Shown: one piece after another, positions 1 through 64,000 of the stretch
How the letters are laid out: every line of letters begins with the position of its first letter
How positions within the stretch are numbered: the first letter of the stretch is position 1
NCBI GenBank assembly: GCA_030536515.1
Contig: JAUNPV010000007.1
Span: 1 to 64,000, forward strand
DNA: 64,000 bases
Source of the DNA: Eubacteriales bacterium
GTDB lineage: Bacteria; Bacillota; Clostridia; Oscillospirales; Oscillospiraceae
Direction: 5' to 3'
Program-made: the position numbers and the translations under genes
The notes under the pieces: generated by a model
Databases searched by the model: none
The model's input: the letters and a program-made list of their open reading frames with translations, nothing else
Told to the model about the DNA's origin: nothing

Positions 1-32
1 CAGGATAATTAGGTATTATCCTGCATTCAAAA

Positions 33-533
33 ATGAATGTGATTTGCAAAACTAGGTTCGTTTGCCAAAGGGGATTAGATCGCGTATCAATTATTGGGAC
101 AGTGAAAACAAAGAAATGCTATGTTCAAGTGACACAAAATAAAGTATTCGTTCCATTGCATGAAGTTCATGGAGCGGCGGGCAGCAGCTTCAAGAAGACA
201 GTCTGCAAAACAGAAAAGCCTCCCGGATATACCGGGCCGCTTAGACAAGAGTTTTATTCCACGACATCAGACTTCGTGGTGATTCTGAAAAAGCCACACT
301 ATAACTTGAATAGTGTGACCATACAAGATACCACTCAAGTTTCCATCCAAGATAAGCGGCAGTCGGAATTGGTTGCATTCTGTGCAGAAGCTAGAAGCGG
401 GGATGAAATGCAGTAAGTTTTAGGGCTTGCTGATCGTGCCTATTTCATGTGCGCATACTTGGGACCTTTACTGGAATCAAGCAAACTTCAGATGACCATC
501 CCAGACAAAACGAATACGAATAGTAGGAAATAA
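33..533 (+). pseudogene. Decayed C-terminal end of an AlbA_2/RecG-like DNA-binding protein
   Basis: Reading through the in-frame stop at 414-416 gives a continuous C-terminus ending at 533. Visible elements are a Thr/Gln-rich linker (DTTQVSIQDKRQ), then ELVAFCAEARSGDEMQ, and after the stop LADRAYF, PLLESSKLQMTIPDK. This matches the usual tail of AlbA_2-domain proteins annotated as RecG-like transcriptional regulators, a winged-helix end ending in 'LPDKPNSRNQKY'-like text. The N-terminal ATP/DNA-binding part is missing, and the first 40 or so codons do not resemble the family. I infer a nonfunctional remnant at the edge of the island. Confidence 0.55.
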
Positions 534-581
534 GAATATATTAAAGTGGGAACACCCACATACGCAAATATAATAAATAGA

Positions 582-622
582 AGGTGCCTAGTTCGTTGTC
601 GAACGAAACTAGGCACCTTTTA
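582..622. terminator. Hairpin repeat, copy 1 (bidirectional terminator)
   Basis: Arms AGGTGCCTAGTT (582-593) and AACTAGGCACCT (607-618) pair perfectly and are followed by TTTT on the plus strand; the minus side is T-rich too. It can end the minus-strand zinc-ribbon gene whose stop is at 687. The hairpin plus about 30 bases after it (TTATTGATT..GGAAAC) is related to the copy at 2366-2430. The 534-686 interval holds nothing else recognisable. Confidence 0.75.
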
Positions 623-686
623 TTGATTGTGGAAACTTTCAGTTCTACAAGAGGTGTAAAATAAGTGATCTGTTTTCTTCCATTTG

Positions 687-875
687 CTATATCTTTGTCC
701 TTACGACCGGAGCTTTTTTGATTTGTTTACCTACAGCCTGCCGTTCCAAAGTAAACACCATGTCCGGTGTTCGCAGAAAATACCCAGTGTCTTTCTTCCA
801 GCTGATCCCGCACTTACAGTGCCGCAGACCAATAAACTGCTGCTTCATTTTTCTGCCACAGTTAGGACAAGTCAT
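687..875 (-). CDS. Small zinc-ribbon protein of mobile elements
   Basis: 62 residues, starting at ATG 875 with GAGG eight bases upstream. CPNCGRKMKQQ near the N-terminus followed by HCKCG gives a treble-clef/zinc-ribbon knuckle of four cysteines; the C-terminal half is basic (RQAVGKQIKKAPVVRTK). Small proteins of this sort are common on clostridial mobile elements and are usually unnamed. Likely a cytosolic nucleic-acid or protein-binding accessory. It sits with the HEPN gene between two hairpin repeats, but points the other way. Function not known. Confidence 0.6.
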   Translation of the reverse strand: MTCPNCGRKMKQQFIGLRHCKCGISWKKDTGYFLRTPDMVFTLERQAVGKQIKKAPVVRTKI

Positions 876-1346
876 GGTATTACCTCACAATCTGCGTTCG
901 CATTTTCCAAGGGGACTTCAAAGTGAATACAGTGATTCGGGTCTGTCGATTATGGCCAGATTTTTGGTGGATAACAATATCACAAATTGGTGGTTCTAGA
1001 AGTCCTTTCGTGCTACTATTATACACAGTGGTAGCACAAAAGTAAAATGGAATTGTTCTTGCACCGTCCAAATACTCAGGTCGGGCGGGAATCGCCTCCC
1101 GACCGACTCGAACCAAATCGACTGATAGACCAGGTGTTGAGTATCAAAATCAGGTGATTGAAATACCCAAAACAAGCGATTGAGCAGAAGATCACCGAGC
1201 TGAATTTGCACCAAACGATGAGAGTAAAATTCTTTTATTACTTGAGGTTGCCGGACTTGAACGCCTGTTTGGGCAGACAGATGTATGAAAACGATGAAAT
1301 GTGTATTATATAAACGCCACTCACAGAAATAAACTACAAAAAACTA
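876..1346. other. Gene-free AT-rich spacer
   Basis: I see no credible gene here. The only clear structure is a hairpin, GTGCTAC (1010-1016) with GTAGCAC (1031-1037), whose loop holds an ATTATAC that could serve as a -10 box for the minus-strand zinc-ribbon gene. Confidence 0.4.
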
Positions 1347-1375
1347 TTGCATTTTTGCAACTTATCGCATATAAT
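1347..1375 (+). promoter_or_regulatory. Promoter of the HEPN (AbiF-like) transcript
   Basis: TTGCAT at 1347-1352 and a perfect TATAAT at 1370-1375 are separated by 17 bases. Predicted transcription start is near 1382, so the RNA would begin almost directly with the hairpin at 1388-1425. Confidence 0.65.
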
Positions 1376-1381
1376 AATGCT

Positions 1382-1451
1382 AACAGAACCCGACACGCCT
1401 CTCAACGATGCGTACCATGTCGGGTCATTTAATTTATTGGGAGAAACTGCT
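1382..1451 (+). ncRNA. Structured 5' leader of the HEPN gene (candidate antitoxin-like RNA)
   Basis: Right after the predicted transcription start, ACCCGACA (1388-1395) pairs with TGTCGGGT (1418-1425); inside the loop CGC (1396-1398) can pair with GCG (1410-1412). The rest up to the start codon is AU-rich. AbiF-family HEPN proteins have been reported with associated structured RNAs, so this leader may be more than a simple 5' UTR; that is inference. Confidence 0.4.
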
Positions 1452-2318
1452 ATGGAGAAGCAGCAGGAGCCGCTGGGCGTGGCCGAACAGATTGGAAATC
1501 TGAAGGCGCTGAACCTTATCATCGCAGACGAGGACTATGCAGCGCAGTTTCTCAATGATGTTTCGTACTTCCGTTTCATCAAGGCGTACAGCCTGGGGCT
1601 GAAGCCTAAGAATGGCTGCTATTACGACGGCGTGACCTTTGAGCAGCTTGTGGAGCTGTACCTGTTCAATGCCAACTTCCGGCAGATGCTGTTTGCTCAG
1701 ATCGAGCGGATCGAAGTCAATCTCCGCTGCCGACTGTCCAATTATTTCTCTGTCAAGTATGGCATTCTGGGATATAAGGACAGTGCAAACTTCGCTGATG
1801 CCGTATACCACTCGGCCTTCCTGGCAGACATTGAGGCTGAGATCAGCCGCAACCGCCGGGCTCCTTTCATCAAGAACTTCCAGTCTAATTATGAAGACGG
1901 TGGGATCCCATTCTATGCTCTGGTTGAGGTATTCAGCTTCGGTACCCTATCCAAGTTCTTCAAGAATCTGAACAACCCGGATAAGAAGGCCATCGCCGCT
2001 ACCTATGGCATCGGCTACCCCTACTTCGAGAGCTGGATTGAAAGCATTGCCTATGTCCGCAATCTCTGTGCCCACTATGGACGGCTGTACAACGCCAAGC
2101 TGACCAAGACTCCGAGACTGTACAAACAGGATGCCAGCCAGGGTGTCAGTTCCATCCGTGTATTTGGTACTCTGGTCTGCATGAAGCACCTTCTCCCCGC
2201 TGACCACCACTGGCAGGATTTTGTGGATCAGATCGAACTGCTGTTTGAAAAATATCCTCATGTCCAGAAGGGGACGATGGGATTTCCGGAAAATTGGAAG
2301 GACATACTTTGTTATTAA
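1452..2318 (+). CDS. Abi_2/AbiF-type HEPN ribonuclease toxin
   Basis: 288 residues. The start at 1452 (MEKQQEP) follows GGGAG at a good distance; an upstream TTG lies inside the promoter and is not used. The protein resembles Abi_2 (AbiD/AbiF) phage-abortive-infection proteins: an N-terminal motif DVSYFRFIKAYSL, IERIEVNLRCRL in the middle, and the HEPN catalytic motif R-N-L-C-A-H near residues 202-208. HEPN proteins of this family are RNA-cleaving toxins that stop growth upon phage attack. No protein antitoxin is adjacent; the structured leader is the only candidate partner. The gene is GC-richer than the spacer around it and lies between two hairpin repeats, which suggests it arrived as a cassette. 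Confidence 0.8.
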   Translation: MEKQQEPLGVAEQIGNLKALNLIIADEDYAAQFLNDVSYFRFIKAYSLGLKPKNGCYYDGVTFEQLVELYLFNANFRQMLFAQIERIEVNLRCRLSNYFSVKYGILGYKDSANFADAVYHSAFLADIEAEISRNRRAPFIKNFQSNYEDGGIPFYALVEVFSFGTLSKFFKNLNNPDKKAIAATYGIGYPYFESWIESIAYVRNLCAHYGRLYNAKLTKTPRLYKQDASQGVSSIRVFGTLVCMKHLLPADHHWQDFVDQIELLFEKYPHVQKGTMGFPENWKDILCY

Positions 2319-2365
2319 ATAGGGGCAAAATCTAACCTTATATTTAATCGTTGCCATGGTGAATT

Positions 2366-2405
2366 AGGTGCCCGGTTCAATTTTGAAAGGACCGGGTGCC
2401 TTTAT
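2366..2405 (+). terminator. Hairpin repeat, copy 2 (terminator after the HEPN gene)
   Basis: GGTGCCCGGT (2367-2376) pairs with ACCGGGTGCC (2391-2400) with two G-U pairs, followed by TTTA. Loop and downstream bases (TTTATTGATT, GGAAAC) match copy 1 at 582. The right arm overlaps the GTG used as the parB start candidate, so this repeat sits at the junction between cassette and parB. Confidence 0.7.
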
Positions 2406-3481
2406 TGATTTCGGAAACCTCCGGCTCTGACGGGGAAGGTGCCCTGCAAAAAAGCTTTAGCTTTAAGTATCGAGCGAAGCGAGCAACTAACAAGGCACTT
2501 GCAAGTTTGCACCGCAAGCCTGCCAAGGCCGCCCCAGAGGGAAAGGCTCCCATCCAGCCGGAAACACCCCCGGCTCCTGCCGAGGCTCCCCGCCCGGGTA
2601 AGGACGAGCAGATCGTCTACTTGAAGCTGTCCGACCTTCACGCTTTCAAGAACCATCCGTTCCAAGTCCGCAACGACGAGGAAATGAAAGCAATGGTTTC
2701 CAGCGTCAAGGACAAGGGCGTTACACAGCCAGCTATCGTCCGTCCGCTTGAAGGCGGCGGCTATGAGATCGTGTCCGGCCACCGCCGCCAGAAGGCCAGC
2801 GAGCTTGCCGGATTTACGGATATGCCTTGTATCGTCCGCAACCTGACGGATGAACAGGCCATCACGCAGATGGTTGAGGACAACATGAACCAGCGTGAGA
2901 ACATCCTGCCGAGCGAAAAGGCCAAGGCCCTGAAAATGCAGTTGGAGGCGATCAAGCATCAGGGAGCCAAGGACTTCACTTCGGGCCAACTTGACCCGAA
3001 GGATGCCGGGCGGCGTTCCAACGAGGTCGTGGCCGAGCGTAACAAGATGACCGTCAAGCAGGTTCAGCGGTACATCAAGCTCAATGACCTTGTGCCGGAG
3101 CTTTCCAAGATGATGGACGAGGGACAGATTAAATTCACGCCTGCGGTGGAGCTGTCCTACATCAAGCCCAAGAACCAGAAATACATTGCGGTTGCCATCG
3201 AGAGCGAGGTTGCCGCCCCTTCTCTTTCACAGGCCCAGCGGATGCGGGAGCTTGACCAGAAGGGCGTCCTCAATGGCGATGTGATTGACGGAATTATGAT
3301 GGAGGATAAAAAGGAGGTAGACAAAGTGATCTTGACAGGTGCAGAGCTGGGAAAATATTTTGGAAAGGAAACCACCCCGAGGGAAATGAAAGACCAGATC
3401 ATCAAGCTGCTGGATGACTGGAAGGGCCAGCAGAAGGAAGTTGCCAAGCCAGAGAAAAAGGCTCCCGAAGCAGAGAAGTAA
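2396..3481 (+). CDS. parB: ParB/Spo0J-like partition protein
   Basis: About 360 residues. After a Pro/Ala-rich N-terminal tail comes a ParB nuclease-like domain: LKLSDLHAFKNHPF, then the CTP/DNA-binding motif GHRRQKASELAG near residue 128, then MVEDNMNQRENILPSEKA, and a KorB/HTH region (AERNKMTVKQVQRYIKL). ParB proteins bind centromere-like sites and spread with CTP; on integrative elements they help maintenance or regulate transcription. No parA is next to it. The true N-terminus is uncertain: the first ~35 codons run through a hairpin repeat and look foreign, and natural homologues begin close to KRATNKALASLHRKP. One copy of the element's palindrome lies in frame inside the gene (encoding SGQLDPKD). 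Followed at once by a second copy. Confidence 0.85.
   Translation: MPLLISETSGSDGEGALQKSFSFKYRAKRATNKALASLHRKPAKAAPEGKAPIQPETPPAPAEAPRPGKDEQIVYLKLSDLHAFKNHPFQVRNDEEMKAMVSSVKDKGVTQPAIVRPLEGGGYEIVSGHRRQKASELAGFTDMPCIVRNLTDEQAITQMVEDNMNQRENILPSEKAKALKMQLEAIKHQGAKDFTSGQLDPKDAGRRSNEVVAERNKMTVKQVQRYIKLNDLVPELSKMMDEGQIKFTPAVELSYIKPKNQKYIAVAIESEVAAPSLSQAQRMRELDQKGVLNGDVIDGIMMEDKKEVDKVILTGAELGKYFGKETTPREMKDQIIKLLDDWKGQQKEVAKPEKKAPEAEK
2980..3000. repeat. Element palindrome copy 1 (inside parB)
   Basis: TCGGGCCAACTTGACCCGA with one mismatch to the perfect palindrome TCGGGCCAASTTGGCCCGA. It is read in frame as SGQLDPK between the ParB core and its HTH. Confidence 0.8.
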
Positions 3482-3488
3482 AGCAGGC

Positions 3489-3509
3489 TTCGGGCCAAGT
3501 TGACCCGAA
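3489..3509. repeat. Element palindrome copy 2
   Basis: TCGGGCCAAGTTGACCCGA, eight bases after the parB stop codon. Confidence 0.8.
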
Positions 3510-3514
3510 GATAT

Positions 3515-3533
3515 GCGGGGCTCTGCCCCGCAC
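3515..3533. repeat. GC-rich hairpin
   Basis: TGCGGGGC and GCCCCGCA pair around TCT. Part of a dense run of hairpins between parB and the next gene. Confidence 0.6.
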
Positions 3534-3539
3534 CCCGAA

Positions 3540-3703
3540 GCTCAAAGGATATTAAATATTCCCCGTCGCCGGGTCTTTCTTTAGCATAGCCGGGAAAATC
3601 AGTCAAGGGCCAGCCGCCATTGGCGGTGCGAAGCACCCTTGACGGATTTCTCCCGGTTATGCTTTCAGGCGGCAAGCGACGGGGATATAAAATTCCTTTG
3701 AGC
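3540..3703. ncRNA. Long inverted-repeat element (candidate structured RNA or cruciform)
   Basis: The outermost arms GCTCAAAGGA (3540-3549) and TCCTTTGAGC (3694-3703) are perfect. Inside, ATTCCCCGTCGC pairs with GCGACGGGGAT, AGCATAGCCGGGA with TCCCGGTTATGCT, and AGTCAAGGG with CCCTTGAC; the tip carries GCCGCC/GGCGGT. The two arms together span nearly all 164 bases. It is noncoding and lies 58 bases after parB, ahead of the DUF/ardA pair. Function unknown; a regulatory RNA or a DNA-level site are both possible. Confidence 0.7.
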
Positions 3704-3707
3704 CGTC

Positions 3708-3731
3708 CCCCTTCCCGAGAACGGGAAGGGG
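3708..3731. repeat. Perfect GC-rich hairpin upstream of the DUF4406-like gene
   Basis: CCCCTTCCCG and CGGGAAGGGG pair around AGAA. There is no T-run, so it is not a typical terminator on the plus strand. Confidence 0.65.
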
Positions 3732-3787
3732 CGGAGGGGTTGGGCTGACCCTTGCGTAAACAAACACAGGAAGGAGGCATTTCTAAC

Positions 3788-4138
3788 ATGAAACGACCTT
3801 TAGCATATATTACCGCCGCATGGAGCGGCAATCCCGAAAAGGACACGGAACAGGCGGCCCGCTACTGCCGGGAGGCATACGAAGCGGGCTTTTCTCCTGT
3901 CTGCCCGGTGCTCTACCTGCCGCTGTTCCTCAATGACGCTATCCCCGAGGAACATAAGAATGGGATTGATATGCGCCGGGATATGCTCCGCAGGGCCCGG
4001 GTGCTGGTGGTCTGCGGCAGTATCGTGGACGAGGATGTAAAGAATGATATTGCCATCGCCGGGCGGCTGAACATCACAGCCACCACCCTTGACGGTATCC
4101 TTACGGTCAGACAACAGGGCCGGAACAGCGATGTTTGA
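3788..4138 (+). CDS. DUF4406/DUF7768-like protein
   Basis: 116 residues; start at 3788 preceded by AAGGAGG ten bases upstream. LAYITAAWSGNPEKDTEQAARYCREAYEAGFSP resembles the nucleotide-binding, deoxyribosyltransferase-like fold of DUF4406/DUF7768 proteins, which are frequent on Firmicute conjugative elements near ardA and the relaxase. Conserved-looking Asp/Arg (DMRRDML) and VVCGS follow. Its enzymatic activity is not established. The stop overlaps the start of ardA by 8 bases, so both are translated from one message. Confidence 0.65.
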   Translation: MKRPLAYITAAWSGNPEKDTEQAARYCREAYEAGFSPVCPVLYLPLFLNDAIPEEHKNGIDMRRDMLRRARVLVVCGSIVDEDVKNDIAIAGRLNITATTLDGILTVRQQGRNSDV

Positions 4139-4544
4139 AGCCTATGTAACTAATCTGGGGCTTTACCCGGAGTATGGTATAGAAGTCGGGGAATACCTGA
4201 AATTCCCCACTACCAAGGAGGAAGTGCAGGCACTTTTCTCCCGGATCGGCATTGACGGAAAGCGCTATGATGAATACTTCATCACGAATTATGAAAGTGA
4301 TGTGCTGGGGCTCTCTGATTACCTTGGCGAGTACGAAAGCCTTGACGAGCTGAACTTTCTGGCCCATCTTCTTGAAGAAATGGAGCCCGGGGAGTTGGAA
4401 AAATTAGAGGCGGTCATGGATTTTGGGGAACACACAGACAGCGTGAAGGACTTGATCAACCTGACCCAGAACCTTGACTGCTATGAGTTCTATCCCGGGA
4501 TTGAGGATGAAGAAGCTCTTGGCCGGATGTACATAAGTCGCTGA
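4131..4544 (+). pseudogene. ardA: Antirestriction protein ArdA, truncated by an insertion
   Basis: 137 residues remain, starting MFEAYVTNLGLY. Recognisable ArdA text: GEYLKFPTT, LGEYESLDELNFLAHLLEEM, TGSVKD-like DSVKDLINLTQNLDCYEFYPGI. ArdA mimics B-form DNA with acidic residues and blocks type I restriction enzymes; this piece is strongly acidic as expected. Family members run to about 160-170 residues; here the frame breaks after EEALGRMYISR, where group II intron sequence begins. The lost tail carries the dimer/anti-modification end of the protein, so activity may be reduced or lost. Confidence 0.8.
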
Positions 4545-4558
4545 TTTTTATAATTAAA

Positions 4559-4820
4559 AGAATTCTGACAGCACCTATAAGAATGCCTGATAATTCAACA
4601 GTCATACCTGATAAAGGTACACCTCAGGGCGGAATTATTTCTCCGCTATTAGCTAATATCGTACTAAATGAGCTGGACTGGTGGGTGTCAAGTCAATGGG
4701 AAGAAAATCCTATTGCTGTAAGCAGAGGGCGAGAAAGAATTATCGGTAAAACAAAGGTATTTGATAAAAGCCACGGATACAGGCTGATGAAAAATACAGA
4801 TATGAAAGAAATAAAGGAAG
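4559..4820 (+). pseudogene. Group II intron reverse transcriptase fragment
   Basis: The frame reads LTAPIRMPDNSTVIPDKG, then TPQGGIISPLLANIVLNELD and WWVSSQWE. This is the RT-4 block of group II intron maturases of the LtrA type. It stops after KNTDMKE, just before the YADD catalytic block would appear, and the X, D and endonuclease domains are absent. No intron ribozyme domains V/VI are visible. The piece is wedged between a truncated ardA and a relaxase without its N-terminus, so it marks a deletion scar. An ATG at 4583 opens a short ORF that runs on out of frame into the relaxase and is not a gene. Confidence 0.8.
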
Positions 4821-6072
4821 AATTGAATTTCTTTTATGGAAAAGTAAGTACAAGGCAACCACAGGCCGGGAGCAGACGATAGACAAAGATGTGCTGTGCT
4901 ATCAAATCCGCCAGTCCTTCCTTCCCGGGGAGATCACGCCGGAAGAAGCCAACCGTATTGGCTACGAGCTGGCTATGCGCTGGACAAAGGGGAAGCACCA
5001 ATTTATTGTTACCACTCATACGGACACCGCCCACGTTCATAATCATATTTACTACAATTCCACCAGCCTTGACTTCTCCCGGAAATACCGGGACTTCCTT
5101 GGCTCTGCCCGGGCTCTGCGAAAACTGTCGGATACCATCTGCCTTGAAAATGGCCTGTCCATTGTCAAGCACCCCAAGCTGAAAAGTCAGGGGAAGTTCA
5201 AGCACTATGGAGAATGGGCGGCGGGCCGGGACAGACCGCTGAATTATCAGCAAAAGCTGTGCATCGCCATTGACGCCGCTCTTGAAAAATGCCCCGCCGA
5301 CCTTCCTGCGTTCCTCTCTCTGATGGAGCAGGCAGGCTATGAAGTCAAACAGCAACGGGGCGTGATTAGTTTCCGGGCTCCCGGTCAGGAACGCTTTACC
5401 CGTCTGCGGGCCGCTACTCTTGGAAAAGGATACGGTCAGGCCGAAATAGAGGCGGCTATCGCTGGCTCTCATAAGCGCACCGGGCAGAACCGCCGCAAGG
5501 TTAGTCTGGCTATCGACATTCAATCCAAGCTCCAAGGAAAAGGGCCGGGATATGAACGGTGGGCCAAGGTATTCAACCTAAAACAAATGGCCGCCGCCCT
5601 TGCATATTTGCAGGACAACGACCTTCTGGAATATGAGCAGTTGGAGAAAAAAGCGGCTTCGGCAACGGAGCGTTTTCATACTCTGTCCAACCAGATCAAG
5701 CGCATCGAAACATCCTTGCAGACGAACCGGGAATTGAAGGCGGCAACGGTACAGTATGCCAAAACCCGCCCCGTATTTGAGAAGTACAAGGCCAGCAAGT
5801 ACAGCCGGAAATTTCTTGCAGAGCATGAGGCAGATATTGAGCTTTACCGGGCGGCCTGTGCCGATTTCAGAGCTATCCTTGGAGGGGCGAAGCTCCCAAA
5901 GATGGACGCACTCAAAGAGGATAGCCATAGATTGACCGAACAGAAAAAGAAGCTCTATGCCGAGTACCGCAAGGCAAAGCAGGATATGCAGGAGGTCACG
6001 ACGGTCAAGGCTAATATTGATTATCTGCTGGGTTATGCGGAGCCGGGCAGAAAAAAGGAACAGGAGCGATAA
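4821..6072 (+). pseudogene. MobA/VirD2-type relaxase lacking its N-terminus
   Basis: From about 4821 the frame reads IEFLLWKSKYKATTGREQ, then CYQIRQSF, PGEITPEEANRIGYELA and the metal-binding triad of the relaxase (HTDTAHVHNHIYYNSTS, near 5015-5060). The first ~60-80 residues, including the catalytic tyrosine region, are missing and replaced by group II intron sequence. The C-terminal half is charged and coiled-coil-like (TERFHTLSNQIKRIETSLQ). MOBP-type relaxases nick oriT to start conjugative transfer. A GTG at 4891 (weak context) could start a 393-residue remnant, which would lack the nucleophile. The element is probably unable to mobilise itself. Confidence 0.85.
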
Positions 6073-6077
6073 TTTAC

Positions 6078-6098
6078 CTCGGGCCAAGTTGGCCCGAA
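6078..6098. repeat. Element palindrome copy 3
   Basis: Perfect TCGGGCCAAGTTGGCCCGA, six bases after the relaxase stop codon. Confidence 0.85.
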
Positions 6099-6175
6099 GC
6101 CGAAAAATGAAGATATTTTACAAGCCTTTTGAAAAATGGAGTGGTAAAATAATAATCGTTAAGGAGGAAACGCAC

Positions 6176-7015
6176 ATGAAGAAAGAAACAAGAACCGTAG
6201 TTTATGATGATGAATTGCGGATAGAAGCCTATCGCTTTGAAGGAATTGTGCAGCCCTTCCCCAACCATTTCCATGAGTATTATGTGATTGGTTTTATTGA
6301 GGACGGAGAACGGGGTCTGTCCTGTAAAGGCCAAGAATATGTAATTACAAAAGGCAATATCATTCTGTTTAATCCGGGGGATAATCACGGATGTGTACAG
6401 AACGATGGCGGAACTTTAGATTACCGGGGATTCAATATCTCTAAGACAATCATGTTGGATTTGGCAGAGGAAGTGACTGGAAAGCGGATACTTCCCGGGT
6501 TTTCAGAAAATGTAATTTTTGATGAAGAAGTGACCTGCTATTTACGCCCGCTTCACGAAATGGTTATGGGCGGTTCCGGCGAGTTTGGAAAGGAAGAAAA
6601 TTTACTTCTTTTGCTGTCCCTGTTATTTCAGAGATATGGTCAGCCATTTGAAAGCTGTATTCCAGAGTGCCGGGAAGAAATTGAGAAAGCCTGTACCTTT
6701 ATGGAACAGCACTACGCCGAGCACATTTATTTAGACCAGATTTGCCGCTATGCCGGGCTTAGTAAATCCACTCTGCTTCGGGCATTTACAAAATCAAAAG
6801 GTGTGACCCCATACCTTTATCTGCAAAACATTCGTATTGGGGAAGCAAAGAAACTGTTGGAGCAAGGCGTAGCCCCGATTGAAGCGGCACTATCGACGGG
6901 ATTTTCTGACCAAAGCCACTTTACAAATTATTTCAACAGCTTTATCGGTCTTGCTCCCGGAATTTACCGTGACATTTTTAAGACCGAGACAGGAGGCGAT
7001 CAAAATGGAGAATAA
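6176..7015 (+). CDS. AraC-family transcriptional regulator
   Basis: 279 residues; start at 6176 behind AAGGAGG. The N-terminal half is a cupin-like sensor (FPNHFHEYYVIGFIEDG, GNIILFNPGDNHG); the C-terminal ~100 residues form the double HTH of AraC/XylS (LDQICRYAGLSKSTLLRAF, then AALSTGFSDQSHFTNYF and G-APGIYR). Its last codons overlap the transporter start by 11 bases, so it is the first gene of a four-gene operon with EamA, DUF2000 and ACT proteins and most likely controls it in response to an amino acid or analogue. Codon use is more AT-rich than the core genome. Confidence 0.9.
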   Translation: MKKETRTVVYDDELRIEAYRFEGIVQPFPNHFHEYYVIGFIEDGERGLSCKGQEYVITKGNIILFNPGDNHGCVQNDGGTLDYRGFNISKTIMLDLAEEVTGKRILPGFSENVIFDEEVTCYLRPLHEMVMGGSGEFGKEENLLLLLSLLFQRYGQPFESCIPECREEIEKACTFMEQHYAEHIYLDQICRYAGLSKSTLLRAFTKSKGVTPYLYLQNIRIGEAKKLLEQGVAPIEAALSTGFSDQSHFTNYFNSFIGLAPGIYRDIFKTETGGDQNGE

Positions 7016-7898
7016 ACAGACTGCCGGGCATTTATCAGCCCTGCTTACCATCATCATTTGGGGAACAACTTTTATTTCTACGAAAATTTTGCTGGTAGAT
7101 TTTCAGCCGGTAGAAATTTTGTTTTTCCGTTTTGTCATGGGCTTGCTGGTTCTGTTGTTGGTCTATCCACACCGCTTGGCGGGAACAACACGCAGTCAGG
7201 AAATTACTTTTGTTGCCGCTGGTTTCTGCGGAATTTGTATGTATTACCTGTTGGAAAACATAGCCCTGACCTATACGCTGGCCTCCAACGTAGGTGTCAT
7301 CATTTCTGTGGCTCCCTTTTTTACAGCGATTTTGACCCATCTGTTTTTGAAGGGCGAAGAAAAACTGCGGCCTAACTTTTTCATCGGCTTTGTCGTTGCT
7401 ATGGCCGGGATTTTTTTGATTAGTTTCAATGGCTCAAAATTGGAGTTAAACCCGGCTGGCGATCTTCTTGCTCTGCTGGCGGCTTTGGTATGGGCCTGTT
7501 ATTCCGTATTGACAAAGAAGATCAGCGGCTATGGCTACAATACCATTCTTACCACAAGACGGGTGTTCTTCTATGGTATCTTGTTTATGATACCAGCCCT
7601 GTTCCTGTTTGACTTTAAGCTGGAACTGACAAGGTTCGCTGACCCGGTTTATCTGTTCAATATCGTTTATTTGGGGCTGGGTGCCTCCGCTCTTTGTTTT
7701 GTCACTTGGAATTTTGCTGTCAAAGTGTTGGGAGCGGTCAAAACAAGCATTTATATTTACATGGTTCCGGTTATTACAGTAGGAACTTCGGTACTGATCT
7801 TACACGAAAAAATCACAATGCTGGCAAGTATCGGAACGGTCTTGACGTTAGCCGGACTGTTTCTTTCCGAAAGCAAGCTGTTTAAGAAAAGAGGCTGA
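7005..7898 (+). CDS. EamA/DMT-family transporter
   Basis: 297 residues, start at 7005 with AGGAGG 9-10 bases upstream inside the end of the araC-like gene. About ten hydrophobic helices in two EamA repeats; the first begins LLTIIIWGTTFISTKILL, the second after NPAGDLLALLAALVWACYSV. DMT permeases of this group usually export amino acids or related metabolites by proton antiport. The neighbours (ACT-domain protein, DUF2000) point to amino acid handling. Substrate not determinable from sequence. Confidence 0.88.
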   Translation: MENKQTAGHLSALLTIIIWGTTFISTKILLVDFQPVEILFFRFVMGLLVLLLVYPHRLAGTTRSQEITFVAAGFCGICMYYLLENIALTYTLASNVGVIISVAPFFTAILTHLFLKGEEKLRPNFFIGFVVAMAGIFLISFNGSKLELNPAGDLLALLAALVWACYSVLTKKISGYGYNTILTTRRVFFYGILFMIPALFLFDFKLELTRFADPVYLFNIVYLGLGASALCFVTWNFAVKVLGAVKTSIYIYMVPVITVGTSVLILHEKITMLASIGTVLTLAGLFLSESKLFKKRG

Positions 7899-7901
7899 AC
7901 A

Positions 7902-8324
7902 ATGGATTTACAGAATGAGAAATGCGTCATGGTCATTGACGAAAACCTGCCGCTTGGCATTATTGCAAACACAGCGGCAATTATGGGAATTACGCTTGGT
8001 AAACAAATGCCGGAAGTAGTTGGCGCTAATGTGACAGATCAGAGCGGAAATCAGCACCTTGGTATCATTGAATTTCCTGTCCCTATTCTAAAGGGAACGC
8101 CAGAGCTTATTAAAGAAATCAGAGAAAAGCTCTACCAGCCGGAATTTCAAGACTTGGTTGTTGTGGACTTCTCTGATTTAGCTCAGGGCTGCAAGACCTA
8201 TAATGAATTTATCGAAAAAATGGCAGGTGTACCAGAAAGCATGTTACAATACTTCGGCCTTGCGATTTGCGGAGCAAAGAAAAAAGTCAATAAGCTCACA
8301 GGCAGTATGCCACTCTTACGATAA
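7902..8324 (+). CDS. DUF2000 family protein
   Basis: 140 residues, three bases after the transporter stop. KCVMVIDENLPLGIIANTAAIMGITLGK, then LGIIEFPVPILKGTPELI and the C-terminal MLQYFGLAICGAKKKVNKLTGSMPLL fit DUF2000, a family with a peptidyl-tRNA-hydrolase-2-like fold and no settled function. It is often paired with AraC regulators and EamA transporters. Cytosolic; role in this operon unknown. Confidence 0.8.
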   Translation: MDLQNEKCVMVIDENLPLGIIANTAAIMGITLGKQMPEVVGANVTDQSGNQHLGIIEFPVPILKGTPELIKEIREKLYQPEFQDLVVVDFSDLAQGCKTYNEFIEKMAGVPESMLQYFGLAICGAKKKVNKLTGSMPLLR

Positions 8325-8338
8325 TTTGGGAGAATAGA

Positions 8339-8710
8339 ATGGATATGAAAATCGAAAAAGTTGCGGCAGACTTATCTGTGTGCAAAGTAGAAAATTATTC
8401 AGAGGTAGATCTGTCACAGGAATACTGCTTTATTGGCAAGACGGATGAAGAAAATTCGCTGGTCTGTCTAACAGAAAATGTACCGGAAAACATAGTGGTA
8501 CGGAATGATGGATGGAAAGTGTGTCGGGTGCAAGGGACATTAGATTTTTCATTGATTGGAATTTTATCAAAAATATCTACTATCCTTGCTGACAGCAAAA
8601 TCGGTATCTTTGCAATTTCAACGTATAATACAGATTACATTCTTGTAAAAGCAGAAAACTATAATGACGCACTATCGGTGCTTACTAACGCAGGTTATCA
8701 TATTGTTTGA
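8339..8710 (+). CDS. ACT-domain protein
   Basis: 123 residues; ATG at 8339 (or 8345) after GGGAG. The second half, GTLDFSLIGILSKISTILADSKIGIFAISTYNTDYILVKAENYNDALSVL, is a clear ACT/CASTOR-type fold, a small-molecule (usually amino acid) binding module. There is no catalytic domain. Last gene of the AraC-EamA-DUF2000-ACT operon; it could sense the exported metabolite. Exact ligand unknown. Confidence 0.85.
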   Translation: MDMKIEKVAADLSVCKVENYSEVDLSQEYCFIGKTDEENSLVCLTENVPENIVVRNDGWKVCRVQGTLDFSLIGILSKISTILADSKIGIFAISTYNTDYILVKAENYNDALSVLTNAGYHIV

Positions 8711-8783
8711 TAAATCCAAGTTATTTGTAGAGCGAAAGCTCCTTGCTTTTTGTCTTTTATAAGGAGCGAAGCGACGCTACCAC

Positions 8784-8804
8784 TTCGGGACAAGTTGGCC
8801 CGAA
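8784..8804. repeat. Element palindrome copy 4
   Basis: TCGGGACAAGTTGGCCCGA, one mismatch to the perfect palindrome, 73 bases after the ACT gene stop. Confidence 0.75.
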
Positions 8805-8815
8805 GCGCCGGGTTT

Positions 8816-8915
8816 GGGGAGGCTCCCCAACAAGCAGATTTTTGTGTTCTGGCCGCAAGGCCGGAACATCAAAAATAGCAACTGTGGCCACAGTTGCCCT
8901 GCTTGCCATTTAGCG
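8816..8915. other. Cluster of three inverted repeats, oriT-like
   Basis: GGGGAGGCTCCCC (8816-8828), GTTCTGGCC..GGCCGGAAC (8846-8867) and the perfect 20-bp palindrome GCAACTGTGGCCACAGTTGC (8878-8897), which is followed directly by CCTGCTTGCC. A strong inverted repeat next to a CCTGC-like sequence is the layout of IncP/IncQ-type oriT nick regions. The 3' relaxase remnant of the same element makes this plausible, but the site is 2.7 kb from it. Inference only. Confidence 0.35.
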
Positions 8916-8959
8916 GAACCCCGGAAATGGCTCTATAAACACGAAAAACGAAGGCCCTC

Positions 8960-9322
8960 TTATTTGACCTCCGTTTCTCTTGCTTTTTTTAATCCTTCTG
9001 CTGTGGCTTTCATAACAACGAGCTCTTTTTCGTCCATTGAGTTCAGCATAATATCAATAGATTTGCGGCAACTGTCCTCGCCCCGGTGTCCTTCCGTATA
9101 GAAAAACTGGTCTACGGAAATGTCGAACATAGTAACGAGCTGGAAGAATAAGTTGAAGCTGGGGTGCTGTCCTTTGTTTTCGATACTCATAATCGTGCGG
9201 TCTGTCTTTCCCACTAATTCCGCAAGGTAAGCCTGCGTCCAGCCCCGTTCTTCTCTGGCCTGCTTGATTGCCAAACCCAAGCCATGAAAGTCAAATCGTC
9301 TTTCATCTTGGTTCATTTTCAT
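8960..9322 (-). CDS. XRE-family HTH regulator
   Basis: 120 residues. LGLAIKQAREERGWTQAYLAELVGKTDRTIMSIENKGQHPSFNLFFQLV is a standard Cro/CI helix-turn-helix at residues ~15-65. The C-terminal half (DSCRKSIDIMLNSMDEKELVVMKATAEGLKKA) is helical. Such genes are regulatory genes of conjugative elements. It is divergent from the GntR-ABC cassette and could regulate the element. Confidence 0.85.
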   Translation of the reverse strand: MKMNQDERRFDFHGLGLAIKQAREERGWTQAYLAELVGKTDRTIMSIENKGQHPSFNLFFQLVTMFDISVDQFFYTEGHRGEDSCRKSIDIMLNSMDEKELVVMKATAEGLKKARETEVK

Positions 9323-9435
9323 ATCACCCTATATCATTGTACATTTCGGGTTTAATTATGAGAATGTAATTAAATTTTACGTAAAGTAGTATTTTATTTC
9401 TTGCTTCAATCAAAATGTTGATTTCGTCGTGACAC

Positions 9436-9487
9436 TTGACAAAACTGCTCTTTCTGATTATACTGTATATGTATAAAGAAGTACAGT
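9436..9487 (+). promoter_or_regulatory. Promoter and candidate operator of the GntR-ABC operon
   Basis: TTGACA (9436-9441), 17-base spacer, TATACT (9459-9464). ACTGTA (9462-9467), overlapping the -10, and TACAGT (9482-9487) form an inverted repeat across the start of transcription, a fitting site for the encoded GntR (YtrA-type) repressor. Confidence 0.7.
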
Positions 9488-9500
9488 TGGAGGTGATTGC

Positions 9501-9881
9501 TTGCACATAGTAATATCAAATACTTCAGATTTGCCGATTTATGCACAAATAAAAGAGCAAGTCAAAGAACAAATATTATCGGGAGAACTTATCGAAAATG
9601 AAACACTCCCATCTCTCCGGCAACTGGCAAAGGACTTAAAGATAAGTGTGCTTACAACTACACGAGCTTACAACGAACTGGAAGAAGAAGGCTTCATTAC
9701 AAGTCGTCAAGGTAAGGGCTTCTTTGTGATGTCAAGCGGTTCAAATCTTATCCGTGAACAGTTGATTCAAGAAGTTGAAAAAAATCTTAATAATGCAATA
9801 TTGGCGGCTGAGAGAGTTTCTATGTCTAATGAAGAACTAATCAACTTGCTACGGCTACTACTGGAGGTAAATCATGAGTGA
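9501..9881 (+). CDS. GntR/YtrA-family repressor
   Basis: 126 residues, TTG start at 9501 behind GGAGGTGATTGC. N-terminal winged helix: PIYAQIKEQVKEQILSGEL, ETLPSLRQLAKDLKISVLTT, YNELEEEGFI. The effector part is only a short helical tail, as in YtrA-type GntR proteins that repress their own ABC-transporter operon in response to cell-wall-active compounds. The start of the ATPase gene overlaps its end by 8 bases. Confidence 0.9.
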   Translation: MHIVISNTSDLPIYAQIKEQVKEQILSGELIENETLPSLRQLAKDLKISVLTTTRAYNELEEEGFITSRQGKGFFVMSSGSNLIREQLIQEVEKNLNNAILAAERVSMSNEELINLLRLLLEVNHE

Positions 9882-10734
9882 ACAATGTTTAGAATTAAAA
9901 AATGTAAGTAAGAGTTTTCAAGACTTTGAACTCGAAAATATCAACCTTACTTTACCCAAAGGCTTTATTATGGGGCTTGTCGGACCAAATGGAGCCGGAA
10001 AAACAACGACCATACAGCTTATCCTTAATATGCTTGAAAAAAAGTCTGGTGAAATTTTGATATTTGGTAAAGACAATATAATTCACGAACAGGATATTAA
10101 GCAAGAAATTGGCGTTGTCTTTGATAGTATTTTTTATGTAGATAGTTGGACAGTACAGGATACCGGAAAGGCAATCTCCATTTTCTATGATAACTGGCAA
10201 CATGATGTTTTTAACGATATGATAAACCGCTTCGGTTTACCCAAAAATAAAAAAATTAGCGAATTGTCCCGTGGTATGCAGATGAAGTTAATGCTTGCGT
10301 GTGCGTTTTCTCATGACGCCAAGTTGCTAATACTCGATGAGCCTACAAGTGGACTTGACCCTCTTACTCGTGATGAGTTCTTAGAAATTTTGCAAGACTA
10401 TATCAGAGATGGTCAAAGAAGTGTGTTGTTTTCAACGCATATAACCACAGATTTAGAGCGTGTAGCTGACTACATCACTCTTATCAATCGAGGTAATATG
10501 ATTTTTACAGGTAGTATGGAAGATTTGTTAAGCAGTTACCGGCTTATCAAAGGTAAACCTTGTGATCTTACTCCTGATCTTGAAAAAAAGATTTTTGGAT
10601 TACGTAAAACAGATATAGGGTTTGAAGGTCTTATAACTACAAACACGGCAGATCAATACAAACACTGTGTTCTTGATACCGCAACGATTGATGATATTAT
10701 TATCTGCATTGGCAAGGGAGGGATAAAGGCATGA
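9874..10734 (+). CDS. ABC transporter ATP-binding protein
   Basis: 286 residues. Walker A GPNGAGKTT near residue 37, the signature ELSRGMQMKLMLACAF (LSRGM variant), Walker B LLILDEPTSGLDP and H-loop STHITTDLERV. It is a single-domain ATPase of the bacitracin/YtrB drug-export type and pairs with the membrane protein that follows (4-base overlap). Probably protects against a peptide antibiotic or other envelope stress. Confidence 0.9.
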   Translation: MSEQCLELKNVSKSFQDFELENINLTLPKGFIMGLVGPNGAGKTTTIQLILNMLEKKSGEILIFGKDNIIHEQDIKQEIGVVFDSIFYVDSWTVQDTGKAISIFYDNWQHDVFNDMINRFGLPKNKKISELSRGMQMKLMLACAFSHDAKLLILDEPTSGLDPLTRDEFLEILQDYIRDGQRSVLFSTHITTDLERVADYITLINRGNMIFTGSMEDLLSSYRLIKGKPCDLTPDLEKKIFGLRKTDIGFEGLITTNTADQYKHCVLDTATIDDIIICIGKGGIKA

Positions 10735-11375
10735 CAAGAAGTTCAAAAATTACAAAGCTGGATTTCTTTATAATGAAATCACAGTGGATTTCATATGTGT
10801 CATTGGTTACTGTAATTATATTGTTCGGACTTATGGGCTCTTCCATAACTGTGTTATGTATTACAGGTGCATGGTTTATAGCATTGATGGCTACTAACAT
10901 TTTTGCCATTCAGGAGAAAAATCATCTTGATCGTTTATATGGTTCTGTTTGCGTGAGTCTGAATGAGGTTGTTCTTGGACGATACATCTTTGTGTTCCTG
11001 AATTACCTTGGTGCTATGTTCGCAATCATTATCCTGTATCTCTGCTTTGTACTATGCCGAAAAGTTACGTTCGATGTACCTGATATAATGCTTGGATTAG
11101 GTTTGTCGTTCTTAGTTTTCTCAACAATAGCAGGAATACAAATGCCGCTATTTTTCAGAATGGGGTACACCAAAGCAAGGCTGTGGTCTTTCATTCCTTT
11201 TGCAGTTGTAATGTTGTTAGTGGTATTACCCACTTTTATATCTGCATTAGCTGGTGTTATTCACTTTGCACAATCTAATAAGGGAATTTTTGCATTTGCC
11301 TGCATAGTGACAAGTTGTATTATTCAATTTTTTTCATATCTTATTTCTGTTATTTTTTATCAGAAACAAAGATAA
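10731..11375 (+). CDS. ABC-2 type membrane permease
   Basis: 214 residues with about six hydrophobic helices (WISYVSLVTVIILFGLMG, YLGAMFAIIILYLCFVLC, FIPFAVVMLLVVLPTFISAL). It matches ABC-2 permeases that accompany GntR-regulated YtrB-like ATPases. Overlaps the ATPase gene by 4 bases, so the two are translationally coupled. Substrate unknown. Confidence 0.85.
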   Translation: MTRSSKITKLDFFIMKSQWISYVSLVTVIILFGLMGSSITVLCITGAWFIALMATNIFAIQEKNHLDRLYGSVCVSLNEVVLGRYIFVFLNYLGAMFAIIILYLCFVLCRKVTFDVPDIMLGLGLSFLVFSTIAGIQMPLFFRMGYTKARLWSFIPFAVVMLLVVLPTFISALAGVIHFAQSNKGIFAFACIVTSCIIQFFSYLISVIFYQKQR

Positions 11376-11410
11376 TAGATGGAAATACCAACTGAAAAGG
11401 AGGACAATCT

Positions 11411-11668
11411 ATGTTTATACCGAAATGTAAAAAATGTGGCAGCAAAATGGTTTCCGCAAACATCAATATCGAGGTTGAAACTAATGGTATTCTGAAAACT
11501 GCAACAAATGTTCCTGGAAAAAAATGTTCTAAGTGCGAACATATTGTTATAGATGACATCACAATGGAAAAACTAAAGCAGTATGCTCATGATTACCCTA
11601 CAAATATAATCGATTATGCAATGTGCGAAGCCGAAGAATTTGTGGTAATTCAGACCCTCTTATTGTAA
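11411..11668 (+). CDS. YgiT-type zinc finger protein
   Basis: 85 residues, RBS AAGGAGG nine bases before ATG. Two CxxC knuckles (CKKCGS and CSKCEH) 34 residues apart, as in the N-terminal zinc domain of MqsA/YgiT antitoxins. The HTH domain of MqsA is absent and no MqsR-like toxin is next to it. Likely a small DNA- or protein-binding protein of the mobile element. Confidence 0.7.
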   Translation: MFIPKCKKCGSKMVSANINIEVETNGILKTATNVPGKKCSKCEHIVIDDITMEKLKQYAHDYPTNIIDYAMCEAEEFVVIQTLLL

Positions 11669-11700
11669 AAAAGCAGTGGGATAAGGGGGATGTAATAAAA

Positions 11701-11889
11701 ATGGATAAAGAAAACTGGATATTATGTCCTGTTTGTATGAATAAAACAAGATTAAAGATACGGGGAGATACGGAACTTATAAACTTTCCTCTTTTCTGTC
11801 CGAAGTGTAAGCAAGAAACCTTAATTCATGTAAAACAATTCAATACAACAGTTATCAAAGAGCCAGACGCACAGACGCAGAGCCGATAA
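11701..11889 (+). CDS. Cysteine-rich KTR-domain protein
   Basis: 62 residues. WILCPVCMNKTRLKIRGDTEL and FPLFCPKCKQETLI form a zinc ribbon of two CPxC pairs; the KTR motif gives the family its name. Very common on Tn916-like and other Gram-positive elements, function unknown. Its end overlaps the following terminator. Confidence 0.85.
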   Translation: MDKENWILCPVCMNKTRLKIRGDTELINFPLFCPKCKQETLIHVKQFNTTVIKEPDAQTQSR

Positions 11890-11923
11890 CCCATCCAGAT
11901 TGATGTGGTTATTGGCTTTTTTT
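11882..11923 (+). terminator. Intrinsic terminator after the KTR gene
   Basis: GCCGATAACC and GGTTATTGGC (one G-U pair) followed by TTTTTTT. Confidence 0.85.
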
Positions 11924-12019
11924 AAGAAAATGCTTTATCTATTCGCCCAACGGGATAATAAAAAAACCGTTGTTGTGGCGACTGATTACTCATGCGCCCA
12001 AACAAAATATAGTGGCCTT

Positions 12020-12062
12020 ACGGCGGTTTTGAAATATCATTTTCAAGCCGCCGTTTTCTTTT
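12020..12062 (+). terminator. Second intrinsic terminator
   Basis: ACGGCGGTTTTGAAA pairs with TTTTCAAGCCGCCGT, followed by TTTCTTTT. A smaller hairpin CAACGG/CCGTTG lies at 11948-11973. Confidence 0.8.
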
Positions 12063-12136
12063 CAAAAATGAGAATACGGAGGGTGTGTTAAACTCGCCCA
12101 TTTTTAAGGATATGGCGGTATCCGGGAGGAATTGCC

Positions 12137-12232
12137 ATGTCCATTATTATTTTACACAGTACCCGTAATCTGCACCAGTTAAAAAAAGCCTTACCCCTCC
12201 TCCGGGTTATTCCTGTTATGTATATGAAATAA
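12137..12232 (+). CDS. Possible 31-residue peptide
   Basis: ATG at 12137 preceded by GGGAGGAATTGCC, a strong ribosome binding site. The peptide (MSIIILHSTRNLHQLKKALP.., ending VIPVMYMK) is basic and helical. No homologue comes to mind; it may be a leader peptide or the start of a gene cut off by rearrangement. Kept because of the ribosome binding site. Confidence 0.35.
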   Translation: MSIIILHSTRNLHQLKKALPLLRVIPVMYMK

Positions 12233-12315
12233 ATCAGCACCAAAACAATAATGTCATTTCATGCGTCCGTGTGGCTTCATGCCGCCCGGGCGTTTTTACG
12301 TTCTTATGGAGCCGC

Positions 12316-12336
12316 CTCGGGCCAACTTGGCCCGAA
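12316..12336. repeat. Element palindrome copy 5
   Basis: Perfect TCGGGCCAACTTGGCCCGA, 75 bases before the sigma-like gene. Confidence 0.85.
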
Positions 12337-12410
12337 GTCCAGCCCCGGTGTCGCTCCCCGCCGCCTTCGTTTCGGTCACTTATCCACCCAACACCGAAAC
12401 GGAGGTCAAC

Positions 12411-12800
12411 ATGACTATTATCAATCTGCGGGACTATTACCCGTTCTATACATCCGATTGCTTTATCGAAGTTACTGATGATGTGGCTGAAATGTTCAAG
12501 GAGTTTGACCGCAAAGAAGCGGCTTACCGTCTGCGGACTTACCGCCACAAAGCCTACTATTCCATTGACCGGGATGATGGTATCGAGCACGAGGCTCTTT
12601 TTGTTGCGCTCTCTCCTTGCGAGCTTTACGAGCGGAAAGTTACCATGCAGGAGCTTCATGCTGCCATTGTAAGCCTGCCGGACAAACAGGCCAAGAGGAT
12701 CTACGCCCACTTCATTCTTGGTATGAGCAAGACCGATATTGCCAGAGCCGAGGGCGTCAGCAAAATGGCTGTGTGCTATTCCATTGAGCGCGGGCATTAA
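12411..12800 (+). CDS. Sigma-70-like factor of a mobile element, frameshifted near its end
   Basis: 129 residues from ATG 12411 (RBS GGAGG). The C-terminal part, SLPDKQAKRIYAHFILGMSKTDIARAEGVSKMAVCYSIERG, is a region-4 HTH like those of small sigma factors that conjugative elements use to drive their own genes. The annotated frame stops at 12800 after ERGH. In the +2 frame the sequence continues ALKSMEIFLKNRL and stops at 12835, which is the normal family ending. So one base has been lost near 12793 (or the end is read by frameshifting). The HTH itself is intact. Confidence 0.75.
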   Translation: MTIINLRDYYPFYTSDCFIEVTDDVAEMFKEFDRKEAAYRLRTYRHKAYYSIDRDDGIEHEALFVALSPCELYERKVTMQELHAAIVSLPDKQAKRIYAHFILGMSKTDIARAEGVSKMAVCYSIERGH

Positions 12801-12885
12801 AGTCGATGGAAATTTTTTTGAAAAATCGTCTGTGATGGCTTTACAAAGTCCCCAAAAATGAAAAGGCTTATGAAAGGCATACAGC

Positions 12886-12906
12886 CTCGGGCCAACTTGG
12901 CCCGAA
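12886..12906. repeat. Element palindrome copy 6
   Basis: Perfect TCGGGCCAACTTGGCCCGA, 51 bases past the restored end of the sigma-like gene. Confidence 0.85.
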
Positions 12907-13251
12907 GTAAACGCTGGCCTTCCTTGCAATTTGAAAATTGAATAAAAAGATACCCGGATAACGAAAGATACGCACCCAAGCGACAGGCCCGCAAAGACCT
13001 CCATTGTCAGAGAATGGAGCGAGCGATAAAGCCCATGCAGTAGGCAGACCGTGGCTGGTCTGCCGGGCAAAGGTGCGTGTCCCGATCTAAACTTGCTTTC
13101 AGTCACAGTCCGAGCGTTGAAGCGGTTTTGCAAGCCGTAAGCCGTCGCAGGCAATGAGAATGTCCCGCCATCAGAATGGGGGGAGGTGAAATTCCTATGG
13201 GGTGGACAGCCTACACCCGTCCGGGTATCTGATTTAGAAGTATCAATTCAT

Positions 13252-13308
13252 GGGGAGCCCCCGGCTTTACTGTCTTGTGACAGGCCAAACCTTCCGGTGC
13301 GGCTCCCC
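13252..13308 (+). ncRNA. Folded leader ahead of a small gene
   Basis: Outer stem GGGGAGCC (13252-13259) with GGCTCCCC (13301-13308), inner hairpin CTGTC-TTGT-GACAG (13270-13284), and a possible CCGG/CCGG contact. It ends 9 bases before the ribosome binding site of the next gene, so it may regulate it. Confidence 0.4.
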
Positions 13309-13330
13309 AGCTTTTGAAAAGGAGTTCTCT

Positions 13331-13534
13331 ATGGGAAAGACATTCAAAGAAATTCAGGATATGGTAACGGAGCCTTGGAGCAACGATGCCTGCCGGGGTT
13401 ATGTCATCATGGCTATGGAAAACTGTGGTTTTCAGCCGAAGGACATTGAAAAAGTCGTTGCCGAGCTCTATGAGGTATTCGACATTCGTGCGGTTCGTGA
13501 AGCCGAAAACCATTACTATAATAGCTCCTACTGA
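13331..13534 (+). CDS. Small hypothetical protein
   Basis: 67 residues, AAAAGGAG seven bases before ATG 13331. Helical, acidic: FKEIQDMVTEPWSNDACRGYVIMAMENCGF, then IEKVVAELYEVFDI. Similar short ORFs occur next to recombinases on Firmicute elements but carry no assigned role. It follows a folded leader and is ended by palindrome copy 7. Cytosolic; function not recognised. Confidence 0.65.
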   Translation: MGKTFKEIQDMVTEPWSNDACRGYVIMAMENCGFQPKDIEKVVAELYEVFDIRAVREAENHYYNSSY

Positions 13535-13535
13535 C

Positions 13536-13556
13536 CTCGGGCCAAGTTGTCCCGAA
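13536..13556. repeat. Element palindrome copy 7
   Basis: TCGGGCCAAGTTGTCCCGA, one mismatch, immediately after the stop codon of the 13331 gene. Confidence 0.75.
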
Positions 13557-13669
13557 GCTGGAGAAAGCTCAAAGAGCGGCACCTTCACTGGTGCCGCTTT
13601 TTGACGTTTCCCCACAGGACAAGAGGGAAATTGCTGGCTTATACACCCTGTTTTGAAAAGGAGGCTTTG

Positions 13670-13855
13670 ATGGTACAATCCGTTACTTATCACAGAGAAA
13701 CCAAGTCCGTTCCTTTTCAGGGGAAAACCATTGTGCTGGAAAGTCTTACGCCGGTGCTTTCCCCGAAGGAAAAGGAAACACGGAAAAAAGAGATTGAACG
13801 CTGTCTGTATGAGGTGTTCAGCAAGTACCGCCCCGCCGGGGACAAACGGTGCTAA
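13670..13855 (+). CDS. Small hypothetical protein before the recombinase
   Basis: 61 residues, AAAAGGAGG seven bases before ATG 13670. MVQSVTYHRETKSVPFQGK, then a Pro-Lys-rich helix LSPKEKETRKKEIERCLYEVFSKYRP. Short basic/acidic proteins like this commonly precede the serine recombinase on clostridial elements and could be recombination directionality factors, though that is only suggested by position. Confidence 0.65.
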   Translation: MVQSVTYHRETKSVPFQGKTIVLESLTPVLSPKEKETRKKEIERCLYEVFSKYRPAGDKRC

Positions 13856-13867
13856 TGCTCCACAACA

Positions 13868-13942
13868 TTGTTGTCCGGGGCTATCAATGGTATAATATAC
13901 TTGTAGGTTGGTAGCTCCATTCCCACAGGAAAGGAGCCCAAC
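13868..13942 (+). promoter_or_regulatory. Promoter and RBS-masking hairpin of the serine recombinase
   Basis: TTGTTG (13868-13873), 17 bases, TATAAT (13891-13896). In the leader GTTGG (13907-13911) plus GCTCC (13914-13918) can pair with GGAGC-CCAAC (13933-13942), burying the AAAGGAG ribosome binding site right up to the ATG at 13943. Confidence 0.65.
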
Positions 13943-15448
13943 ATGGAAATTAGAGAAGATGTAATTTATGCAAGACAGTCAGTAGACCGCAAGGACAGTA
14001 TCAGTATTGAGAGCCAGATTGATTTCTGCAAATACGAATTGAAAGGCGGCAGTTGTAAGATATTCAAAGACAAAGGCTATTCGGGAAAGAACACCGACAG
14101 GCCAGAGTTCCAGAAGCTACTTGTTGAAATCAGGAGAGGCCGGGTAAAGCGTGTTATCGTTTACAAGCTGGACAGAATAAGCCGCTCCATTCTGGACTTC
14201 GCAACAATGATGGAGCTATTTCAGCAGTACGATGTAGAGTTTGTATCGTCCACGGAGAAATTCGACACTTCAACACCGATGGGCCGGGCAATGCTTAATA
14301 TCTGTATCGTATTCGCCCAGCTTGAACGTGAGACAATCCAGAAGCGTGTAACGGATGCCTATTACTCCCGGTGTCTGAAAGACTTTCACATGAGCGGTCA
14401 GGCTCCCTTCGGTTATCAGTTAGAGCCTACTGTGATTGAAGGTATCCATACAAAGAAGATGGTTGCCGACCCGGAAACAGCAGACCTTGTTCGTCTGATG
14501 TTCGCCATGTACTCACAGCCGCAGACCTCTTTCGGAGACATTACCCGGTATTTTGAGGAACAGGATATTAAGGTAAACGGAAAGTCACTCTTTCGAACAT
14601 TCCTTTCCCAGCTTCTAAGAAATCCTGTTTATGCCGAGGCAGATTTGAAACTGTATGAGTTCTTCAAGAGCCAAGGCGCAGCCATTGTAAATGACGCCGC
14701 CGATTTTGACGGTTACAACAGTTGCTACCTCTACCAAGGCCGGGATGTAAAAGAGGACAAGGACAGGTGCTTGAAAGACCAGATACTTGTTATCGCTCCC
14801 CATCGCCCCCTTGTTACTTCGGATGTATGGTTAAGGTGTCGGAAAAAGCTCTTGGCAAACAAGACCTTCCAGAACGGACGGAAAGCAACAAACACATGGC
14901 TTGCCGGAAAAATCAAATGCGGGCGTTGTGGGTATGCCTTAAAGGTAACGCATAGCCCTTCTGGCTGTGATTACCTCCGCTGTACCAAGCGTTCAGATCA
15001 CAAAGGCTGTACCGGGTGCGGCACTCTCCGCAAGGCAGATTTTGAGCAATTCATTTTTGCCGCTATGAGAGAAAAATTCCGGGAGTTCAAACATCTGCGG
15101 GGCGGCGAGGAAACGGTCAATCCGAAGATTACCGCCCATCAGGTAGAGCTGGCACAAGTCGAAGCCGAGATTGAAAAACTGCTTGATACGCTGACCGGGG
15201 CAAACGCCACCTTGCTTGCATACGCCAACAAGAAAATCGAAGAACTTGATACCCGCCGCCAAATGCTTTCAAAAGCGATTGCGGACTTGACCGTTGAAAC
15301 CATGTCCCCGAAGCAGATTGAACTGCTGTCCGGCTATCTGGACGATTGGGATAATATCAGTTTTGACGATAAAAGAACAGCCGCCGATTGTCTGATTTCT
15401 TCTATCAGCGCAACCAGCGACTGCGTAAAGATAGAGTGGAAAATATGA
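13943..15448 (+). CDS. Large serine recombinase
   Basis: 501 residues. N-terminal resolvase domain with the catalytic serine in YARQSVDRKD, DKGYSGKNTDRPEFQKLL and YKLDRISRSILDF; then a recombinase domain (SGQAPFGYQLEP), a zinc ribbon (CGRCGYALK ... CDYLRCTKRSDHKGCTGCG) and a C-terminal coiled coil. This layout is that of TndX/TnpX-like integrases that excise and insert clostridial mobile elements through a circular form. It lies at the right end of the element, as usual, so an attachment site is expected just beyond 15448. Expression appears limited by the leader hairpin. Confidence 0.93.
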   Translation: MEIREDVIYARQSVDRKDSISIESQIDFCKYELKGGSCKIFKDKGYSGKNTDRPEFQKLLVEIRRGRVKRVIVYKLDRISRSILDFATMMELFQQYDVEFVSSTEKFDTSTPMGRAMLNICIVFAQLERETIQKRVTDAYYSRCLKDFHMSGQAPFGYQLEPTVIEGIHTKKMVADPETADLVRLMFAMYSQPQTSFGDITRYFEEQDIKVNGKSLFRTFLSQLLRNPVYAEADLKLYEFFKSQGAAIVNDAADFDGYNSCYLYQGRDVKEDKDRCLKDQILVIAPHRPLVTSDVWLRCRKKLLANKTFQNGRKATNTWLAGKIKCGRCGYALKVTHSPSGCDYLRCTKRSDHKGCTGCGTLRKADFEQFIFAAMREKFREFKHLRGGEETVNPKITAHQVELAQVEAEIEKLLDTLTGANATLLAYANKKIEELDTRRQMLSKAIADLTVETMSPKQIELLSGYLDDWDNISFDDKRTAADCLISSISATSDCVKIEWKI

Positions 15449-15521
15449 TTTTTCCACTCCATCAAACCACTTGTTTTTTCATATTGTTAGTTGCCCCTTG
15501 TACACCGCTGCTTAGTTTGTG

Positions 15522-17135
15522 TTATACTGCAACCCTAACAGGCTCCAATTCAAACACCTCATCAAACTGTACTTTGCGCTCCGGGGACAGGTGGTGGCTG
15601 ACGAGAATCAAGGTCAAGTCGGGATTATTCAGCAGGCTCTTTTCTACGATGTCTGCGTTCTTTTGGTCAAGAGCGCTTGTGCCCTCATCCACCAGCAAGA
15701 TAGAGCGGTTGTGGATCAACGCACGGGCGATGGCTACACGCTGTTTCTGGCCGCCGGAGAGACAGCTGCCCTCCTCACCTACAGGAGTGTCCAAGCCCAA
15801 AGGCATATTTGCAAGGTCGCCGTCTAACGCACTGTCATGGATAGCCTTTGCAATCTGAGCTTCGGTGAAGGTTTCCCCCAAGGTGATGTTTTCACGGATG
15901 GTGGTGTTGAACAGGAACACATCCTGCTCAATGTAACTCATTTGCTGCTGAAGCTGCTCGGTGGTAAAGCTCCTTGCATCCCTGCCATCAAGCTGGATAG
16001 AGCCGGTGTATTCCGGGAGCCAGCCCAGCAGGAGCTTGAGAAGGGTGGATTTGCCGCAACCAGAGGGGCCGGTGAGGGCATATTTTTTGCCCTTTTCAAA
16101 ACAGATTGACATATCACGAAGAATGGGCTTCTCCCCATAATTGAAGCTAACATTCTGAACGGCAATTCCCTTCGACATAGGAGCGGTGGGGATATCAGTC
16201 TTTGCAGTTGATTCATCGGCATGGACTGTAATTTTGTCAAAATAGGGCTTTGCGGCGGCAAAAGACATTCGTGTGCTTGCAATCGTGCTGAGGCCGGAGG
16301 AAATCCCGCTGGTCAAATTTGTAGCGTTCACGAGGGCACCCATAATCATCTTACCTTGGAAAGCCAAGACTACGGTGAGAATCTGCTGTAAAATCTGGAA
16401 AATCAGATTGATAGAAGAAATGACAAATCGGGCTTTGGAATGGATAACGGTCTGCTTGCAGGCGGCTTTCTCCACAATGTCACTGGCTTCACAACCCTGG
16501 CGGATGAATCTTCTTTTATGACCGAAGGAGCAAAGAACATCAAGGCCAGACAGCAAGTCACGAATTTTGGATGTTGCCTCTGCTTCTGCATTGGCACATT
16601 CTACACCGGACTGCTCCATTTTCTTGGTGAAAGATTTGGGAAGGAGCCAGGTAATCACGGCACAGATAAGGCCAACAACAAGCATAGACCAGTGCAAGTA
16701 GCTTAGAGCGATACAGCAACTCACTACATAAACGGCTTCGCCAAAACCATTGAAGAACGGATTCCATGCGTTCTGCTCGATCAACTTGATATTGGTTGTC
16801 AGCCAGGATATGTATTCGCCGCTGTCCTTGCTGTGATACTCTTGGTGGTTTTTGCCCAGCAATGTAGCATACAGATCCTTTCGGACATGGTTATTCATAG
16901 CTCGGACGGCACGCTTGGTACTAACTGTTTCCAGCACGGCAATTCCCTGTACACCGAGCATCAGAAATACGACCACAGGGAGCCAAGACAAAAAGACTTG
17001 GAGATTCAGTTGAATAGCCGCATCAAAAAAGTGCATCATTACCATCTGGAGCACGGTGTATAGAATGAGCTCGGATGCAATCAGCAAGCAGGCTAGAATA
17101 TTTGTTTTCCAGTTGCTTTTGATGTAATAGAACAT
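15522..17135 (-). CDS. ABC exporter (membrane-ATPase fusion) of the peptide locus
   Basis: 537 residues: six hydrophobic helices in the first ~290 residues (LLIASELILYTVLQMVMM onward), then an ATPase with Walker A GPSGCGKST, Q-loop, signature CLSGGQKQRVAIARAL, Walker B ILLVDEGTSALD and H-loop VSHH. The N-terminal C39 peptidase of bacteriocin exporters is absent, so leader removal, if any, needs another protease. It follows the radical SAM gene after 21 bases in the same operon; its likely cargo is the modified peptide. In place of the usual Walker B DEP there is DEG. Confidence 0.9.
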   Translation of the reverse strand: MFYYIKSNWKTNILACLLIASELILYTVLQMVMMHFFDAAIQLNLQVFLSWLPVVVFLMLGVQGIAVLETVSTKRAVRAMNNHVRKDLYATLLGKNHQEYHSKDSGEYISWLTTNIKLIEQNAWNPFFNGFGEAVYVVSCCIALSYLHWSMLVVGLICAVITWLLPKSFTKKMEQSGVECANAEAEATSKIRDLLSGLDVLCSFGHKRRFIRQGCEASDIVEKAACKQTVIHSKARFVISSINLIFQILQQILTVVLAFQGKMIMGALVNATNLTSGISSGLSTIASTRMSFAAAKPYFDKITVHADESTAKTDIPTAPMSKGIAVQNVSFNYGEKPILRDMSICFEKGKKYALTGPSGCGKSTLLKLLLGWLPEYTGSIQLDGRDARSFTTEQLQQQMSYIEQDVFLFNTTIRENITLGETFTEAQIAKAIHDSALDGDLANMPLGLDTPVGEEGSCLSGGQKQRVAIARALIHNRSILLVDEGTSALDQKNADIVEKSLLNNPDLTLILVSHHLSPERKVQFDEVFELEPVRVAV

Positions 17136-17156
17136 AAAAACATTCCTTTCAAAAAC

Positions 17157-18401
17157 TTAGAAGTCTGTCCTGTGACAGTACGGTTCCTGATTATCAATAA
17201 CTGCGTACCGTTTGCACTGCATATTGAAGCAACTTAGAACATCTGGACAGGTGTAACACTCCGGACGGAGCTCATTTTGATACCAAAGTTGATTTGCTAC
17301 ACTATCGACCGATACACCGTTTTGAGGGTCGAGGTGGCCAACAAGATTTCTGGGATGGTCCAGAGCAACAGAGCATTTTACAATTTCCCCATTTGCACGG
17401 AATACATAGCCATTTGGATATGCAGCATAACAAATTCTGGCGAACATTTCACTGTTTTCGCATTCCCGCTTCATACCTATTTTATCCAGGTATTCCTCAT
17501 GCAGCTGAGGAAGAGATATTTTCTTTTCGCCCTGTACCAAATCCAAGTTCATAACGGATTCTCCACCCCAGTCATTCACAGTACGCACAGTTAGGGAAAA
17601 GCGAGGATCCTTTCCGAATAAATGATATAGATGGTCATACCAGCTGAAATCCATATCCCCTGCGAGAATGTTATGCCGAATGATCACCTTAAAATCATAC
17701 TCATTTTGAGGTAGTTCTGAAATGGAAATCAAATTATCGAGAATATGCTGCAAAGTCCCAGCACCAGAAACATGGGGTCTCGTATGATCGTGATTCCAGC
17801 CGTCAAGAGTAATATGAAAACACTTAATCCCAGATGCATATAACTGGTCGAAGTGCTTTCGATCAAGCAAATAGCCATTGGTTGTCATGCTTGAGCTGTA
17901 GTAAAATTGGTGAACGGATTGAAGAGACTGGATGAGATATGCAATCTCCAACACATTATCTTGGCATAGCGTTGGTTCACCGCCGAACCAGTTGACTCGC
18001 ACAACTTTGAATTTAGGGGCCTGTTCCTGAATGAAGTCTTTTAATCTGTCGAGCAGTTTACGAGTCATGTGATGCGGGGTATGATCTTCATAGCAGTAAG
18101 GGCATCGAAAATTACATCCTTCAGTCGGCATAATGGTTAACATTAAAACATCATCCATTAGCGCTTTCACTGTTTCCAAAGACTGGTCGATTTCAGCCTT
18201 CGTTAGCAGCAACTCTTGGGCATGAAGGAACTGTGTTAGTGGTGTACTTAGATCGGCGCAGCCACCAGATTTAATGAGTTCGCAGAACTCAGCCTGCAGA
18301 GCGGTGTCCGTGAGCTTAATTACGTTATGTAACAGGTCTGAAGATACGAAAAGCACACCATTCTCTTCTTTGTATCGAATATAGCCTGGAATAATATACA
18401 T
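17157..18401 (-). CDS. Radical SAM/SPASM peptide maturase
   Basis: 414 residues. The start at 18401 (MYIIPGYIRY) has AAGGTG upstream; a longer frame is not needed. The first ~85 residues resemble a peptide-recognition region. The [4Fe-4S]-SAM motif is C96-x3-C100-x2-C103 (EGCNFRCPYCYED). The C-terminal ~110 residues hold a SPASM-type set of cysteines (NGEIVKCSVA, ECYTCPDVLSCFNMQCKRY, YCHRTDF) for auxiliary clusters. Enzymes of this type install thioether or C-C crosslinks on ribosomal peptides. The only peptide next to it is the 31-residue ORF at 18584, with two cysteines. Product class (sactipeptide, ranthipeptide or other) cannot be decided. Confidence 0.9.
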   Translation of the reverse strand: MYIIPGYIRYKEENGVLFVSSDLLHNVIKLTDTALQAEFCELIKSGGCADLSTPLTQFLHAQELLLTKAEIDQSLETVKALMDDVLMLTIMPTEGCNFRCPYCYEDHTPHHMTRKLLDRLKDFIQEQAPKFKVVRVNWFGGEPTLCQDNVLEIAYLIQSLQSVHQFYYSSSMTTNGYLLDRKHFDQLYASGIKCFHITLDGWNHDHTRPHVSGAGTLQHILDNLISISELPQNEYDFKVIIRHNILAGDMDFSWYDHLYHLFGKDPRFSLTVRTVNDWGGESVMNLDLVQGEKKISLPQLHEEYLDKIGMKRECENSEMFARICYAAYPNGYVFRANGEIVKCSVALDHPRNLVGHLDPQNGVSVDSVANQLWYQNELRPECYTCPDVLSCFNMQCKRYAVIDNQEPYCHRTDF

Positions 18402-18455
18402 AGTAGCACCTTTTCTTGTTTTGCGGAAAACTCCGATGATTTTTGGAAAAGTAGT

Positions 18456-18482
18456 GTGTGCTCCGGTAAAACCGAGGCACAC
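18456..18482 (-). promoter_or_regulatory. Hairpin between precursor and maturase genes
   Basis: On the minus strand GTGTGCCTCGGT and ACCGGAGCACAC pair with a two-base internal loop around TTT. It lacks a U-run, so it probably protects or partly terminates the precursor RNA, raising precursor over enzyme. Confidence 0.6.
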
Positions 18483-18488
18483 AAAAGA

Positions 18489-18584
18489 TTACTTTTTGCA
18501 GCCACAGCCAGCAACATTGTTAACGATCGTGTCAAAGAATCTGCTGTTGATGGCCAGAGGCAACTTGGTTGCAACGACTTCCAT
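18489..18584 (-). CDS. RiPP precursor peptide with C-terminal GCGC motif
   Basis: 31 residues, AAAGGAG nine bases before ATG 18584. It has a leader-like part (MEVVATKLPLAINSRFFDTI) and an end VNNVAGCGCKK with two cysteines, glycines and a basic tail. It lies directly upstream of the radical SAM gene on the same strand, with only a hairpin between them. Size and position are those of short RaS-RiPP precursors such as the streptococcal ones. It is not a SCIFF peptide, which has six cysteines. The likely modified residues are the Asn/Val/Ala upstream of Cys27 and Cys29. Confidence 0.75.
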   Translation of the reverse strand: MEVVATKLPLAINSRFFDTIVNNVAGCGCKK

Positions 18585-18681
18585 TTCCGAATTCTCCTTT
18601 CATTTGATTCGCTTGGGATTTATATGTGCATTTCCCTCGCCGTGATATAGAATAGCATGACGAGAAAGAAAAGAACATATC

Positions 18682-18707
18682 ATAACATGTAAGTGAAAAA
18701 TAACATG
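18682..18707. promoter_or_regulatory. Tandem ATAACATG boxes between the peptide operon and its regulator
   Basis: ATAACATG at 18682-18689 and 18700-18707, 18 bases apart start to start, in the divergent spacer. They lie upstream of the precursor operon, whose promoter shows no clear -35. Candidate operator for the HTH-TPR regulator. Confidence 0.5.
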
Positions 18708-18725
18708 GAACGCCTAGTTCATTAC

Positions 18726-18754
18726 TCGACAAATGTCCTCAAATATGTTATAAT
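18726..18754 (+). promoter_or_regulatory. Promoter of the HTH-TPR regulator
   Basis: TCGACA (18726-18731), exactly 17 bases, TATAAT (18749-18754). Strong, constitutive-looking. Confidence 0.8.
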
Positions 18755-18786
18755 TTATTTAATTCAACATACAGGGGATGAGTGGA

Positions 18787-19731
18787 ATGCAAGAAATTTT
18801 CTTAGGCGAAGTTATCAGGCAGAAACGCCTGGAGTTGGGATTAACTCAGGAGCAGGTGTGCGAAGGAATATGTGATCCTATTACAATATCCAGAATTGAG
18901 AACGGAAAACAAACCCCTAACCGTACTCGAATTAATGCAATTTTGGAACGCTTGGATTTGCCAGCTGATCGCTATTGGGCAATGCTTAGTAAGAACGAAC
19001 TTGAGATCGAGGCATTGCAAAAACAAATCACTGAATTTAATGTTCAGTTCGAGCATGCGAGTAAAAATGAACGTCCAGCTATACGGAAAGCCGCATTCGA
19101 GAACCATCAAAAACTCGAAGCAATGATTGAAAAGGGAGATACGGTCAGTCGCCAAATGATTCTCCGCTCCAGGGTTCTTCTTGGAAAAGAGAGTGAATAC
19201 AGCATTCAGGAGCAACGTGCCATGTTGATGGATGCGATTCGTCTGACGGTTCCATCTTTTGACATTGATGAGATTGGGAAAAGTTTGTATACCAGTGAAG
19301 AAATAAAAATCATCAATCTCTTAGCAACGGGTTTCAGTCGTGCAGGAGAACATATGGAAGCCATCAGTATTCTGAGTCAGCTTTGTGGATATATCAGAAA
19401 GCACTTTAAGGATATTCCCGTAAACCGTACCCACTTCAGCATGATTGCATATAATTATGCTAGAGAGCTAGGGATCATAGGACAATATGAGAAAGCAATT
19501 CAAATTGCCGAAGAGGGGCGAGCCGAGTGCCTTGCCTCTGGTTACCATCTTCCCATGCCTCGCTTGCTGGATGTTATGGCGGAGTGTTATTACTACTTAG
19601 GGGATGAAGAGAAAAGCAGAGATTTATTTTACCAATCCTACTATTTGTTTAAGGCATTTGGTGATGGTCATAATCGAGAACTTGTGAAAAAAGATGCACA
19701 GAGATGTATAAACTTGGTGTTTGAAGGTTAG
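18787..19731 (+). CDS. HTH-TPR regulator of the RNPP (Rgg/PlcR-like) kind
   Basis: 314 residues from ATG 18787; AGGGG sits at the right distance, while the ATG at 18778 is too close to it. N-terminal Cro-type HTH: LGEVIRQKRLELGLTQEQVC, ISRIENGKQTPNRTRI. The remaining ~240 residues are helical repeats (FSMIAYNYARELGIIGQYEKAIQIAEEG, LLDVMAECYYYLGDEEKSRDLFYQSYYLF), the TPR layout by which PlcR/Rgg/ComR proteins bind a short imported peptide. It is divergent from the peptide operon and convergent with a secreted-peptide gene. I infer that it activates the operon in response to that peptide; whether the ligand is this one is untested. Confidence 0.88.
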   Translation: MQEIFLGEVIRQKRLELGLTQEQVCEGICDPITISRIENGKQTPNRTRINAILERLDLPADRYWAMLSKNELEIEALQKQITEFNVQFEHASKNERPAIRKAAFENHQKLEAMIEKGDTVSRQMILRSRVLLGKESEYSIQEQRAMLMDAIRLTVPSFDIDEIGKSLYTSEEIKIINLLATGFSRAGEHMEAISILSQLCGYIRKHFKDIPVNRTHFSMIAYNYARELGIIGQYEKAIQIAEEGRAECLASGYHLPMPRLLDVMAECYYYLGDEEKSRDLFYQSYYLFKAFGDGHNRELVKKDAQRCINLVFEG

Positions 19732-19901
19732 AGATCCTCAACCATAGAGTCCACGAATCTTGGATTCCGTTCCTCTGCGACGGTTTCTTCGATATGCGCA
19801 TGAGTGCTATTATCCCTACTGTTACAAGCTGTCTGCGGGAAAGCAGTCACCAGCATGGCACACAGAAGCAGAGATGTAATCAGAGAAGTAAATCTTTTCA
19901 T
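19728..19901 (-). CDS. Secreted small peptide, candidate signal for the HTH-TPR regulator
   Basis: 57 residues from ATG 19901 (AAAGGTG nine bases upstream; GTG 19913 and ATG 19907 are too close to it). MKRFTSLITSLLLCAMLVTAF is a Sec signal peptide; the rest is a short acidic tail ending RNPRFVDSMVEDL. This is the usual build of RNPP pheromone precursors: positively charged start, hydrophobic stretch, mature peptide at the C-terminus. The gene converges on the regulator and overlaps its stop codon by 4 bases. A cysteine near the cleavage site (QTAC) leaves a lipoprotein as an alternative. Confidence 0.65.
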   Translation of the reverse strand: MKRFTSLITSLLLCAMLVTAFPQTACNSRDNSTHAHIEETVAEERNPRFVDSMVEDL

Positions 19902-20043
19902 AGTCATTAACACCTTTCGTTGTTTTTTACAACACTAGAATACCGGAATATCGAGTTAAAATCCATATCGCTAGATGTTTTTTATTTCTTACATGGAACG
20001 ACAAGTTTTCTTCTGTATTATCTAGTGAGTGCCTGGGACTTTC

Positions 20044-20077
20044 AAAAAAGGGCGACTCCCGGATGGGAGCCGCCCTT
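20044..20077 (-). terminator. Intrinsic terminator, minus strand
   Basis: AAGGGCGGCTCCC and GGGAGTCGCCCTT followed by TTTTT on the minus strand. The surrounding 19902-20290 holds no gene I can recognise. Confidence 0.7.
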
Positions 20078-20290
20078 CAACTTTATTAGAGCTGGATCAG
20101 TGTACCGATATATTATGCTGGCGGTCCAGGGTGGGGCCCAAAACAGCTAGACATCGGCAGACAATCATCCTATGTTACAACTGTATCGTGGTGCGGAACG
20201 GTCAAATTGGGAGACGGTGCAAACAATGAAAAAATAGCATGTTACTTCTAAAGAGTGAAGTCTATGCCCCGGAAATGTGGGAACATGTGA

Positions 20291-20337
20291 AATTTGGCAG
20301 AAGCACGGACTTTTATTGTCCGTGCTTCTGCCAAATT
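20291..20337. terminator. Perfect 20-bp hairpin after the RloAB operon
   Basis: AATTTGGCAGAAGCACGGAC (20291-20310) pairs perfectly with GTCCGTGCTTCTGCCAAATT (20318-20337) around TTTTATT. It lies 7 bases beyond the rloB stop and can terminate from either side. Confidence 0.75.
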
Positions 20338-20344
20338 CACTTGA

Positions 20345-21004
20345 TTACACAATCTTTAATGATTCCAAATACACAATGGCTTCCTGAACAGTCGTAAAAG
20401 TTTTACTGCTCTGATGCAGCCAATGGTTTCTCGCATCTGTATCTTCCAATGTAGGAATTCCGTCGGGCAGAAGATTAGCCAGCGTCTTCGCTCCATTTCT
20501 GACTGCGGTTTGATACATTCTAGCAATTTTCTCCGTTGTTTCAAAGTCACCTTTTTTGTATCCTGGCATCTTTTGCTTGAGCTGATTGATGATGCGCTCT
20601 TTATCGGCGGTACAATTGATTGCAGGAGCCATCATTTGATAATGTAGCATCAGCCAATACTCAATACAGCCAGTGGTCATCAGGAGGCGAACCCTAATAT
20701 TGGGCTTCTTTCGAAGCTTCCGAAGCTGATCAATAATCTTTGTCCTGGAGTCCCAGTGCTTGTGATCGGATTCTTCTACATCGAAGAAAAACCATATTTC
20801 ATCTGTCGCAGGGACGGCACTCTTATATCGGGGCTCTTTTGTGAATTTATCTCTTGCCTCTTCAAATAATCCAGTCTTAGGGGGATATTTGATTGCTGCT
20901 ACTTCTTCAAATTCTTCTTTCAGAAATTGAGCATAGCACTGCTCCGATTCTCCCTCACAAAAAATGTATATTAGTGGTTTTGATTTCTTCATTTGTCTGG
21001 GCAT
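20345..21004 (-). CDS. rloB: RloB-like TOPRIM protein (AbiLii-like)
   Basis: 219 residues. IYIFCEGESEQCYAQFLKEEF near residue 15 and FFFDVEESDHKHW near 72 are the Glu and DxE motifs of the TOPRIM fold in RloB; EYWLMLHY follows. RloB partners the ATPase RloA in loci found near restriction systems, and corresponds to AbiLii of the lactococcal AbiL abortive-infection pair. A nuclease effector that needs the ATPase is the usual reading. Starts 2 bases after the rloA stop. Confidence 0.8.
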   Translation of the reverse strand: MPRQMKKSKPLIYIFCEGESEQCYAQFLKEEFEEVAAIKYPPKTGLFEEARDKFTKEPRYKSAVPATDEIWFFFDVEESDHKHWDSRTKIIDQLRKLRKKPNIRVRLLMTTGCIEYWLMLHYQMMAPAINCTADKERIINQLKQKMPGYKKGDFETTEKIARMYQTAVRNGAKTLANLLPDGIPTLEDTDARNHWLHQSSKTFTTVQEAIVYLESLKIV

Positions 21005-21005
21005 C

Positions 21006-22316
21006 TTAGATTACCTCCTCGATCTGAAGGTCTGGTGTGGCACCGAATTTGCCCAAAAGATAACCTTTGCGAATGTTTTCATTTGTGGTAGTGGAATAAT
21101 CACTGACACTGTACAGTGTGGAAGTTCCGTCCTTCCGCCGCTTATCCACAAAGTAAATCTGGTCTTTACGAAGCAGTTCCATGTTCAGCAATTCCATATC
21201 ATGTGTCGTGAAAATGAGCTGTGCATGGTTGGGGTTGCTGACGGGACTCTGGAACTTGGATACGATCATTTCTACCATGAGGGGATGCATTTCTTTATCC
21301 AGCTCATCAACACACATGACGCCACCACAGTTCAGAACACGCTCAATTCCAGGGGCAAGAGCCATCAGTTTACGGGTTCCGTCGGATTCATCTGCCAACT
21401 GTAACGGATACAGTTTTTCTGTCCCATCTGCAGAACGCCCCTTGTGGAAAGAGGTTGCATGAACTTCGCCCAGCTTGAGCTTTGTTTCTGACTCGTTTGT
21501 ATTTTCAGAAAGTGCTCTCGCAAACAGAGTTAGTGCCTCGATGATCCCTTCTGGAACACCGTCAGCATCCTTTTCTAGCTCAGAAATATCCCGGCTCTTA
21601 AGCTCGAATTGCATATCTTGAATGCCCAGGTCTGCTGCTTTTGCATAGTCCTTTATGGATTTCAGCATATCCGGATCTTCAGAGTATTCCAACAGCTGAT
21701 GCGGGATATCGGTGTAGTCACGGGAGAAAAACAGATGTTCCCGGAACCAGCGCATAGCAGAAACGCAGGCCTTTTCGTTCATGGTACAGGCTACAGCAAA
21801 ATAAAGCTGGTTCTTCGCAACGGCCTCGCTAATGAGCTGACGCAATTTCTTATCTGTATTCTCTCGAAACTCAAATGTCTGATAGTTCCGATAAAATACC
21901 AGAGCACTTTGCCCCTTCGGAGAGTGGAATAAATATTCTTTTACAATTTCTGTTTTTGTTGCAGAAAAACCGTACACATATTTTACATCATCCAGCAAGT
22001 AGGTAAATTCAAAAGAGGTAGGCTTATTCCGAGAATCATCATCCAGCAGAAATGGTTGCATTGGAATGTTTGCCTTTTCATGCTGTGTCCGCTGTGCATT
22101 TCGGACAAACTGCGCTGCCAGCCAAAACGCCCGGATCACATTGCTTTTACCGCCTCCGTTCTTTCCGTAAATTGCAGCAGCTGGAAGAATACGGAGATTC
22201 TTATGCAAAATCAGGCTGTCCTTAAACGCACCCAGCCCTGTAGCTTCCATAGAAAGAGCGGCTTCGTCTCTAAAAGAGCGGTAGTTTTCAAACTTAAATT
22301 CAATCAGCATATTCAT
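21006..22316 (-). CDS. rloA: RloA-like AAA ATPase (AbiLi-like)
   Basis: 436 residues. SMC/ABC-like ATPase: FKFENYRSFRDEAALSM at the start, Walker A GKNGGGKS at 51-58, signature-like DESDGTRKL, Walker B GGVMCVDELDKEMHP and H-motif IFTTHDMELL. Together with RloB it makes a two-gene phage-defence unit (AbiL type). The ATPase probably senses infection and licenses the TOPRIM nuclease. Low GC like the rest of the island. Confidence 0.85.
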   Translation of the reverse strand: MNMLIEFKFENYRSFRDEAALSMEATGLGAFKDSLILHKNLRILPAAAIYGKNGGGKSNVIRAFWLAAQFVRNAQRTQHEKANIPMQPFLLDDDSRNKPTSFEFTYLLDDVKYVYGFSATKTEIVKEYLFHSPKGQSALVFYRNYQTFEFRENTDKKLRQLISEAVAKNQLYFAVACTMNEKACVSAMRWFREHLFFSRDYTDIPHQLLEYSEDPDMLKSIKDYAKAADLGIQDMQFELKSRDISELEKDADGVPEGIIEALTLFARALSENTNESETKLKLGEVHATSFHKGRSADGTEKLYPLQLADESDGTRKLMALAPGIERVLNCGGVMCVDELDKEMHPLMVEMIVSKFQSPVSNPNHAQLIFTTHDMELLNMELLRKDQIYFVDKRRKDGTSTLYSVSDYSTTTNENIRKGYLLGKFGATPDLQIEEVI

Positions 22317-22575
22317 ACCTCCTATATCCTTATTATACCTTCCTTTCTTATAAATGCAACTGAAAAAATGAAAAATTATGATTTTTTTATCTTAATTCAT
22401 TTATTATGGCGTAATTGCGTGTTATCCCATATGAAGAGACAAATGTGCCAGGCAGAAAACGGTCAAATCTTGGGATAGTGAAAACAAAGAGAAGTCCAAT
22501 GGCACCGCACTCCGCATAATGCTTACGGAACACAAGGGCAGTGAATGGAAAAAAGCAGCAGAACACATAAAAAGA

Positions 22576-22613
22576 GGGCGTCCGGCTCATTTTCGAAGGA
22601 ACCGGACACCTTT
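22576..22613 (+). repeat. Hairpin repeat, copy 3
   Basis: GTCCGG and CCGGAC around CTCATTTTCGAAGGAA, flanked by GGC and ACC and followed by TTT. Same build as copies at 582 and 2366 (GGTG..GGTTC..TTTTCGAA..GGAACCGG..ACCTTT). Confidence 0.65.
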
Positions 22614-22670
22614 GATTCGCAAATGCCAATAGATCGCTGTATACTCTCATGTAGGCTGGATCAGATTCAC

Positions 22671-22702
22671 TATCTCCTCCAGCACTTACATGACAGGAGA
22701 TA
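22671..22702 (+). promoter_or_regulatory. RBS-masking hairpin of the tyrosine recombinase
   Basis: TATCTCCT (22671-22678) is perfectly complementary to AGGAGATA (22695-22702), which is the ribosome binding site of the gene starting at 22706. Confidence 0.65.
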
Positions 22703-22705
22703 CAG

Positions 22706-23635
22706 ATGATGGATGACAAAGAACTGAGTGGACAGGTGAGCAAATACCTAGAGTACTGCAAAATTCAGAAGGGGCTCAGTCCCAAAACTGTGAAGGCGTA
22801 TGGAATAGATCTGAGGCAATTCACTGAATTTTTTCTAATGCATCAACACCTGCTAGACAGAGAGTGCATACAGAATTTCATCGGTGAGCTGCATCGAAAG
22901 TACAAGGTCAAAAGTGTCAAACGCAAAATCGCCAGTCTTAAGGCATTCTTAAATTATTTAGAATTTGAGGAGATCATCAATGTTAATCCGTTTTCCAAAC
23001 TTCGGATAAAACTACACGAACCGTTCCTGCTTCCAAGGACCATCCCTCTCTCGTCAGTTGATACACTCCTAAAATGTGTGTATGCCGCCAAGGCCACGCT
23101 CACTGCTGGTTCTTATCGATACAATACAGTGCTACGAGATATAGCTGTGCTGGAGTTGCTGTTTGCCACCGGCATGCGAGTATCGGAGCTATGCTCATTG
23201 GGAGCAGATGACATCGGTGTTACGGACGGGACGATCAAAATCTTTGGCAAGGGCGCCAAAGAGCGAATCATCCAGGTGGGTCATGTGAATGTCCTGACGG
23301 CAGTATCCGAGTATAGTTCGGCCTTTGCCGATAAAATTGAAGCCACTGGACATTTCTTCATAAACCGTCTTGGCAGACAACTATCAGACCAGTCCGTTAG
23401 AAACATGATCACCCGGTACACAGATCAAGCCCATATAGAGCAGCACATCACACCACATATGTTCAGACACTCATTTGCTACACTGCTGCTTGAGGAGGAT
23501 GTAGATATCCGGTATATCCAGCAGCTCCTTGGCCACAGTTCCATTACAACAACCCAGATATATACTCATGTTTCATCCAAAAAGCAACGGGAGATTCTCG
23601 CTGCAAAGCATCCCCGTAATAAAATTTGCGTCTAA
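22706..23635 (+). CDS. Xer-like tyrosine recombinase (island integrase)
   Basis: 309 residues. N-terminal SAM-like core-binding domain (YLEYCKIQKGLSPKTVKAYGIDLRQF), then the catalytic domain with Arg in ATGMRVSEL, Lys in FGKGAKERI, HxxR in PHMFRHSFATLL, His in LLGHSS and the nucleophile Tyr in TTQIYTHV. All active-site residues are present. It resembles XerC/XerD but sits 119 bases from the 3' end of tRNA-Tyr, at the island boundary, so it is better read as an integrase. The ribosome binding site is masked by a hairpin. Confidence 0.92.
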   Translation: MMDDKELSGQVSKYLEYCKIQKGLSPKTVKAYGIDLRQFTEFFLMHQHLLDRECIQNFIGELHRKYKVKSVKRKIASLKAFLNYLEFEEIINVNPFSKLRIKLHEPFLLPRTIPLSSVDTLLKCVYAAKATLTAGSYRYNTVLRDIAVLELLFATGMRVSELCSLGADDIGVTDGTIKIFGKGAKERIIQVGHVNVLTAVSEYSSAFADKIEATGHFFINRLGRQLSDQSVRNMITRYTDQAHIEQHITPHMFRHSFATLLLEEDVDIRYIQQLLGHSSITTTQIYTHVSSKKQREILAAKHPRNKICV

Positions 23636-23658
23636 GAACTAGTGTAGTCAGGGTTACA

Positions 23659-23694
23659 CAAAAAGCGCCCCTCAAAAGCAGAACTTTTGAAGGG
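23659..23694 (-). terminator. Intrinsic terminator, minus strand
   Basis: CCCTTCAAAAG and CTTTTGAGGG followed by GCGCTTTTT on the minus strand; second stop for the tRNA transcript. Confidence 0.65.
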
Positions 23695-23715
23695 TAAAAA
23701 CAAGCAAATTCATCT

Positions 23716-23754
23716 AAAACAAAAGGAACTCCAGAGGATTTCTCCTCTGGAGTT
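23716..23754 (-). terminator. Terminator of the tRNA operon
   Basis: AACTCCAGAGGA and TCCTCTGGAGTT around GAAA, then CCTTTTGTTTT on the minus strand, starting at the last base of the tRNA-Tyr CCA. Confidence 0.85.
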
Positions 23755-23838
23755 GGTGGGGGAGGACGGATTCGAACCATCGAAGCGAAACGCAGCAGAT
23801 TTACAGTCTGTCCCCTTTGGCCACTCGGGAACTCCCCC
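23754..23838 (-). tRNA. tRNA-Tyr (GTA)
   Basis: 85 bases with encoded CCA. Acceptor GGGGGAG/CTCCCCC, D-loop GAGTGGCCAAAGG, anticodon loop CTGTAAA with GTA, a long variable arm (CTGCGTTTCGCTTCGATGG) typical of class II Tyr, TTCGAAT T-loop. Its 3' end faces the tyrosine recombinase. Confidence 0.95.
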
Positions 23839-23882
23839 AGATATGTAATTATTTTTCGAGTCCACGGAAAGCATCTGTCGGC

Positions 23883-23958
23883 TGGAGCCGGTAGACGGAC
23901 TCGAACCCCCGACCTACTGATTACAAATCAGTTGCTCTACCAACTGAGCTATACCGGC
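23883..23958 (-). tRNA. tRNA-Thr (TGT)
   Basis: 76 bases with encoded CCA. Acceptor GCCGGTA/TACCGGC, D-loop AGTTGGTAGA, anticodon loop TTTGTAA with TGT, TTCGAGT T-loop. Upstream of tRNA-Tyr in the same transcript. Confidence 0.95.
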
Positions 23959-24072
23959 ATCTTGAACCGAACACACCCATTATAGCACGGAAGATGGAAA
24001 AGTCAAGAATTATTTCCTGGTTTTCCCCAGAAAATGGGGCTCACCCCGGCAGCTCTACGAAGTCTGCCCCAT

Positions 24073-24106
24073 TTTAGAGATTCTTTAGAGGTGCACAGTG
24101 TATACT
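24073..24106 (+). promoter_or_regulatory. Response-regulator box and promoter of the permease operon
   Basis: TTTAGAG at 24073-24079 and again at 24084-24090, 11 bases apart, then 10 bases to TATACT (24101-24106). No usable -35, so it looks activator dependent. The same arrangement is found at 30462-30495. Confidence 0.7.
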
Positions 24107-24138
24107 CATCCCCAAATGCGACAAAAGGGGCATGGTTT

Positions 24139-25008
24139 ATGAAGAAGAAAATCCGAAGGCTGCCGCCGGGGGCCAGGCAGAGCCTGGTTTATTGGGCCTT
24201 TGTGCTGCCCAATCTGGTGGGGGTGCTGTATTTTTCCCTGCTGCCTATGGTGCAGGTGCTGCTCAGGTCCTTTCAAAGCGCCATTGGGGGGCGCTGGGTC
24301 GGGGTGCAGAATTATGCCGCTGTTTTGCATAACACCGCCTTTCAGCGGGCCGTTTCCAACACCGGGCAGTTCATTGCCGTGTGCATTCCGCTGCTGCTGG
24401 CGGTGTCTCTGGCTCTGGCGGTGCTGCTGTATGCCATTCCCGGCGTCGGCGGGGCGCTGCGCAGTGTGTTTCTGATGCCCATGGCGGTTCCGGCGGCGTC
24501 GGTGGTGCTGGTGTGGAAGGTGCTGTTTCACGGGCATGGGCTCATCAACGGGGCGCTGCTGGGGGCCGGCGGGACCGGAATCGACTGGATGGGCTCCAAT
24601 GCGGCCTTCTGGATGCTGGTAATCAGCTATCTGTGGAAAAACCTTGGCTACACCATGATTCTGTGGACAGCGGGGCTTTCCGCCATTCCGGAGGGCATTT
24701 ACGAGGCGGCCCAGGTGGACGGCGCAGGCCGGTGGCAGACCTTTCTGCATATCACCCTGCCCAGCCTCCGGGGCACGGCCTTTACCATCACGGTCATGTC
24801 CCTGCTGAATTCCTTTAAGGTGTTCCGGGAGGCCTGGCTGGTGGCGGGGGACTATCCCCACGAAAGTATGTACCTGCTGCAGCACCTGTACAACAACTGG
24901 TTCCGGGAGCTGGACTTTGACAAGATTGCCGCCGCCTCGGTGATGACCTCCGGGGTGGTGTTTCTGCTGATCGGAATTCTTCAAAAGGCATGGGACGGTG
25001 AGGCGTAA
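24139..25008 (+). CDS. Sugar-type ABC permease, MalF/UgpA-like
   Basis: 289 residues; start at 24139 after AAAGGGG. Six helices (YWAFVLPNLVGVLYFSLLPM, VCIPLLLAVSLALAVLLYAI, ...) and the EAA loop in EGIYEAAQVDGAGRWQTFLHITLPSL, which contacts the ATPase. It forms the first half of a CUT1-type importer. It overlaps nothing but is tightly linked to the second permease (stop 25008, start 25009). No ATP-binding gene lies in the cluster, so a shared ATPase elsewhere (MsmX-like) is expected. Confidence 0.9.
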   Translation: MKKKIRRLPPGARQSLVYWAFVLPNLVGVLYFSLLPMVQVLLRSFQSAIGGRWVGVQNYAAVLHNTAFQRAVSNTGQFIAVCIPLLLAVSLALAVLLYAIPGVGGALRSVFLMPMAVPAASVVLVWKVLFHGHGLINGALLGAGGTGIDWMGSNAAFWMLVISYLWKNLGYTMILWTAGLSAIPEGIYEAAQVDGAGRWQTFLHITLPSLRGTAFTITVMSLLNSFKVFREAWLVAGDYPHESMYLLQHLYNNWFRELDFDKIAAASVMTSGVVFLLIGILQKAWDGEA

Positions 25009-25857
25009 ATGAAAAAGAGAAATAAGGTGCTCCTCGGGGCGCTGCTGCTGATGCTTACCTTCTGCATCTGCTTTCCAATCTGGGTGGCCGTCACCGGCGC
25101 TTTTTCGTCCCAGTGGGAGCTGGAGCAGAATCTGGCCCCGGTTTTTGGAAGCGGGGAGGGGAGCGCGGACTGGTCATGGCTGCCGGCGGCTCCGACGCTG
25201 AAATCCCTGGTGGAGGTGCTGCTGGACAGCCCGGGGTTTTTCGTCATGTTCTGGAACTCCGTGCTGATTTCTGTCTGCATTCTGGCGGGGCAGCTGCTGG
25301 TGGATGTGGCCGCCGCCTGGGCGCTGGCCCAGTTCCCTCTGAGAGGGAAGGGGCTGATTTTGAATTTTTACATTGTTCTGATGCTGATGCCCTTTCAGGT
25401 GCTGATGTTCCCCCAGTATCTGGTGCTGAAGGACCTGCATCTGCTGGACACTCTGGGGGCCGTCATCCTGCCCGCCGTGTTTTCCACCCTTCCGGTGTTT
25501 ATTCTCCATCGGTTTTTCAAGGCCGTTCCGCCGGAAATTCTGGAGGCGGCCCGGCTGGACGGGGCCGGGGAGCTTCGGATTTTTTGGCAGATTGGCATTC
25601 CCATGGGGGCCCCGGGAATTCTGTCGGTGTGCATTCTGACGTTTTTGGATTCCTGGAATATGATTGAGCAGCCCATGACCTATTTGAAAACAAGGTCCCT
25701 GTGGCCCCTGTCTCTGTTCCTGCCGGAGATCGGCATGGAGGAAATGGGGGTAGGCTTTGCGGCGGCGTTTCTGATGCTGGTCCCGGCGCTGCTGCTGTTT
25801 TTGGGCTGCCAGGAGCAGCTGGAGCAGGGCATCGCCATGTCGGGCGGAAAGGATTAG
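25009..25857 (+). CDS. Sugar-type ABC permease, MalG-like
   Basis: 282 residues. N-terminal helix LLGALLLMLTFCICFPIWVAV and EAA loop PPEILEAARLDGAGELRIFWQIGIPMGAPG. Partner of the upstream permease; their reading frames abut. A normal MalG-type protein with no sign of truncation. The next gene follows after one base, so the importer and an exporter-like adaptor are co-transcribed. Confidence 0.9.
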   Translation: MKKRNKVLLGALLLMLTFCICFPIWVAVTGAFSSQWELEQNLAPVFGSGEGSADWSWLPAAPTLKSLVEVLLDSPGFFVMFWNSVLISVCILAGQLLVDVAAAWALAQFPLRGKGLILNFYIVLMLMPFQVLMFPQYLVLKDLHLLDTLGAVILPAVFSTLPVFILHRFFKAVPPEILEAARLDGAGELRIFWQIGIPMGAPGILSVCILTFLDSWNMIEQPMTYLKTRSLWPLSLFLPEIGMEEMGVGFAAAFLMLVPALLLFLGCQEQLEQGIAMSGGKD

Positions 25858-25858
25858 G

Positions 25859-27538
25859 ATGTATATGAAATTGGAAAAGACAGTGATTTGGAAATGGATT
25901 GGCCTGTTTTTCGGGGCCATGGTGGTCTTTACCCTCCTTTCAAGAGCCGTTTATCAGCATGGCACCGCCGTGGTGACGGCGGCGGCTCCCAGCCGGGGCA
26001 CCGTCAATCACACCGTGCAGATTACCGGCAAAACCGTTCAGAACCAGGAGCTGGCCGTCACCACCGTCGGCGGCCTTCGGGTTGGCAGCGTCTGCGTGAA
26101 CGAGGGCCAGCAGGTCAGCCGGGGGGACGTGCTGGCGGTGCTGGACCTGGACTATCTGGACGAGGCGATTTTGACCCAGCAGCAGAATCTGAAAAAGCAG
26201 CAGCTGTCCGTGCAGGATGCCTGGTCCCAAAATGCCAGCGCCCAGAGGCAGCGGGAAAACCAGCAGGCCCAGGCGGCGGAGAATTACGACAGCGCAGTTG
26301 CCCAGGCCGAGACCAACCTGGACCGGGCCCAGCGAAACCTGGACCGGGCGGAGAACGCATTGGAGGACTACTACAACGGCGTCACAGACGGCAAGGCGGA
26401 GGAGCAGGCCCTGCTGCTGGCCCGGCAGGAGGCCGGGGCGGCCTGCGACAGTGCCGCCGCCGCCCTGGAGGAGCTGGAAAGGGAGCTTGACCAGGCCATT
26501 GCGGATGCCATTTTCCAGGCGGAGCAGGCCACGCCGGAGGAACCGTCAGACGGTGCGGAGACCGACCTGCCGTCTGCGGCAGAGCTGACCCAGGAGCAGA
26601 AACAGGAGATTGAGGCCGCCGTCCGGGCCGAATTTTCCGACCGGCTGGCCGGGGCCCGGGAGAATCTGGACCAGGCCCGGCAGACCCTTTCCGATGCGGA
26701 TGCTGCCCTGGAGGAATTTTACCGGCAGAGCAGCGGCGAGCCGCTGTCCGAGCAGGCGCTTCTTGATGCTGTGGAGCAGGCTCTGGATGCCTACGACGAT
26801 GCGGTAGCGGCTCTGGACACCGCCAAAACCACCTACGGCCGGGCCGTCCACTCGGCCAACCTGCCCGCCGGAACCAGCAGCTCCGCCCAGATTGGCCAGA
26901 TTACCTGGGAGCAGATGAAGCTGGAGCTGGAAAAGCTGGAGGCCCTGCGGCAGGCGGAGGGGAAAATCCTGTCCCCCACCGACGGCATTGTCACCAGATG
27001 CAACCTGCAAACCGGCGAAAAAACCACGGACACCACCGCCATTCTCCTGGCGGACCTGAGCCAGGGCTGCAAATTTGCCGGAACGGCCACCGAGGACCAG
27101 AGCAAGTACATCGGGGTGGGGGACCTGGTGACCCTCCGCTCCGGCAGCGGAAAGAGCTTCCGGGACCTGCCTGTGACCACCTTTTCCGCCGACGAGTCGG
27201 CGGGCAGCTACCGCCTGACGGTCCAGCTCCCCGCCGGCAGCATGACTCTGGGGGCCAGCATGGAGCTGAGCTATACCAAAAAATCCCAGCCCTATGGCTG
27301 CTGCGTGCCCTTGTCCGCCCTCCGTCTGGATGAGCGGAACCAGACCTATGTGCTGGTGGTCCGGGAGGCGGAGTCGGTCATGGGCCGTCAGACCCAGGCG
27401 GAAAAGGTGACCGTCACCGTATTGGAGCAGAACGAAACCATGGCCGCCGTGGCAGAGGGGGCATTAGGCCCCCAGGACCAGGTGATTGTCAGTGCGGACC
27501 GGTCCGTCGAAAGCGGCAGCCGGGTGCGGGTGGAATGA
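25859..27538 (+). CDS. HlyD/MacA-like adaptor with long coiled coil
   Basis: 559 residues. One N-terminal membrane helix (WKWIGLFFGAMVVFTLLSRAV), a lipoyl/barrel-sandwich half-motif (VGGLRVGSVCVNEGQQVSRGDVLAVLD), about 270 residues of Ala/Glu/Gln-rich coiled coil, the second half-motif (ILSPTDGIVTRCNLQTGEKT) and a beta-barrel end. Such adaptors connect membrane pumps to the outer wall or outer membrane; Firmicute versions accompany MacB-type transporters. An adaptor in one operon with sugar permeases is unusual. Confidence 0.85.
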   Translation: MYMKLEKTVIWKWIGLFFGAMVVFTLLSRAVYQHGTAVVTAAAPSRGTVNHTVQITGKTVQNQELAVTTVGGLRVGSVCVNEGQQVSRGDVLAVLDLDYLDEAILTQQQNLKKQQLSVQDAWSQNASAQRQRENQQAQAAENYDSAVAQAETNLDRAQRNLDRAENALEDYYNGVTDGKAEEQALLLARQEAGAACDSAAAALEELERELDQAIADAIFQAEQATPEEPSDGAETDLPSAAELTQEQKQEIEAAVRAEFSDRLAGARENLDQARQTLSDADAALEEFYRQSSGEPLSEQALLDAVEQALDAYDDAVAALDTAKTTYGRAVHSANLPAGTSSSAQIGQITWEQMKLELEKLEALRQAEGKILSPTDGIVTRCNLQTGEKTTDTTAILLADLSQGCKFAGTATEDQSKYIGVGDLVTLRSGSGKSFRDLPVTTFSADESAGSYRLTVQLPAGSMTLGASMELSYTKKSQPYGCCVPLSALRLDERNQTYVLVVREAESVMGRQTQAEKVTVTVLEQNETMAAVAEGALGPQDQVIVSADRSVESGSRVRVE

Positions 27539-27539
27539 T

Positions 27540-28547
27540 ATGAAGGGGAAAAAATGGATGCAGCGTCTGCTGCTGGCCCTGGCGGCGCTGCTGTACGGTC
27601 TGGCCGTGGTGTTCTGCCAGGCCGCCGGGAAAAATGCGGCGTTTCCCTGCCTTGTGCTGTCCCGGAGCATCGATGGGGCCAGGGCGGAGGAGATATTTGC
27701 CCGGGAGCAGGGGCTGGCGGAGAGCGTGGGCTTCTGCTTCTGGGGCGAGGGCACAGAGCAGCAGGTGCAGTGCCGGGAGACCGGCGGCATGGCCCAGGTG
27801 ACGCCGGTGTACCTGTCGGGAAATCCGGAGCTGCTGGATGCCGGTGTGCTGGCCTGGCAGGCGGGCTGCCTTCTGGACGCGGAAACGGCCCAAAGGCTGT
27901 TCGGCACTGACCGGTGCGGCGGCCAGACCCTGTGGCGGGGGGACGTGCCCTATCGGGTCCTGGGCACCGTCCCGGCGGACAAGCCCACCATGGTGGCCCT
28001 GGCCGGGGAGGGGGACGGGCTGGTTTTGAACCGGTGCGTGCTGGCCGCTCCTGCGGAGGGCGGGGCTCAGATTGCAGATCAGTTTCTCATGCGCTGGGGC
28101 CTACAGGGCAGCCTTGCGGACTATTACCCCCTGTGGGTCCTGTGCCACAATCTGCTGCTGGTGCTGCCGGGGCTGCTGGTGCTGGCGGCCCTGCTCCAGG
28201 GCGCAAGGAAATTGGGGGGCCTTCTCCCGTCCCGGCGGCAGCTGCCCGGGCTGCTGAAGCCTTTGCTTTTGCTGCTGGGGGAGGCGGGACTGCTAGTTTT
28301 GCTGGGAAGCAGAATTCTGATGCAGCCGGATATGCTGCCCACCCGGTGGTCCGACTTTTCCTTCTGGGGCAGCTGGGCGGAGGCCCAGGGGGAGAATTTC
28401 CGGCTGGTGCTGCGGACCCCCATGGGAAATACCCACTTGCAAATGATGGCCAATATGGTAAAATCGATGGTATGTACCACAGCGTCGGGCCTGCTGGCGC
28501 TGATGCTGATGAACAGGAGGCGGCCTGATGCGGATTCTGATGATTGA
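27540..28547 (+). CDS. MacB-like membrane protein with extracytoplasmic domain
   Basis: 335 residues from ATG 27540, one base after the adaptor stop. One helix at the N-terminus (LLLALAALLYGLAVVFCQAA), an extracytoplasmic region of ~170 residues with MacB_PCD-like text (VTPVYLSGNPELLDAGVLAWQ, AQRLFG, YRVLGTVP), then three hydrophobic helices (LLLVLPGLLVLAALLQ, LLKPLLLLLGEAGLLVLLG, VCTTASGLLALMLM). It looks like a divergent FtsX/MacB permease half, without a fused ATPase. Its end overlaps the response-regulator start by 20 bases. Function inferred from context only. Confidence 0.65.
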   Translation: MKGKKWMQRLLLALAALLYGLAVVFCQAAGKNAAFPCLVLSRSIDGARAEEIFAREQGLAESVGFCFWGEGTEQQVQCRETGGMAQVTPVYLSGNPELLDAGVLAWQAGCLLDAETAQRLFGTDRCGGQTLWRGDVPYRVLGTVPADKPTMVALAGEGDGLVLNRCVLAAPAEGGAQIADQFLMRWGLQGSLADYYPLWVLCHNLLLVLPGLLVLAALLQGARKLGGLLPSRRQLPGLLKPLLLLLGEAGLLVLLGSRILMQPDMLPTRWSDFSFWGSWAEAQGENFRLVLRTPMGNTHLQMMANMVKSMVCTTASGLLALMLMNRRRPDADSDD

Positions 28548-29211
28548 GGACGATGAGATTTTGTGCGCCACCATTCCCTTCCAGCTCAAGCAGGAGGGGT
28601 TTGCGGTGGATGTGGCCATGGACGGCGAGGAGGGACTGTACCTGATTCGGGAGCGGCTTCACGACCTGATTCTGCTGGACCGGCTGCTGCCCGGGATGGA
28701 CGGCATGGACGTGCTCAAGGCCATGCGCCGGGAGCACATCTCCACCCCGGTGATTTTCCTTACGGCCCTGGGCCAGACCCAGGACCGCACCGAGGGGCTG
28801 AACAGCGGGGCCGACGACTATCTGGGAAAGCCCTTCGCCTTTGAGGAGCTGCTGGCCCGGATTCGCAGCGTCCTGCGCCGGCCGGCGGCCATGCAGCTGT
28901 CCGCCCGGCTGTCCTTTGGGGACATTCAGTATGAGCCCCATACCCTGACCCTGTCCTGCGGCGGGGCCAAAACCGTGCTGTCCCGGCGGCTGGGGGATTT
29001 GCTGGAGCTGTTCCTGCGAAATCCCGGCCAGACCCTGCCCAGGCAGACCATTCTGCTCCGGGTCTGGGGCATGGATTCCGATGTGGAGGACGGCAATCTG
29101 GACAACTATGCCTATATCCTCCGGCGAAGCCTGAGTAAGGTAGGCTCCCGGGTCCGGCTGACCACCGTCCGGGGCATGGGCTACCGATTGGAGGACAGCC
29201 ATGCTGGATAA
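28528..29211 (+). CDS. OmpR/PhoB-type response regulator
   Basis: 227 residues. Receiver domain with D8/D9, phospho-acceptor D51 (LILLDRLLPGMDG), Thr in VIFLTALG and Lys in GKPF; C-terminal winged helix ending VRLTTVRGMGYRLE. The kinase gene overlaps it by 11 bases. The 11-bp-phased TTAGAG repeats at 24073 and 30462 are of the kind OmpR-type dimers bind and are probable targets. Confidence 0.93.
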   Translation: MRILMIEDDEILCATIPFQLKQEGFAVDVAMDGEEGLYLIRERLHDLILLDRLLPGMDGMDVLKAMRREHISTPVIFLTALGQTQDRTEGLNSGADDYLGKPFAFEELLARIRSVLRRPAAMQLSARLSFGDIQYEPHTLTLSCGGAKTVLSRRLGDLLELFLRNPGQTLPRQTILLRVWGMDSDVEDGNLDNYAYILRRSLSKVGSRVRLTTVRGMGYRLEDSHAG

Positions 29212-30466
29212 ACTGCGCTGGAAGCTGACGGCCTTTCAAACCGCCGTCGTCGGGGCCATTGTGCTGGGGATGACCCTGCTGTTCCTGTTTATTTCCGAGG
29301 AAAATACCCGGACCCAGGCCTACCGGAGCTTTTCGGAAAAGCACAGCACCGTGTCCTCCTACCTGGAGGCGGAGGACCGGGTGTCCGCCTTCTGGCTCCA
29401 CCGGCTGGGCGGCGACCCCGGGACCTGCATCTCCATCCGGGATGCGGGCAAGCCCCTGTTCTCCCTGGGCCTTTCGGAAACGGGAAAGCAGATGGAGGCG
29501 GTCATGGAGCCGGTCCGGCAGCGGGCTGCCCAGACCCTGGGCGGGAAAACCGGCCAGTGCTTCTTCCCCGTCACCGGCACGGACGGCGAGGGCTATTTTG
29601 CCGGGGTGTCGCTGATTTCCAAAAACGGCTCGGTTCTGGAGCTGGTGACCCTGTACGCCCTGGCGGAGATGGAGCAGGGCATGGCCCGCCAGCGCTATGC
29701 GGTGCTGCTGGTGGCTATGAGCGCCATGGCGCTGCTGGGGGTCTTTTCCTGGGTGTTCACCGGGAAGCTGCTGGGTCCCATTCAGGAAAACCAGCGGCGG
29801 CAGACCGCCTTTATTGCCGCCGCCTCCCACGAGCTGCGGACCCCCCTGGCGGCCATTCTCTCGGCGGCCTCGGCCATGGAGCGGGCGGAGCCTGCCCAGC
29901 AGGCCCAGTTTTCCGCCATGATTCAGAAGGAGGGGGGCAGAATGTCCCGGCTCATTGGGGATATGCTGACCCTGGCCGGGTCTGACAGCAAAAGCTGGAG
30001 CATCCAGCTGGAGGCCGTGGAGCCGGAGATGCTGCTGCTGGACGTGTTCGAGGTGTACGAGCCTCTCATCCGGGCCAAGGGCCTGGAGCTGACCCTCCAG
30101 CTGCCGGATACGGACATTCCCGCCGTCCGGGTGGACCGGGACCGGATTGCCCAGGTCATCACCATTCTGCTGGACAACGCCCGGCACTACACCCCCGCCC
30201 CCGGCTCTGTCCATCTGGGCATGAGCATTGGCCAGAAGGCGCTCCGGATTACGGTTTCCGACACCGGTCCCGGGGTGCCGGATGGGCAGAAGAAGCGGAT
30301 TTTCGAGCGGTTTTATCAGGGGGAAAAATCCAGAGCCAACCGGGCCCACTTCGGCCTGGGGCTGAGCATCGCCGCCGAAATCGTCCGGCGGCACCACGGA
30401 AAACTCTGGGTGGAGGACGCCCCGGGAGGCGGCGCAGAATTTATTTTGGAACTCCCGCTTCCTTAG
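29201..30466 (+). CDS. Membrane sensor histidine kinase
   Basis: 421 residues: helix 1 near residue 12 (AVVGAIVLGMTLLFLFI), ~130-residue outer sensor, helix 2 (VLLVAMSAMALLGVFSWVFT), HisKA with phospho-His in FIAAASHELRTPLAAIL (about residue 210), HATPase with N-box VITILLDNARHY, G1 VSDTGPGVPDG and G2 HFGLGLSIAAEIV. Partner of the response regulator encoded just upstream. The signal may be the ligand of the binding protein or envelope stress. The next promoter box overlaps its stop codon. Confidence 0.93.
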   Translation: MLDKLRWKLTAFQTAVVGAIVLGMTLLFLFISEENTRTQAYRSFSEKHSTVSSYLEAEDRVSAFWLHRLGGDPGTCISIRDAGKPLFSLGLSETGKQMEAVMEPVRQRAAQTLGGKTGQCFFPVTGTDGEGYFAGVSLISKNGSVLELVTLYALAEMEQGMARQRYAVLLVAMSAMALLGVFSWVFTGKLLGPIQENQRRQTAFIAAASHELRTPLAAILSAASAMERAEPAQQAQFSAMIQKEGGRMSRLIGDMLTLAGSDSKSWSIQLEAVEPEMLLLDVFEVYEPLIRAKGLELTLQLPDTDIPAVRVDRDRIAQVITILLDNARHYTPAPGSVHLGMSIGQKALRITVSDTGPGVPDGQKKRIFERFYQGEKSRANRAHFGLGLSIAAEIVRRHHGKLWVEDAPGGGAEFILELPLP

Positions 30467-30495
30467 AGATTCCCTAGAGATTGACAGTCTATTAT
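30462..30495 (+). promoter_or_regulatory. Response-regulator box and promoter of the binding-protein gene
   Basis: CTTAGAG (30462-30468) and CCTAGAG (30473-30479), 11 bases apart, then 10 bases to TATTAT (30490-30495). Nearly superimposable on 24073-24106, including the ACAGT just before the -10. Confidence 0.75.
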
Positions 30496-30525
30496 AGGGA
30501 CATCTTCAGACAAGGAGGAATATAC

Positions 30526-32814
30526 ATGAAGATCAAAAGAATTGTTGCTGCGGCCCTTTGCCTGCTGCTGGTTTTGGGCTGCTTTGGCGGCTGCGCCAGG
30601 GAGGACGGCCCGGCGGTGGAGGCCGGGACGAAGCCCCAGGAGGCCCCGGGCCTGAATGTCAAGGGCCGGTATGTGGAAAAGGCCCTGGCCCTGCCCGAAT
30701 GCGCCTATGCCAAGGACATGGTGATGCTGGCCGACGGGCGGCTGCGGGTGGCCCTGCAGGGGGAAAGCGGGGAAATCCTGCTGTACACCAGCACGTCTCT
30801 GGGCGAAAGCTGGGAGGAGCAGCAGCCCCTGCCCGCCGAGATTACCGCCGGCGGGAACATTGAAATTGAAACCCTGGCCCTGTCCCCCGACGGCACCGTG
30901 TTCTGCGACACCATTGAAACCCTGGCAGACGAAACGGTCCAGCCCCACCTGTGGGTTATCAGCCCGGAGGGGGCCTGCCGGGAGCTGCCCCTTACCTACC
31001 CGGAGCTGATGCCGGACTGGGGCTTCTTCCTGCCCAACGCCGATTTTACGGAGGATGGGCGGCTGTTCGCCCAGGTCTATGCCTCCGGTGTCCATGAGCT
31101 GAACCTGGAAACCGGGGAATTTGGCGATAATGTCAGCGAATTGGAGACCAACCTGCTGCGCATCGGCTGCGGCGGCAATGATGTCTATATGCTGGGCTGG
31201 TCCACCGCCAGCTATTACCACGACGGACAGACCACCGTCCTGCCGGAGGTGCTGGGGACCCAGGTGGAGGAGAATCTGAAAAAAACCGAGGGCAATCCCC
31301 CCAGAGTCATTTTCTGGGAGAACCCCGAGGGCTACCTGTTCTTCACCACCACAGAGGGCCTGTACAGCTATATCCCCGGCGGCGCCGTCACCGAGGAGCT
31401 GATGCAGGGAGCCCAGTGCTCTCTGGGGGACCCCCGGTGCTATCCCATTGCACTGACCGGGACCGAGGACGGCAGCTTCTATCTGCTGTGCAATCTGGAC
31501 GGGGAGCCTGCCCTGTGCCGCTTTGTCTATGACGAGACCGTGCCCACCGTGGCGGAGACCGAGCTGCACATCTACACCCTCTACCCCGACGACGATTTGA
31601 GCCAGATGATTTCCCGGTTCCAGAAGGAAAATCTGGAGATTTCCGTGGAGCTGGAGGTGGGCCTGTCCGGAGAAAGCGGCATGAACGAGGCCGACGCCAT
31701 CCGCACCCTGAACACGGAAATTCTGGCAGGCACCGGCCCGGACCTTATCTGCCTGGACGGCTTCGATTTGAATACCTATCTGGAAAAGGGACTGCTGGCG
31801 GATTTGAGCGGCTTGCTGGCCCAGGCCGGGCCCCTGCTGGAGCAGGTCACCGGCTGCTACGGTGCAGACGGGAAAATCTGCGCCCTGCCCACCTGCTTTG
31901 CCATTCCCGCCATCTACGGCCAGGAGCAGACCGTTTCCCAGATTCACGACCTGCCCTCCCTGGTGGCGGCGGCCCAGCAGGCCCGGGAGGCCCATCCGGA
32001 TGTTGACCGGATTGTCAACGGAATGCAGCCTGCCATGCTGGCAGACCAGTATTATGACAGCTGCTCCGCCGCCTGGGTGAAGCCCGACGGGACCCTGGAT
32101 GCGCAAAAGCTGGCCCAGTTCTACGGGGCCATGAAGGACCTGTACGCCCTGGACGAGAGCTTCCGCCAGGAGAATCAGGACTGGATTGCTGCAATCGAGA
32201 AAAACCTGGATGACTATTTTGCCCCGGGACAGTATACCGGCATTGGCGGCGCAATCAATGTAATCAGCGAAATCAGCTATCTGTCCGCCGGTACCCTGGA
32301 CAGCATGGAGCAGTGGTCCTTTGCTCTGGGCGGGGAGCAGGAGTACCTGGGCGAGGGCTATGTCACCGCTGCATTCAGCGGACAGGCCTCCAACGTCTTC
32401 CTGCCCCGGCGGATTATGGGCATTCTGACCACCGCAGCCCAGCCAGAGGCGGCGGAAACCTTCCTCTCCTTCATGCTCAGCGACAAGATTCAGGCCGAGA
32501 CCCTGTCCGCCGGCTTCCCGGTGAACCGGACGGTTTTCGACCGGGAAATCCAGGAGGAGGGCTATACGGATGCGGTCTTTGGCTCATCTGACGGCGAGGG
32601 AAACTCCATCAGCTACACCGCCAAGTGGCCCGACGCCCAGCGGCGCAGCCAGCTGAAGGGCTGGGTGGACGCTCTGACCACCCCCGCCAGCACCAACCGC
32701 ACCATCCGCAAAATGGTCCTGGCCCAGATGGCCGACTGCTGCAACGGCGTTACCACCCCGGACCAGGCCGCCCAGGCCGCCTTACAGGCCCTGAACCTGT
32801 ACCTGTCCGAATAA
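30526..32814 (+). CDS. Large lipoprotein: propeller-like region plus family 1 solute-binding domain
   Basis: 762 residues, AAGGAGG nine bases before ATG 30526. Signal with lipobox (LLLVLGCFGGCARED), so it is anchored outside the membrane. Residues ~40-350 are beta-rich with repeated DGR/DG turns and an Asp-box-like TSTSLGESWEE, suggesting a propeller. From about residue 360 (ELHIYTLYPDDDLSQMISRFQKEN) it is a bacterial family 1 solute-binding protein, with TGPDLICLDGFDLNTYLEKGLLADLSGLL and RRIMGILTTAAQPEAAETFLSFML. It should feed the two permeases upstream. The fused N-terminal domain is about double the usual size; it may bind a polymer or sense it for the kinase. Confidence 0.85.
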   Translation: MKIKRIVAAALCLLLVLGCFGGCAREDGPAVEAGTKPQEAPGLNVKGRYVEKALALPECAYAKDMVMLADGRLRVALQGESGEILLYTSTSLGESWEEQQPLPAEITAGGNIEIETLALSPDGTVFCDTIETLADETVQPHLWVISPEGACRELPLTYPELMPDWGFFLPNADFTEDGRLFAQVYASGVHELNLETGEFGDNVSELETNLLRIGCGGNDVYMLGWSTASYYHDGQTTVLPEVLGTQVEENLKKTEGNPPRVIFWENPEGYLFFTTTEGLYSYIPGGAVTEELMQGAQCSLGDPRCYPIALTGTEDGSFYLLCNLDGEPALCRFVYDETVPTVAETELHIYTLYPDDDLSQMISRFQKENLEISVELEVGLSGESGMNEADAIRTLNTEILAGTGPDLICLDGFDLNTYLEKGLLADLSGLLAQAGPLLEQVTGCYGADGKICALPTCFAIPAIYGQEQTVSQIHDLPSLVAAAQQAREAHPDVDRIVNGMQPAMLADQYYDSCSAAWVKPDGTLDAQKLAQFYGAMKDLYALDESFRQENQDWIAAIEKNLDDYFAPGQYTGIGGAINVISEISYLSAGTLDSMEQWSFALGGEQEYLGEGYVTAAFSGQASNVFLPRRIMGILTTAAQPEAAETFLSFMLSDKIQAETLSAGFPVNRTVFDREIQEEGYTDAVFGSSDGEGNSISYTAKWPDAQRRSQLKGWVDALTTPASTNRTIRKMVLAQMADCCNGVTTPDQAAQAALQALNLYLSE

Positions 32815-32821
32815 CCCAGCC

Positions 32822-32853
32822 AAAAGCACCGGGCGCAAGCCCGGTGCTTTTTT
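32822..32853 (+). terminator. Intrinsic terminator after the lipoprotein gene
   Basis: AAAAGCACCGGGC and GCCCGGTGCTTTTTT around GCAA. Confidence 0.92.
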
Positions 32854-32882
32854 CAGTCTTGTGCTTATCGGGATGGCGCTGC

Positions 32883-33040
32883 AAAGCCTTCTCCTTGAGG
32901 AGAAGGTGTCACGGCAAAGCCGTGACGGATGAGGTGTTGCTGGTTTATTGAGCTGTATGTTAGACGTACTGCGGTAACACCTCATCAGTCATAGCCCCCG
33001 GTTGGGGGCTATGACAGCTTCTCCTCAAGGAGAAGCCTTT
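32883..33040. repeat. 158-bp inverted-repeat element
   Basis: Left end AAAGCCTTCTCCTTGAGGAG and right end CTCCTCAAGGAGAAGCCTTT are near-perfect complements; next to them GTGTCACGGC..GCCGTGAC and GTCATAGCCCC..GGGGGCTATGAC make inner hairpins, then GATGAGGTGTT with AACACCTCATC. MITE-like, no ORF. A relative with different ends lies at 52236-52408. Confidence 0.75.
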
Positions 33041-33112
33041 GGACTGCACGTTTGCTAACGGAAGCGGATAAGCATATTTTGTAAATTTTTTGTTGAATTA
33101 TATACATGACCA

Positions 33113-33141
33113 TTGACAGATGGCCCTGGGGCGTGTATAGT
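33113..33141 (+). promoter_or_regulatory. Promoter of the acyltransferase-like/glmM operon
   Basis: TTGACA (33113-33118), 17 bases, TATAGT (33136-33141). Confidence 0.8.
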
Positions 33142-33184
33142 AAGTAGGTCCGAATTCCGGACGCATTTGAAGGGAGGAAACCTT

Positions 33185-33850
33185 ATGGTAAAAACCCAAG
33201 AGCTATTTGACATGACCCATTCCCTGGCAGGCAGCTATTTGACGGATTTTGAATACCCCTGGCAGGCGCTGGGCGGCATCAAAGGGCTGATTCTCTCCCT
33301 GGGCCCCGGGCTGGGGGAGCAGTACATAGAATATGCGCCCCAGGTGTGGGTGCACAAAACCGCCGTTGTGGCTCCCACGGCGTATCTCGGCGCGCCCTGC
33401 ATCATCGGCGCCGGGACTGAGGTCCGCCACTGCGCCTTCATCCGGGGCAGCGCCCTGGTGGGGGAGAACTGCGTGGTTGGTAACTCCGTGGAGCTGAAAA
33501 ATGTGATTTTATTCGACAATGTCCAGGTCCCCCACTACAATTACGTGGGCGACAGCATCCTAGGCTACAAATCCCACATGGGTGCCGGAAGCCTGACCTC
33601 CAACGTCAAGTCCGACAAGACCCTGGTGGTGGTGAAGTCCTGGGCAGAGGAAATGCCCACGGGGCTGAAAAAATTCGGCGCTATGGTGGGCGATTTCGTG
33701 GAGGTGGGCTGCAACAGCGTCCTGAACCCCGGCACCGTGGTGGGCCGCCATACCAACATCTATCCCACCTCCTGCGTCCGGGGCGTGGTGCCGCCGGACA
33801 GCATCTGGAAAAAAGACGGAACCGTGGTGGCCAAGCGGCCTGCGGTCTGA
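33185..33850 (+). CDS. Left-handed beta-helix (GlmU-C-like) protein
   Basis: 221 residues, start 33185 after GGGAGG. Hexapeptide-repeat text (VWVHKTAVVAPTAYLGAPCIIGAGTEVRHC, GENCVVGNSVELKN, DSILGYKSHMGAGSLTSNVKSDK) forms a left-handed beta-helix as in the acetyltransferase half of GlmU. The pyrophosphorylase half is missing. It precedes glmM, so a role in UDP-GlcNAc synthesis is likely; the acetyl-CoA site is not proven. Confidence 0.85.
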   Translation: MVKTQELFDMTHSLAGSYLTDFEYPWQALGGIKGLILSLGPGLGEQYIEYAPQVWVHKTAVVAPTAYLGAPCIIGAGTEVRHCAFIRGSALVGENCVVGNSVELKNVILFDNVQVPHYNYVGDSILGYKSHMGAGSLTSNVKSDKTLVVVKSWAEEMPTGLKKFGAMVGDFVEVGCNSVLNPGTVVGRHTNIYPTSCVRGVVPPDSIWKKDGTVVAKRPAV

Positions 33851-33866
33851 ACAAGGAGTCAATGCT

Positions 33867-35252
33867 ATGGGAAAATATTTTGGAACCGACGGCTTCCGGG
33901 GAGAAGCCAACTGCAACCTCACCGCCGACCACGCCTACAAGGTGGGCCGCTTCCTGGGCTGGTACTACACCCAGCTGAAGCGCCGCAGCGGCGGCGACGG
34001 CCCCGCCCGCATCGTCATCGGCAAGGACACCCGCCGCAGCAGCTATATGTTTGAATACAGCCTGGTGGGCGGCCTGGTGGCCTCCGGGGCGGATGCCTAC
34101 CTGCTCCACGTCACCACCACCCCGTCTGTTGCCTACGTGGCCCGGACCGAGGGCTTTGACTGCGGCATTATGATTTCCGCCAGCCACAACCCCTATTACG
34201 ACAACGGCATCAAGCTCATCAACGGCTTCGGCGAGAAGATGGACGAGAGCGTCATTTCCCTGGTGGAGGCCTATCTGGACGGCCACCTGGAGGCCTTCGG
34301 CCGGGCCTGGGAGGAGCTGCCTCTGGCCAAGCGGGACACCATCGGCCGGACCGTTGACCATGTGGCGGGCCGGAACCGGTACATCGGCTACCTCATCTCC
34401 CTGGGGCTTTACTCCTTCAAGGGCACCAAGGTGGGCCTGGACTGCGCCAACGGCTCCTCCTGGAACATTGCCAAGTCCGTCTTTGACGCTCTGGGGGCCA
34501 AGACCTACGTCATCAACGCCGAGCCCGACGGCTACAACATCAACCGGGACGCCGGGTCCACCCACATCGAGGGCCTGCGCCGGTTCGTGCTGGACAACGG
34601 CCTGGACGTGGGCTTTGCCTACGACGGCGATGCCGACCGGTGCCTGTGCGTGGACGAAAAGGGTAACGTGGTCACCGGCGACCACATCCTCTACATCTAC
34701 GGCAAGTACATGAAGGACCGCAGCAAGCTGCTGAACAACACGGTGGTCACCACGGTGATGTCCAACTTCGGCCTGTACAAGGCCTTCGACGAGCTGGGCA
34801 TCGACTACGCCAAAACCGCCGTTGGGGACAAATACGTCTACGAATACATGATGCGCACCGGCTGCCGCCTGGGCGGCGAGCAGAGCGGCCACATCATCTT
34901 CTCCAAGTACGCCTCCACCGGCGACGGCATTCTCACCAGCCTGAAAATCATGGAGGTGATGAAGGCCAGAAAGCAGCCCCTCAGCGAGCTGTGCCGGGGC
35001 TTCACCTTCTATCCCCAGGTGCTGCAAAACGTCCGTGTCACCGACAAGGCCGCCGCCCAGGCGGACCCCGATGTCCAGGCCGCCGTGGCGGAGGTCACCG
35101 CCCAGCTGGGGGACACCGGCCGCATTCTGGTCCGGGAATCCGGCACCGAGCCGGTGATCCGGGTGATGGTGGAGGCCGAGGACCAGGCCGTCTGCCAGAA
35201 ATACACCGACCAGGTAGCCGCCGTCATCCGCCAGAAGGGCTATACGGTTTAA
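33867..35252 (+). CDS. glmM: Phosphoglucosamine mutase
   Basis: 461 residues. KYFGTDGFRGEAN at the start, active-site serine loop ISASHNPYYDNG (around residue 105), metal loop AYDGDADRCLCVD and the phosphate-binding end VRESGTEPVIRVMVE. Converts glucosamine-6-phosphate to glucosamine-1-phosphate for peptidoglycan precursors. 16 bases behind the GlmU-C-like gene, which strengthens both calls. The sequence could also fit the wider phosphohexomutase family, but context supports GlmM. Confidence 0.92.
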   Translation: MGKYFGTDGFRGEANCNLTADHAYKVGRFLGWYYTQLKRRSGGDGPARIVIGKDTRRSSYMFEYSLVGGLVASGADAYLLHVTTTPSVAYVARTEGFDCGIMISASHNPYYDNGIKLINGFGEKMDESVISLVEAYLDGHLEAFGRAWEELPLAKRDTIGRTVDHVAGRNRYIGYLISLGLYSFKGTKVGLDCANGSSWNIAKSVFDALGAKTYVINAEPDGYNINRDAGSTHIEGLRRFVLDNGLDVGFAYDGDADRCLCVDEKGNVVTGDHILYIYGKYMKDRSKLLNNTVVTTVMSNFGLYKAFDELGIDYAKTAVGDKYVYEYMMRTGCRLGGEQSGHIIFSKYASTGDGILTSLKIMEVMKARKQPLSELCRGFTFYPQVLQNVRVTDKAAAQADPDVQAAVAEVTAQLGDTGRILVRESGTEPVIRVMVEAEDQAVCQKYTDQVAAVIRQKGYTV

Positions 35253-35259
35253 TACGAAC

Positions 35260-35292
35260 AAAGCTCCCCACAGGCAGTGGGGAGCTTTTTTA
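35260..35292 (+). terminator. Intrinsic terminator of glmM
   Basis: AAGCTCCCCAC and GTGGGGAGCTTTTTT around AGGCA. Confidence 0.92.
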
Positions 35293-35375
35293 TCAGGGGA
35301 AAACCACGGTGCAGCAGCGGTCGTTGACGGTGCCGTCGGTGTAGACGGCCTGGTCGGCGATGCGGCTTGCGCCGA

Positions 35376-35440
35376 TGGCGGCCTGGGGTCAGGCCGCCCT
35401 ACGGGGGGCGAAAGGCGGTCAGCGTGAGCTGACCGCCTTT
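35376..35440. terminator. GTAGGG-type repeat and hairpin downstream of ileS
   Basis: GCGGCCTGGGGTCAGGCCGC followed by CCTAC (35377-35402) is a GTAGGG-CGGCCTG repeat in reverse. AAAGGCGGTCAGC pairs with GCTGACCGCCTTT (35411-35440) and can end ileS on the minus strand. Confidence 0.7.
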
Positions 35441-35464
35441 TGTAACAGGGGAGTGCAGCCGGAA

Positions 35465-38257
35465 TCAGAACTCCACGTCCAGCTTGGCCACCACGGCGGC
35501 GCAGCGGGGGCACAGGCCGTTTTCGTCGGCGCTCTGGGAGTGCATCCAGCAGCGGGGGCACTTCTCGCCCTTGGCCTCGCTGACACCGATGGTCAGGCCG
35601 GGGAAGTTCTCGGCCTGGGCGGTCTCGGCACCGGCCTCGGGAGCGCCCCAGGTGCACTCGGAGACAATGAACAGCTCAGAAAGGTTCTTGCCCTCGCAGG
35701 CGGCCTTCAGAGCCACGTCGGCGGTATCCAGGGTCACGTGGGCCTCCAGGGCCTTGCCGATGCGCTTGTCGGCCCGGGCCTTTTCCAGCACGCCGTTGAC
35801 ATCCTGGCGCAGCTTCATCAGGGTGTCCCAGGCGGCCATGGCGTTTTCGTCCAGAGCGTACGCAGCAAAGCTCTCGGGCATCCGGTTCAGCAGAATGTTC
35901 CGGGTGTCGTCACCGTCCCGGTGGGGCATGGCCTGCCAGATTTCGTCGCAGGTGAAGGCCAGAATGGGGGCGAAGACCTTGGCCATGGCATCCAGAATCA
36001 GATACAGGGCGGTCTGGGCAGAGCGGCGGCGCAGGCCGTCCCGCTCCTCGCAGTACAGCCGGTCCTTCAGGATGTCCAGGTAGAAGCTGGACAGCTCCAC
36101 CACGCAGAAATCGTTGATGGCGTGGGAAATCACGTGGAACTCATAACCCATGTAGGCGGCCCGGCAGGCCTCCACCAGGGCGTTCAGCTTGGTCAGCGCC
36201 CACTTGTCCAGCTCCTCCATCTGCTCGGCAGGAACCAGGTTGTTGGGGTCAAAGCCGTCCAGGTTGCCCAGGCAGTACCGGGCGGTGTTGCGGAATTTCA
36301 GATAGTTCTGGCTCAGCTGCTTGAAAATCTCCTTGGAGCAGCGCATATCGGCGTGATAGTCGGCGGAGCCTGCCCACAGGCGGACGATGTCTGCGCCGTA
36401 CTCCTTGATGAGCACGTTGGGGTCCATGCCGTTGCCCAGGGACTTGTGCATGGCACGGCCCTGGCCGTCCACGGTCCAGCCGTGGGTGATGACCTGGCGG
36501 AAGGGGGCCCCCTGGCCCAGAGCGCCCACGGAGGTCAGAAGGGAAGACTGGAACCAGCCCCGGTACTGGTCTGCACCCTCCAGGTACACGTCGGCGGGCC
36601 ACAGCTCGGGAGTCCGGCGGTGGAGGGAGGCAAAGTGGGTGGAGCCGGAGTCGAACCAGCCGTCCAGGGTGTCGGTCTCCTTTTCAAAGCCGTGAGCCTT
36701 GCCGCAGTGGGGGCAGATGAGGCCCTCGGGAATCAGCTCGGAAGCATCCTTTTCAAACCAGATGTTGGAGCCGTGCTGGTCAAACAGCTTGGAAATGTGC
36801 TCGATGGTCTCGGGGGTGCACACGGGCTTGCCGCATTCCTTGCAGTAGAACACGGGAATGGGCAGGCCCCACCGGCGCTGGCGGGAGATGCACCAGTCGG
36901 CCCGCTCCCGAATCATGCTCTCCATCCGGTCGCCGCCCCAGCTGGGGAACCACTGGACGTTCTGGATGGCGGCCACGGACTCGTCCTTGAACGACTCCAC
37001 AGAGCAGAACCACTGGGGGGTGGCCCGGAAGATGATGGGGTTCTTGCACCGCCAGCAGTGGGGGTAGGAGTGAAGAATCTCTTCGCTGGCGAAGAGCATT
37101 CCGCTTTCCTTCATGTCGGCCAGGATGATGGGGTTAGACTCGTCGGTTTTCAGACCGGCGTAGGGGCCTGCATAGTCGGTGTGGCGGCCCTGGTCGTCCA
37201 CGGGGACCACCAGGTCCATGCCGTAGCGCATACAGGTCTGGTAGTCGTCAGCGCCGAAGCCGGGGGCGGTGTGGACGCAGCCGGTGCCGGAGTCCATGGT
37301 GACGTACTCGGCGTTCAGCAGCCGGGAGGTCTTGGGCAGGAAGGGGTGCTGGGCCAGCATATTTTCAAAGAAGGAGCCGGGGTAGGTGGCCAGAACCTCG
37401 TAGGTTTCAAAGCCGCCCATTTTCATCACCTTGTCCATCAGGGCCTCGGCCATGATGTAGGTCTCGCCGTTGTCCGCCTTCACCAGCACATAGCTGTCCC
37501 GGGGGTGCATGGAAATGCCCATGTTGCCGGGCAGGGTCCAGATGGTGGTGGTCCAGATGACGAAGTAGGTTTTGCTCAGGTCAAACTGGCTGAGCTTGCC
37601 CAGGTCATCCTTCATGGGGAACTTGACGTAGACGGAGGTGCAGGGGTCGTCCTGGTATTCAATCTCAGCCTCGGCCAGGGCGGTCTCGTCCTTGGGGCAC
37701 CAGTACACAGGCTTCAGGCCCTTGTAGATGTAGCCCTTCTGATACATGGCGCCAAAGACCTTCACCTCCTCGGCCTCAAAGTGCTTGTCCATGGTCCGGT
37801 AGGGATTTTCCCAGTCGCCCACCACGCCCAGACGGCGGAAGCTGGTCATCTGCCGCTGGATATACTCCTCGGCAAAGTCAGCGCAGGCGGACCGGAACTC
37901 AGGCACAGGCATGGCCTTGCGGTTGAGCTTGTTTTTCTTGATGATGGCGGACTCGATGGGCATACCGTGGTTGTCCCAGCCGGGGACGTAGGGGGTGTAG
38001 TAGCCCATCATGGCGTGGGAGCGGACGATGAAGTCCTTCAGGGTCTTGTTCATGGCGGTGCCCATGTGGATATCGCCGTTAGAGAAGGGAGGGCCGTCGT
38101 GGAGGACGAACCGGGGGCAGCCGTCATTTTTCTCCAGCATCAGCCGGTACAGCTCCTGGGTATTCCAGCGCTCCAGCATCCCGGGCTCCCGGGCAGGCAG
38201 ACCGGCCTTCATGGGGAAGGACGTTTTCGGGGTGATAATCGTGTTTTTGTATTCCAT
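35465..38257 (-). CDS. ileS: Isoleucyl-tRNA synthetase
   Basis: 930 residues from ATG 38257 (GGAGG upstream). Charges tRNA-Ile. Class I signature 1 is HDGPPFSNGDIHMGT at ~53-67, the second signature MHKSLGN follows the second half of the Rossmann fold, and the C-terminal zinc finger is CPRCWMHSQSADENGLCPRC. The large editing domain (CP1) is present. The last His of the HIGH box is Thr here and KMSKS reads MHKSL, variants that occur in clostridial enzymes. Control is by the T-box leader just upstream. Confidence 0.96.
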   Translation of the reverse strand: MEYKNTIITPKTSFPMKAGLPAREPGMLERWNTQELYRLMLEKNDGCPRFVLHDGPPFSNGDIHMGTAMNKTLKDFIVRSHAMMGYYTPYVPGWDNHGMPIESAIIKKNKLNRKAMPVPEFRSACADFAEEYIQRQMTSFRRLGVVGDWENPYRTMDKHFEAEEVKVFGAMYQKGYIYKGLKPVYWCPKDETALAEAEIEYQDDPCTSVYVKFPMKDDLGKLSQFDLSKTYFVIWTTTIWTLPGNMGISMHPRDSYVLVKADNGETYIMAEALMDKVMKMGGFETYEVLATYPGSFFENMLAQHPFLPKTSRLLNAEYVTMDSGTGCVHTAPGFGADDYQTCMRYGMDLVVPVDDQGRHTDYAGPYAGLKTDESNPIILADMKESGMLFASEEILHSYPHCWRCKNPIIFRATPQWFCSVESFKDESVAAIQNVQWFPSWGGDRMESMIRERADWCISRQRRWGLPIPVFYCKECGKPVCTPETIEHISKLFDQHGSNIWFEKDASELIPEGLICPHCGKAHGFEKETDTLDGWFDSGSTHFASLHRRTPELWPADVYLEGADQYRGWFQSSLLTSVGALGQGAPFRQVITHGWTVDGQGRAMHKSLGNGMDPNVLIKEYGADIVRLWAGSADYHADMRCSKEIFKQLSQNYLKFRNTARYCLGNLDGFDPNNLVPAEQMEELDKWALTKLNALVEACRAAYMGYEFHVISHAINDFCVVELSSFYLDILKDRLYCEERDGLRRRSAQTALYLILDAMAKVFAPILAFTCDEIWQAMPHRDGDDTRNILLNRMPESFAAYALDENAMAAWDTLMKLRQDVNGVLEKARADKRIGKALEAHVTLDTADVALKAACEGKNLSELFIVSECTWGAPEAGAETAQAENFPGLTIGVSEAKGEKCPRCWMHSQSADENGLCPRCAAVVAKLDVEF

Positions 38258-38284
38258 TGGGAAATGACCTCCATTGAAAAATTG

Positions 38285-38460
38285 AAATAAGCCTTCCCCC
38301 TCGGGGGAAGGTGCCCCAGTTCGCAAACTGGGGCGGATGAGGGGCGTACCCCATTGGGCATCGTAGGGAACGGATTTATCCGTTCCGGCCAGCCGGTGCT
38401 TTTGCACTTTCCTGGCAATTTGGGCATTCCCATGCGGAACGGATAAATCCGTTCCCTACG
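38285..38460. repeat. Inverted-repeat half element and two GTAGGG-AACGGAT repeats
   Basis: AAGCCTTCCCCCTCGGGGGAAGG and GCCCCAGTTcgcaaACTGGGGC (38288-38332), then GTAGGGAACGGATTTATCCG (38364) and its reverse ending CCCTAC (38434-38460). Lies between the ileS leader terminator and its start codon. Confidence 0.7.
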
Positions 38461-38465
38461 GTGCA

Positions 38466-38740
38466 GAAAAAGCGCCTTTGTCTCCATAATAAGAGACAAA
38501 GGCGCATGACCTCTGCGGTACCACTCTTGTTCCGGCCTTGGCCGGCACTCGAATGCGCGTTATCGGGCGCAGCCCGGCGCAGCCTACCGTCGAAACTTCG
38601 GTGCGCAGCTCGGAGGTGATACCCGGATGCGCCTGCTTGCTGCCTTTCACCAACCGGCGGCTCTCTGAAAGCGGTGTGCATACGGACGTGTCCCCGTCAA
38701 TGCCTGTGATATGATGTCCTTGTGAGCGTGAAGGGGCTTT
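38466..38740 (-). promoter_or_regulatory. T-box riboswitch, isoleucine
   Basis: On the minus strand: stem I with AGAGAGCC and GGTTGGTGAAAGGCAGC, a specifier ATC in GGGTATCACC (38618-38620), the T-box AAGAGTGGTACCGC (38511-38528), and the terminator GCGCCTTTGTCTC/GAGACAAAGGCGCTTTTT (38466-38505). The ATC specifier fits ileS directly downstream. Uncharged tRNA-Ile would pair and prevent termination. The 5' boundary is approximate. Confidence 0.92.
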
Positions 38741-38768
38741 TTCGCCTGCGCTCAGAATGACAGTGTTT

Positions 38769-39431
38769 TTATTTGCTCTTGGGGTCGTAGTTCCGGCCGA
38801 ACTGGAGGTTCAGGCTGGCGAACTTGCTGGTGGTGGAGTCGTTGGCGGTGGGGTGCTTGGGAGATGCCTTGGGTGCGTGGTCCTCGGTGGTGCCCACAAT
38901 GGCCTCCACGCTCTGGGCAATGGCATCGGCCACGGCGTCGCTGGTCTCGGCCTGGGGGGCAGGCTGGGGCTGGGCGGGGGCGTTGGAGGTCTTGATCCGC
39001 TCCAGAGCCTGGATGCAGGAGCGCATCTGCTCCTGAATCTCGGCAATGCGGGTGCTGGCCACCTGACGGGCCTCCTCCACACGGGCGTTCTCGGCGGCGG
39101 CCAGCGCGTCGGTGCTGGCATTGCTCTGCTGAACGGCGGTGCTGGCAGAGGAGAGCATCTTGTTGCACTTGGCCTCGGCCTCCATGACCATCTTGTCACA
39201 GGTCCGCTGGGCGTTGACAACGGCCTCCTTCATGGAAGCCTCGTTCTTGCGGTACTCCTCCAGCTTGCCGACCAGGACCCGCATCTTGCTTTTCAGCAGG
39301 GCGTTCTCCTTGTACAGCGTTACGTAGTCCTCGGTCAGAGGCTCCAGAAACTCATCGACCTGCTGCATATCGTAGCCGCCGAAGGTGGACCTGCCGAAGG
39401 AAATCTGATCAATTTGCTGCGGTGTAAACAT
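38769..39431 (-). CDS. divIVA: DivIVA-domain protein
   Basis: 220 residues. N-terminal DivIVA motif MFTPQQIDQISFGRSTFGGYDMQQVDEFLE (F17-like Phe and the crossed loop for membrane curvature), a long coiled coil (residues ~35-150), then an Ala/Pro/Gln-rich tail. Marks division sites and poles and recruits division proteins. Follows sepF by 38 bases, in the usual order for Firmicutes. Confidence 0.92.
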   Translation of the reverse strand: MFTPQQIDQISFGRSTFGGYDMQQVDEFLEPLTEDYVTLYKENALLKSKMRVLVGKLEEYRKNEASMKEAVVNAQRTCDKMVMEAEAKCNKMLSSASTAVQQSNASTDALAAAENARVEEARQVASTRIAEIQEQMRSCIQALERIKTSNAPAQPQPAPQAETSDAVADAIAQSVEAIVGTTEDHAPKASPKHPTANDSTTSKFASLNLQFGRNYDPKSK

Positions 39432-39469
39432 GAGTGTGTTTCTCCTTCCTTACCGGGTAGTGTTCAAAA

Positions 39470-40033
39470 TTAAACGTAGCTCTCGACCTCGGGCTCGATT
39501 TCGGGCCGCAGGGCCTCCAGGTCGCCCACGATGTCCATGTTGTGGGGGCAGAACAGGTAGGCGGACTGGGCGATTTTCTTCACGTCGCCGTCCAGGGCGT
39601 AGACGCAGCCGGACAGGAAGTCCACCACACGGCGGGCCATGGCCTTGTCCACATTCTCCATGTTGACGATGACAGCCCGGCGGTTGCGCAGGTCGTCAGC
39701 GGCCTTGGAGGTGTCGTTAAAGGTGCCGGGGCGGAACAGGACAACAGACTGCTTGTTGGAAGCAGAGCCGCCCAGGACCTGGCCGGAGAAGCCCATGGCC
39801 GGGGCGCTGCCGGAAGCAGGGGCCGGAGCGGGGGTGAAGCCGTACTCCTCCTCGTCCTCCTGGTCCTCCTCGGCGACAGGGGCGGGAGCGCTGGCACGGC
39901 GGGGAGCCCGGCGGGCCGGCTTTTCGGCAGGCTGCTCGTACTCGTCCTCGTACTCCTCGTCCTCGTCGTAATCATCGTAATCGTCGTCTGCGTAGGGCTG
40001 GGCGAATTTCTTTACGTTATCCCACAAGCTCAT
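39470..40033 (-). CDS. sepF: SepF cell-division protein
   Basis: 187 residues. N-terminal amphipathic start (MSLWDNVKKFAQPYADDD), a long acidic linker (YDDYDEDEEYEDEYEQP), and a C-terminal SepF fold (VVLFRPGTFNDTSKAADDLRNRRAVIVNMENVDKAMARRVVDFLSG). Anchors FtsZ to the membrane. Start at 40033 with AGGAGG upstream. Between yggS and divIVA, as in other Gram-positives. Confidence 0.95.
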   Translation of the reverse strand: MSLWDNVKKFAQPYADDDYDDYDEDEEYEDEYEQPAEKPARRAPRRASAPAPVAEEDQEDEEEYGFTPAPAPASGSAPAMGFSGQVLGGSASNKQSVVLFRPGTFNDTSKAADDLRNRRAVIVNMENVDKAMARRVVDFLSGCVYALDGDVKKIAQSAYLFCPHNMDIVGDLEALRPEIEPEVESYV

Positions 40034-40063
40034 TCTATATATCCTCCTAATGTATCTCAAGCA

Positions 40064-40774
40064 TCATTTTGCTGAAAGGTTTTTGTAGTCTCGGGCGCCG
40101 AAAATAGCGGTGCCCACCCGGACCATGGTGCTGCCGGCCAGGACTGCGTCCCGATAGTCGCCGGACATTCCCATGGACAAACAGTCCACCTTGACATTAT
40201 CCTCTATTTTGTTCCTGATGTCAACATATAAATCGCACATTTTCTGAAAAAATTTTAGATTTTCTCCCGAATTGTGGGCGATCGGCGGGATTGCCATGAG
40301 ACCTTTGATACATACGTTCGGAAATTCGGAGATTTTGCCAAGAATTTCCGGAATATTTTCCGGGGAGAAGCCGGATTTGCTGCTTTCATTTCCGATGTTG
40401 ATTTCCAGCAGGACGCTCTGGACGATGGCCTGCCGGGCGGCCTCCCGCTGGATAGCGGCCAGCAGGCGCAGGGAATCCACGCTCTGAATGAGGTCCACCC
40501 GGCCCACCACCTGGCGGACCTTGTTGGTCTGCAGGTGGCCGATGAAATGGACCGGGGCTCCCGCATAGGCGTTCTGGGCCAGCTTCTCCGTCAGCTCCTG
40601 GACCCTGTTTTCCCCGCAGCAGTCCACCCCCGCCCGGATGGCCTCCCGGACGGCATCGGCATCGTTCATTTTGGTGGCGGCGCAGAGCTTGATTTCCCTG
40701 GGGTCCCGGCCGCAGGCCACAGCCGCCGCCTCCAGTTCCGCCCGCACCCGGGCAACATTTTCAGTGATGGACAT
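40064..40774 (-). CDS. yggS: YggS-family PLP-binding protein
   Basis: 236 residues. IKLCAATKMNDADAVREAI (PLP lysine), GENRVQEL, HFIGHLQTNKVR, SMGMSGDYRDAVLAGSTMVRVGTAIFG are the family's motifs (PROSC/YlmE). Keeps pyridoxal phosphate homeostasis; no catalytic activity known. First gene of the yggS-sepF-divIVA group. The region upstream of the start (40776-40860) carries half of an inverted-repeat element. Confidence 0.93.
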   Translation of the reverse strand: MSITENVARVRAELEAAAVACGRDPREIKLCAATKMNDADAVREAIRAGVDCCGENRVQELTEKLAQNAYAGAPVHFIGHLQTNKVRQVVGRVDLIQSVDSLRLLAAIQREAARQAIVQSVLLEINIGNESSKSGFSPENIPEILGKISEFPNVCIKGLMAIPPIAHNSGENLKFFQKMCDLYVDIRNKIEDNVKVDCLSMGMSGDYRDAVLAGSTMVRVGTAIFGARDYKNLSAK

Positions 40775-40895
40775 AACAATCTTCCTTTCTGTTTCTAAAA
40801 ACCCACCGCACCCCAATACCTTCCCCCGGGGGGAAGGTGGCACGGCGTAAGCCGTGACGGATGAGGGATGGCGTGCAGTGCGACTTTGGGAGAAG

Positions 40896-41330
40896 TCAAA
40901 ATAGTTTTCTGAAATGAATCTGGTCCTTTTCGTGGCCGTATCCGCAGCTGCGGTAAAATTCGTGGGCAGATATTCTGGCAGCGCCGGACACGAGCCTGAT
41001 GCCAGCAGCCTGCTCCTGTCTGGCCCATTTTTCTACTTCACACAAGAGGGCATGACCGACACCTCTGTGCTGATAGGCAGCAGAAACGGCAATGCCCATG
41101 ATGTTTTTCATGTGGCTGCTGTAAATCAGATTGTAGCTGTTTGCGTGGACATAACCGATGACGGCTCCATCCAAGACAGCCACATAGATTTTATCCGATT
41201 TGGAGCATATGAGCTGTTCGATTTTTTCCTGTGTTGCTTCAAGGGGGTAATCGTATCCCATTTCTTCTTTGTTTAAGCAATAGATGCCCGCTGCATCGGC
41301 AGGGGTGCATTCCCGAATGATATAGTTCAT
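40896..41330 (-). CDS. GNAT acetyltransferase
   Basis: 144 residues. MNYIIRECTPADAAGIYCLN start, acetyl-CoA loop IAVSAAYQHRGVGHALLCEVEKWA (Q/RxxGxG/A type: QHRGVG) and C-terminal AHEFYRSCGY. A cytosolic N-acetyltransferase of unknown substrate. No operon partner. Good ribosome binding site (GGAGG) ahead of the ATG. Confidence 0.88.
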   Translation of the reverse strand: MNYIIRECTPADAAGIYCLNKEEMGYDYPLEATQEKIEQLICSKSDKIYVAVLDGAVIGYVHANSYNLIYSSHMKNIMGIAVSAAYQHRGVGHALLCEVEKWARQEQAAGIRLVSGAARISAHEFYRSCGYGHEKDQIHFRKLF

Positions 41331-41380
41331 ACAGATACCTCCATCTGGATGTCCCCCGGCAGCGTAGTGCCAAAGGAATT

Positions 41381-41690
41381 TGCGGGAGGGTCAGTGACCC
41401 TCCCCTACAGGGCATGGGCAAAGCCTTCCGACCGCTTCCAAAAATTCACCGCACCCGTAGGGAACGGATTCATCCGTTCCGTTTCCCAGCGGCCCCGCAT
41501 TGCGTAGGGACAGCCCTTGCGGCTGTCCGGCCATGCTCCGCATGGCGCAATTCCCGCCGGGAATTGCCGGGAGGGTCAGTGACCCTCCCCTACAGGGCAT
41601 GGGCAAAGCCTTCCGATCGTTTCCCAGTAGGGAACGGATTTATCCGTTCCGCTTCCCAGCGGCCCCGCATTGCGCTATTCCTGCCGTGAG
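41381..41690. repeat. Composite palindromic repeats, duplicated about 188 bp apart
   Basis: Unit: GGGAGGGTCAGTGACCCTCC, CCTACAGGGCATGGGCAAAG, then GTAGGGAACGGAT..ATCCGTTCC and TTCCCAGCGGCCCCGCATTG. It occurs from 41386 and again from 41574. Between them is GTAGGGACAGCCCTTGCGGC (41505). Noncoding. Confidence 0.8.
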
Positions 41691-41741
41691 GATGCCCCAA
41701 CGAAAGGCGGCGGAAAGCAATGCCTTCCGCCGCCTTTTCCC

Positions 41742-41972
41742 TTATGCAGTGGGTGCTGCTGCCTTGATGGGCTTCATGGGGGCCAGGGTGGAGATGGCGT
41801 GCTTGTAGATCATCTGCTGCTTGCCGTCGCTCACCAGCACCACCACGAAGCTGTCGTAGCCGGTGATGATTCCCCGAAGCTGAAAGCCGTTCATCAGGAA
41901 CAGCGTCACCGGAACGTGATCCCGGCGGACCTCCCGCAAAATGGCCTCCTGTAATGTGATCGTGTCAGACAT
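41742..41972 (-). CDS. hfq: Hfq RNA chaperone
   Basis: 76 residues. Sm1 motif [42 protein letters not shown] and Sm2 [13 protein letters not shown] (YKHAIST). Forms a hexameric ring that binds A- and U-rich RNAs. Tail is short (Pro/Ala). Downstream of miaA, as in many bacteria. Start at 41972 with AAAGAAGG upstream. Confidence 0.96.
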
Positions 41973-42015
41973 ATGTGTACCTTCTTTCTTTGAGATAGGC
42001 ACATCCTAGCACGTT

Positions 42016-42957
42016 TCACTTGTCACAATCGCAAATAATCTGTCGGGCCTGCTGGATTATTTCTTCGGCTCCCATCCCGGGACCCCGGGTGAGCCAGTGG
42101 ATGGCCCTGTTCCGGCGGAACCAGGTCAGCTGCCGCTTGGCGTAGCGGCGGGAGGACTGGCGCACCAGGTCCGCGGCCTCGTCAAGGGTCCGTTCCCCGT
42201 TGAGGGCGGCCACGAATTCCTTGTAGCCGATGGCCTGCATGGCGGTAGCCTTGGGGGGAATGCCGCTGGCGAGAAGGCCCCGGATTTCTTCCACAAGCCC
42301 CTGCTCCAGCATCAGGTCCACACGCAAATCAATGCGGTCGTAGAGGTCCCGGCGGTTTTCAAAATCCAGCCCCAGCCACAAAGGGGTGAATCTGGGGGGA
42401 ACGGCCTGGGTTCTTAAATTGTGGGCGGTGATGGTCTCCCCGGTTTCGTAGTAGACCTCCAGTGCCCGGAGAATGCGCTTGCGGTCCGCCAGGTGGAGCC
42501 GGGCGGCGGAAGCCGGGTCCACGGCGGCGAGCCGACCCAGCATGACCTCCATGCCGACTTCGTCGGCCTCCGCTTCCAGGCGCTCCCGGACCCCGGTGGC
42601 GGGGAAGGGGGCAAAGCCGTTGCCCTTAATCAGGCTGTCCATATACAGCCCGGTGCCGCCGGCGATGACGGCGGTTTTTCCCCGGGCCACAATGTCCTCG
42701 ACGATGGGGGCGGCCATGGCGCAGTACCGGCTGACGGAAAAGTCTTCCTCCGGCTCGGCCACGTCAAGCATATGGTGGACGATGCCCTGGCGCTCTTCCA
42801 AACTGGGCTTGGCGGTGCCGATGTCCATGCGGCGGTACACCTGCATGGAGTCGCAGGACACCACCTCGCCGCCAAATTCCCGGGCCAGGGCCACCGCCAG
42901 GGCGGTCTTGCCGGAGGCGGTGGGCCCGGCGATGCAGATGATGGGGTTCATGGTCAC
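42016..42957 (-). CDS. miaA: tRNA dimethylallyltransferase
   Basis: 313 residues. P-loop GPTASGKTALAVALA, DSMQVYRRMDIGTAKPS, HHMLDV, and the tRNA-binding YAKRQLTWFRRNR. Adds the dimethylallyl group to A37 of tRNAs reading UNN codons; MiaB, encoded at 49113, carries out the next step. Overlaps the methyltransferase gene by 4 bases. Confidence 0.96.
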   Translation of the reverse strand: MTMNPIICIAGPTASGKTALAVALAREFGGEVVSCDSMQVYRRMDIGTAKPSLEERQGIVHHMLDVAEPEEDFSVSRYCAMAAPIVEDIVARGKTAVIAGGTGLYMDSLIKGNGFAPFPATGVRERLEAEADEVGMEVMLGRLAAVDPASAARLHLADRKRILRALEVYYETGETITAHNLRTQAVPPRFTPLWLGLDFENRRDLYDRIDLRVDLMLEQGLVEEIRGLLASGIPPKATAMQAIGYKEFVAALNGERTLDEAADLVRQSSRRYAKRQLTWFRRNRAIHWLTRGPGMGAEEIIQQARQIICDCDK

Positions 42958-43703
42958 TCCTTTACAGCCCGGGTGGCGAAGAAGGTGGGCACGTGGAATT
43001 CATGGAGCCGCCCCTCGCCGTTGGTGTCCTCAAAAATGTCCGTCAGCCGGAACCCGGCCTTCAGCTGGCCGCCCAGCTGCTCCTCGATGGTGTGGGAAAA
43101 CTGGATGCCCCAGTCGTTTTGGATGCTGTCTTCATACTGCTGCCGGTTTTTCAGGGGGTTGAAGGGCAGGGGGTATTTCAGCTCCCGCTCCTGCTCGTCA
43201 AAAATGTAGTTCATGCCGTTGTCCAGGCCGCACAGCAGCACGCCGCCCTGCTTGAGAATGCGGAAGCACTCGGCAAAAATCGGCTCCACCTTTTCCACAT
43301 AGCAGTTGGACACCGGGTGGAAAATGATGTCGAAGGTTCCGCTTGCAAAGGGCAGGGGCTTGGTCATGTCCCCCCGGATGACGGTGACGTCGTAGCCCTC
43401 CCGGCGGGCGACCAGCTTTTCGCTGTCGCACTGGGCGGGGGAGTAGTCCAGCACCGTGCAGCTTGCCCCCAGGGCGGTGAAAATGGGAATCTGCTGGCCG
43501 CCGCCGCTGGCAAGGCCCAGCAGCTTTTTCCCGGCAAGCTGGCCGAACCAGCTGTGGGGCACCGGCTTGGTGGGGGTCAGCAGCACGTCCCATTGGCCGC
43601 ACTGGGCCTTCACGAAGGTCTCGTGGGAGACAGGCTGGCCCCACTGCCAGCCCTCCCGGCACCATTTGTCAATGGCGCTTGCGTTGATTTCCTGATAATC
43701 CAT
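42954..43703 (-). CDS. SAM-dependent methyltransferase
   Basis: 249 residues from ATG 43703. Class I fold: KKLLGLASGGGQQIPIFTALGASCTVLDYSP (SAM loop GLASGGGQ), VTVIRGDMTKPLPFASGTFDIIFHPVSN, FAECFRILKQGGVLLCGLDNG. Resembles ubiquinone/tRNA-type methyltransferases with no assigned substrate. Located between mutL and miaA. Substrate unknown. Confidence 0.85.
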   Translation of the reverse strand: MDYQEINASAIDKWCREGWQWGQPVSHETFVKAQCGQWDVLLTPTKPVPHSWFGQLAGKKLLGLASGGGQQIPIFTALGASCTVLDYSPAQCDSEKLVARREGYDVTVIRGDMTKPLPFASGTFDIIFHPVSNCYVEKVEPIFAECFRILKQGGVLLCGLDNGMNYIFDEQERELKYPLPFNPLKNRQQYEDSIQNDWGIQFSHTIEEQLGGQLKAGFRLTDIFEDTNGEGRLHEFHVPTFFATRAVKE

Positions 43704-43734
43704 ATGGATGACTCCTTGATATCGTGTGAGGTGG

Positions 43735-45630
43735 TTATGTTCTCTTAAACTGCTTTTCCAGCTGCTTTTTGCTGAGGCTGACGCAGATGGGCCTGCCATG
43801 GGGGCAGTATTTCAGGTCCTCCCGGGCCATGACGGCTTTCGCCACCGCCAGAAGCTCCTGTTCGTCGTTTTTCCATCCTGCCTTGATGGCGGCCTTGCAG
43901 GCCACCGTGTGCAGCAGCTCGTCCCGGACGGTGTCTGAATGCTCCCGGCGGCCGGCGAGAAGGTCGGCGGCCAGGCTCTCCACCGCCTCGGCGGCGTCCT
44001 CCGGGCTCAGGTCCATGGGAATCTGCCGGAGCAAAACGGTGTTTTCCCCGAATTCCTCCAGCTCGAAGCCCAGCTCGTCCAGCATCTCCCGGTTTGCCAA
44101 AAGCTCGGCGGCGGCGGTGGGGCTCAGACGAACGGCCACAGGGGCCAGCAGGGCCTGGGCGGAAATGGCCTCCTGGTTGGCCTTCAGCTTTTCAAAGAGA
44201 ATCCGCTCATGGGCGGCGTGCTTGTCGATGAGGAAGGCATCCTCCCCCTGCTCCACCAATATGTAGGAGCTGTACAGCTCCCCCACCATCCGCCAGGGGG
44301 TCTCGGCGGGCATGGGGATGGCCTCCTGGACCGGCTCTGCCTGGGGCGGTTCGGGCTTGGGCGGTTCCGGTTTGGGCGGCTGGGGCTTGGGCGGCTCCTG
44401 GCGCAGCTGGGGCAGCCGGACGGTTTCCCGCAGGGGCAGACTGGAGGGCCGTTCGATTTTGGCGGCGGCCAGGGCAGCGGCCTGGGGCTTGGGCTGGGGA
44501 GCCTCCTTCAGCGCTGTGGAGAAGGTTTTGAACTCCTCGGCGTTCATGGTGCGGAAGAAGGGCTCCTTCTTGGCGGGGGCCGCCTCCGGCTTGGGGGCCG
44601 GAGGGGCGATGGGCTGGGCCTTGAACTGGACCGGAGGCCGGTCCGTCTGCTTGTTCAGCGCCCCCAGGACCCCATAGTGGACGCAGTCAAAGACCGCCTT
44701 TTCGGACAGGAACTTTACCTCCGTCTTGGCCGGGTGGACGTTCACGTCCACCGCCGTGGCGGGCAGAGTCAGATGCAGCACGCAGGCGGGGAATTTGCCC
44801 ACCATAATCTGGTTGCGGTAGGCCTCCTCCAGGGCGGACATGAGCAGCCTTGACTTCACAGGCCGGTCGTTGACGAAGAAGGTCTGCATGGCCCGGCTGG
44901 GCCGGGCATCGGTGGGCTTTGAAACGTAGCCCCTCAGGGTGTAATTCTCCCAGCGGCTTTCCACGGGAACCATTTTGGCGCAGTCCCGGCCGTAAATGCA
45001 GTAGACGGCGGCCTGGAGGCCACCGGCGCCGGGGGTGGACAGGACCTGCTTGCCGTCCCGGAGGAACTGGAAGGCCACCTCCGGGTGGGCCAGGGCCTGC
45101 AGCTGGACGGCGGCGGCCACCCGGCTGCCCTCCACCGTGTCGGACTTCATAAACTTCATCCGGGCGGGGGTGTTGAAAAACAGGTCCCGGATGATGATGG
45201 TGGTGCCGTCGGGGCACCCGGCCTCATTTTCCTCCTGAATTTCTCCCCCTTCCAGATGGAGGCTGACGCCGGAGAGGCTCCCCGGGGTCTTGGTCAGCAA
45301 ATCGATGCGGCTGACGGAGGCAATGGCCGCCAGGGCCTCCCCCCGGAAGCCCATGGTGCCGATGGCCGCCAGGTCCTCGGCAGTGCGCAGCTTGGAGGTG
45401 GCGTGGCGCAGAAAGGCGGTGCGGGCATCCTCGGCGGTCATGCCGCAGCCGTTGTCGGTGACCCGCAGAAAGGTCATGCCCCCGTCCCGAATCTCAACGG
45501 TGACCTTGGAGGCCCCGGCATCCACGGCGTTTTCCAGCAGCTCCTTGACCACGCTGGCGGGCCGCTCCACCACCTCGCCGGCGGCGATGAGGTTGGCGAT
45601 ATGGGGGGATAATTGGATGATTTTTGGCAT
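43735..45630 (-). CDS. mutL: DNA mismatch repair protein MutL
   Basis: 631 residues. GHKL ATPase with IAAGEVVERPASVVKELLENAVDAGA, DNGCGMTAEDA, TSKL and GFRGEALAAI; a Pro-rich linker; a C-terminal endonuclease-type domain with DKHAAHERILFEKL and, near the end, VACKAAIKAG and CPHGRPI. The (DQHAAHERI-like) and CPHGRP motifs show it is a nicking MutL. Works with MutS encoded nearby. Confidence 0.96.
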   Translation of the reverse strand: MPKIIQLSPHIANLIAAGEVVERPASVVKELLENAVDAGASKVTVEIRDGGMTFLRVTDNGCGMTAEDARTAFLRHATSKLRTAEDLAAIGTMGFRGEALAAIASVSRIDLLTKTPGSLSGVSLHLEGGEIQEENEAGCPDGTTIIIRDLFFNTPARMKFMKSDTVEGSRVAAAVQLQALAHPEVAFQFLRDGKQVLSTPGAGGLQAAVYCIYGRDCAKMVPVESRWENYTLRGYVSKPTDARPSRAMQTFFVNDRPVKSRLLMSALEEAYRNQIMVGKFPACVLHLTLPATAVDVNVHPAKTEVKFLSEKAVFDCVHYGVLGALNKQTDRPPVQFKAQPIAPPAPKPEAAPAKKEPFFRTMNAEEFKTFSTALKEAPQPKPQAAALAAAKIERPSSLPLRETVRLPQLRQEPPKPQPPKPEPPKPEPPQAEPVQEAIPMPAETPWRMVGELYSSYILVEQGEDAFLIDKHAAHERILFEKLKANQEAISAQALLAPVAVRLSPTAAAELLANREMLDELGFELEEFGENTVLLRQIPMDLSPEDAAEAVESLAADLLAGRREHSDTVRDELLHTVACKAAIKAGWKNDEQELLAVAKAVMAREDLKYCPHGRPICVSLSKKQLEKQFKRT

Positions 45631-45635
45631 TTAAC

Positions 45636-46328
45636 TTACCTCAGTTTCGAAAGGCTGATGGCGTTGACCAGGGCGTGGATGAAAATGGGGGCAAAGACGG
45701 TGTCGGCCTTGGTGTAGGCCCAGGCCAGGCACAGCCCGGCGGGCAGGTATTGCAGCACCGCCATGGTCAGATGCAGCGGCGAGTAGGTCCCCACATACCC
45801 CAGCACATGGACCAGGGCAAAGGCCAGAATGGACACGGCATAGGCCGCCCACCGGGACTTGCCGTAGAGATTCCGGAAAATCAGCCCCCGGTACAGGCAC
45901 TCCTCCGCCGGCGGCACCAGAATCACCGTGCCCACCGCCATCAGAAAGGACCGGCTGCCTGCCATGGAGGCGATGGAGCTGTCGTTTAAGTTGGCATAGC
46001 CCGGGGCCAGCAGGTCGATGATATAGTTCACGGCGTGAAAGCAGGCGTAATAGGCGGCGCCCCCCAGAATCACCGCCTGGCAGAAGTAGGCGGGGTGCCG
46101 CCAGACCTGCTGCAGGGAGCGGCCCAGGTAATCGTGGAGAATCAGGCTGAGGGCCAGAAAATTCAGCAGGAAAAAGACAAAATTCAGCTCTGCCTCAGGC
46201 AGGCGCATCCAGGGGTTCATGGCATGGAGCAGCTCCGGCAGCAGCAGAAGCTCAAAGGCCATGTAGGAAAAGCCCCAGATGGTTTCCCGGCGGCTGGGGC
46301 AGGCGGATAGGCTTTGGTTTCTTCTCAT
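45636..46328 (-). CDS. CPBP (Abi) family membrane protease
   Basis: 230 residues with about six helices. Motif EECLYRGLIFRNLYG (catalytic Glu pair and Arg), LVHVLGY and the third motif APIFIHALVN. CPBP proteases process prenylated or secreted peptides. Inserted between mutL and mutS in the same direction; mutS stop is 4 bases before the next gene. Could in principle process exported peptides but there is no link to the RiPP locus. Confidence 0.9.
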   Translation of the reverse strand: MRRNQSLSACPSRRETIWGFSYMAFELLLLPELLHAMNPWMRLPEAELNFVFFLLNFLALSLILHDYLGRSLQQVWRHPAYFCQAVILGGAAYYACFHAVNYIIDLLAPGYANLNDSSIASMAGSRSFLMAVGTVILVPPAEECLYRGLIFRNLYGKSRWAAYAVSILAFALVHVLGYVGTYSPLHLTMAVLQYLPAGLCLAWAYTKADTVFAPIFIHALVNAISLSKLR

Positions 46329-46331
46329 GGT

Positions 46332-48935
46332 TTACTCCAACATTTTTCTCAGTTTATACAGCTCGTTCATGGCCTCGATGGGGGTCAGGGTCTCCACGGA
46401 CAGGCTTCCCAGCGCCGCCATAATCTGCTGGCCCGTCAGATCCATGAGGCTTACCTGGTCCTCCGGCTCCTTTGGGGTCGGGCGGGCAGGGGCGCTCCCC
46501 TGGCTTTCCAGCTCGGCGAGAATTTCCCGGGCCCGGGCAATGACCACATTGGGAATGCCCGCCAGCTTGGCTACCTCGATGCCATAGCTGTCGTCAGCGG
46601 CGCCGGGGATGATTTTCCGCAGGAAAATCATCTGCTCGCCCCGCTTTTTCACGGCGATGTTGTAATTTTTCACATTGGGCAGCTTGTCCTCCATGGTGGA
46701 CAGCTCGTGGTAGTGGGTGGCAAACAGGGTCTTGGCCCCCAGGCGCTTGGGGCTGGCGGCGTATTCCAGCACCGCCCGGGCAATGGCCATGCCGTCGTAG
46801 GTGGAGGTGCCCCGGCCGATTTCGTCCAGAATCAGCAGACTCCGGGAGGTGGCGTATTTCAAAATGGAGGCCACCTCCGCCATTTCCACCATGAAGGTGG
46901 ACTGGCCCGAGGCCAAATCGTCGCTGGCGCCGATTCTTGTAAACACCCGGTCCACCAGGCCGATTTTGGCGGCCCGGGCGGGGACGAAGGAGCCCATCTG
47001 GGCCATGAGGACAATCAGGGCCACCTGGCGCATATAGGTGGATTTGCCCGCCATGTTGGGGCCGGTGATGATGGACACCTGGTTGTCCTCCGCCCCGATG
47101 TGGGTGTCGTTGGGGACGAACAGGGTGTCCTTCAGCATGGCCTCCACCACCGGGTGGCGGCCGTCGGTAATGGAAATTTCCCGGCCCAGGGTAATCTCCG
47201 GCCGGCAGTAGCCCCGCTGAACGGCCACGGCAGCGAGAGAACACAGTGCGTCGGCGGCGGCTACGGCGGCGGCGGTGAGCTGGACCCGGCTGGCCTGCTG
47301 GGCCAGATGCTCCCGCAGCTGGGTGAAAATCTGGTATTCCAGGGCGGTGAGCCGGTCCTTGGCGGTGAGAACCTGGTTTTCCAGCTCCTTTAACTCCTGG
47401 GTGATGTAGCGCTCGCAGTTGGCCAGGGTCTGCTTGCGGATGTAGCTGGCGGGGACCTGGTCCATAAAGGACTTGGAAACCTCAATATAATAGCCGAACA
47501 CCCGGTTGAAGCCAACCTTCAGAGTGCGGATGCCGGTTTTGTCCCGCTCGGCGGCCTCAATGGCGGCAATGGTGCCGGAGCCGCCCTCCATGATGTCCCG
47601 GAGCCGGTCGGCCTCCTCGTTTGCCCCCTTGCGGATGATGCCCCCCTCCCGGACGGTCAGAGGCGGCTCGTCCACGATGGTGCGTTCAATGAGGTCGGCG
47701 CAGTCGGAAAGGTCGTCCATGCCCTGCTCCAGCTTCAGAAGCAGGGGGGCCTCGGCGTTTTGCAGCTGGGCCTTCACCTGAGGCAGCGCCCGGAAGCCCC
47801 GGGCCAGGCCCAGCAGGTCCCGGCAGTTGACGGTGCCGGTGACGATTCTCGTCATCACCCGCTCCAAATCGGTAACGTCCCGCAGGGCCTGCTCCAGCTC
47901 CCCCCGGATGATGACATTGTCCACCAGCTCCTCCACGGCGGCGTGGCGGCGGGTGATTTCCACCGGGTCAAGCAATGGCTTTTCCAGCCAGGACCGCAGG
48001 AGCCGCCCGCCCATGGCGGTGTGGGTCCTGTCCAGCACCCACAGCAGGGTGCCCCGCTTTTCCTTGGAGCGCATGGTCTCCGTCAGCTCCAGATTCCGCC
48101 GGGCATCCAGGTCCAGCTCCATGAACCGGCCTGTGGTGTAAAACTGCAATTCACGAATATGGGCCAGGTCGTTTTTCTGGACCCACAGAAGATTTTGCAG
48201 CAGCGCCCCGCTGGCAATGGCAGCGGCGGGGACACCGCCCAGGCCCAGCTCGCCCAGGCTCTGGCCGAAGTGGGCTTCCAGCAGCTGCTCCGCCTGCTCC
48301 AGCTGGAACTGCTGGGGTTGTCCCTCGTTGACGCAGCAGCTCAGGCGGCGGAACAGGGTATCGTCAATTGCCTCGCAGTCCACGTTTGCCCCCCAGCGGA
48401 TGACCTCGCTGGGGGAGAACCGGCCCAGCTCCGAGGCTACGCTTTGGGGGTCTGAGCAAATTGTGGCAAAAAAAGCGCCGGTGGACACATCGCAGAAGGC
48501 AAGGCCAAAGCGGCCGCTTTCGCCGTAAATGCAGCCGATGTAGTTATTTTTGTTCTCGTCCAGCATACAGCTTTCGGTGACGGTGCCGGGGGTGACGATG
48601 CGGGTAATCTCCCGCTCCACCAGCCCCTTGCTGAGCGCCGGGTCCGTCATCTGCTCGCAGACGGCCACCTTGTAGCCCTTCTGGACCAGCCTTGCAATGT
48701 AGGAGTCCACGCTGTGGTAGGGCACGCCGCACATGGGGGTCTGCTCCTCCCGGGGCTTGGTCCGGTCCCGGGTGGTCAGGGTCAGGTCCAGCTCCCGGGC
48801 GGCCAGGACTGCGTCCTCGTTGAACATCTCATAGAAGTCACCCAGCCGGAAAAACAGGATGCAGTCGGAATTGCGCTCCTTGATATCCTGATACTGCCGC
48901 TGCATGGGGGTCAGTTCCTTGTCAGATTTCGCCAT
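46332..48935 (-). CDS. mutS: DNA mismatch repair protein MutS
   Basis: 867 residues. Mismatch reader CILFFRLGDFYEMF (F-x-E), Walker A GPNMAGKSTYMRQ, Walker B LLILDEIGRGTSTYDG and H-loop FATHYHEL. Full length for the family. Recognises mismatches and recruits MutL. Confidence 0.97.
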   Translation of the reverse strand: MAKSDKELTPMQRQYQDIKERNSDCILFFRLGDFYEMFNEDAVLAARELDLTLTTRDRTKPREEQTPMCGVPYHSVDSYIARLVQKGYKVAVCEQMTDPALSKGLVEREITRIVTPGTVTESCMLDENKNNYIGCIYGESGRFGLAFCDVSTGAFFATICSDPQSVASELGRFSPSEVIRWGANVDCEAIDDTLFRRLSCCVNEGQPQQFQLEQAEQLLEAHFGQSLGELGLGGVPAAAIASGALLQNLLWVQKNDLAHIRELQFYTTGRFMELDLDARRNLELTETMRSKEKRGTLLWVLDRTHTAMGGRLLRSWLEKPLLDPVEITRRHAAVEELVDNVIIRGELEQALRDVTDLERVMTRIVTGTVNCRDLLGLARGFRALPQVKAQLQNAEAPLLLKLEQGMDDLSDCADLIERTIVDEPPLTVREGGIIRKGANEEADRLRDIMEGGSGTIAAIEAAERDKTGIRTLKVGFNRVFGYYIEVSKSFMDQVPASYIRKQTLANCERYITQELKELENQVLTAKDRLTALEYQIFTQLREHLAQQASRVQLTAAAVAAADALCSLAAVAVQRGYCRPEITLGREISITDGRHPVVEAMLKDTLFVPNDTHIGAEDNQVSIITGPNMAGKSTYMRQVALIVLMAQMGSFVPARAAKIGLVDRVFTRIGASDDLASGQSTFMVEMAEVASILKYATSRSLLILDEIGRGTSTYDGMAIARAVLEYAASPKRLGAKTLFATHYHELSTMEDKLPNVKNYNIAVKKRGEQMIFLRKIIPGAADDSYGIEVAKLAGIPNVVIARAREILAELESQGSAPARPTPKEPEDQVSLMDLTGQQIMAALGSLSVETLTPIEAMNELYKLRKMLE

Positions 48936-48965
48936 GGGCGTAACCTCTCTCTTTCATCAAAGTAT

Positions 48966-49108
48966 CTTGTAGGGAACGGATTCATCCGTTCCGTCGGTAC
49001 AGCTGCAAAATCAATTTGCACTGCCCGGCGGCCTGAGGGCAGGCCGCCCTACGGTTGTGTGGTATTTTCAGGCAATCCATAGCGGAACGGATAAATCCGT
49101 TCCCTACG
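48966..49108. repeat. GTAGGG repeats between mutS and miaB
   Basis: GTAGGGAACGGATTCATCCG at 48970, GCGGCCTGAGGGCAGGCCGC..CCTAC at 49028, and CGGAACGGATAAATCCGTTC..CCTAC at 49082. Noncoding. Confidence 0.8.
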
Positions 49109-49112
49109 GCGC

Positions 49113-50516
49113 TCATGCGAGTTTGCCGGTCAGGCTCCAGGTGGTGGCCCCGGTGATTTGGATATCTTGGTAGGTGCCGATGAGGCTTTCGCTGCCGGCA
49201 AAGCGCACCAGGCGGCCGCCCTCGGTCCGGGCGGTGAGGGTGTCTGCGTCCACGCCGTCCACCAGGCAGCGCAGGGTTTTGCCCACGTAGCTCTGGTGAA
49301 TTTCCTCGGAAATGGCGTTCTGGACAGCGCAGAGCCGGTCGAACCGGCGGCTTTTCTCCTCCTTAGGGGTGGGGTCGTCCATGGCGGCGGCAGGGGTGCC
49401 GGGCCGGGGGGAGAAGATGAAGGTGAACAGGCTGTCGTAGTGGACCTGGGAAATGAGGGAGATGGTTTCCTCAAATTCTTCCTCGGTCTCCCCGGGGAAG
49501 CCCACAATCACGTCGGAGGTCAGCACCAGCTGGGGCATGACCTTCTTGGCGTATAGCACCTTTTGAAGGTAGCCTTCCCGGTCATAGTGCCGGTTCATGG
49601 CCTTCAGCACCCGGGAGGAGCCGGACTGGAAGGGCAGGTGGAGCTGCTTGGCAATTTTATCGTACTTTGCCATGGTGTCGAACAGCTTGGCGGAGGCATC
49701 CCGGGGGTGGCTGGTCATAAAGCGGATGAGAAATTCCCCGGGAAGCTGGGCAATGGCCGCCAAAAGGTCCGCAAAGTCCATGCCGCAGGCTAAATCCTTG
49801 CCGTAGGAGTTGACGTTCTGGCCCAGCAGGGTAATTTCCTTGGCCCCGTTTTCAATCAGCCAGCGGCACTCGGCCAGGATATCCTCCGGCTGGCGGCTGC
49901 GCTCCCGGCCCCGGACGTAGGGCACGATGCAGTAGGTGCAGAAATTGTTGCAGCCGTACATAATGGACACCCAGGCCTTCAGCTGGGAGTCCCGGACCTG
50001 GGGAATGCCCTCGGCAATGGAGCCGGGCTCATCGCTTACGTAAAACTGTCGCCGTTTGCCGCTGAGCACGTTCCACAGAATCTCCGGGAACTGCCACAGA
50101 TGGTGGGTGGAAAAGACCCCGTCTACGTGGGGGTAGCTTTTCCGGATGCGGTCGGAGACCTTGGTCTCGCCGGCCATGCAGCCGCAGAGGAAGATTCGCT
50201 GGGCGGGGTGGCGGCGCTTGGTGTGGGTCAGGGCCCCCAGATTGCCAAAGACCCGCTGCTCGGCGTGCTCCCGGATGGCGCAGGTGTTCAGAATCACCAC
50301 GTCGGCTCCCTCGGCCTCCCGGACAATCTGATAGCCGCACTGGGTCAGGTAGCCCCGGAGCTTCTCCGAGTCCGCCTCGTTCTGCTGGCAGCCGTAGGTC
50401 TCCACATAGGCGGCGGGGGTGCGGCCCTGGCTCTGCCAGTAGGCGGCGATTTTATCACAGCAGGCAAACTGAGCGTTCAGCTCCGCCTGGGAAATGACGG
50501 TGGTTTTGGTATTCAT
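49113..50516 (-). CDS. miaB: tRNA-2-methylthio-N6-dimethylallyladenosine synthase
   Basis: 467 residues. N-terminal UPF0004 domain with YVETYGCQQNEADS, LNTCAIR; radical SAM motif YGCNNFCTYCIVPYVRGRERSR; C-terminal TRAM-like end. Adds the methylthio group to i6A37 in tRNA. Promoter immediately upstream. Confidence 0.96.
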   Translation of the reverse strand: MNTKTTVISQAELNAQFACCDKIAAYWQSQGRTPAAYVETYGCQQNEADSEKLRGYLTQCGYQIVREAEGADVVILNTCAIREHAEQRVFGNLGALTHTKRRHPAQRIFLCGCMAGETKVSDRIRKSYPHVDGVFSTHHLWQFPEILWNVLSGKRRQFYVSDEPGSIAEGIPQVRDSQLKAWVSIMYGCNNFCTYCIVPYVRGRERSRQPEDILAECRWLIENGAKEITLLGQNVNSYGKDLACGMDFADLLAAIAQLPGEFLIRFMTSHPRDASAKLFDTMAKYDKIAKQLHLPFQSGSSRVLKAMNRHYDREGYLQKVLYAKKVMPQLVLTSDVIVGFPGETEEEFEETISLISQVHYDSLFTFIFSPRPGTPAAAMDDPTPKEEKSRRFDRLCAVQNAISEEIHQSYVGKTLRCLVDGVDADTLTARTEGGRLVRFAGSESLIGTYQDIQITGATTWSLTGKLA

Positions 50517-50550
50517 GGTGGTTCCTCCAAAGATAATATCTCAACTATAT

Positions 50551-50579
50551 ATAATACCAGCTCTCCGGGACTTTTGCAA
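50551..50579 (-). promoter_or_regulatory. Promoter of miaB
   Basis: Minus strand TTGCAA (50579-50574), 17 bases, TATTAT (50556-50551). Confidence 0.65.
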
Positions 50580-50686
50580 GAGCGGATAAATCAAAAAGAA
50601 TTGTAAACAATCCCGGCAGCCCTTGCTTTTTGTCCGGAACCATGGTAGACTGTTTTGGAAAATTTCACCCGGAAATGAGGATTCAT

Positions 50687-52138
50687 ATGGAAAACTGCAA
50701 ATTCTGTAACCAGGAGCTGGACGAGGGCAAAACTGTCTGCCCCCACTGCGGCAGGGACAACGCCCAGCCGGAGACCCCCGCCGAGACCCCTGTAGAAGAA
50801 ACTCCCGTGAAGGAGACTCCTGTGGAGGAAGCCCCTGTAGAGGAAGCCGCCCAGCCCGTAAAGAAGGCCACCCCCGGCAAGATTGCCCTGGCGGTGGGTG
50901 CTGTGGTGGTGCTGGTGGCGGTTTTGGTGGCGCTGATTCTGGCGGGCATCCAGGGCAATGCCCCTGCCGAGGCCCCGGCTGACACCGCTCCCGCCGCCAC
51001 CGAGGAAACCGTCCCCGCCACCGTCCCTCCCGACGGCAACCCCGACGACGCCACCGCCAAGGGCACCTACACCGTCACCGGTGACGAGGCCCTGGCTGCC
51101 CGGGAAACCGTGGTGGCCACCATCGGCGACAGCCAGCTGACCAGCGGCCAGCTCCAGGCCCACTATTGGAGCACCGTCAACAGCTTCCTGTCCTCCCAGC
51201 AGGGCTACTTTCTGATGATGAACGGCGCGCTTGACTACTCCAAGCCTCTGGACACCCAGAAAAGCCTGATGGACGAGAACATGACCTGGCAGCAGTCCTT
51301 CCTCCAGCAGGCTCTGAGCAACTGGCAGACCAGCGTGGCCCTGGCCGCCGAGGCGGAGAAGGCCAACCTCGAAATGAGCGACGAGGAGCGGGAATATCTG
51401 GACAATCTGGAAACCTACCTGACCACCACCGCCGGGTCCTACGGCATGACCCTGGAAGAGCTGCTGCGGGCCAACCTGGGCCCCGGGGCCACTCTGGAGG
51501 ACTTCGCCGCCTATCAGGAGCTCTACAGCCGGGGCAGCGGCTACTATGCCCAGGAGGTCGCCAAGTTCGTGCCCACCCAGGAGGAGCTGAAGGCCTTCTA
51601 CGATGCCCACGCCGAGGACTATGCAGCCGGCGGCGTGGAGGAGGATGCCAAAATGGTGGACGTGCGCCACATTCTGGTGACCGTCAAGGGCGAGGAGGGC
51701 GCTGAGGAGCACACCGAGGAGGAGTGGGAGGCCTGCCGGACCGAGGCCCAGTTCATTCTGGACACCTGGCTGGACGGCGCCAAAACCGAGGACAGCTTTG
51801 CCGCCCTGGCAAACGAAAAGTCCGAGGACCCCGGCTCCAACACCGGCGGCGGCCTTTACGAGAAGGTCATGCCCGGCCAGATGGTGGAGCCCTTCGAGGA
51901 CTGGTGCTTTGACGAAAGCCGGGCCTACGGCGACTACGGCCTGGTAAAAACCGACTACGGCTACCACGTGATGTTCTTCGTGGGCAGCAAGCCCCAGTGG
52001 CAGTATTACGCCGAAAACGACTGGCGCACCGACAAAATCAACACCTTCGTGCAGCAGCTCCAGAGCAGCTACCCCATGGAGGTGGACTACAGCAAAATCG
52101 TCCTGGGCCTGCTGGACTCCGGCGAGGCAGCTGAGTAA
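50687..52138 (+). CDS. Membrane-anchored parvulin-type peptidyl-prolyl isomerase with N-terminal zinc ribbon
   Basis: 483 residues from ATG 50687. CKFCNQELDEGKTVCPHCGRD is a cytosolic zinc ribbon; then a Pro/Glu linker, one helix (IALAVGAVVVLVAVLVALIL), a SurA-like helical part and a PPIC domain (VRHILVTV, then ALANEKSEDPGSNTGGGLYEKVMPGQMVEPFEDW and DYGYHVMFFVG). Promotes folding of exported proteins. A cytosolic zinc ribbon on a PrsA-like foldase is unusual because PrsA is normally a lipoprotein with a signal peptide. Confidence 0.85.
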   Translation: MENCKFCNQELDEGKTVCPHCGRDNAQPETPAETPVEETPVKETPVEEAPVEEAAQPVKKATPGKIALAVGAVVVLVAVLVALILAGIQGNAPAEAPADTAPAATEETVPATVPPDGNPDDATAKGTYTVTGDEALAARETVVATIGDSQLTSGQLQAHYWSTVNSFLSSQQGYFLMMNGALDYSKPLDTQKSLMDENMTWQQSFLQQALSNWQTSVALAAEAEKANLEMSDEEREYLDNLETYLTTTAGSYGMTLEELLRANLGPGATLEDFAAYQELYSRGSGYYAQEVAKFVPTQEELKAFYDAHAEDYAAGGVEEDAKMVDVRHILVTVKGEEGAEEHTEEEWEACRTEAQFILDTWLDGAKTEDSFAALANEKSEDPGSNTGGGLYEKVMPGQMVEPFEDWCFDESRAYGDYGLVKTDYGYHVMFFVGSKPQWQYYAENDWRTDKINTFVQQLQSSYPMEVDYSKIVLGLLDSGEAAE

Positions 52139-52144
52139 AAAACA

Positions 52145-52177
52145 AGGACCGCCCCGGCAAATGCCGGGGCGGTTTTG
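52145..52177 (+). terminator. Intrinsic terminator of the isomerase gene
   Basis: GGACCGCCCCGGC and GCCGGGGCGGTTTT around AAAT. Confidence 0.9.
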
Positions 52178-52185
52178 GTATCTCC

Positions 52186-52495
52186 TGTAGGGCGGCCTGC
52201 CCTCAGGCCGCCGTCCACTCGAATGTTGAACGCAGCAAAGCCTCCCCTGTGTAAGGGGAGGTGGCCCGGCGCAAGCCGGGTCGGAGGGGTTGCTTAGGGG
52301 GCCTATGGTTTGCACAATATTTCCGGCTCCTGTGCAGTGGGCTGCTGCCAGACAACCCCTCAGTCTGCCCTTCGGGCAGCCAGCTCCCCTTACACAGGGG
52401 AGCCTTTGGCACATACCACGCTTGCTTGCTGAATTAAGCCTATTTAGAGACAGGATAATCGAACACAGCGGCGGCCTGGGGGCAGGCCGCCCTAC
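52186..52495. repeat. GTAGGG-CGGCCTG repeats flanking a long inverted-repeat element
   Basis: GTAGGGCGGCCTGCCCTCAG at 52187; element 52236-52408 with ends AAAGCCTCCCCTGTGTAAGG and CCTTACACAGGGGAGCCTTT; reverse repeat GCGGCCTGGGGGCAGGCCGC..CCTAC at 52471. Inside, GGCCCGGCGCAAGCCGGGTC folds into a hairpin, and GGAGGGGTTG pairs with CAACCCCTC. Confidence 0.8.
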
Positions 52496-53412
52496 TTTAG
52501 CTCTAAGGTTCCGAAAATCTCCCCGGTAATGGCCCGGAATTCTGCGATATCCGTGGTTTTGCGCAGACGCTTCCACAGCTTGTCGCAGCCGTCAAAGGAG
52601 GCGTGGAGGAAGCCCCAGTTTTCCTTCAGACGGAACATGGCGTTCCGGGCGCTGCCGAAGGCGGCGGTGTATTCGTCCAGCAGGGCGTTCATAAATGCTT
52701 CCAGCGCCTGTTTCTCCGTGCCGCCGGACAGCATCCCCGGGTCGGCCAGAAGGCCCCGGCCAATCATCACCGCTTCCAGGCCGGGAAATTCGCTTTCCAG
52801 GGCTTCCACCCGGTCAAGGCCCAGAATGTCGCCGTTGAAGCACAGGGGATTGCGGCTGTTTGCCCAGGCGTAGCGGAACAGGGCCATGTCCACGTCCCCG
52901 CTGTAAAACTGCTTTCGCACCCGGGGGTGGATGGTGAGCTCCTTGATGGGGTAGCGGTTGAAAACCTCCAGCAGGGCAGGAAATTCCTCGGGATTTTCCA
53001 GGCCCAGCCGGGTCTTGACGGAGATGGGCAGAGGGGAGCTTTCAAAAATCCCGTCCAAAAACCGGTCCAGGCCGTTCGGGTCCCGGAGCAGCCCGCTGCC
53101 CTTGCCCTTGGACACTACCGTCCCCGAGGGGCACCCGGCGTTGAGGTTGATTTCGGTGTACCCCCGGTCCAGGCACACCTGGGCCGCCCAAAGGAAGTCC
53201 CCGGGGACCTTGGTCAGCACCTGAGGCACGGCGGCAAATGCCTCGCTTTCCGCCAGAGGCAGGTCCCGGTTTTCCTTCTGGGTCAGGCTCCGGTGGATAG
53301 TGGGAGAGAAAAAGGGCATAAAGTAGCGGTCCACCCCGGGGAAAAACCGATGATGGTTCCGCCGGTAAATCCCGTCGGTAATCCCCTCCATGGGGGCAAA
53401 ATAGTAGCGCAT
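52492..53412 (-). CDS. dus: tRNA-dihydrouridine synthase
   Basis: 306 residues from ATG 53412. FMN-binding TIM barrel: FAPMEGITDGIYRRNH, EINLNAGCPSGTVVSKGKGSGLL (catalytic Cys), PISVKTRLG, TIHPR, NGDI, MIGRGLLADPG. Reduces uridines in tRNA. The Dus signature is complete. Codon use is like the core genes. Confidence 0.93.
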   Translation of the reverse strand: MRYYFAPMEGITDGIYRRNHHRFFPGVDRYFMPFFSPTIHRSLTQKENRDLPLAESEAFAAVPQVLTKVPGDFLWAAQVCLDRGYTEINLNAGCPSGTVVSKGKGSGLLRDPNGLDRFLDGIFESSPLPISVKTRLGLENPEEFPALLEVFNRYPIKELTIHPRVRKQFYSGDVDMALFRYAWANSRNPLCFNGDILGLDRVEALESEFPGLEAVMIGRGLLADPGMLSGGTEKQALEAFMNALLDEYTAAFGSARNAMFRLKENWGFLHASFDGCDKLWKRLRKTTDIAEFRAITGEIFGTLELK

Positions 53413-53424
53413 AATAACTCCTAG

Positions 53425-53655
53425 CATATCTCTGTAGGGGAGGGTCACTGACCCTCCCGCCTAAAATCCGTTCAGGATTTTAGGATAAACGTTGGATGAT
53501 TGAGCGGCACGGGCATCCCACCGTAGGGCGGCCTGCCCTCAGGCCGCCGCTGAGTTGGATGCGTGAGTAGTCCTGGCAGCGCAAACTGCAAATCAGGAGA
53601 GCGGCCCCCGGCGAGGGGGCCGACGGGAGGGTCACTGACCCTCCCCTACAGAGCG
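53425..53655. repeat. Three GTAGGG-family repeats
   Basis: GTAGGGGAGGGTCACTGACC at 53434, GTAGGGCGGCCTGCCCTCAG at 53521, and GGGAGGGTCACTGACCCTCC..CCTAC near 53626. No gene. Confidence 0.8.
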
Positions 53656-53656
53656 G

Positions 53657-54196
53657 TTATTTCTGTAAGAAAAGGTTCCAATCAGATTCCAGCATAGCCA
53701 TGAGGATATCGTCGGCGTACCCGTCCCCGTCCCGGATGGCGTCCCTCCGAACCCCCTCCCGGCGGAAGCCGGCCTTTTCGTACACCCGCATGGCCCGGGG
53801 GTTGAAGGAATAAACATCCAATTCCACCCGGTGAAGGCCCAGCTCCCCAAAGGCGTAATCCCGGATTCGCTGGGTGGCCCAGGTGCCAAGGCCACGGCCT
53901 TTCTCCCGGAACAGGCAGATGCGGAAATTGGCGCACCGCAGGTCCCAGTCAATGTCGGTGAGAACGGCCTCCCCGATAATCTGCCCCTCCGGGGCGGTCA
54001 GCAGGAAGAACCGCCGGTCCCCGTCCTCCAGAGAGCGGAGAAAAAAGGAGATGACCTCCTCCCGGGTGAACACCGCCTTGCTCCCGGTGAGCCGGGCCAC
54101 CTCCGGGTCAAGGGGGCAGTAGTTTTGAAGATAATAGGCTTCGGCATCTTCCGCCCGGGCGGGCCGGAGGGTGAAGCCGTTATAAGTCCATTCCAT
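53657..54196 (-). CDS. GNAT acetyltransferase (RimJ/RimL-like)
   Basis: 179 residues from ATG 54196. LRPARAEDAEAYYLQNY, IDWDLRCANFRICLF, GRGLGTWATQRIRDYAF (acetyl-CoA loop) and LDVYSFNPRAMRVYEKAGFRREG. N-terminal acetylase type acting on proteins or small molecules; substrate unknown. Flanked by repeats on both sides. The last residues extend to 53657. Confidence 0.9.
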   Translation of the reverse strand: MEWTYNGFTLRPARAEDAEAYYLQNYCPLDPEVARLTGSKAVFTREEVISFFLRSLEDGDRRFFLLTAPEGQIIGEAVLTDIDWDLRCANFRICLFREKGRGLGTWATQRIRDYAFGELGLHRVELDVYSFNPRAMRVYEKAGFRREGVRRDAIRDGDGYADDILMAMLESDWNLFLQK

Positions 54197-54264
54197 GACA
54201 ATACCTCGCTTTTTCCTTATTAAATCACAAACCCCGGCTTTTTTCAAGAGCAACGTTGAAGGGC

Positions 54265-54560
54265 ATTTCGTAGGGGAGGGGCTTGCCCCCTCCCGGTCAT
54301 TCCCAGCGGGAATGACGCCATTTTCCAGAGGAAAATGGCCGGACAGCCGCAAGGGCTGTCCCTACGCACATCCCCGTAGGGGCGGGATATCATCCCGCCC
54401 GTCGGCCTCCGGCCAGGAGGCCGCAAAATGCCTGCCCGTATCGGGCAGGCATTTCAATTATGGCGATGTTCCTTTTTACAGCTCGGCCCCGTCGGGTTTC
54501 TCTGAAGATTCTGAAGGGTTTTCGGCGGAACGGATAAATCCGTTCCCTACGGTGCGTACA
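54265..54560. repeat. Four different GTAGGG-family repeats in a row
   Basis: GTAGGGGAGGGGCTTGCCCC (54271), reverse ..GGACAGCCGCAAGGGCTGTC-CCTAC (54340), GTAGGGGCGGGATATCATCC (54375), and reverse CGGAACGGATAAATCCGTTC-CCTAC (54529). Also GCCTGCCCG-tat-CGGGCAGGC (54430). Four stem types in 300 bases. Confidence 0.8.
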
Positions 54561-54580
54561 ACGCCGTGAGCGACCGAACG

Positions 54581-56236
54581 TTAAATTTCCGAAATGACGG
54601 GCAGGATCATGGGGTTGCGCTTGGTGGTCTTGTACAGGTAGCCGCTGAGGTCGTTTTTGATGGCGGATTTGATGGCGGACCAGTCCCGGACGTGCTTGCG
54701 CTGGCAGCGCTCGATGGCCTCCAGGGCCACGTTCTGCAGGTTCTCCATCAGAGCCTCGGACTCCTTGACGTAGATGAAGCCCCGGGTGATGATGTCCGGG
54801 CCGGTGAGAATGGAGCCGTCCTCGGAAGACAGGTTCACGCACACCACCACCATGCCGTCCTCGGCCAGGTGCTTGCGGTCCCGCAGGACCACACTGCCCA
54901 CGTCGCCCACGCCGATGCCGTCCACAAAGACCTTGCCGGCGGTGACGGTGCCGTTTTCCTTGCAGGTCCGCTTGGTCAGCTCAAACACGGTGCCGATTTC
55001 GCCGATGAAGATGTCCCGGGGCTTCATGCCCATGGCCTGGGCCAGCTTGGAGTGGTTCTGCAAATGCCGCTGCTCGCCGTGGACGGGGATGAAAAACTTG
55101 GGCTTTACCAGGCCGTGGACGATTTTCAGCTCCTCCTGGCAGGCGTGGCCGGACACGTGGAGGCCCTCGCTCTTTTCGTAAATCACGTCGGCGCCCTTGC
55201 GGTACAGCTCGTTGATAATCTTGGACACGGCCTTCTCGTTGCCGGGAATGGCGGAGGCGGAAATGATAATCCGGTCGCCGGAGGTGATGTCCACCTGCTT
55301 GTGGGTGTTGAAGGCCATCCGGTACAGGGCGGACATATTCTCGCCCTGGGAGCCGGTGGAGACAATGACAATCTTGTTTTTGGGCAGGCTCTTAATGGCC
55401 GCCAGGTCCACGATGGTGCCCTGCTTGATTTTCAGATAGCCCAGCTCCTGGGCGACCTTGAGCATATTTTCCATGCTCCGGCCGGTGACGGCCACCTTCC
55501 GGCCGTACCGCTGGGCAGTGGCCAGAATGGACTGGATGCGGTACATATTGGAGGCGAAGGTGGTGACGATAATCCGCTGGTCGCAGTTTTTGAACTGGCG
55601 CTCCATGTTGGAGGTCACCAGATTTTCGCTGGGGGTGTAGCCCACCCGCTCGACGTTGGTGGACTCGCCCAGCAAGGCCAGCACGCCCTCGTTGCCCAGC
55701 TGGCCCAGGCGGGCCAGGTCCATCATGCCGTCCTTGGCGGTGGGGTCGATTTTAAAGTCGCCGGTGACCACAATGGTGCCCACGGGGGTCTTGATGGCAA
55801 AGGCGGCGGCGTCGGCGATGGAGTGGTTCACGTGGATGAACTCCACGGTGAAGCAGCCGGCCTTGATAACGTCGCCGGGCTTGTGGGTGATGAGCTTGAC
55901 CTTGTCCAGCAGCTTGTGCTCCTCCAGCTTCAGCTTGATGAGGCCGTTGGTCATGGCGGTGCCGTGGATGGGGCAGTTGACCTGCTTCATGCAGTAGGGG
56001 ATGGAGCCGATGTGGTCCTCGTGGCCGTGGGTGATGAACATACCCCGCAGCTTCTTCTGGTTTGCCACCAGGTAGCTGAAATCGGGAATCACCAGGTCCA
56101 CGCCGTACATATCCTCATCGGGGAAGCCAACGCCGCAGTCAATGACAATCATGTCCTTGCCGTATTCCAGGACGGTGCAGTTCTTGCCGATTTCGTCCAA
56201 ACCGCCCAGGGGGATAATTTTCAATTTTTCTGCCAA
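54581..56236 (-). CDS. rnj: Ribonuclease J
   Basis: 551 residues. Metallo-beta-lactamase motif FITHGHEDHIGSIPY, beta-CASP region (STNVERVGYTPSE), VSTGSQGENMSALYRMA, VSGHACQEELKIVHGLVKPKFFIPVHGE; C-terminal beta-hairpin end. Cleaves and 5'-degrades mRNA and matures rRNA. Single RNase J in view. Confidence 0.95.
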   Translation of the reverse strand: MAEKLKIIPLGGLDEIGKNCTVLEYGKDMIVIDCGVGFPDEDMYGVDLVIPDFSYLVANQKKLRGMFITHGHEDHIGSIPYCMKQVNCPIHGTAMTNGLIKLKLEEHKLLDKVKLITHKPGDVIKAGCFTVEFIHVNHSIADAAAFAIKTPVGTIVVTGDFKIDPTAKDGMMDLARLGQLGNEGVLALLGESTNVERVGYTPSENLVTSNMERQFKNCDQRIIVTTFASNMYRIQSILATAQRYGRKVAVTGRSMENMLKVAQELGYLKIKQGTIVDLAAIKSLPKNKIVIVSTGSQGENMSALYRMAFNTHKQVDITSGDRIIISASAIPGNEKAVSKIINELYRKGADVIYEKSEGLHVSGHACQEELKIVHGLVKPKFFIPVHGEQRHLQNHSKLAQAMGMKPRDIFIGEIGTVFELTKRTCKENGTVTAGKVFVDGIGVGDVGSVVLRDRKHLAEDGMVVVCVNLSSEDGSILTGPDIITRGFIYVKESEALMENLQNVALEAIERCQRKHVRDWSAIKSAIKNDLSGYLYKTTKRNPMILPVISEI

Positions 56237-56532
56237 AGAAATACTCCTTTCAAACTATAAAAACATAACAATTAGACATAACAAGCAGGCAGCCGATACC
56301 CGGAATACAGCCCTGAATCGCCTTTTCTCGGGGAAACGCCTGCAAAATTATCAAGTTTGTGTGTGCCCGGGTCTGCCCATCCCGGCGCCATCTGGATTAG
56401 TATAGCACAAAACTCTGAAAAAGTATACATTTATTTTTGAACAACTTTCCCGGCATGAAAAAAAGCCTGTCATTCGCAGCACGCCGATGGAAAAGTGCCG
56501 GGGGGATTTTTACGGAAAAAGCAGAAAACCAG
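56237..56532. other. Divergent spacer between rnj and gdpP
   Basis: No gene. It holds the leader of rnj on the minus strand and, toward 56533, the gdpP promoter. Confidence 0.4.
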
Positions 56533-56561
56533 TTGCGGGAACCGTTTGGATTTGCTATAAT
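56533..56561 (+). promoter_or_regulatory. Promoter of gdpP
   Basis: TTGCGG (56533-56538), 17 bases, TATAAT (56556-56561). Confidence 0.75.
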
Positions 56562-56617
56562 AACAAAATAATATGGATCACTGCGCAAATAATGCGTGTG
56601 CAAGGAGGGCGGAGCGA

Positions 56618-58594
56618 GTGAACAGAAAGCTGGGCAAACTTCTGCGGCCCGGAATGGGGATGTATTTTGCCATTATGGCCATCTTCTGCGTGGCGGCTCT
56701 GGCGGAGGAACGGTATTGGCTGGCGGCGGCGGAGACATCGGTGACGCTGATGGTGTTCATCCTGTATATCCTGTCCCGGACCCGCCGGGACCGGAAAATC
56801 CAAAAATATCTGCAAACCATCCCCACCACCATGGAGGGCACCGGCCGGGGGGAGAGTCCGCTGCCGGCGGTTCTGGTGCGGCTGGGGGACGGGGGCATCG
56901 TCTGGGCCAACCAGCGCTTCAGCGAGATGACCGGCTATGCTGACACCATGATGGAGCAGAACCTGGATGAAATTCTGCCTGCCTTTGACCTGGACTGGCT
57001 GGCGGCGGGCAAAACCGAGTGCCCCCGGGACGTGACCATCGGCAGCCGCCGCTACCGCATCTACGGCACCACCATCCGGGCCGAGGACAGCATGGGGCTG
57101 ATGCTGGGAGTACTGTATTTCAGCGACATGACCCAGCTGTACCAGGTCCGGGACGAGTATATCCGCTCCCGGCCGGTGGTGTCCATCATCCTCATTGACA
57201 ACTACGACGAAATGACCAAAAACCTGACGGAAAGCGCCATTTCCACCCTGAACGCCCGGCTGAACAACACCATCACCGAGTGGACCGACGGCTACAACGG
57301 CCTGCTTCGCCGCCTGGAGCGCAGCCGGTTCCTGTTCATCTTTGAAAAGCGGGACCTCCAGCGTGCGGTGGAGGAGAAGTTCGCCCTGCTGGAAAGCATC
57401 CACCAGGTCACCTCGCCTTCCGGCCTGGCGGCCTCCATCTCCATCGGCCTGGGTGTGGACGGGGCCAACTTTGAAGAGAGCTACGATTTTGCGGCCCTCA
57501 GCATCGAAATGGCCCTGAGCCGGGGCGGCGACCAGGCGGTTATCAAGGACCGGGTGAATTTCAGCTTCTACGGCGGCAAGAGCAACGAGGCCAGCTATTC
57601 CAGCAAGGTCCGCTCCCGGGTCACCGCCAATTCCCTCATGGAGCTCATCGGCCAGAGCGGCCACGTCTTCGTCATGGGCCACAAAAACGCCGACCTGGAC
57701 TCCGTGGGTGCCGCCGTAGGCATATGCTGCCTGTGCCGGAAAAAGGGCCGGAAGGCCAACATCGTGCTGGACCTGGACAACAACGCCGCCCCCAAGCTCA
57801 TCGAGGAAATCCGGGGGGAGAGCCACTACCGGGATGTGTTCCTCTCCGGCCAGGACGCCCTGCTGATGGCGGACAACCGCAGCATCCTCATTGTGGTGGA
57901 TACCAACCGGCCGGACCAGGTGGAGTGCCAGCCCCTGCTGGAGGCCATTTCCAAGGTCTGCGTGGTGGACCACCACCGGCGGGCCGCCGAATATATCAGC
58001 CCTGTGGTGGTAAACCTTCACGAGACCTACGCCTCCTCCGCCTCGGAGCTGGTGACGGAGCTGCTGCTGTACGCCGTGGAAAAGCAGGACGTGCTGCCCA
58101 TCGAGGCCAAGTGCCTGCTGGCGGGCATCTGCCTGGACACCAAATTCTTCAACGTCCGCACCGGCGAGCGGACCTTCGAGGCCGCCGCCGCCCTGCGCCG
58201 GATGGGGGCGGACACCACCGAGGTCAAGCGGCTGCTGCAAAACGACTTCCATGACACCATGGAAAAGTACCAGATTATCAAGGCGGCCAGGCTTTACCGG
58301 CAGGAGCTGGCCGTGGCGGCCCTGGACGTGCCCACCTCCCGGATTCTGGCGGCCCAGGCAGCCGACGAGCTGCTGAACATCGAGGGCATCACCGCCTCCT
58401 TCGTCCTCTATCCGGACGAAAACCAGGTGATTATTTCCGCCAGAAGCATTGGCTCTGCCAATGTGCAGGTGATTCTGGAGGCCCTGGGCGGCGGCGGCAA
58501 CGCAGCCACAGCCGGGGCCCAGATTCCCAACGCCACCGTCCCGGAGACACTGGACGCACTGGTGGAATCCATCGACAAATTTTATGAACAATAA
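56618..58594 (+). CDS. gdpP: GdpP-type c-di-AMP phosphodiesterase
   Basis: 658 residues from GTG 56618 with AAGGAGG nine bases upstream. Two helices (MGMYFAIMAIFCVAALAEE.. and ..TSVTLMVFILYIL), PAS-like domain, degenerate GGDEF domain (DNYDEMTKNL, ALSRGGDQAV), DHH domain (VMGHKNADLDSVGAA, VVDTNRPDQ, VVDHHRR) and DHHA1 (SAGSAN-like RSIGSANVQVILEALGGGGN). Degrades cyclic di-AMP, controlling cell wall and potassium. Directly followed by rplI and dnaB, a conserved order. Confidence 0.95.
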   Translation: MNRKLGKLLRPGMGMYFAIMAIFCVAALAEERYWLAAAETSVTLMVFILYILSRTRRDRKIQKYLQTIPTTMEGTGRGESPLPAVLVRLGDGGIVWANQRFSEMTGYADTMMEQNLDEILPAFDLDWLAAGKTECPRDVTIGSRRYRIYGTTIRAEDSMGLMLGVLYFSDMTQLYQVRDEYIRSRPVVSIILIDNYDEMTKNLTESAISTLNARLNNTITEWTDGYNGLLRRLERSRFLFIFEKRDLQRAVEEKFALLESIHQVTSPSGLAASISIGLGVDGANFEESYDFAALSIEMALSRGGDQAVIKDRVNFSFYGGKSNEASYSSKVRSRVTANSLMELIGQSGHVFVMGHKNADLDSVGAAVGICCLCRKKGRKANIVLDLDNNAAPKLIEEIRGESHYRDVFLSGQDALLMADNRSILIVVDTNRPDQVECQPLLEAISKVCVVDHHRRAAEYISPVVVNLHETYASSASELVTELLLYAVEKQDVLPIEAKCLLAGICLDTKFFNVRTGERTFEAAAALRRMGADTTEVKRLLQNDFHDTMEKYQIIKAARLYRQELAVAALDVPTSRILAAQAADELLNIEGITASFVLYPDENQVIISARSIGSANVQVILEALGGGGNAATAGAQIPNATVPETLDALVESIDKFYEQ

Positions 58595-58610
58595 TTAAGG
58601 AGTAAGAACG

Positions 58611-59057
58611 ATGAAAGTGATTTTATTGCAGGACGTGAAAACCAAGGGCAAGAAGGGCCAGATGATTGAGGTTTCCGACGGCTACGCCCGGAACTTCATG
58701 CTGCCCAAGAAGCTGGCTATGGAGGCCACCCCCGATGCCATCAACACCATGCGCATGAACGACAAGGCCACCCAGGAGCGCATCGCCAAGGAAAAGGCGG
58801 AGGCTCTGGCGATGTCCAAGCAGCTGCGGGAGCTGACCGTGGTGGTCACCGCCAAGGGCGGCGGCGCAGGCCGCCTGTTCGGCTCCGTCACCAACCAGGA
58901 AATTGCCGATGCCCTTGCCAAGCAGTCCGGCATCAAGCTGGACAAGCGAAAGATTGTCCTTTCTGAGCAGATTAAAAACGTGGGCACCTACACCGCCACC
59001 TGCAAGCTGGGCTACGAAATCACCGCCCCCCTCACCGTCAAAATCGAGGAGCAGTAA
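58611..59057 (+). CDS. rplI: Ribosomal protein bL9
   Basis: 148 residues. MKVILLQDVKTKGKKGQMIEVSDGYARNFMLPK, long connecting helix, and C-terminal GRLFGSVTNQEIADAL. Sits 16 bases after gdpP. Full length. Confidence 0.98.
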   Translation: MKVILLQDVKTKGKKGQMIEVSDGYARNFMLPKKLAMEATPDAINTMRMNDKATQERIAKEKAEALAMSKQLRELTVVVTAKGGGAGRLFGSVTNQEIADALAKQSGIKLDKRKIVLSEQIKNVGTYTATCKLGYEITAPLTVKIEEQ

Positions 59058-59189
59058 GCGCCCCGTAGGGAACGGATTCATCCGTTCCGCCGTAAAAAGA
59101 GAAAGCCTTCGTAGGGACAGCCCTTGCGGCTGTCCGGGGCGGCAAGGCCCCATGTGATTCATCCCGTCTAAAACAGGAAGGAGCGCCGC
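59058..59189. repeat. GTAGGG repeats after rplI
   Basis: GTAGGGAACGGATTCATCCG at 59066 and GTAGGGACAGCCCTTGCGGC at 59112. Confidence 0.8.
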
Positions 59190-59591
59190 ATGAAAAAAGG
59201 AAAATGGCTGATTGCCCTGCTGGGCATTCTGCTGGTGGCAGCAGCCGCCGCCTACTGGACCTGGTCCCACTCCTACAGCCGGTTCAGCGTGAAGCAGACC
59301 TACCAGGTCACCGTCACGGACTCGCAGGTCGTGTTCCTGCCGACGACCATCGAAATCAACAGCACGGATATCCGCATCTCCGCCCCCAAGGGCCAGCCTG
59401 CGGTCCGTGTGTGCCTGTATTATGCAGGGGAAACCGAATCCATCCTGGAACACCAGCTGAAAGCGGGGGAGCAGGTGGCGTTTAAGGGGCTGAAAAGCGT
59501 GTGCGAATATGCTGTCGGTGTCATAGCAGAAACCGAATTCGACGGCCCCGTCACCTTGAATGTGGAGTATTGGCCCCTCAATTCCCATTAA
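59190..59591 (+). CDS. Membrane-anchored hypothetical protein
   Basis: 133 residues, GGAGCG before ATG 59190. One N-terminal helix (WLIALLGILLVAAAAAYWTW), then a ~110-residue extracytoplasmic beta-rich domain (YQVTVTDSQVVFLPTTIEIN, GQPAVRVCLYYAGETES, GVIAETEFDGPVTLNVEYW). No known family recognised. It lies between rplI and dnaB with repeats on each side, so it is probably a separate unit. Confidence 0.75.
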   Translation: MKKGKWLIALLGILLVAAAAAYWTWSHSYSRFSVKQTYQVTVTDSQVVFLPTTIEINSTDIRISAPKGQPAVRVCLYYAGETESILEHQLKAGEQVAFKGLKSVCEYAVGVIAETEFDGPVTLNVEYWPLNSH

Positions 59592-59594
59592 GCA

Positions 59595-59790
59595 TCCACC
59601 CCGTAGGGAACGGATTCATCCGTTCCGCTGCAAAAAGAGAAAGCCTTCGTAGGGACAGCCCTTGCGGCTGTCCGGCCATGCTCTGCATGGCGTCATTCCC
59701 TCCGGGAATGACCGGGAGGGGGCAAGCCCCTCCCCTACGCACAGGTGGCTCCCCAAAACCTTCCCCCCAAGGGGGAAGGCATTTCGAAAA
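59595..59790. repeat. GTAGGG repeats before dnaB
   Basis: GTAGGGAACGGATTCATCCG at 59602, GTAGGGACAGCCCTTGCGGC at 59650, then GGAGGGGGCAAGCCCCTCCC..CCTAC near 59716 and ACCTTCCCCCCAAGGGGGAA at 59758. Confidence 0.8.
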
Positions 59791-59804
59791 AGGAGAATCA
59801 GAAC

Positions 59805-61142
59805 ATGGATGAACAGCTTCTTTCCCGGCAGCAGCCCCAGTCCCTGGAGGCGGAGCAGGCTGTGCTGGGGTCTATCCTCATCGACAGCCGGTGCGTTGCC
59901 GATGTGGTGGGCGTTGTGAAGCCCGAGGATTTTTACCTGACCCAGAACCGGGAAATTTACGAGACCATCTATACCATGTTCAACTTCTCCCAGACCATCG
60001 ACCCGGTGACGGTGCTGGACAAAATGAAGGAGCTGGGCTATTATCACGATAACTCCCGGGACTACATTTTGCAGCTCATGGAAATCACCCCCACCGCCGC
60101 CAATGTGGTCCGGTATGCGAACATCGTCCAGGAAAAGGCCATGCTCCGGGGGCTGAACCAGGCCGCCACGGACATCACCGAAATGGTCTTCGAGGAGGTG
60201 GGAACCGCCTCGGAAATGCTGGAATCCGCCGAAAAGAAAATCTACGCCCTGCGAAAGGGCGAGCGGGGGGACAGCTTAGAGCACATCGGCACCACCCTGC
60301 ACAAGGTCTTTGACCGCCTGACGGAGCTGGCCCAGTCGGATTCTCTGATTCCCGGCCTGTCCACGGGCCTGCGGGACCTGGATACCAAAATCAACGGTCT
60401 GAACAAGTCGGACCTTCTGCTGGTGGCCGCCCGTCCCGCCATGGGCAAATCCGCCTTCGCCCTGAACATCGGGGTGAACGTGGCGAAAAAGTACAAAAAA
60501 ACCGTGGCCATTTTCAACCTGGAAATGTCCCGGGAGCAGCTGGCCATGCGGCTTCTGGCCAACGAGAGCTTCATCGAGCTGCAAAAGCTGGCCACCGGCA
60601 AATTAAGCGAGGAGGAGTGGACCAAGCTGTGCATGGGCTCCGCCGCCTTAAGCCAGACCGATATCCGCATCGACGACAACCCCACCGTTACGGTGGCGGA
60701 CATCAACGCCAAGTGCCGCCGCCTCGATAACCTGGGCCTTATCATCATCGACTATTTGCAGCTGATGCAGGGCTCCGGCTACGGCAAGAACAACGAAAAC
60801 CGGGTGGTGGTGGTGGGCGAAATCTCCCGGTCCTTAAAAATCATGGCCAAGGAGCTGAACGTCCCCGTCATCTGCCTGAGCCAGCTGTCCCGTGCGGTGG
60901 AGAGCCGGACGGACAAGCGGCCCATTTTGTCGGACCTCCGGGAATCCGGCGCCATCGAGCAGGATGCCGACTCCGTCATGTTCCTGTACCGGGACGAATA
61001 CTACAACGAAAATTCCGAGGACAAGGGCGTGGCCGAGTGCATCGTGGCGAAAAACCGCCACGGCGAAACCGGGGCCGTGAAGCTGCAATGGATTGGCCAG
61101 TACCAGGCCTTCGCCGACCGGGAGTGGAAGCATGCTGAATAA
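59805..61142 (+). CDS. dnaB: Replicative DNA helicase
   Basis: 445 residues from ATG 59805 (AAAGGAG upstream). N-terminal primase-interacting domain (PQSLEAEQAVLGSILID), RecA core with Walker A ARPAMGKSAFALNI, Walker B LIIIDYLQLM, and SQLSRAVESRTDKRPILSDLRESGAIEQDAD. Hexameric helicase at the replication fork. Order rplI-dnaB is typical. Confidence 0.98.
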   Translation: MDEQLLSRQQPQSLEAEQAVLGSILIDSRCVADVVGVVKPEDFYLTQNREIYETIYTMFNFSQTIDPVTVLDKMKELGYYHDNSRDYILQLMEITPTAANVVRYANIVQEKAMLRGLNQAATDITEMVFEEVGTASEMLESAEKKIYALRKGERGDSLEHIGTTLHKVFDRLTELAQSDSLIPGLSTGLRDLDTKINGLNKSDLLLVAARPAMGKSAFALNIGVNVAKKYKKTVAIFNLEMSREQLAMRLLANESFIELQKLATGKLSEEEWTKLCMGSAALSQTDIRIDDNPTVTVADINAKCRRLDNLGLIIIDYLQLMQGSGYGKNNENRVVVVGEISRSLKIMAKELNVPVICLSQLSRAVESRTDKRPILSDLRESGAIEQDADSVMFLYRDEYYNENSEDKGVAECIVAKNRHGETGAVKLQWIGQYQAFADREWKHAE

Positions 61143-62391
61143 GGTAGCCGCCGCCCTCCGGGACCAGGTCCTGCCCGGGGACACCCTCATCTGCGCCCTG
61201 TCCGGCGGGGCCGATTCCGTGGCCCTGACCTTCGCCCTCTATTTATTAAAGGAAAAGCTGGACATCCATTTGGAGGCCGCCCATTTCAATCACAACCTCC
61301 GCGGGGCGGAATCCCGGCGGGACGAAACCTTCGTCCGGGACTTCTGCGCCCGGTACGACATCCCCCTGCACCTGGGCTCCGGGGAAATCAGACCCGGGAA
61401 GAAGGGCCTGGAGGCCGCCGCCCGGGAGGCAAGATACGCCTATTTTGGAACCTTGAACGGCAAAATCGCCACCGCCCACACGGCGGACGACAACGCCGAA
61501 ACCGTCCTCATGCACCTGATCCGGGGCACGGGGCTGAAGGGCCTGGGGGGCATTGCCCCGGTCCAGGGCCGCTTCCTTCGGCCCATGCTGAACGTGACCC
61601 GCCGGGAGGTGGAGGCCTTTTTGGAGGAATACCACCTGCCCCACGTGGAGGACAGCACCAATGCATCCGATATATTCCTGCGAAACCGCATCCGCCGCCA
61701 TGTGATGCCCCTTTTGAAGGCGGAAAATCCCAAACTGGCCGAAAACCTCTCCCGGATGGCCCAGCGGCTCCGGGAGGAGGAGGAATTTCTGGCAGACCAG
61801 GCGGCCTTTGAAACCCTGCCCCCGGTTTCTCAGCTTCGCACCATGCCGAAGGCAAAGCGAAACCGGATGCTGGCGGACTTTTTGCAGCAGTCCGGTGTCC
61901 GGGAGCCGGAGGACGGCCACATCGCCCTGGCGGAGAAGCTGGTGTTCTCCGAAAAGCCCTCGGCCCGGGCCGCCTTCCCCGGCGGGGTCACCGTCGCCCG
62001 GAACTATGAAAAACTGGAGGCGGTGACGGAAGGGGATAAAATCGCCCCGGCGGTTCTGCCCGTGCCCGGGGAAGTGCAGCTTCCCGGCCTTCGCATCACC
62101 GCAGAACCGGCATCGGAAATCATCAGCACCGCCGATACCTTCACCGTCCGGCCTCAGGGGGCGATGGTGGTGACCGGCCGCCGCCCCGGGGATTCCATCC
62201 GCTTGCCCGGCGGCACCAAAAGTCTCAAAAAATGCTTCATTGACCGAAAAATTCCGGCTTTGGACCGACTCAAAATCCCCGTTCTCCGGGATGAACAGGG
62301 CATTCTGGGTGTGTATTCCATCGGGGTCAACCGGGAGCGGGCTGCCAACGGCCTGCCTGCGGTGACCGTCCGTTTTGAAAAGACAGAATAG
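61132..62391 (+). CDS. tilS: tRNA(Ile)-lysidine synthetase
   Basis: 419 residues from ATG 61132 (overlaps dnaB by 11). PP-loop ICALSGGADSVALTFAL, HNLRGAES, HTADDNAETVLMHLIRGTGLKGLGGI, and C-terminal domain (RRPGDSIRLPGGTKSLKKCFIDRKIP). Modifies C34 of tRNA-Ile(CAU) to lysidine. Upstream of hpt and ftsH, the classic Firmicute trio. Confidence 0.96.
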   Translation: MLNKVAAALRDQVLPGDTLICALSGGADSVALTFALYLLKEKLDIHLEAAHFNHNLRGAESRRDETFVRDFCARYDIPLHLGSGEIRPGKKGLEAAAREARYAYFGTLNGKIATAHTADDNAETVLMHLIRGTGLKGLGGIAPVQGRFLRPMLNVTRREVEAFLEEYHLPHVEDSTNASDIFLRNRIRRHVMPLLKAENPKLAENLSRMAQRLREEEEFLADQAAFETLPPVSQLRTMPKAKRNRMLADFLQQSGVREPEDGHIALAEKLVFSEKPSARAAFPGGVTVARNYEKLEAVTEGDKIAPAVLPVPGEVQLPGLRITAEPASEIISTADTFTVRPQGAMVVTGRRPGDSIRLPGGTKSLKKCFIDRKIPALDRLKIPVLRDEQGILGVYSIGVNRERAANGLPAVTVRFEKTE

Positions 62392-62409
62392 AAAAAAGGA
62401 GTTATTTCT

Positions 62410-62952
62410 ATGGAAAACGATATTCAGAGCATCCTCCTGACCCAGCAGCAGCTCCAGAGCAAGGTGGCGGAGCTGGGCGAAATCCTGACCCGGGAGTATG
62501 AGGGCAAGGACCCCATCATCGTGGGCGTTCTCAAGGGCGTGGCCATTTTCTACGCCGACATGATTCGGGCCATCAAGACCCCCTGCCAGATGGACTTCAT
62601 GTGGATTTCCTCCTACGCAGGCACCAGCTCCACCGGCAATATGATTGTCCGCCAGGACGTGACCGCCGATTTGAAGGGCCGCCATGTGCTGATTCTGGAG
62701 GACATCTTCGACACCGGCAACTCCCTGGACTTCACCGTCAGGCACCTGCTGGAAAAGGAGCCTGCCTCCTTAAAAATCTGCACCCTGCTGGATAAGCCCG
62801 AGCGGCGCAACCCCAAGGTCACCCTCCAGGCCGACTACGTGGGCTTTACCATCCCCAACGCCTTTGTGGTGGGCTACGGCCTGGACTACAATGAGCACTA
62901 CCGGAACCTGCCCTATGTGGGCATTCTGAAGCCGGAAGTTTACGAAAAGTAA
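62410..62952 (+). CDS. hpt: Hypoxanthine phosphoribosyltransferase
   Basis: 180 residues. GVLKGVAIFYADMIRAI, PRPP-binding LILEDIFDTGNSLDFTVRHL, and DYVGFTIPNAFVVGYGLDYNEHYRNLPYVGIL. Salvages hypoxanthine/guanine. RBS AAAGGAG. Between tilS and ftsH. Confidence 0.96.
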   Translation: MENDIQSILLTQQQLQSKVAELGEILTREYEGKDPIIVGVLKGVAIFYADMIRAIKTPCQMDFMWISSYAGTSSTGNMIVRQDVTADLKGRHVLILEDIFDTGNSLDFTVRHLLEKEPASLKICTLLDKPERRNPKVTLQADYVGFTIPNAFVVGYGLDYNEHYRNLPYVGILKPEVYEK

Positions 62953-62964
62953 GAGGACTGTAAT

Positions 62965-64000
62965 TTGAAAAACCGAAGAATCATACCCCTGCTCGTCTAT
63001 CTGGTGGTGCTCATTGCCGTTTTCTCCTGGGCAAACCAGCTCTTTTCCAAAAATGTCAGCTCGGTGCCCTATTCCACCGTGGTCCAGCTGGTGAAGGCGG
63101 GCCATGTCAAGGCCTTCGTGGTGGAGGGCACCACCATCCACATGGAGCTGAACACCCCCATCAACGGCAAAACCACCCTCTCCGCCGTGCTGGCGGACCC
63201 GGAGGCATTCCTCCAGGAGCTCAAGCCCAGCCTGGACGAGCAGCTGGCCTCCGGGGTGCTGGAAAGCTACCACGTCATCCCCCCCAAGGCCTTCTCCCCC
63301 TATGAGCTTATCGGCCCGCTGCTGATTGTGGGGCTGATTCTGCTGCTGGCCTGGGTGATGGTTGTGGGCCGGGCCAACAACAGCAATCCCTTAAACAACT
63401 TCGGCCGGGCCAGGACTGTCCTGGGGGTCCCCGACGGCAAGAAGGTCACCTTCGCTGACGTGGCCGGTGCCGACGAAGAAAAGCAGGAGCTCCAGGAGGT
63501 GGTGGATTTCCTCCGCAATCCTGAGAAATTCACGGCCATCGGCGCCAGAATTCCCCATGGAATGCTGCTGGTGGGCCCTCCGGGCACCGGCAAAACCATG
63601 CTGGCCAGAGCCGTGGCCGGGGAGGCCGACGTGCGCTTTTTGTCCATCTCCGGCTCTGACTTTGTGGAGATGTACGTGGGCGTGGGCGCCAGCCGTGTCC
63701 GGGACCTGTTCGACCAGGCCAAGAAGGTGGCCCCGGCCATTATTTTCATTGACGAAATCGATGCCGTGGGCCGCAAGCGTGGCTCGGGCCTGGGCGGCGG
63801 CCACGACGAAAAGGAGCAGACTCTGAACCAGCTGCTGGTGGAAATGGACGGCTTCTCCCGGACCGAGGGGGTCATCGTCCTGGCAGCCACCAACCGGCCC
63901 GACATCCTGGACCCGGCGCTGCTGCGGCCTGGCCGGTTTGACCGGCAGATTCACGTGGGCCGCCCGGATGTGAAGGGCCGGGAGGAAATTCTCAAGGTCC
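62965..64000 (+). CDS. ftsH: FtsH ATP-dependent metalloprotease (runs off the window)
   Basis: 345 codons visible from the TTG at 62965, preceded by GAGG; no ATG is better placed. Helix 1 [18 protein letters not shown], outer domain, helix 2 [20 protein letters not shown], then the AAA domain: [16 protein letters not shown], Walker A GPPGTGKT, pore loop [10 protein letters not shown], Walker [38 protein letters not shown]. The zinc protease domain lies past the end. Degrades membrane and regulatory proteins. Confidence 0.95.

Follow-up and report, generated by a model that had tools for sequence, protein, structure and literature searches.

Quorum sensing by peptides that act inside the cell has been described chiefly in bacilli, streptococci and enterococci, and in a small number of clostridia. 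In the PlcR/PapR system the precursor PapR is of the Sec type and carries its signal at the C-terminus, and papR sits downstream of plcR in the same direction. Families from groups of bacilli, streptococci, enterococci and clostridia are listed in a survey of complete genomes and chromosomes conducted with RRNPP_detector (PMC10075063). The asparagine that binds the peptide is described as strictly conserved in RNPP proteins (PMC3601957), and ComR is likewise reported to possess a conserved peptide-anchoring asparagine (PMC5131891). Among the Rgg/SHP systems, group III shp genes are convergent with rgg and overlap its end (PMC13361665), and SHPs are reported to be exported by PptAB (PMC10075063). 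A C-terminal peptide of a PapR/TprA-like precursor has been detected by mass spectrometry in S. thermophilus (PMC12445099). RRNPP systems located beside RiPP genes have been described already, both in streptococci and in the complete-genome survey (PMC10075063, PMC13361665, PMC12445099).

The locus examined here lies on contig JAUNPV010000007.1 of an Eubacteriales bacterium (Oscillospiraceae; assembly GCA_030536515.1), of which positions 1 to 64,000 were analyzed; this 64,000-nucleotide stretch is referred to as the window. An open reading frame at 18778-19731 (+) encodes 317 amino acids from its first ATG or 314 from the ATG at 18787, and the later start (MQEIF...) gave the better fit to relatives in an alignment of five regulators, placing the gene at 18787..19731 (+). 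A preliminary description had called its product an RNPP-type HTH-TPR regulator comparable to Rgg, PlcR and ComR. HTH_3 was matched with an E-value of 9e-11, and TPR_12 with an E-value of 3e-5 at a score under the Pfam gathering cut-off. In an alignment of 37 regulators (A2, which leaves out L065, with a stop inside its coordinates, and, by choice, L083, L084, L085 and L089), the same two Pfam domains were found in 37 and 36 members, respectively. RNPP_C (PF18768) was matched by 35 of the 37 (best E 1.5e-11), the window regulator itself giving no match at E<=1. Identity between the window regulator and its 36 relatives in A2 ranged from 29 to 53%. When the family profile was used to search solved structures, PlcR was the sole full-length match at E<=1; it aligned with the window regulator over its full length at E 2.6e-12 with the profile and at E 3.7e-6 with the single protein.

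Membership of the Rgg family was ruled out: the Rgg C-terminal domain (TIGR01716, NCBIfam) was not matched in the window regulator, nor was it among the best 25 of the 49 families listed for the 37 regulators of A2. The RNPP relationship of the regulator is established by computation, and the comparison in the preliminary description is refined in that the regulator resembles PlcR and RNPP_C proteins rather than Rgg. By sequence comparison, the regulator is an RNPP protein, closest to PlcR among solved structures, and not an Rgg. Two asparagines in the TPR part are conserved in A2 (N180 in 32/37 and N226 in 31/37) and align with PlcR residues 159 and 201, which we take to be the numbering of the peptide-binding asparagines in PlcR. 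The length of 317 residues with TPRs falls within the range of 250-500 residues with TPRs that defines RRNPP receptors.

With the regulator's own protein as the query, few strong full-length relatives were found: the best match outside its own genome was 33% identical (in a set of 60 relatives), and five of 391 genomes of the class, its own included, contained a match at E<=1e-12. An alignment of five regulators as a query yielded 79 loci, including loci from Oscillospiraceae, Faecalibacterium (F. prausnitzii and F. hattorii among the hosts), Pseudoflavonifractor, Butyrivibrio and other Lachnospiraceae. Ten of 300 genomes of its own family, again with its own included, had a match at E<=1e-15. 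A scan of genome contigs with the window regulator alone confirmed no relative. Plasmid records contained no regulator match at E<=1e-5, and the one match in viral contigs spanned 47 residues and covered the HTH only; neither collection thus hints at a family carried by plasmids or phages.

Convergent with the regulator, and overlapping it tail to tail by four bases (19728..19731), is a small gene at 19728..19901 (-). Translated from the ATG at 19901 it encodes 57 amino acids ending in RFVDSMVEDL, with its stop codon at 19728-19730; an alternative ATG at 19907 would give 59 amino acids and is spaced better behind the sequence AAAGG. The overlap, the gene and the acidic tail are all present in the sequence as they had first been described. 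A 4-bp overlap is cheap when considered alone, because any gene ending NNY-TAR gives an antisense stop in that register. On a rival reading the small frame is a chance antisense ORF: for this register it is enough that the TAA or TAG stop follows a pyrimidine.

A small gene was counted if it began with ATG, encoded 35-100 amino acids with a basic and then hydrophobic N-terminus and a polar tail, and had its stop on the opposite strand no more than 60 bp from that of the regulator. Forty-eight regulators classed as strong (a tblastn score of at least 150 bits; the window regulator is one of them) were examined under this rule, a set that excludes L127 (the same gene as L047), L136 (which overlaps L138), L097 and L082 (both truncated) and duplicates that do not differ over their last 300 bases. 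A convergent signal-like ORF was found beside 30 of the 48 (29/47 without the window), and the exact 4-bp overlap in 22 (21/47 without the window). Control ORFs of at least 200 amino acids from the same loci, some of which may be spurious antisense frames, gave a convergent signal-like ORF in 7/204 cases and the exact overlap in 0/204. Several loci are close relatives or paralogues, so that the counts are not independent, and counts of neighbors are lower bounds as the flanks covered vary, from about 0.2 to 7 kb a side for most loci. Regulator and small gene are paired in Oscillospiraceae, Faecalibacterium and Lachnospiraceae alike. Eighteen strong regulators had no small gene under this rule: five stand first in a tandem pair of regulators, one (L047) has its small gene 157 bp downstream, and beside the remaining 12 none was seen. 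The same rule applied to 34 weaker regulators returned 15 convergent ORFs and three exact overlaps; L085 and L102 have the exact overlap as well and failed the tail filter.

The recurrent association of regulator and small gene, unlike the overlap alone, is not cheap, and the gene pairing is established by computation. Shine-Dalgarno-like letters precede 26 of the 30 small genes. Eleven close pairs of small genes, picked by hand, were also compared, and dN was lower than dS in all ten with an estimable dS, so that in the relatives these genes look translated. For the window ORF itself conservation is not directly measurable, because the best other regulator match in the genus is only 33% identical. 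Even though seven of the controls were likewise counted as having a convergent signal-like frame, a chance ORF is scarcely credible in view of the missing exact overlaps among the controls, the Shine-Dalgarno-like letters and the dN/dS comparison, and the small gene moreover possesses an operator-like site and a -10 element of its own (see below).

The encoded protein has the look of a secreted peptide. Its N-terminal part (MKRFTSLITSLLLCAMLVTA, 19842..19901, -), to which a putative cleavage site was assigned, resembles a signal peptide by a hydropathy rule (2.67), which was the sole basis for judging it. No lipobox was found in the window protein, and its reading as a lipoprotein retained at the membrane, an outcome that the preliminary description had named as contrary to its proposal, was accordingly rejected; lipobox-like matches occurred in two of the 30 small proteins examined. 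The tails are net acidic in all 30, including that of the window. By analogy with PlcR-type C-terminal pheromones, the mature pheromone would be derived from the C-terminal RFVDSMVEDL (19731..19760, -). Paralogous small proteins were also informative. Identity between two copies from one Lachnospiraceae genome (L071 and L072) is 96% over the first 27 residues and 33% over the remaining aligned ones; for the F. hattorii pair L050 and L051 the values are 93% and 62%. Such a conserved leader ahead of a diverging mature part would be expected of a generic leader and a tail that carries the specificity.

On the other side of the regulator, and divergent from it as the preliminary description had stated, lies a minus-strand operon with the make-up of a RaS-RiPP operon: a precursor, a radical SAM maturase and an exporter. 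The predicted precursor (MEVVATKLPLAINSRFFDTIVNNVAGCGCKK, 31 residues, 18489..18584, -) had no NCBIfam match. It resembles precursors found upstream of radical SAM genes in related loci, which begin with an MEV[VI]xxK-like motif and are rich in Asn and Cys towards the end. The putative maturase (414 residues, 17157..18401, -) matched Radical_SAM with an E-value of 9e-20; no NCBIfam cut-off was reached among the 25 models listed for it, the best of which was TIGR04463 (E 4e-36). The predicted ABC exporter (537 residues, 15522..17135, -) comprises ABC_membrane and ABC_tran domains and has kin in related loci. A radical SAM gene of the window's type or a related type occurs near the regulator in 14 of 41 loci. 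Homologues of the window type account for 13 of these (the window counted), on the divergent side in the window, L046, L048 (a fragment), L050, L051, L055, L057, L059, L065, L072 and L079, and on the other side in L081 and L090. The fourteenth locus, L067, has a second radical SAM type, which is also present in L051. An ABC exporter without a radical SAM gene was found in five further loci (L053, L060, L061, L063 and L069), with weaker ABC matches in L047 and L070.

A palindromic operator-like site of about 38 bp precedes both the small gene and this operon. A matrix was trained on the RiPP-precursor promoter sites of seven relatives, picked by eye, with the window held out. In the window it scored 20.7 at a site before the small gene (GTCGTTCCATGTAAGAAATAAAAAACATCTAGCGATATG, 19964..20002, -) and 25.3 at one before the RiPP precursor (GGCGTTCCATGTTATTTTTCACTTACATGTTATGATATG, 18676..18714, -), and elsewhere within the 64 kb at most 1.4. 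The palindrome of L057 consists of two perfect 14-base arms. Upstream regions of 29 of the 30 small genes were scored (all but that of L078, which is shorter than 100 bases); in 14 the score exceeded 10 and was above all 200 shuffles, and in a fifteenth (L064) p was just under 0.01 at a score of only -1.5, while the other 14 had no site at p<0.01. Thirteen of the 15 small-gene sites lie at -95 to -109 from the start used.

Across the 41 loci (484,519 bases), 31 sites scored above 10, in 20 loci; seven of these are the training sites, whose scores are not evidence, and the remaining 24 are. Sorted by eye from their coordinates according to the gene behind them, 15 precede a small gene, 15 the other flanking operon and one an S41 peptidase gene; no clear gene was found behind the site on the flanking-operon side of L058. 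The reversed sequence of the 41 loci contained no site above 10, and 67 other loci (631,118 bases) contained three. When the host genome was searched with an IUPAC pattern at up to two mismatches, both window sites, each exact, were the only matches; the reversed pattern gave three, and this measure of specificity rests on a pattern written after the sites were seen.

Palindromes of this kind might belong to another, unlinked regulator, in which case their presence at both promoters would say nothing about the HTH-TPR protein. Twenty-one of the 41 loci are without a site above the threshold. Moreover, in seven other genomes with related regulators searched with the pattern at up to one mismatch, a match beside a strong regulator was found solely in G683; there was none at all in G094 and G520, and the matches in G498, G650, G237 and G372 are on contigs without listed regulators. 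Set against this, every one of the 31 sites is at a small gene, at the other flanking operon or at one nearby peptidase gene, and among 300 genomes from the family, exact matches to the pattern are confined to five (none for the reversed control): its own, G683, G372, G576 and G678. Those in its own genome and in G683 are near regulators, the latter about 500 bases from a strong one; G372 has divergent regulators only, and the matches in G576 and G678 do not appear palindromic. An unlinked regulator is accordingly very unlikely.

The small protein might alternatively serve the RiPP, as an immunity or accessory protein or as a second secreted product, with the regulator sensing something else. 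The site that the small gene has in common with the RiPP precursor is compatible with such a role, as is the gene's position directly after the ABC gene of a RiPP or ABC operon in L060 (in the order site, precursor, ABC gene, small gene), L081 and L090. However, tblastn found eight regulators that have a small gene and no such radical SAM gene in the flanks covered (L049, L058, L062, L064, L074, L075, L076 and L077; these flanks extend over 3 kb or more on the divergent side in each case and, L064 excepted, over 2.9 kb or more on the opposite side). The small gene thus follows the regulator rather than the RiPP, and the co-conservation that the preliminary description had named as a check holds even where the flanks covered contain no such maturase gene. 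The divergence of the mature part between paralogues, with the signal part maintained, also argues against a RiPP-serving role, which we consider improbable.

The position of the palindromes relative to the promoter elements bears on how they might act. In the window, a -10 element (TATTCT) lies 21 nt downstream of each palindrome, at 19937..19942 (-) for the small gene and at 18649..18654 (-) for the precursor. The -10 was found at exactly +21 in ten of the 11 small-gene promoters analyzed, the window included (11 of the 15 with a site were entered), and in the window precursor promoter; among ten precursor promoters, again with the window, it was at +21 or +26 in eight. Because each -10 was chosen as the top match over 28 nt, it is the repeated occurrence of +21 that carries information. 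None of the 23 promoters examined has a good -35 (0-3 of 6 matches to TTGACA), and the palindrome ends where the -35 would start. The regulator's own promoter, unlike the two operator-bearing ones, is consensus-like: TCGACA-17-TATAAT at 18726..18754 (+), a predicted sigma-70 promoter matching 11/12 consensus positions, from a pattern scan in which promoter-like matches in the region were at chance level (nine against a chance mean of 8.5). A site common to both window promoters, with fixed spacing to the -10, is established by computation, and to judge from the predicted elements the layout of both is that of an activator-dependent promoter pair.

The main rival to activation is relief of repression; i.e., the regulator would repress the promoters of the RiPP operon and the small gene until the imported peptide relieved it, as with TprA and PhrA in pneumococcus. 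TprA is described as homologous to PlcR, with an oppositely oriented phr gene, and as being relieved by the peptide of that gene (PMC7595303), and lantibiotic genes are reported to adjoin it (PMC5436883). Repression is nevertheless unlikely: a site that ends at the start of the -35, a -10 fixed at 21 nt in most promoters examined and the poor -35 elements constitute the layout of an activator, and PlcR, the closest solved relative, is described as an activator (PMC2464732).

We consider it likely that the locus encodes an RRNPP-type pheromone circuit that is PlcR-like and autoinducing and that activates a radical SAM RiPP. The regulator would be made from its own consensus-like promoter. The small gene would give rise to a precursor of about 57 residues that is exported by Sec, cleaved by signal peptidase I and shortened further outside the cell to release an acidic C-terminal peptide. 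The peptide would be re-imported by an oligopeptide permease, a role for which Opp-type genes are present in the window's own genome, and would bind the TPR groove of the regulator, probably through the conserved asparagines. The loaded regulator is predicted to bind the palindrome before the small gene and the RiPP precursor in place of the missing -35, activating both; the pheromone would amplify itself, and the RiPP operon, with its precursor, maturase and exporter, would be turned on at high density. Of the claim in the preliminary description that a quorum-sensing circuit switches on the RiPP, the link between circuit and RiPP is supported by the site before both genes, whereas we infer the binding of the peptide to the regulator and the switching-on of the operon.

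A broader proposal is tentative and on balance doubtful: the Oscillospirales and Lachnospirales of the gut might share a pheromone 'language' of which paralogues have diverged into dialects, with the tail-to-tail overlap itself being functional. In the window, the induced small-gene transcript would then continue past its own gene, antisense to the regulator gene over its full length, in the direction of the RiPP operon, which is encoded on the same strand as the small gene; this would cut synthesis of the receptor and produce a self-limiting pulse. A search of the minus strand from 19728 to 18590 for terminator-like hairpins found none.

The proposed autoinducing circuit is concrete enough to be tested in gut anaerobes; its inducer, its operator and its product, a radical SAM RiPP, are all predicted. 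RiPP clusters that stay silent in culture might be turned on by a short synthetic peptide, and the divergence of the tails raises the question of cross-talk between gut species. Searches of the open-licence literature found no paper on Faecalibacterium with RRNPP; nothing of this kind was found in the one paper listed for both Faecalibacterium and PlcR, and none of the matches listed for RRNPP with three family names contains RRNPP. As far as these searches go, a subfamily with a recurrent stop overlap and a site at both promoters is new within the open-licence literature, as is its tie to radical SAM RiPPs in gut anaerobes.

Compared with described systems, the locus shares features with several. 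The receptor size, the TPRs, the adjacency and the secretion tag (by hydropathy) fit the published signature of RRNPP_detector candidates (PMC10075063), and an adjacent propeptide gene of 10-100 amino acids is present, at 57 amino acids and with a 4-bp overlap. The list of BGC-associated systems in that survey includes no Oscillospiraceae, Ruminococcaceae or Lachnospiraceae, and the strings 'ruminococc' and 'lachnospir' are absent from its main text (PMC10075063); on a comparison with that main text alone, the subfamily may be one of the survey's 21 new subfamilies. In the NxxC-type ranthipeptides, too, a short precursor with Asn and Cys near its end is processed by a radical SAM maturase (PMC8326336), although the window core is without the NxxC spacing.

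An RNPP-type regulator beside a radical SAM RiPP operon is also found in the Rgg/SHP systems of streptococcal RaS-RiPPs (streptide, tryglysin and others). In contrast to those, the window regulator is not an Rgg, and the candidate signal gene encodes 57 amino acids with a putative Sec-type leader and an acidic tail rather than a leaderless short hydrophobic peptide. The PlcR box is shorter than the palindrome of about 38 bp found here. With PlcR/PapR the locus shares full-length kinship of the regulator, the HTH and TPR domains, the aligned conserved asparagines and, by prediction, a Sec-type precursor whose signal lies at the C-terminus. PlcR is described as an activator that binds a box (PMC2464732), as predicted for the window regulator. 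It differs from PlcR/PapR proper in that a papR-like gene downstream in the same direction is absent; the small gene is instead convergent, with overlapping stops, and the neighboring target is a RiPP. TprA/PhrA and the streptococcal PapR/TprA-like systems resemble it in combining a PlcR homologue, a small signal gene on the opposite strand and RiPP neighbors (PMC5436883, PMC7595303), and differ in that the target of TprA is a lanthipeptide, its control is by relief of repression and its host is a streptococcus.

Immediately upstream of the small convergent gene, the candidate pheromone precursor, lies an AbiL-type two-gene pair on the minus strand (window 20345-22316), whose products resemble the two components of the AbiL abortive-infection system (E 6e-89 for AbiLi and 5e-16 for AbiLii) and carry the Pfam domains AAA_21 and RloB. 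The stretch comprising the RiPP operon, the regulator and this pair is flanked on one side by a large serine recombinase (13943-15448, plus strand) and on the other by a tyrosine recombinase (22706-23635, plus strand). The presence of recombinases on both flanks suggests that the stretch is an accessory island that may be mobile. In the 61 genomes searched as the genus, the window's radical SAM gene was matched at E<=1e-20 in 2, its own genome included.

Operator-like sites were also found at loci in other genomes. At L072 (10025-10063) and L054 (5899-5937) the site precedes a gene for an S41 peptidase-like lipoprotein, a candidate pheromone-trimming protease; the Pfam S41 domain is shown for the L054 gene, and the L072 gene clusters with it. 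At L052 (5706-5744) and L153 (1501-1537) the site precedes genes whose products look secreted but are no RiPP precursors of the window type, and the regulon may therefore differ between species.

Within the genus of the window, two genomes encode a more distant regulator of the same type, beside which lies a convergent signal-like gene of 41 residues (L002 2391-2516 and L003 2389-2514, with tails PCCEYEDAWLLQ and PCCDYEEEWLSY, respectively). A gene for a secreted protein lies beyond the signal-like gene in both. The system is also present in Faecalibacterium hattorii and F. prausnitzii (L050, L051 and L079), and F. hattorii has two copies with diverged signal tails. At L050 a precursor gene would not fit into the gap that separates the radical SAM gene from the regulator (3884 to about 3940); a deletion may be the cause.

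The regulator occurs in tandem pairs at L062, L065, L071, L072 and L138, and also at L046 and L068. In the first five, the convergent small gene is found at the second copy only; no convergent small gene was seen at the L046 and L068 tandems. Two regulator units are apparently fused in single ORFs at L081 (5983-7905, 640 aa) and L090 (5032-6933, 633 aa). The tandem regulators are possibly pairs of activator and antagonist, for which Rgg2/Rgg3 would be a parallel.
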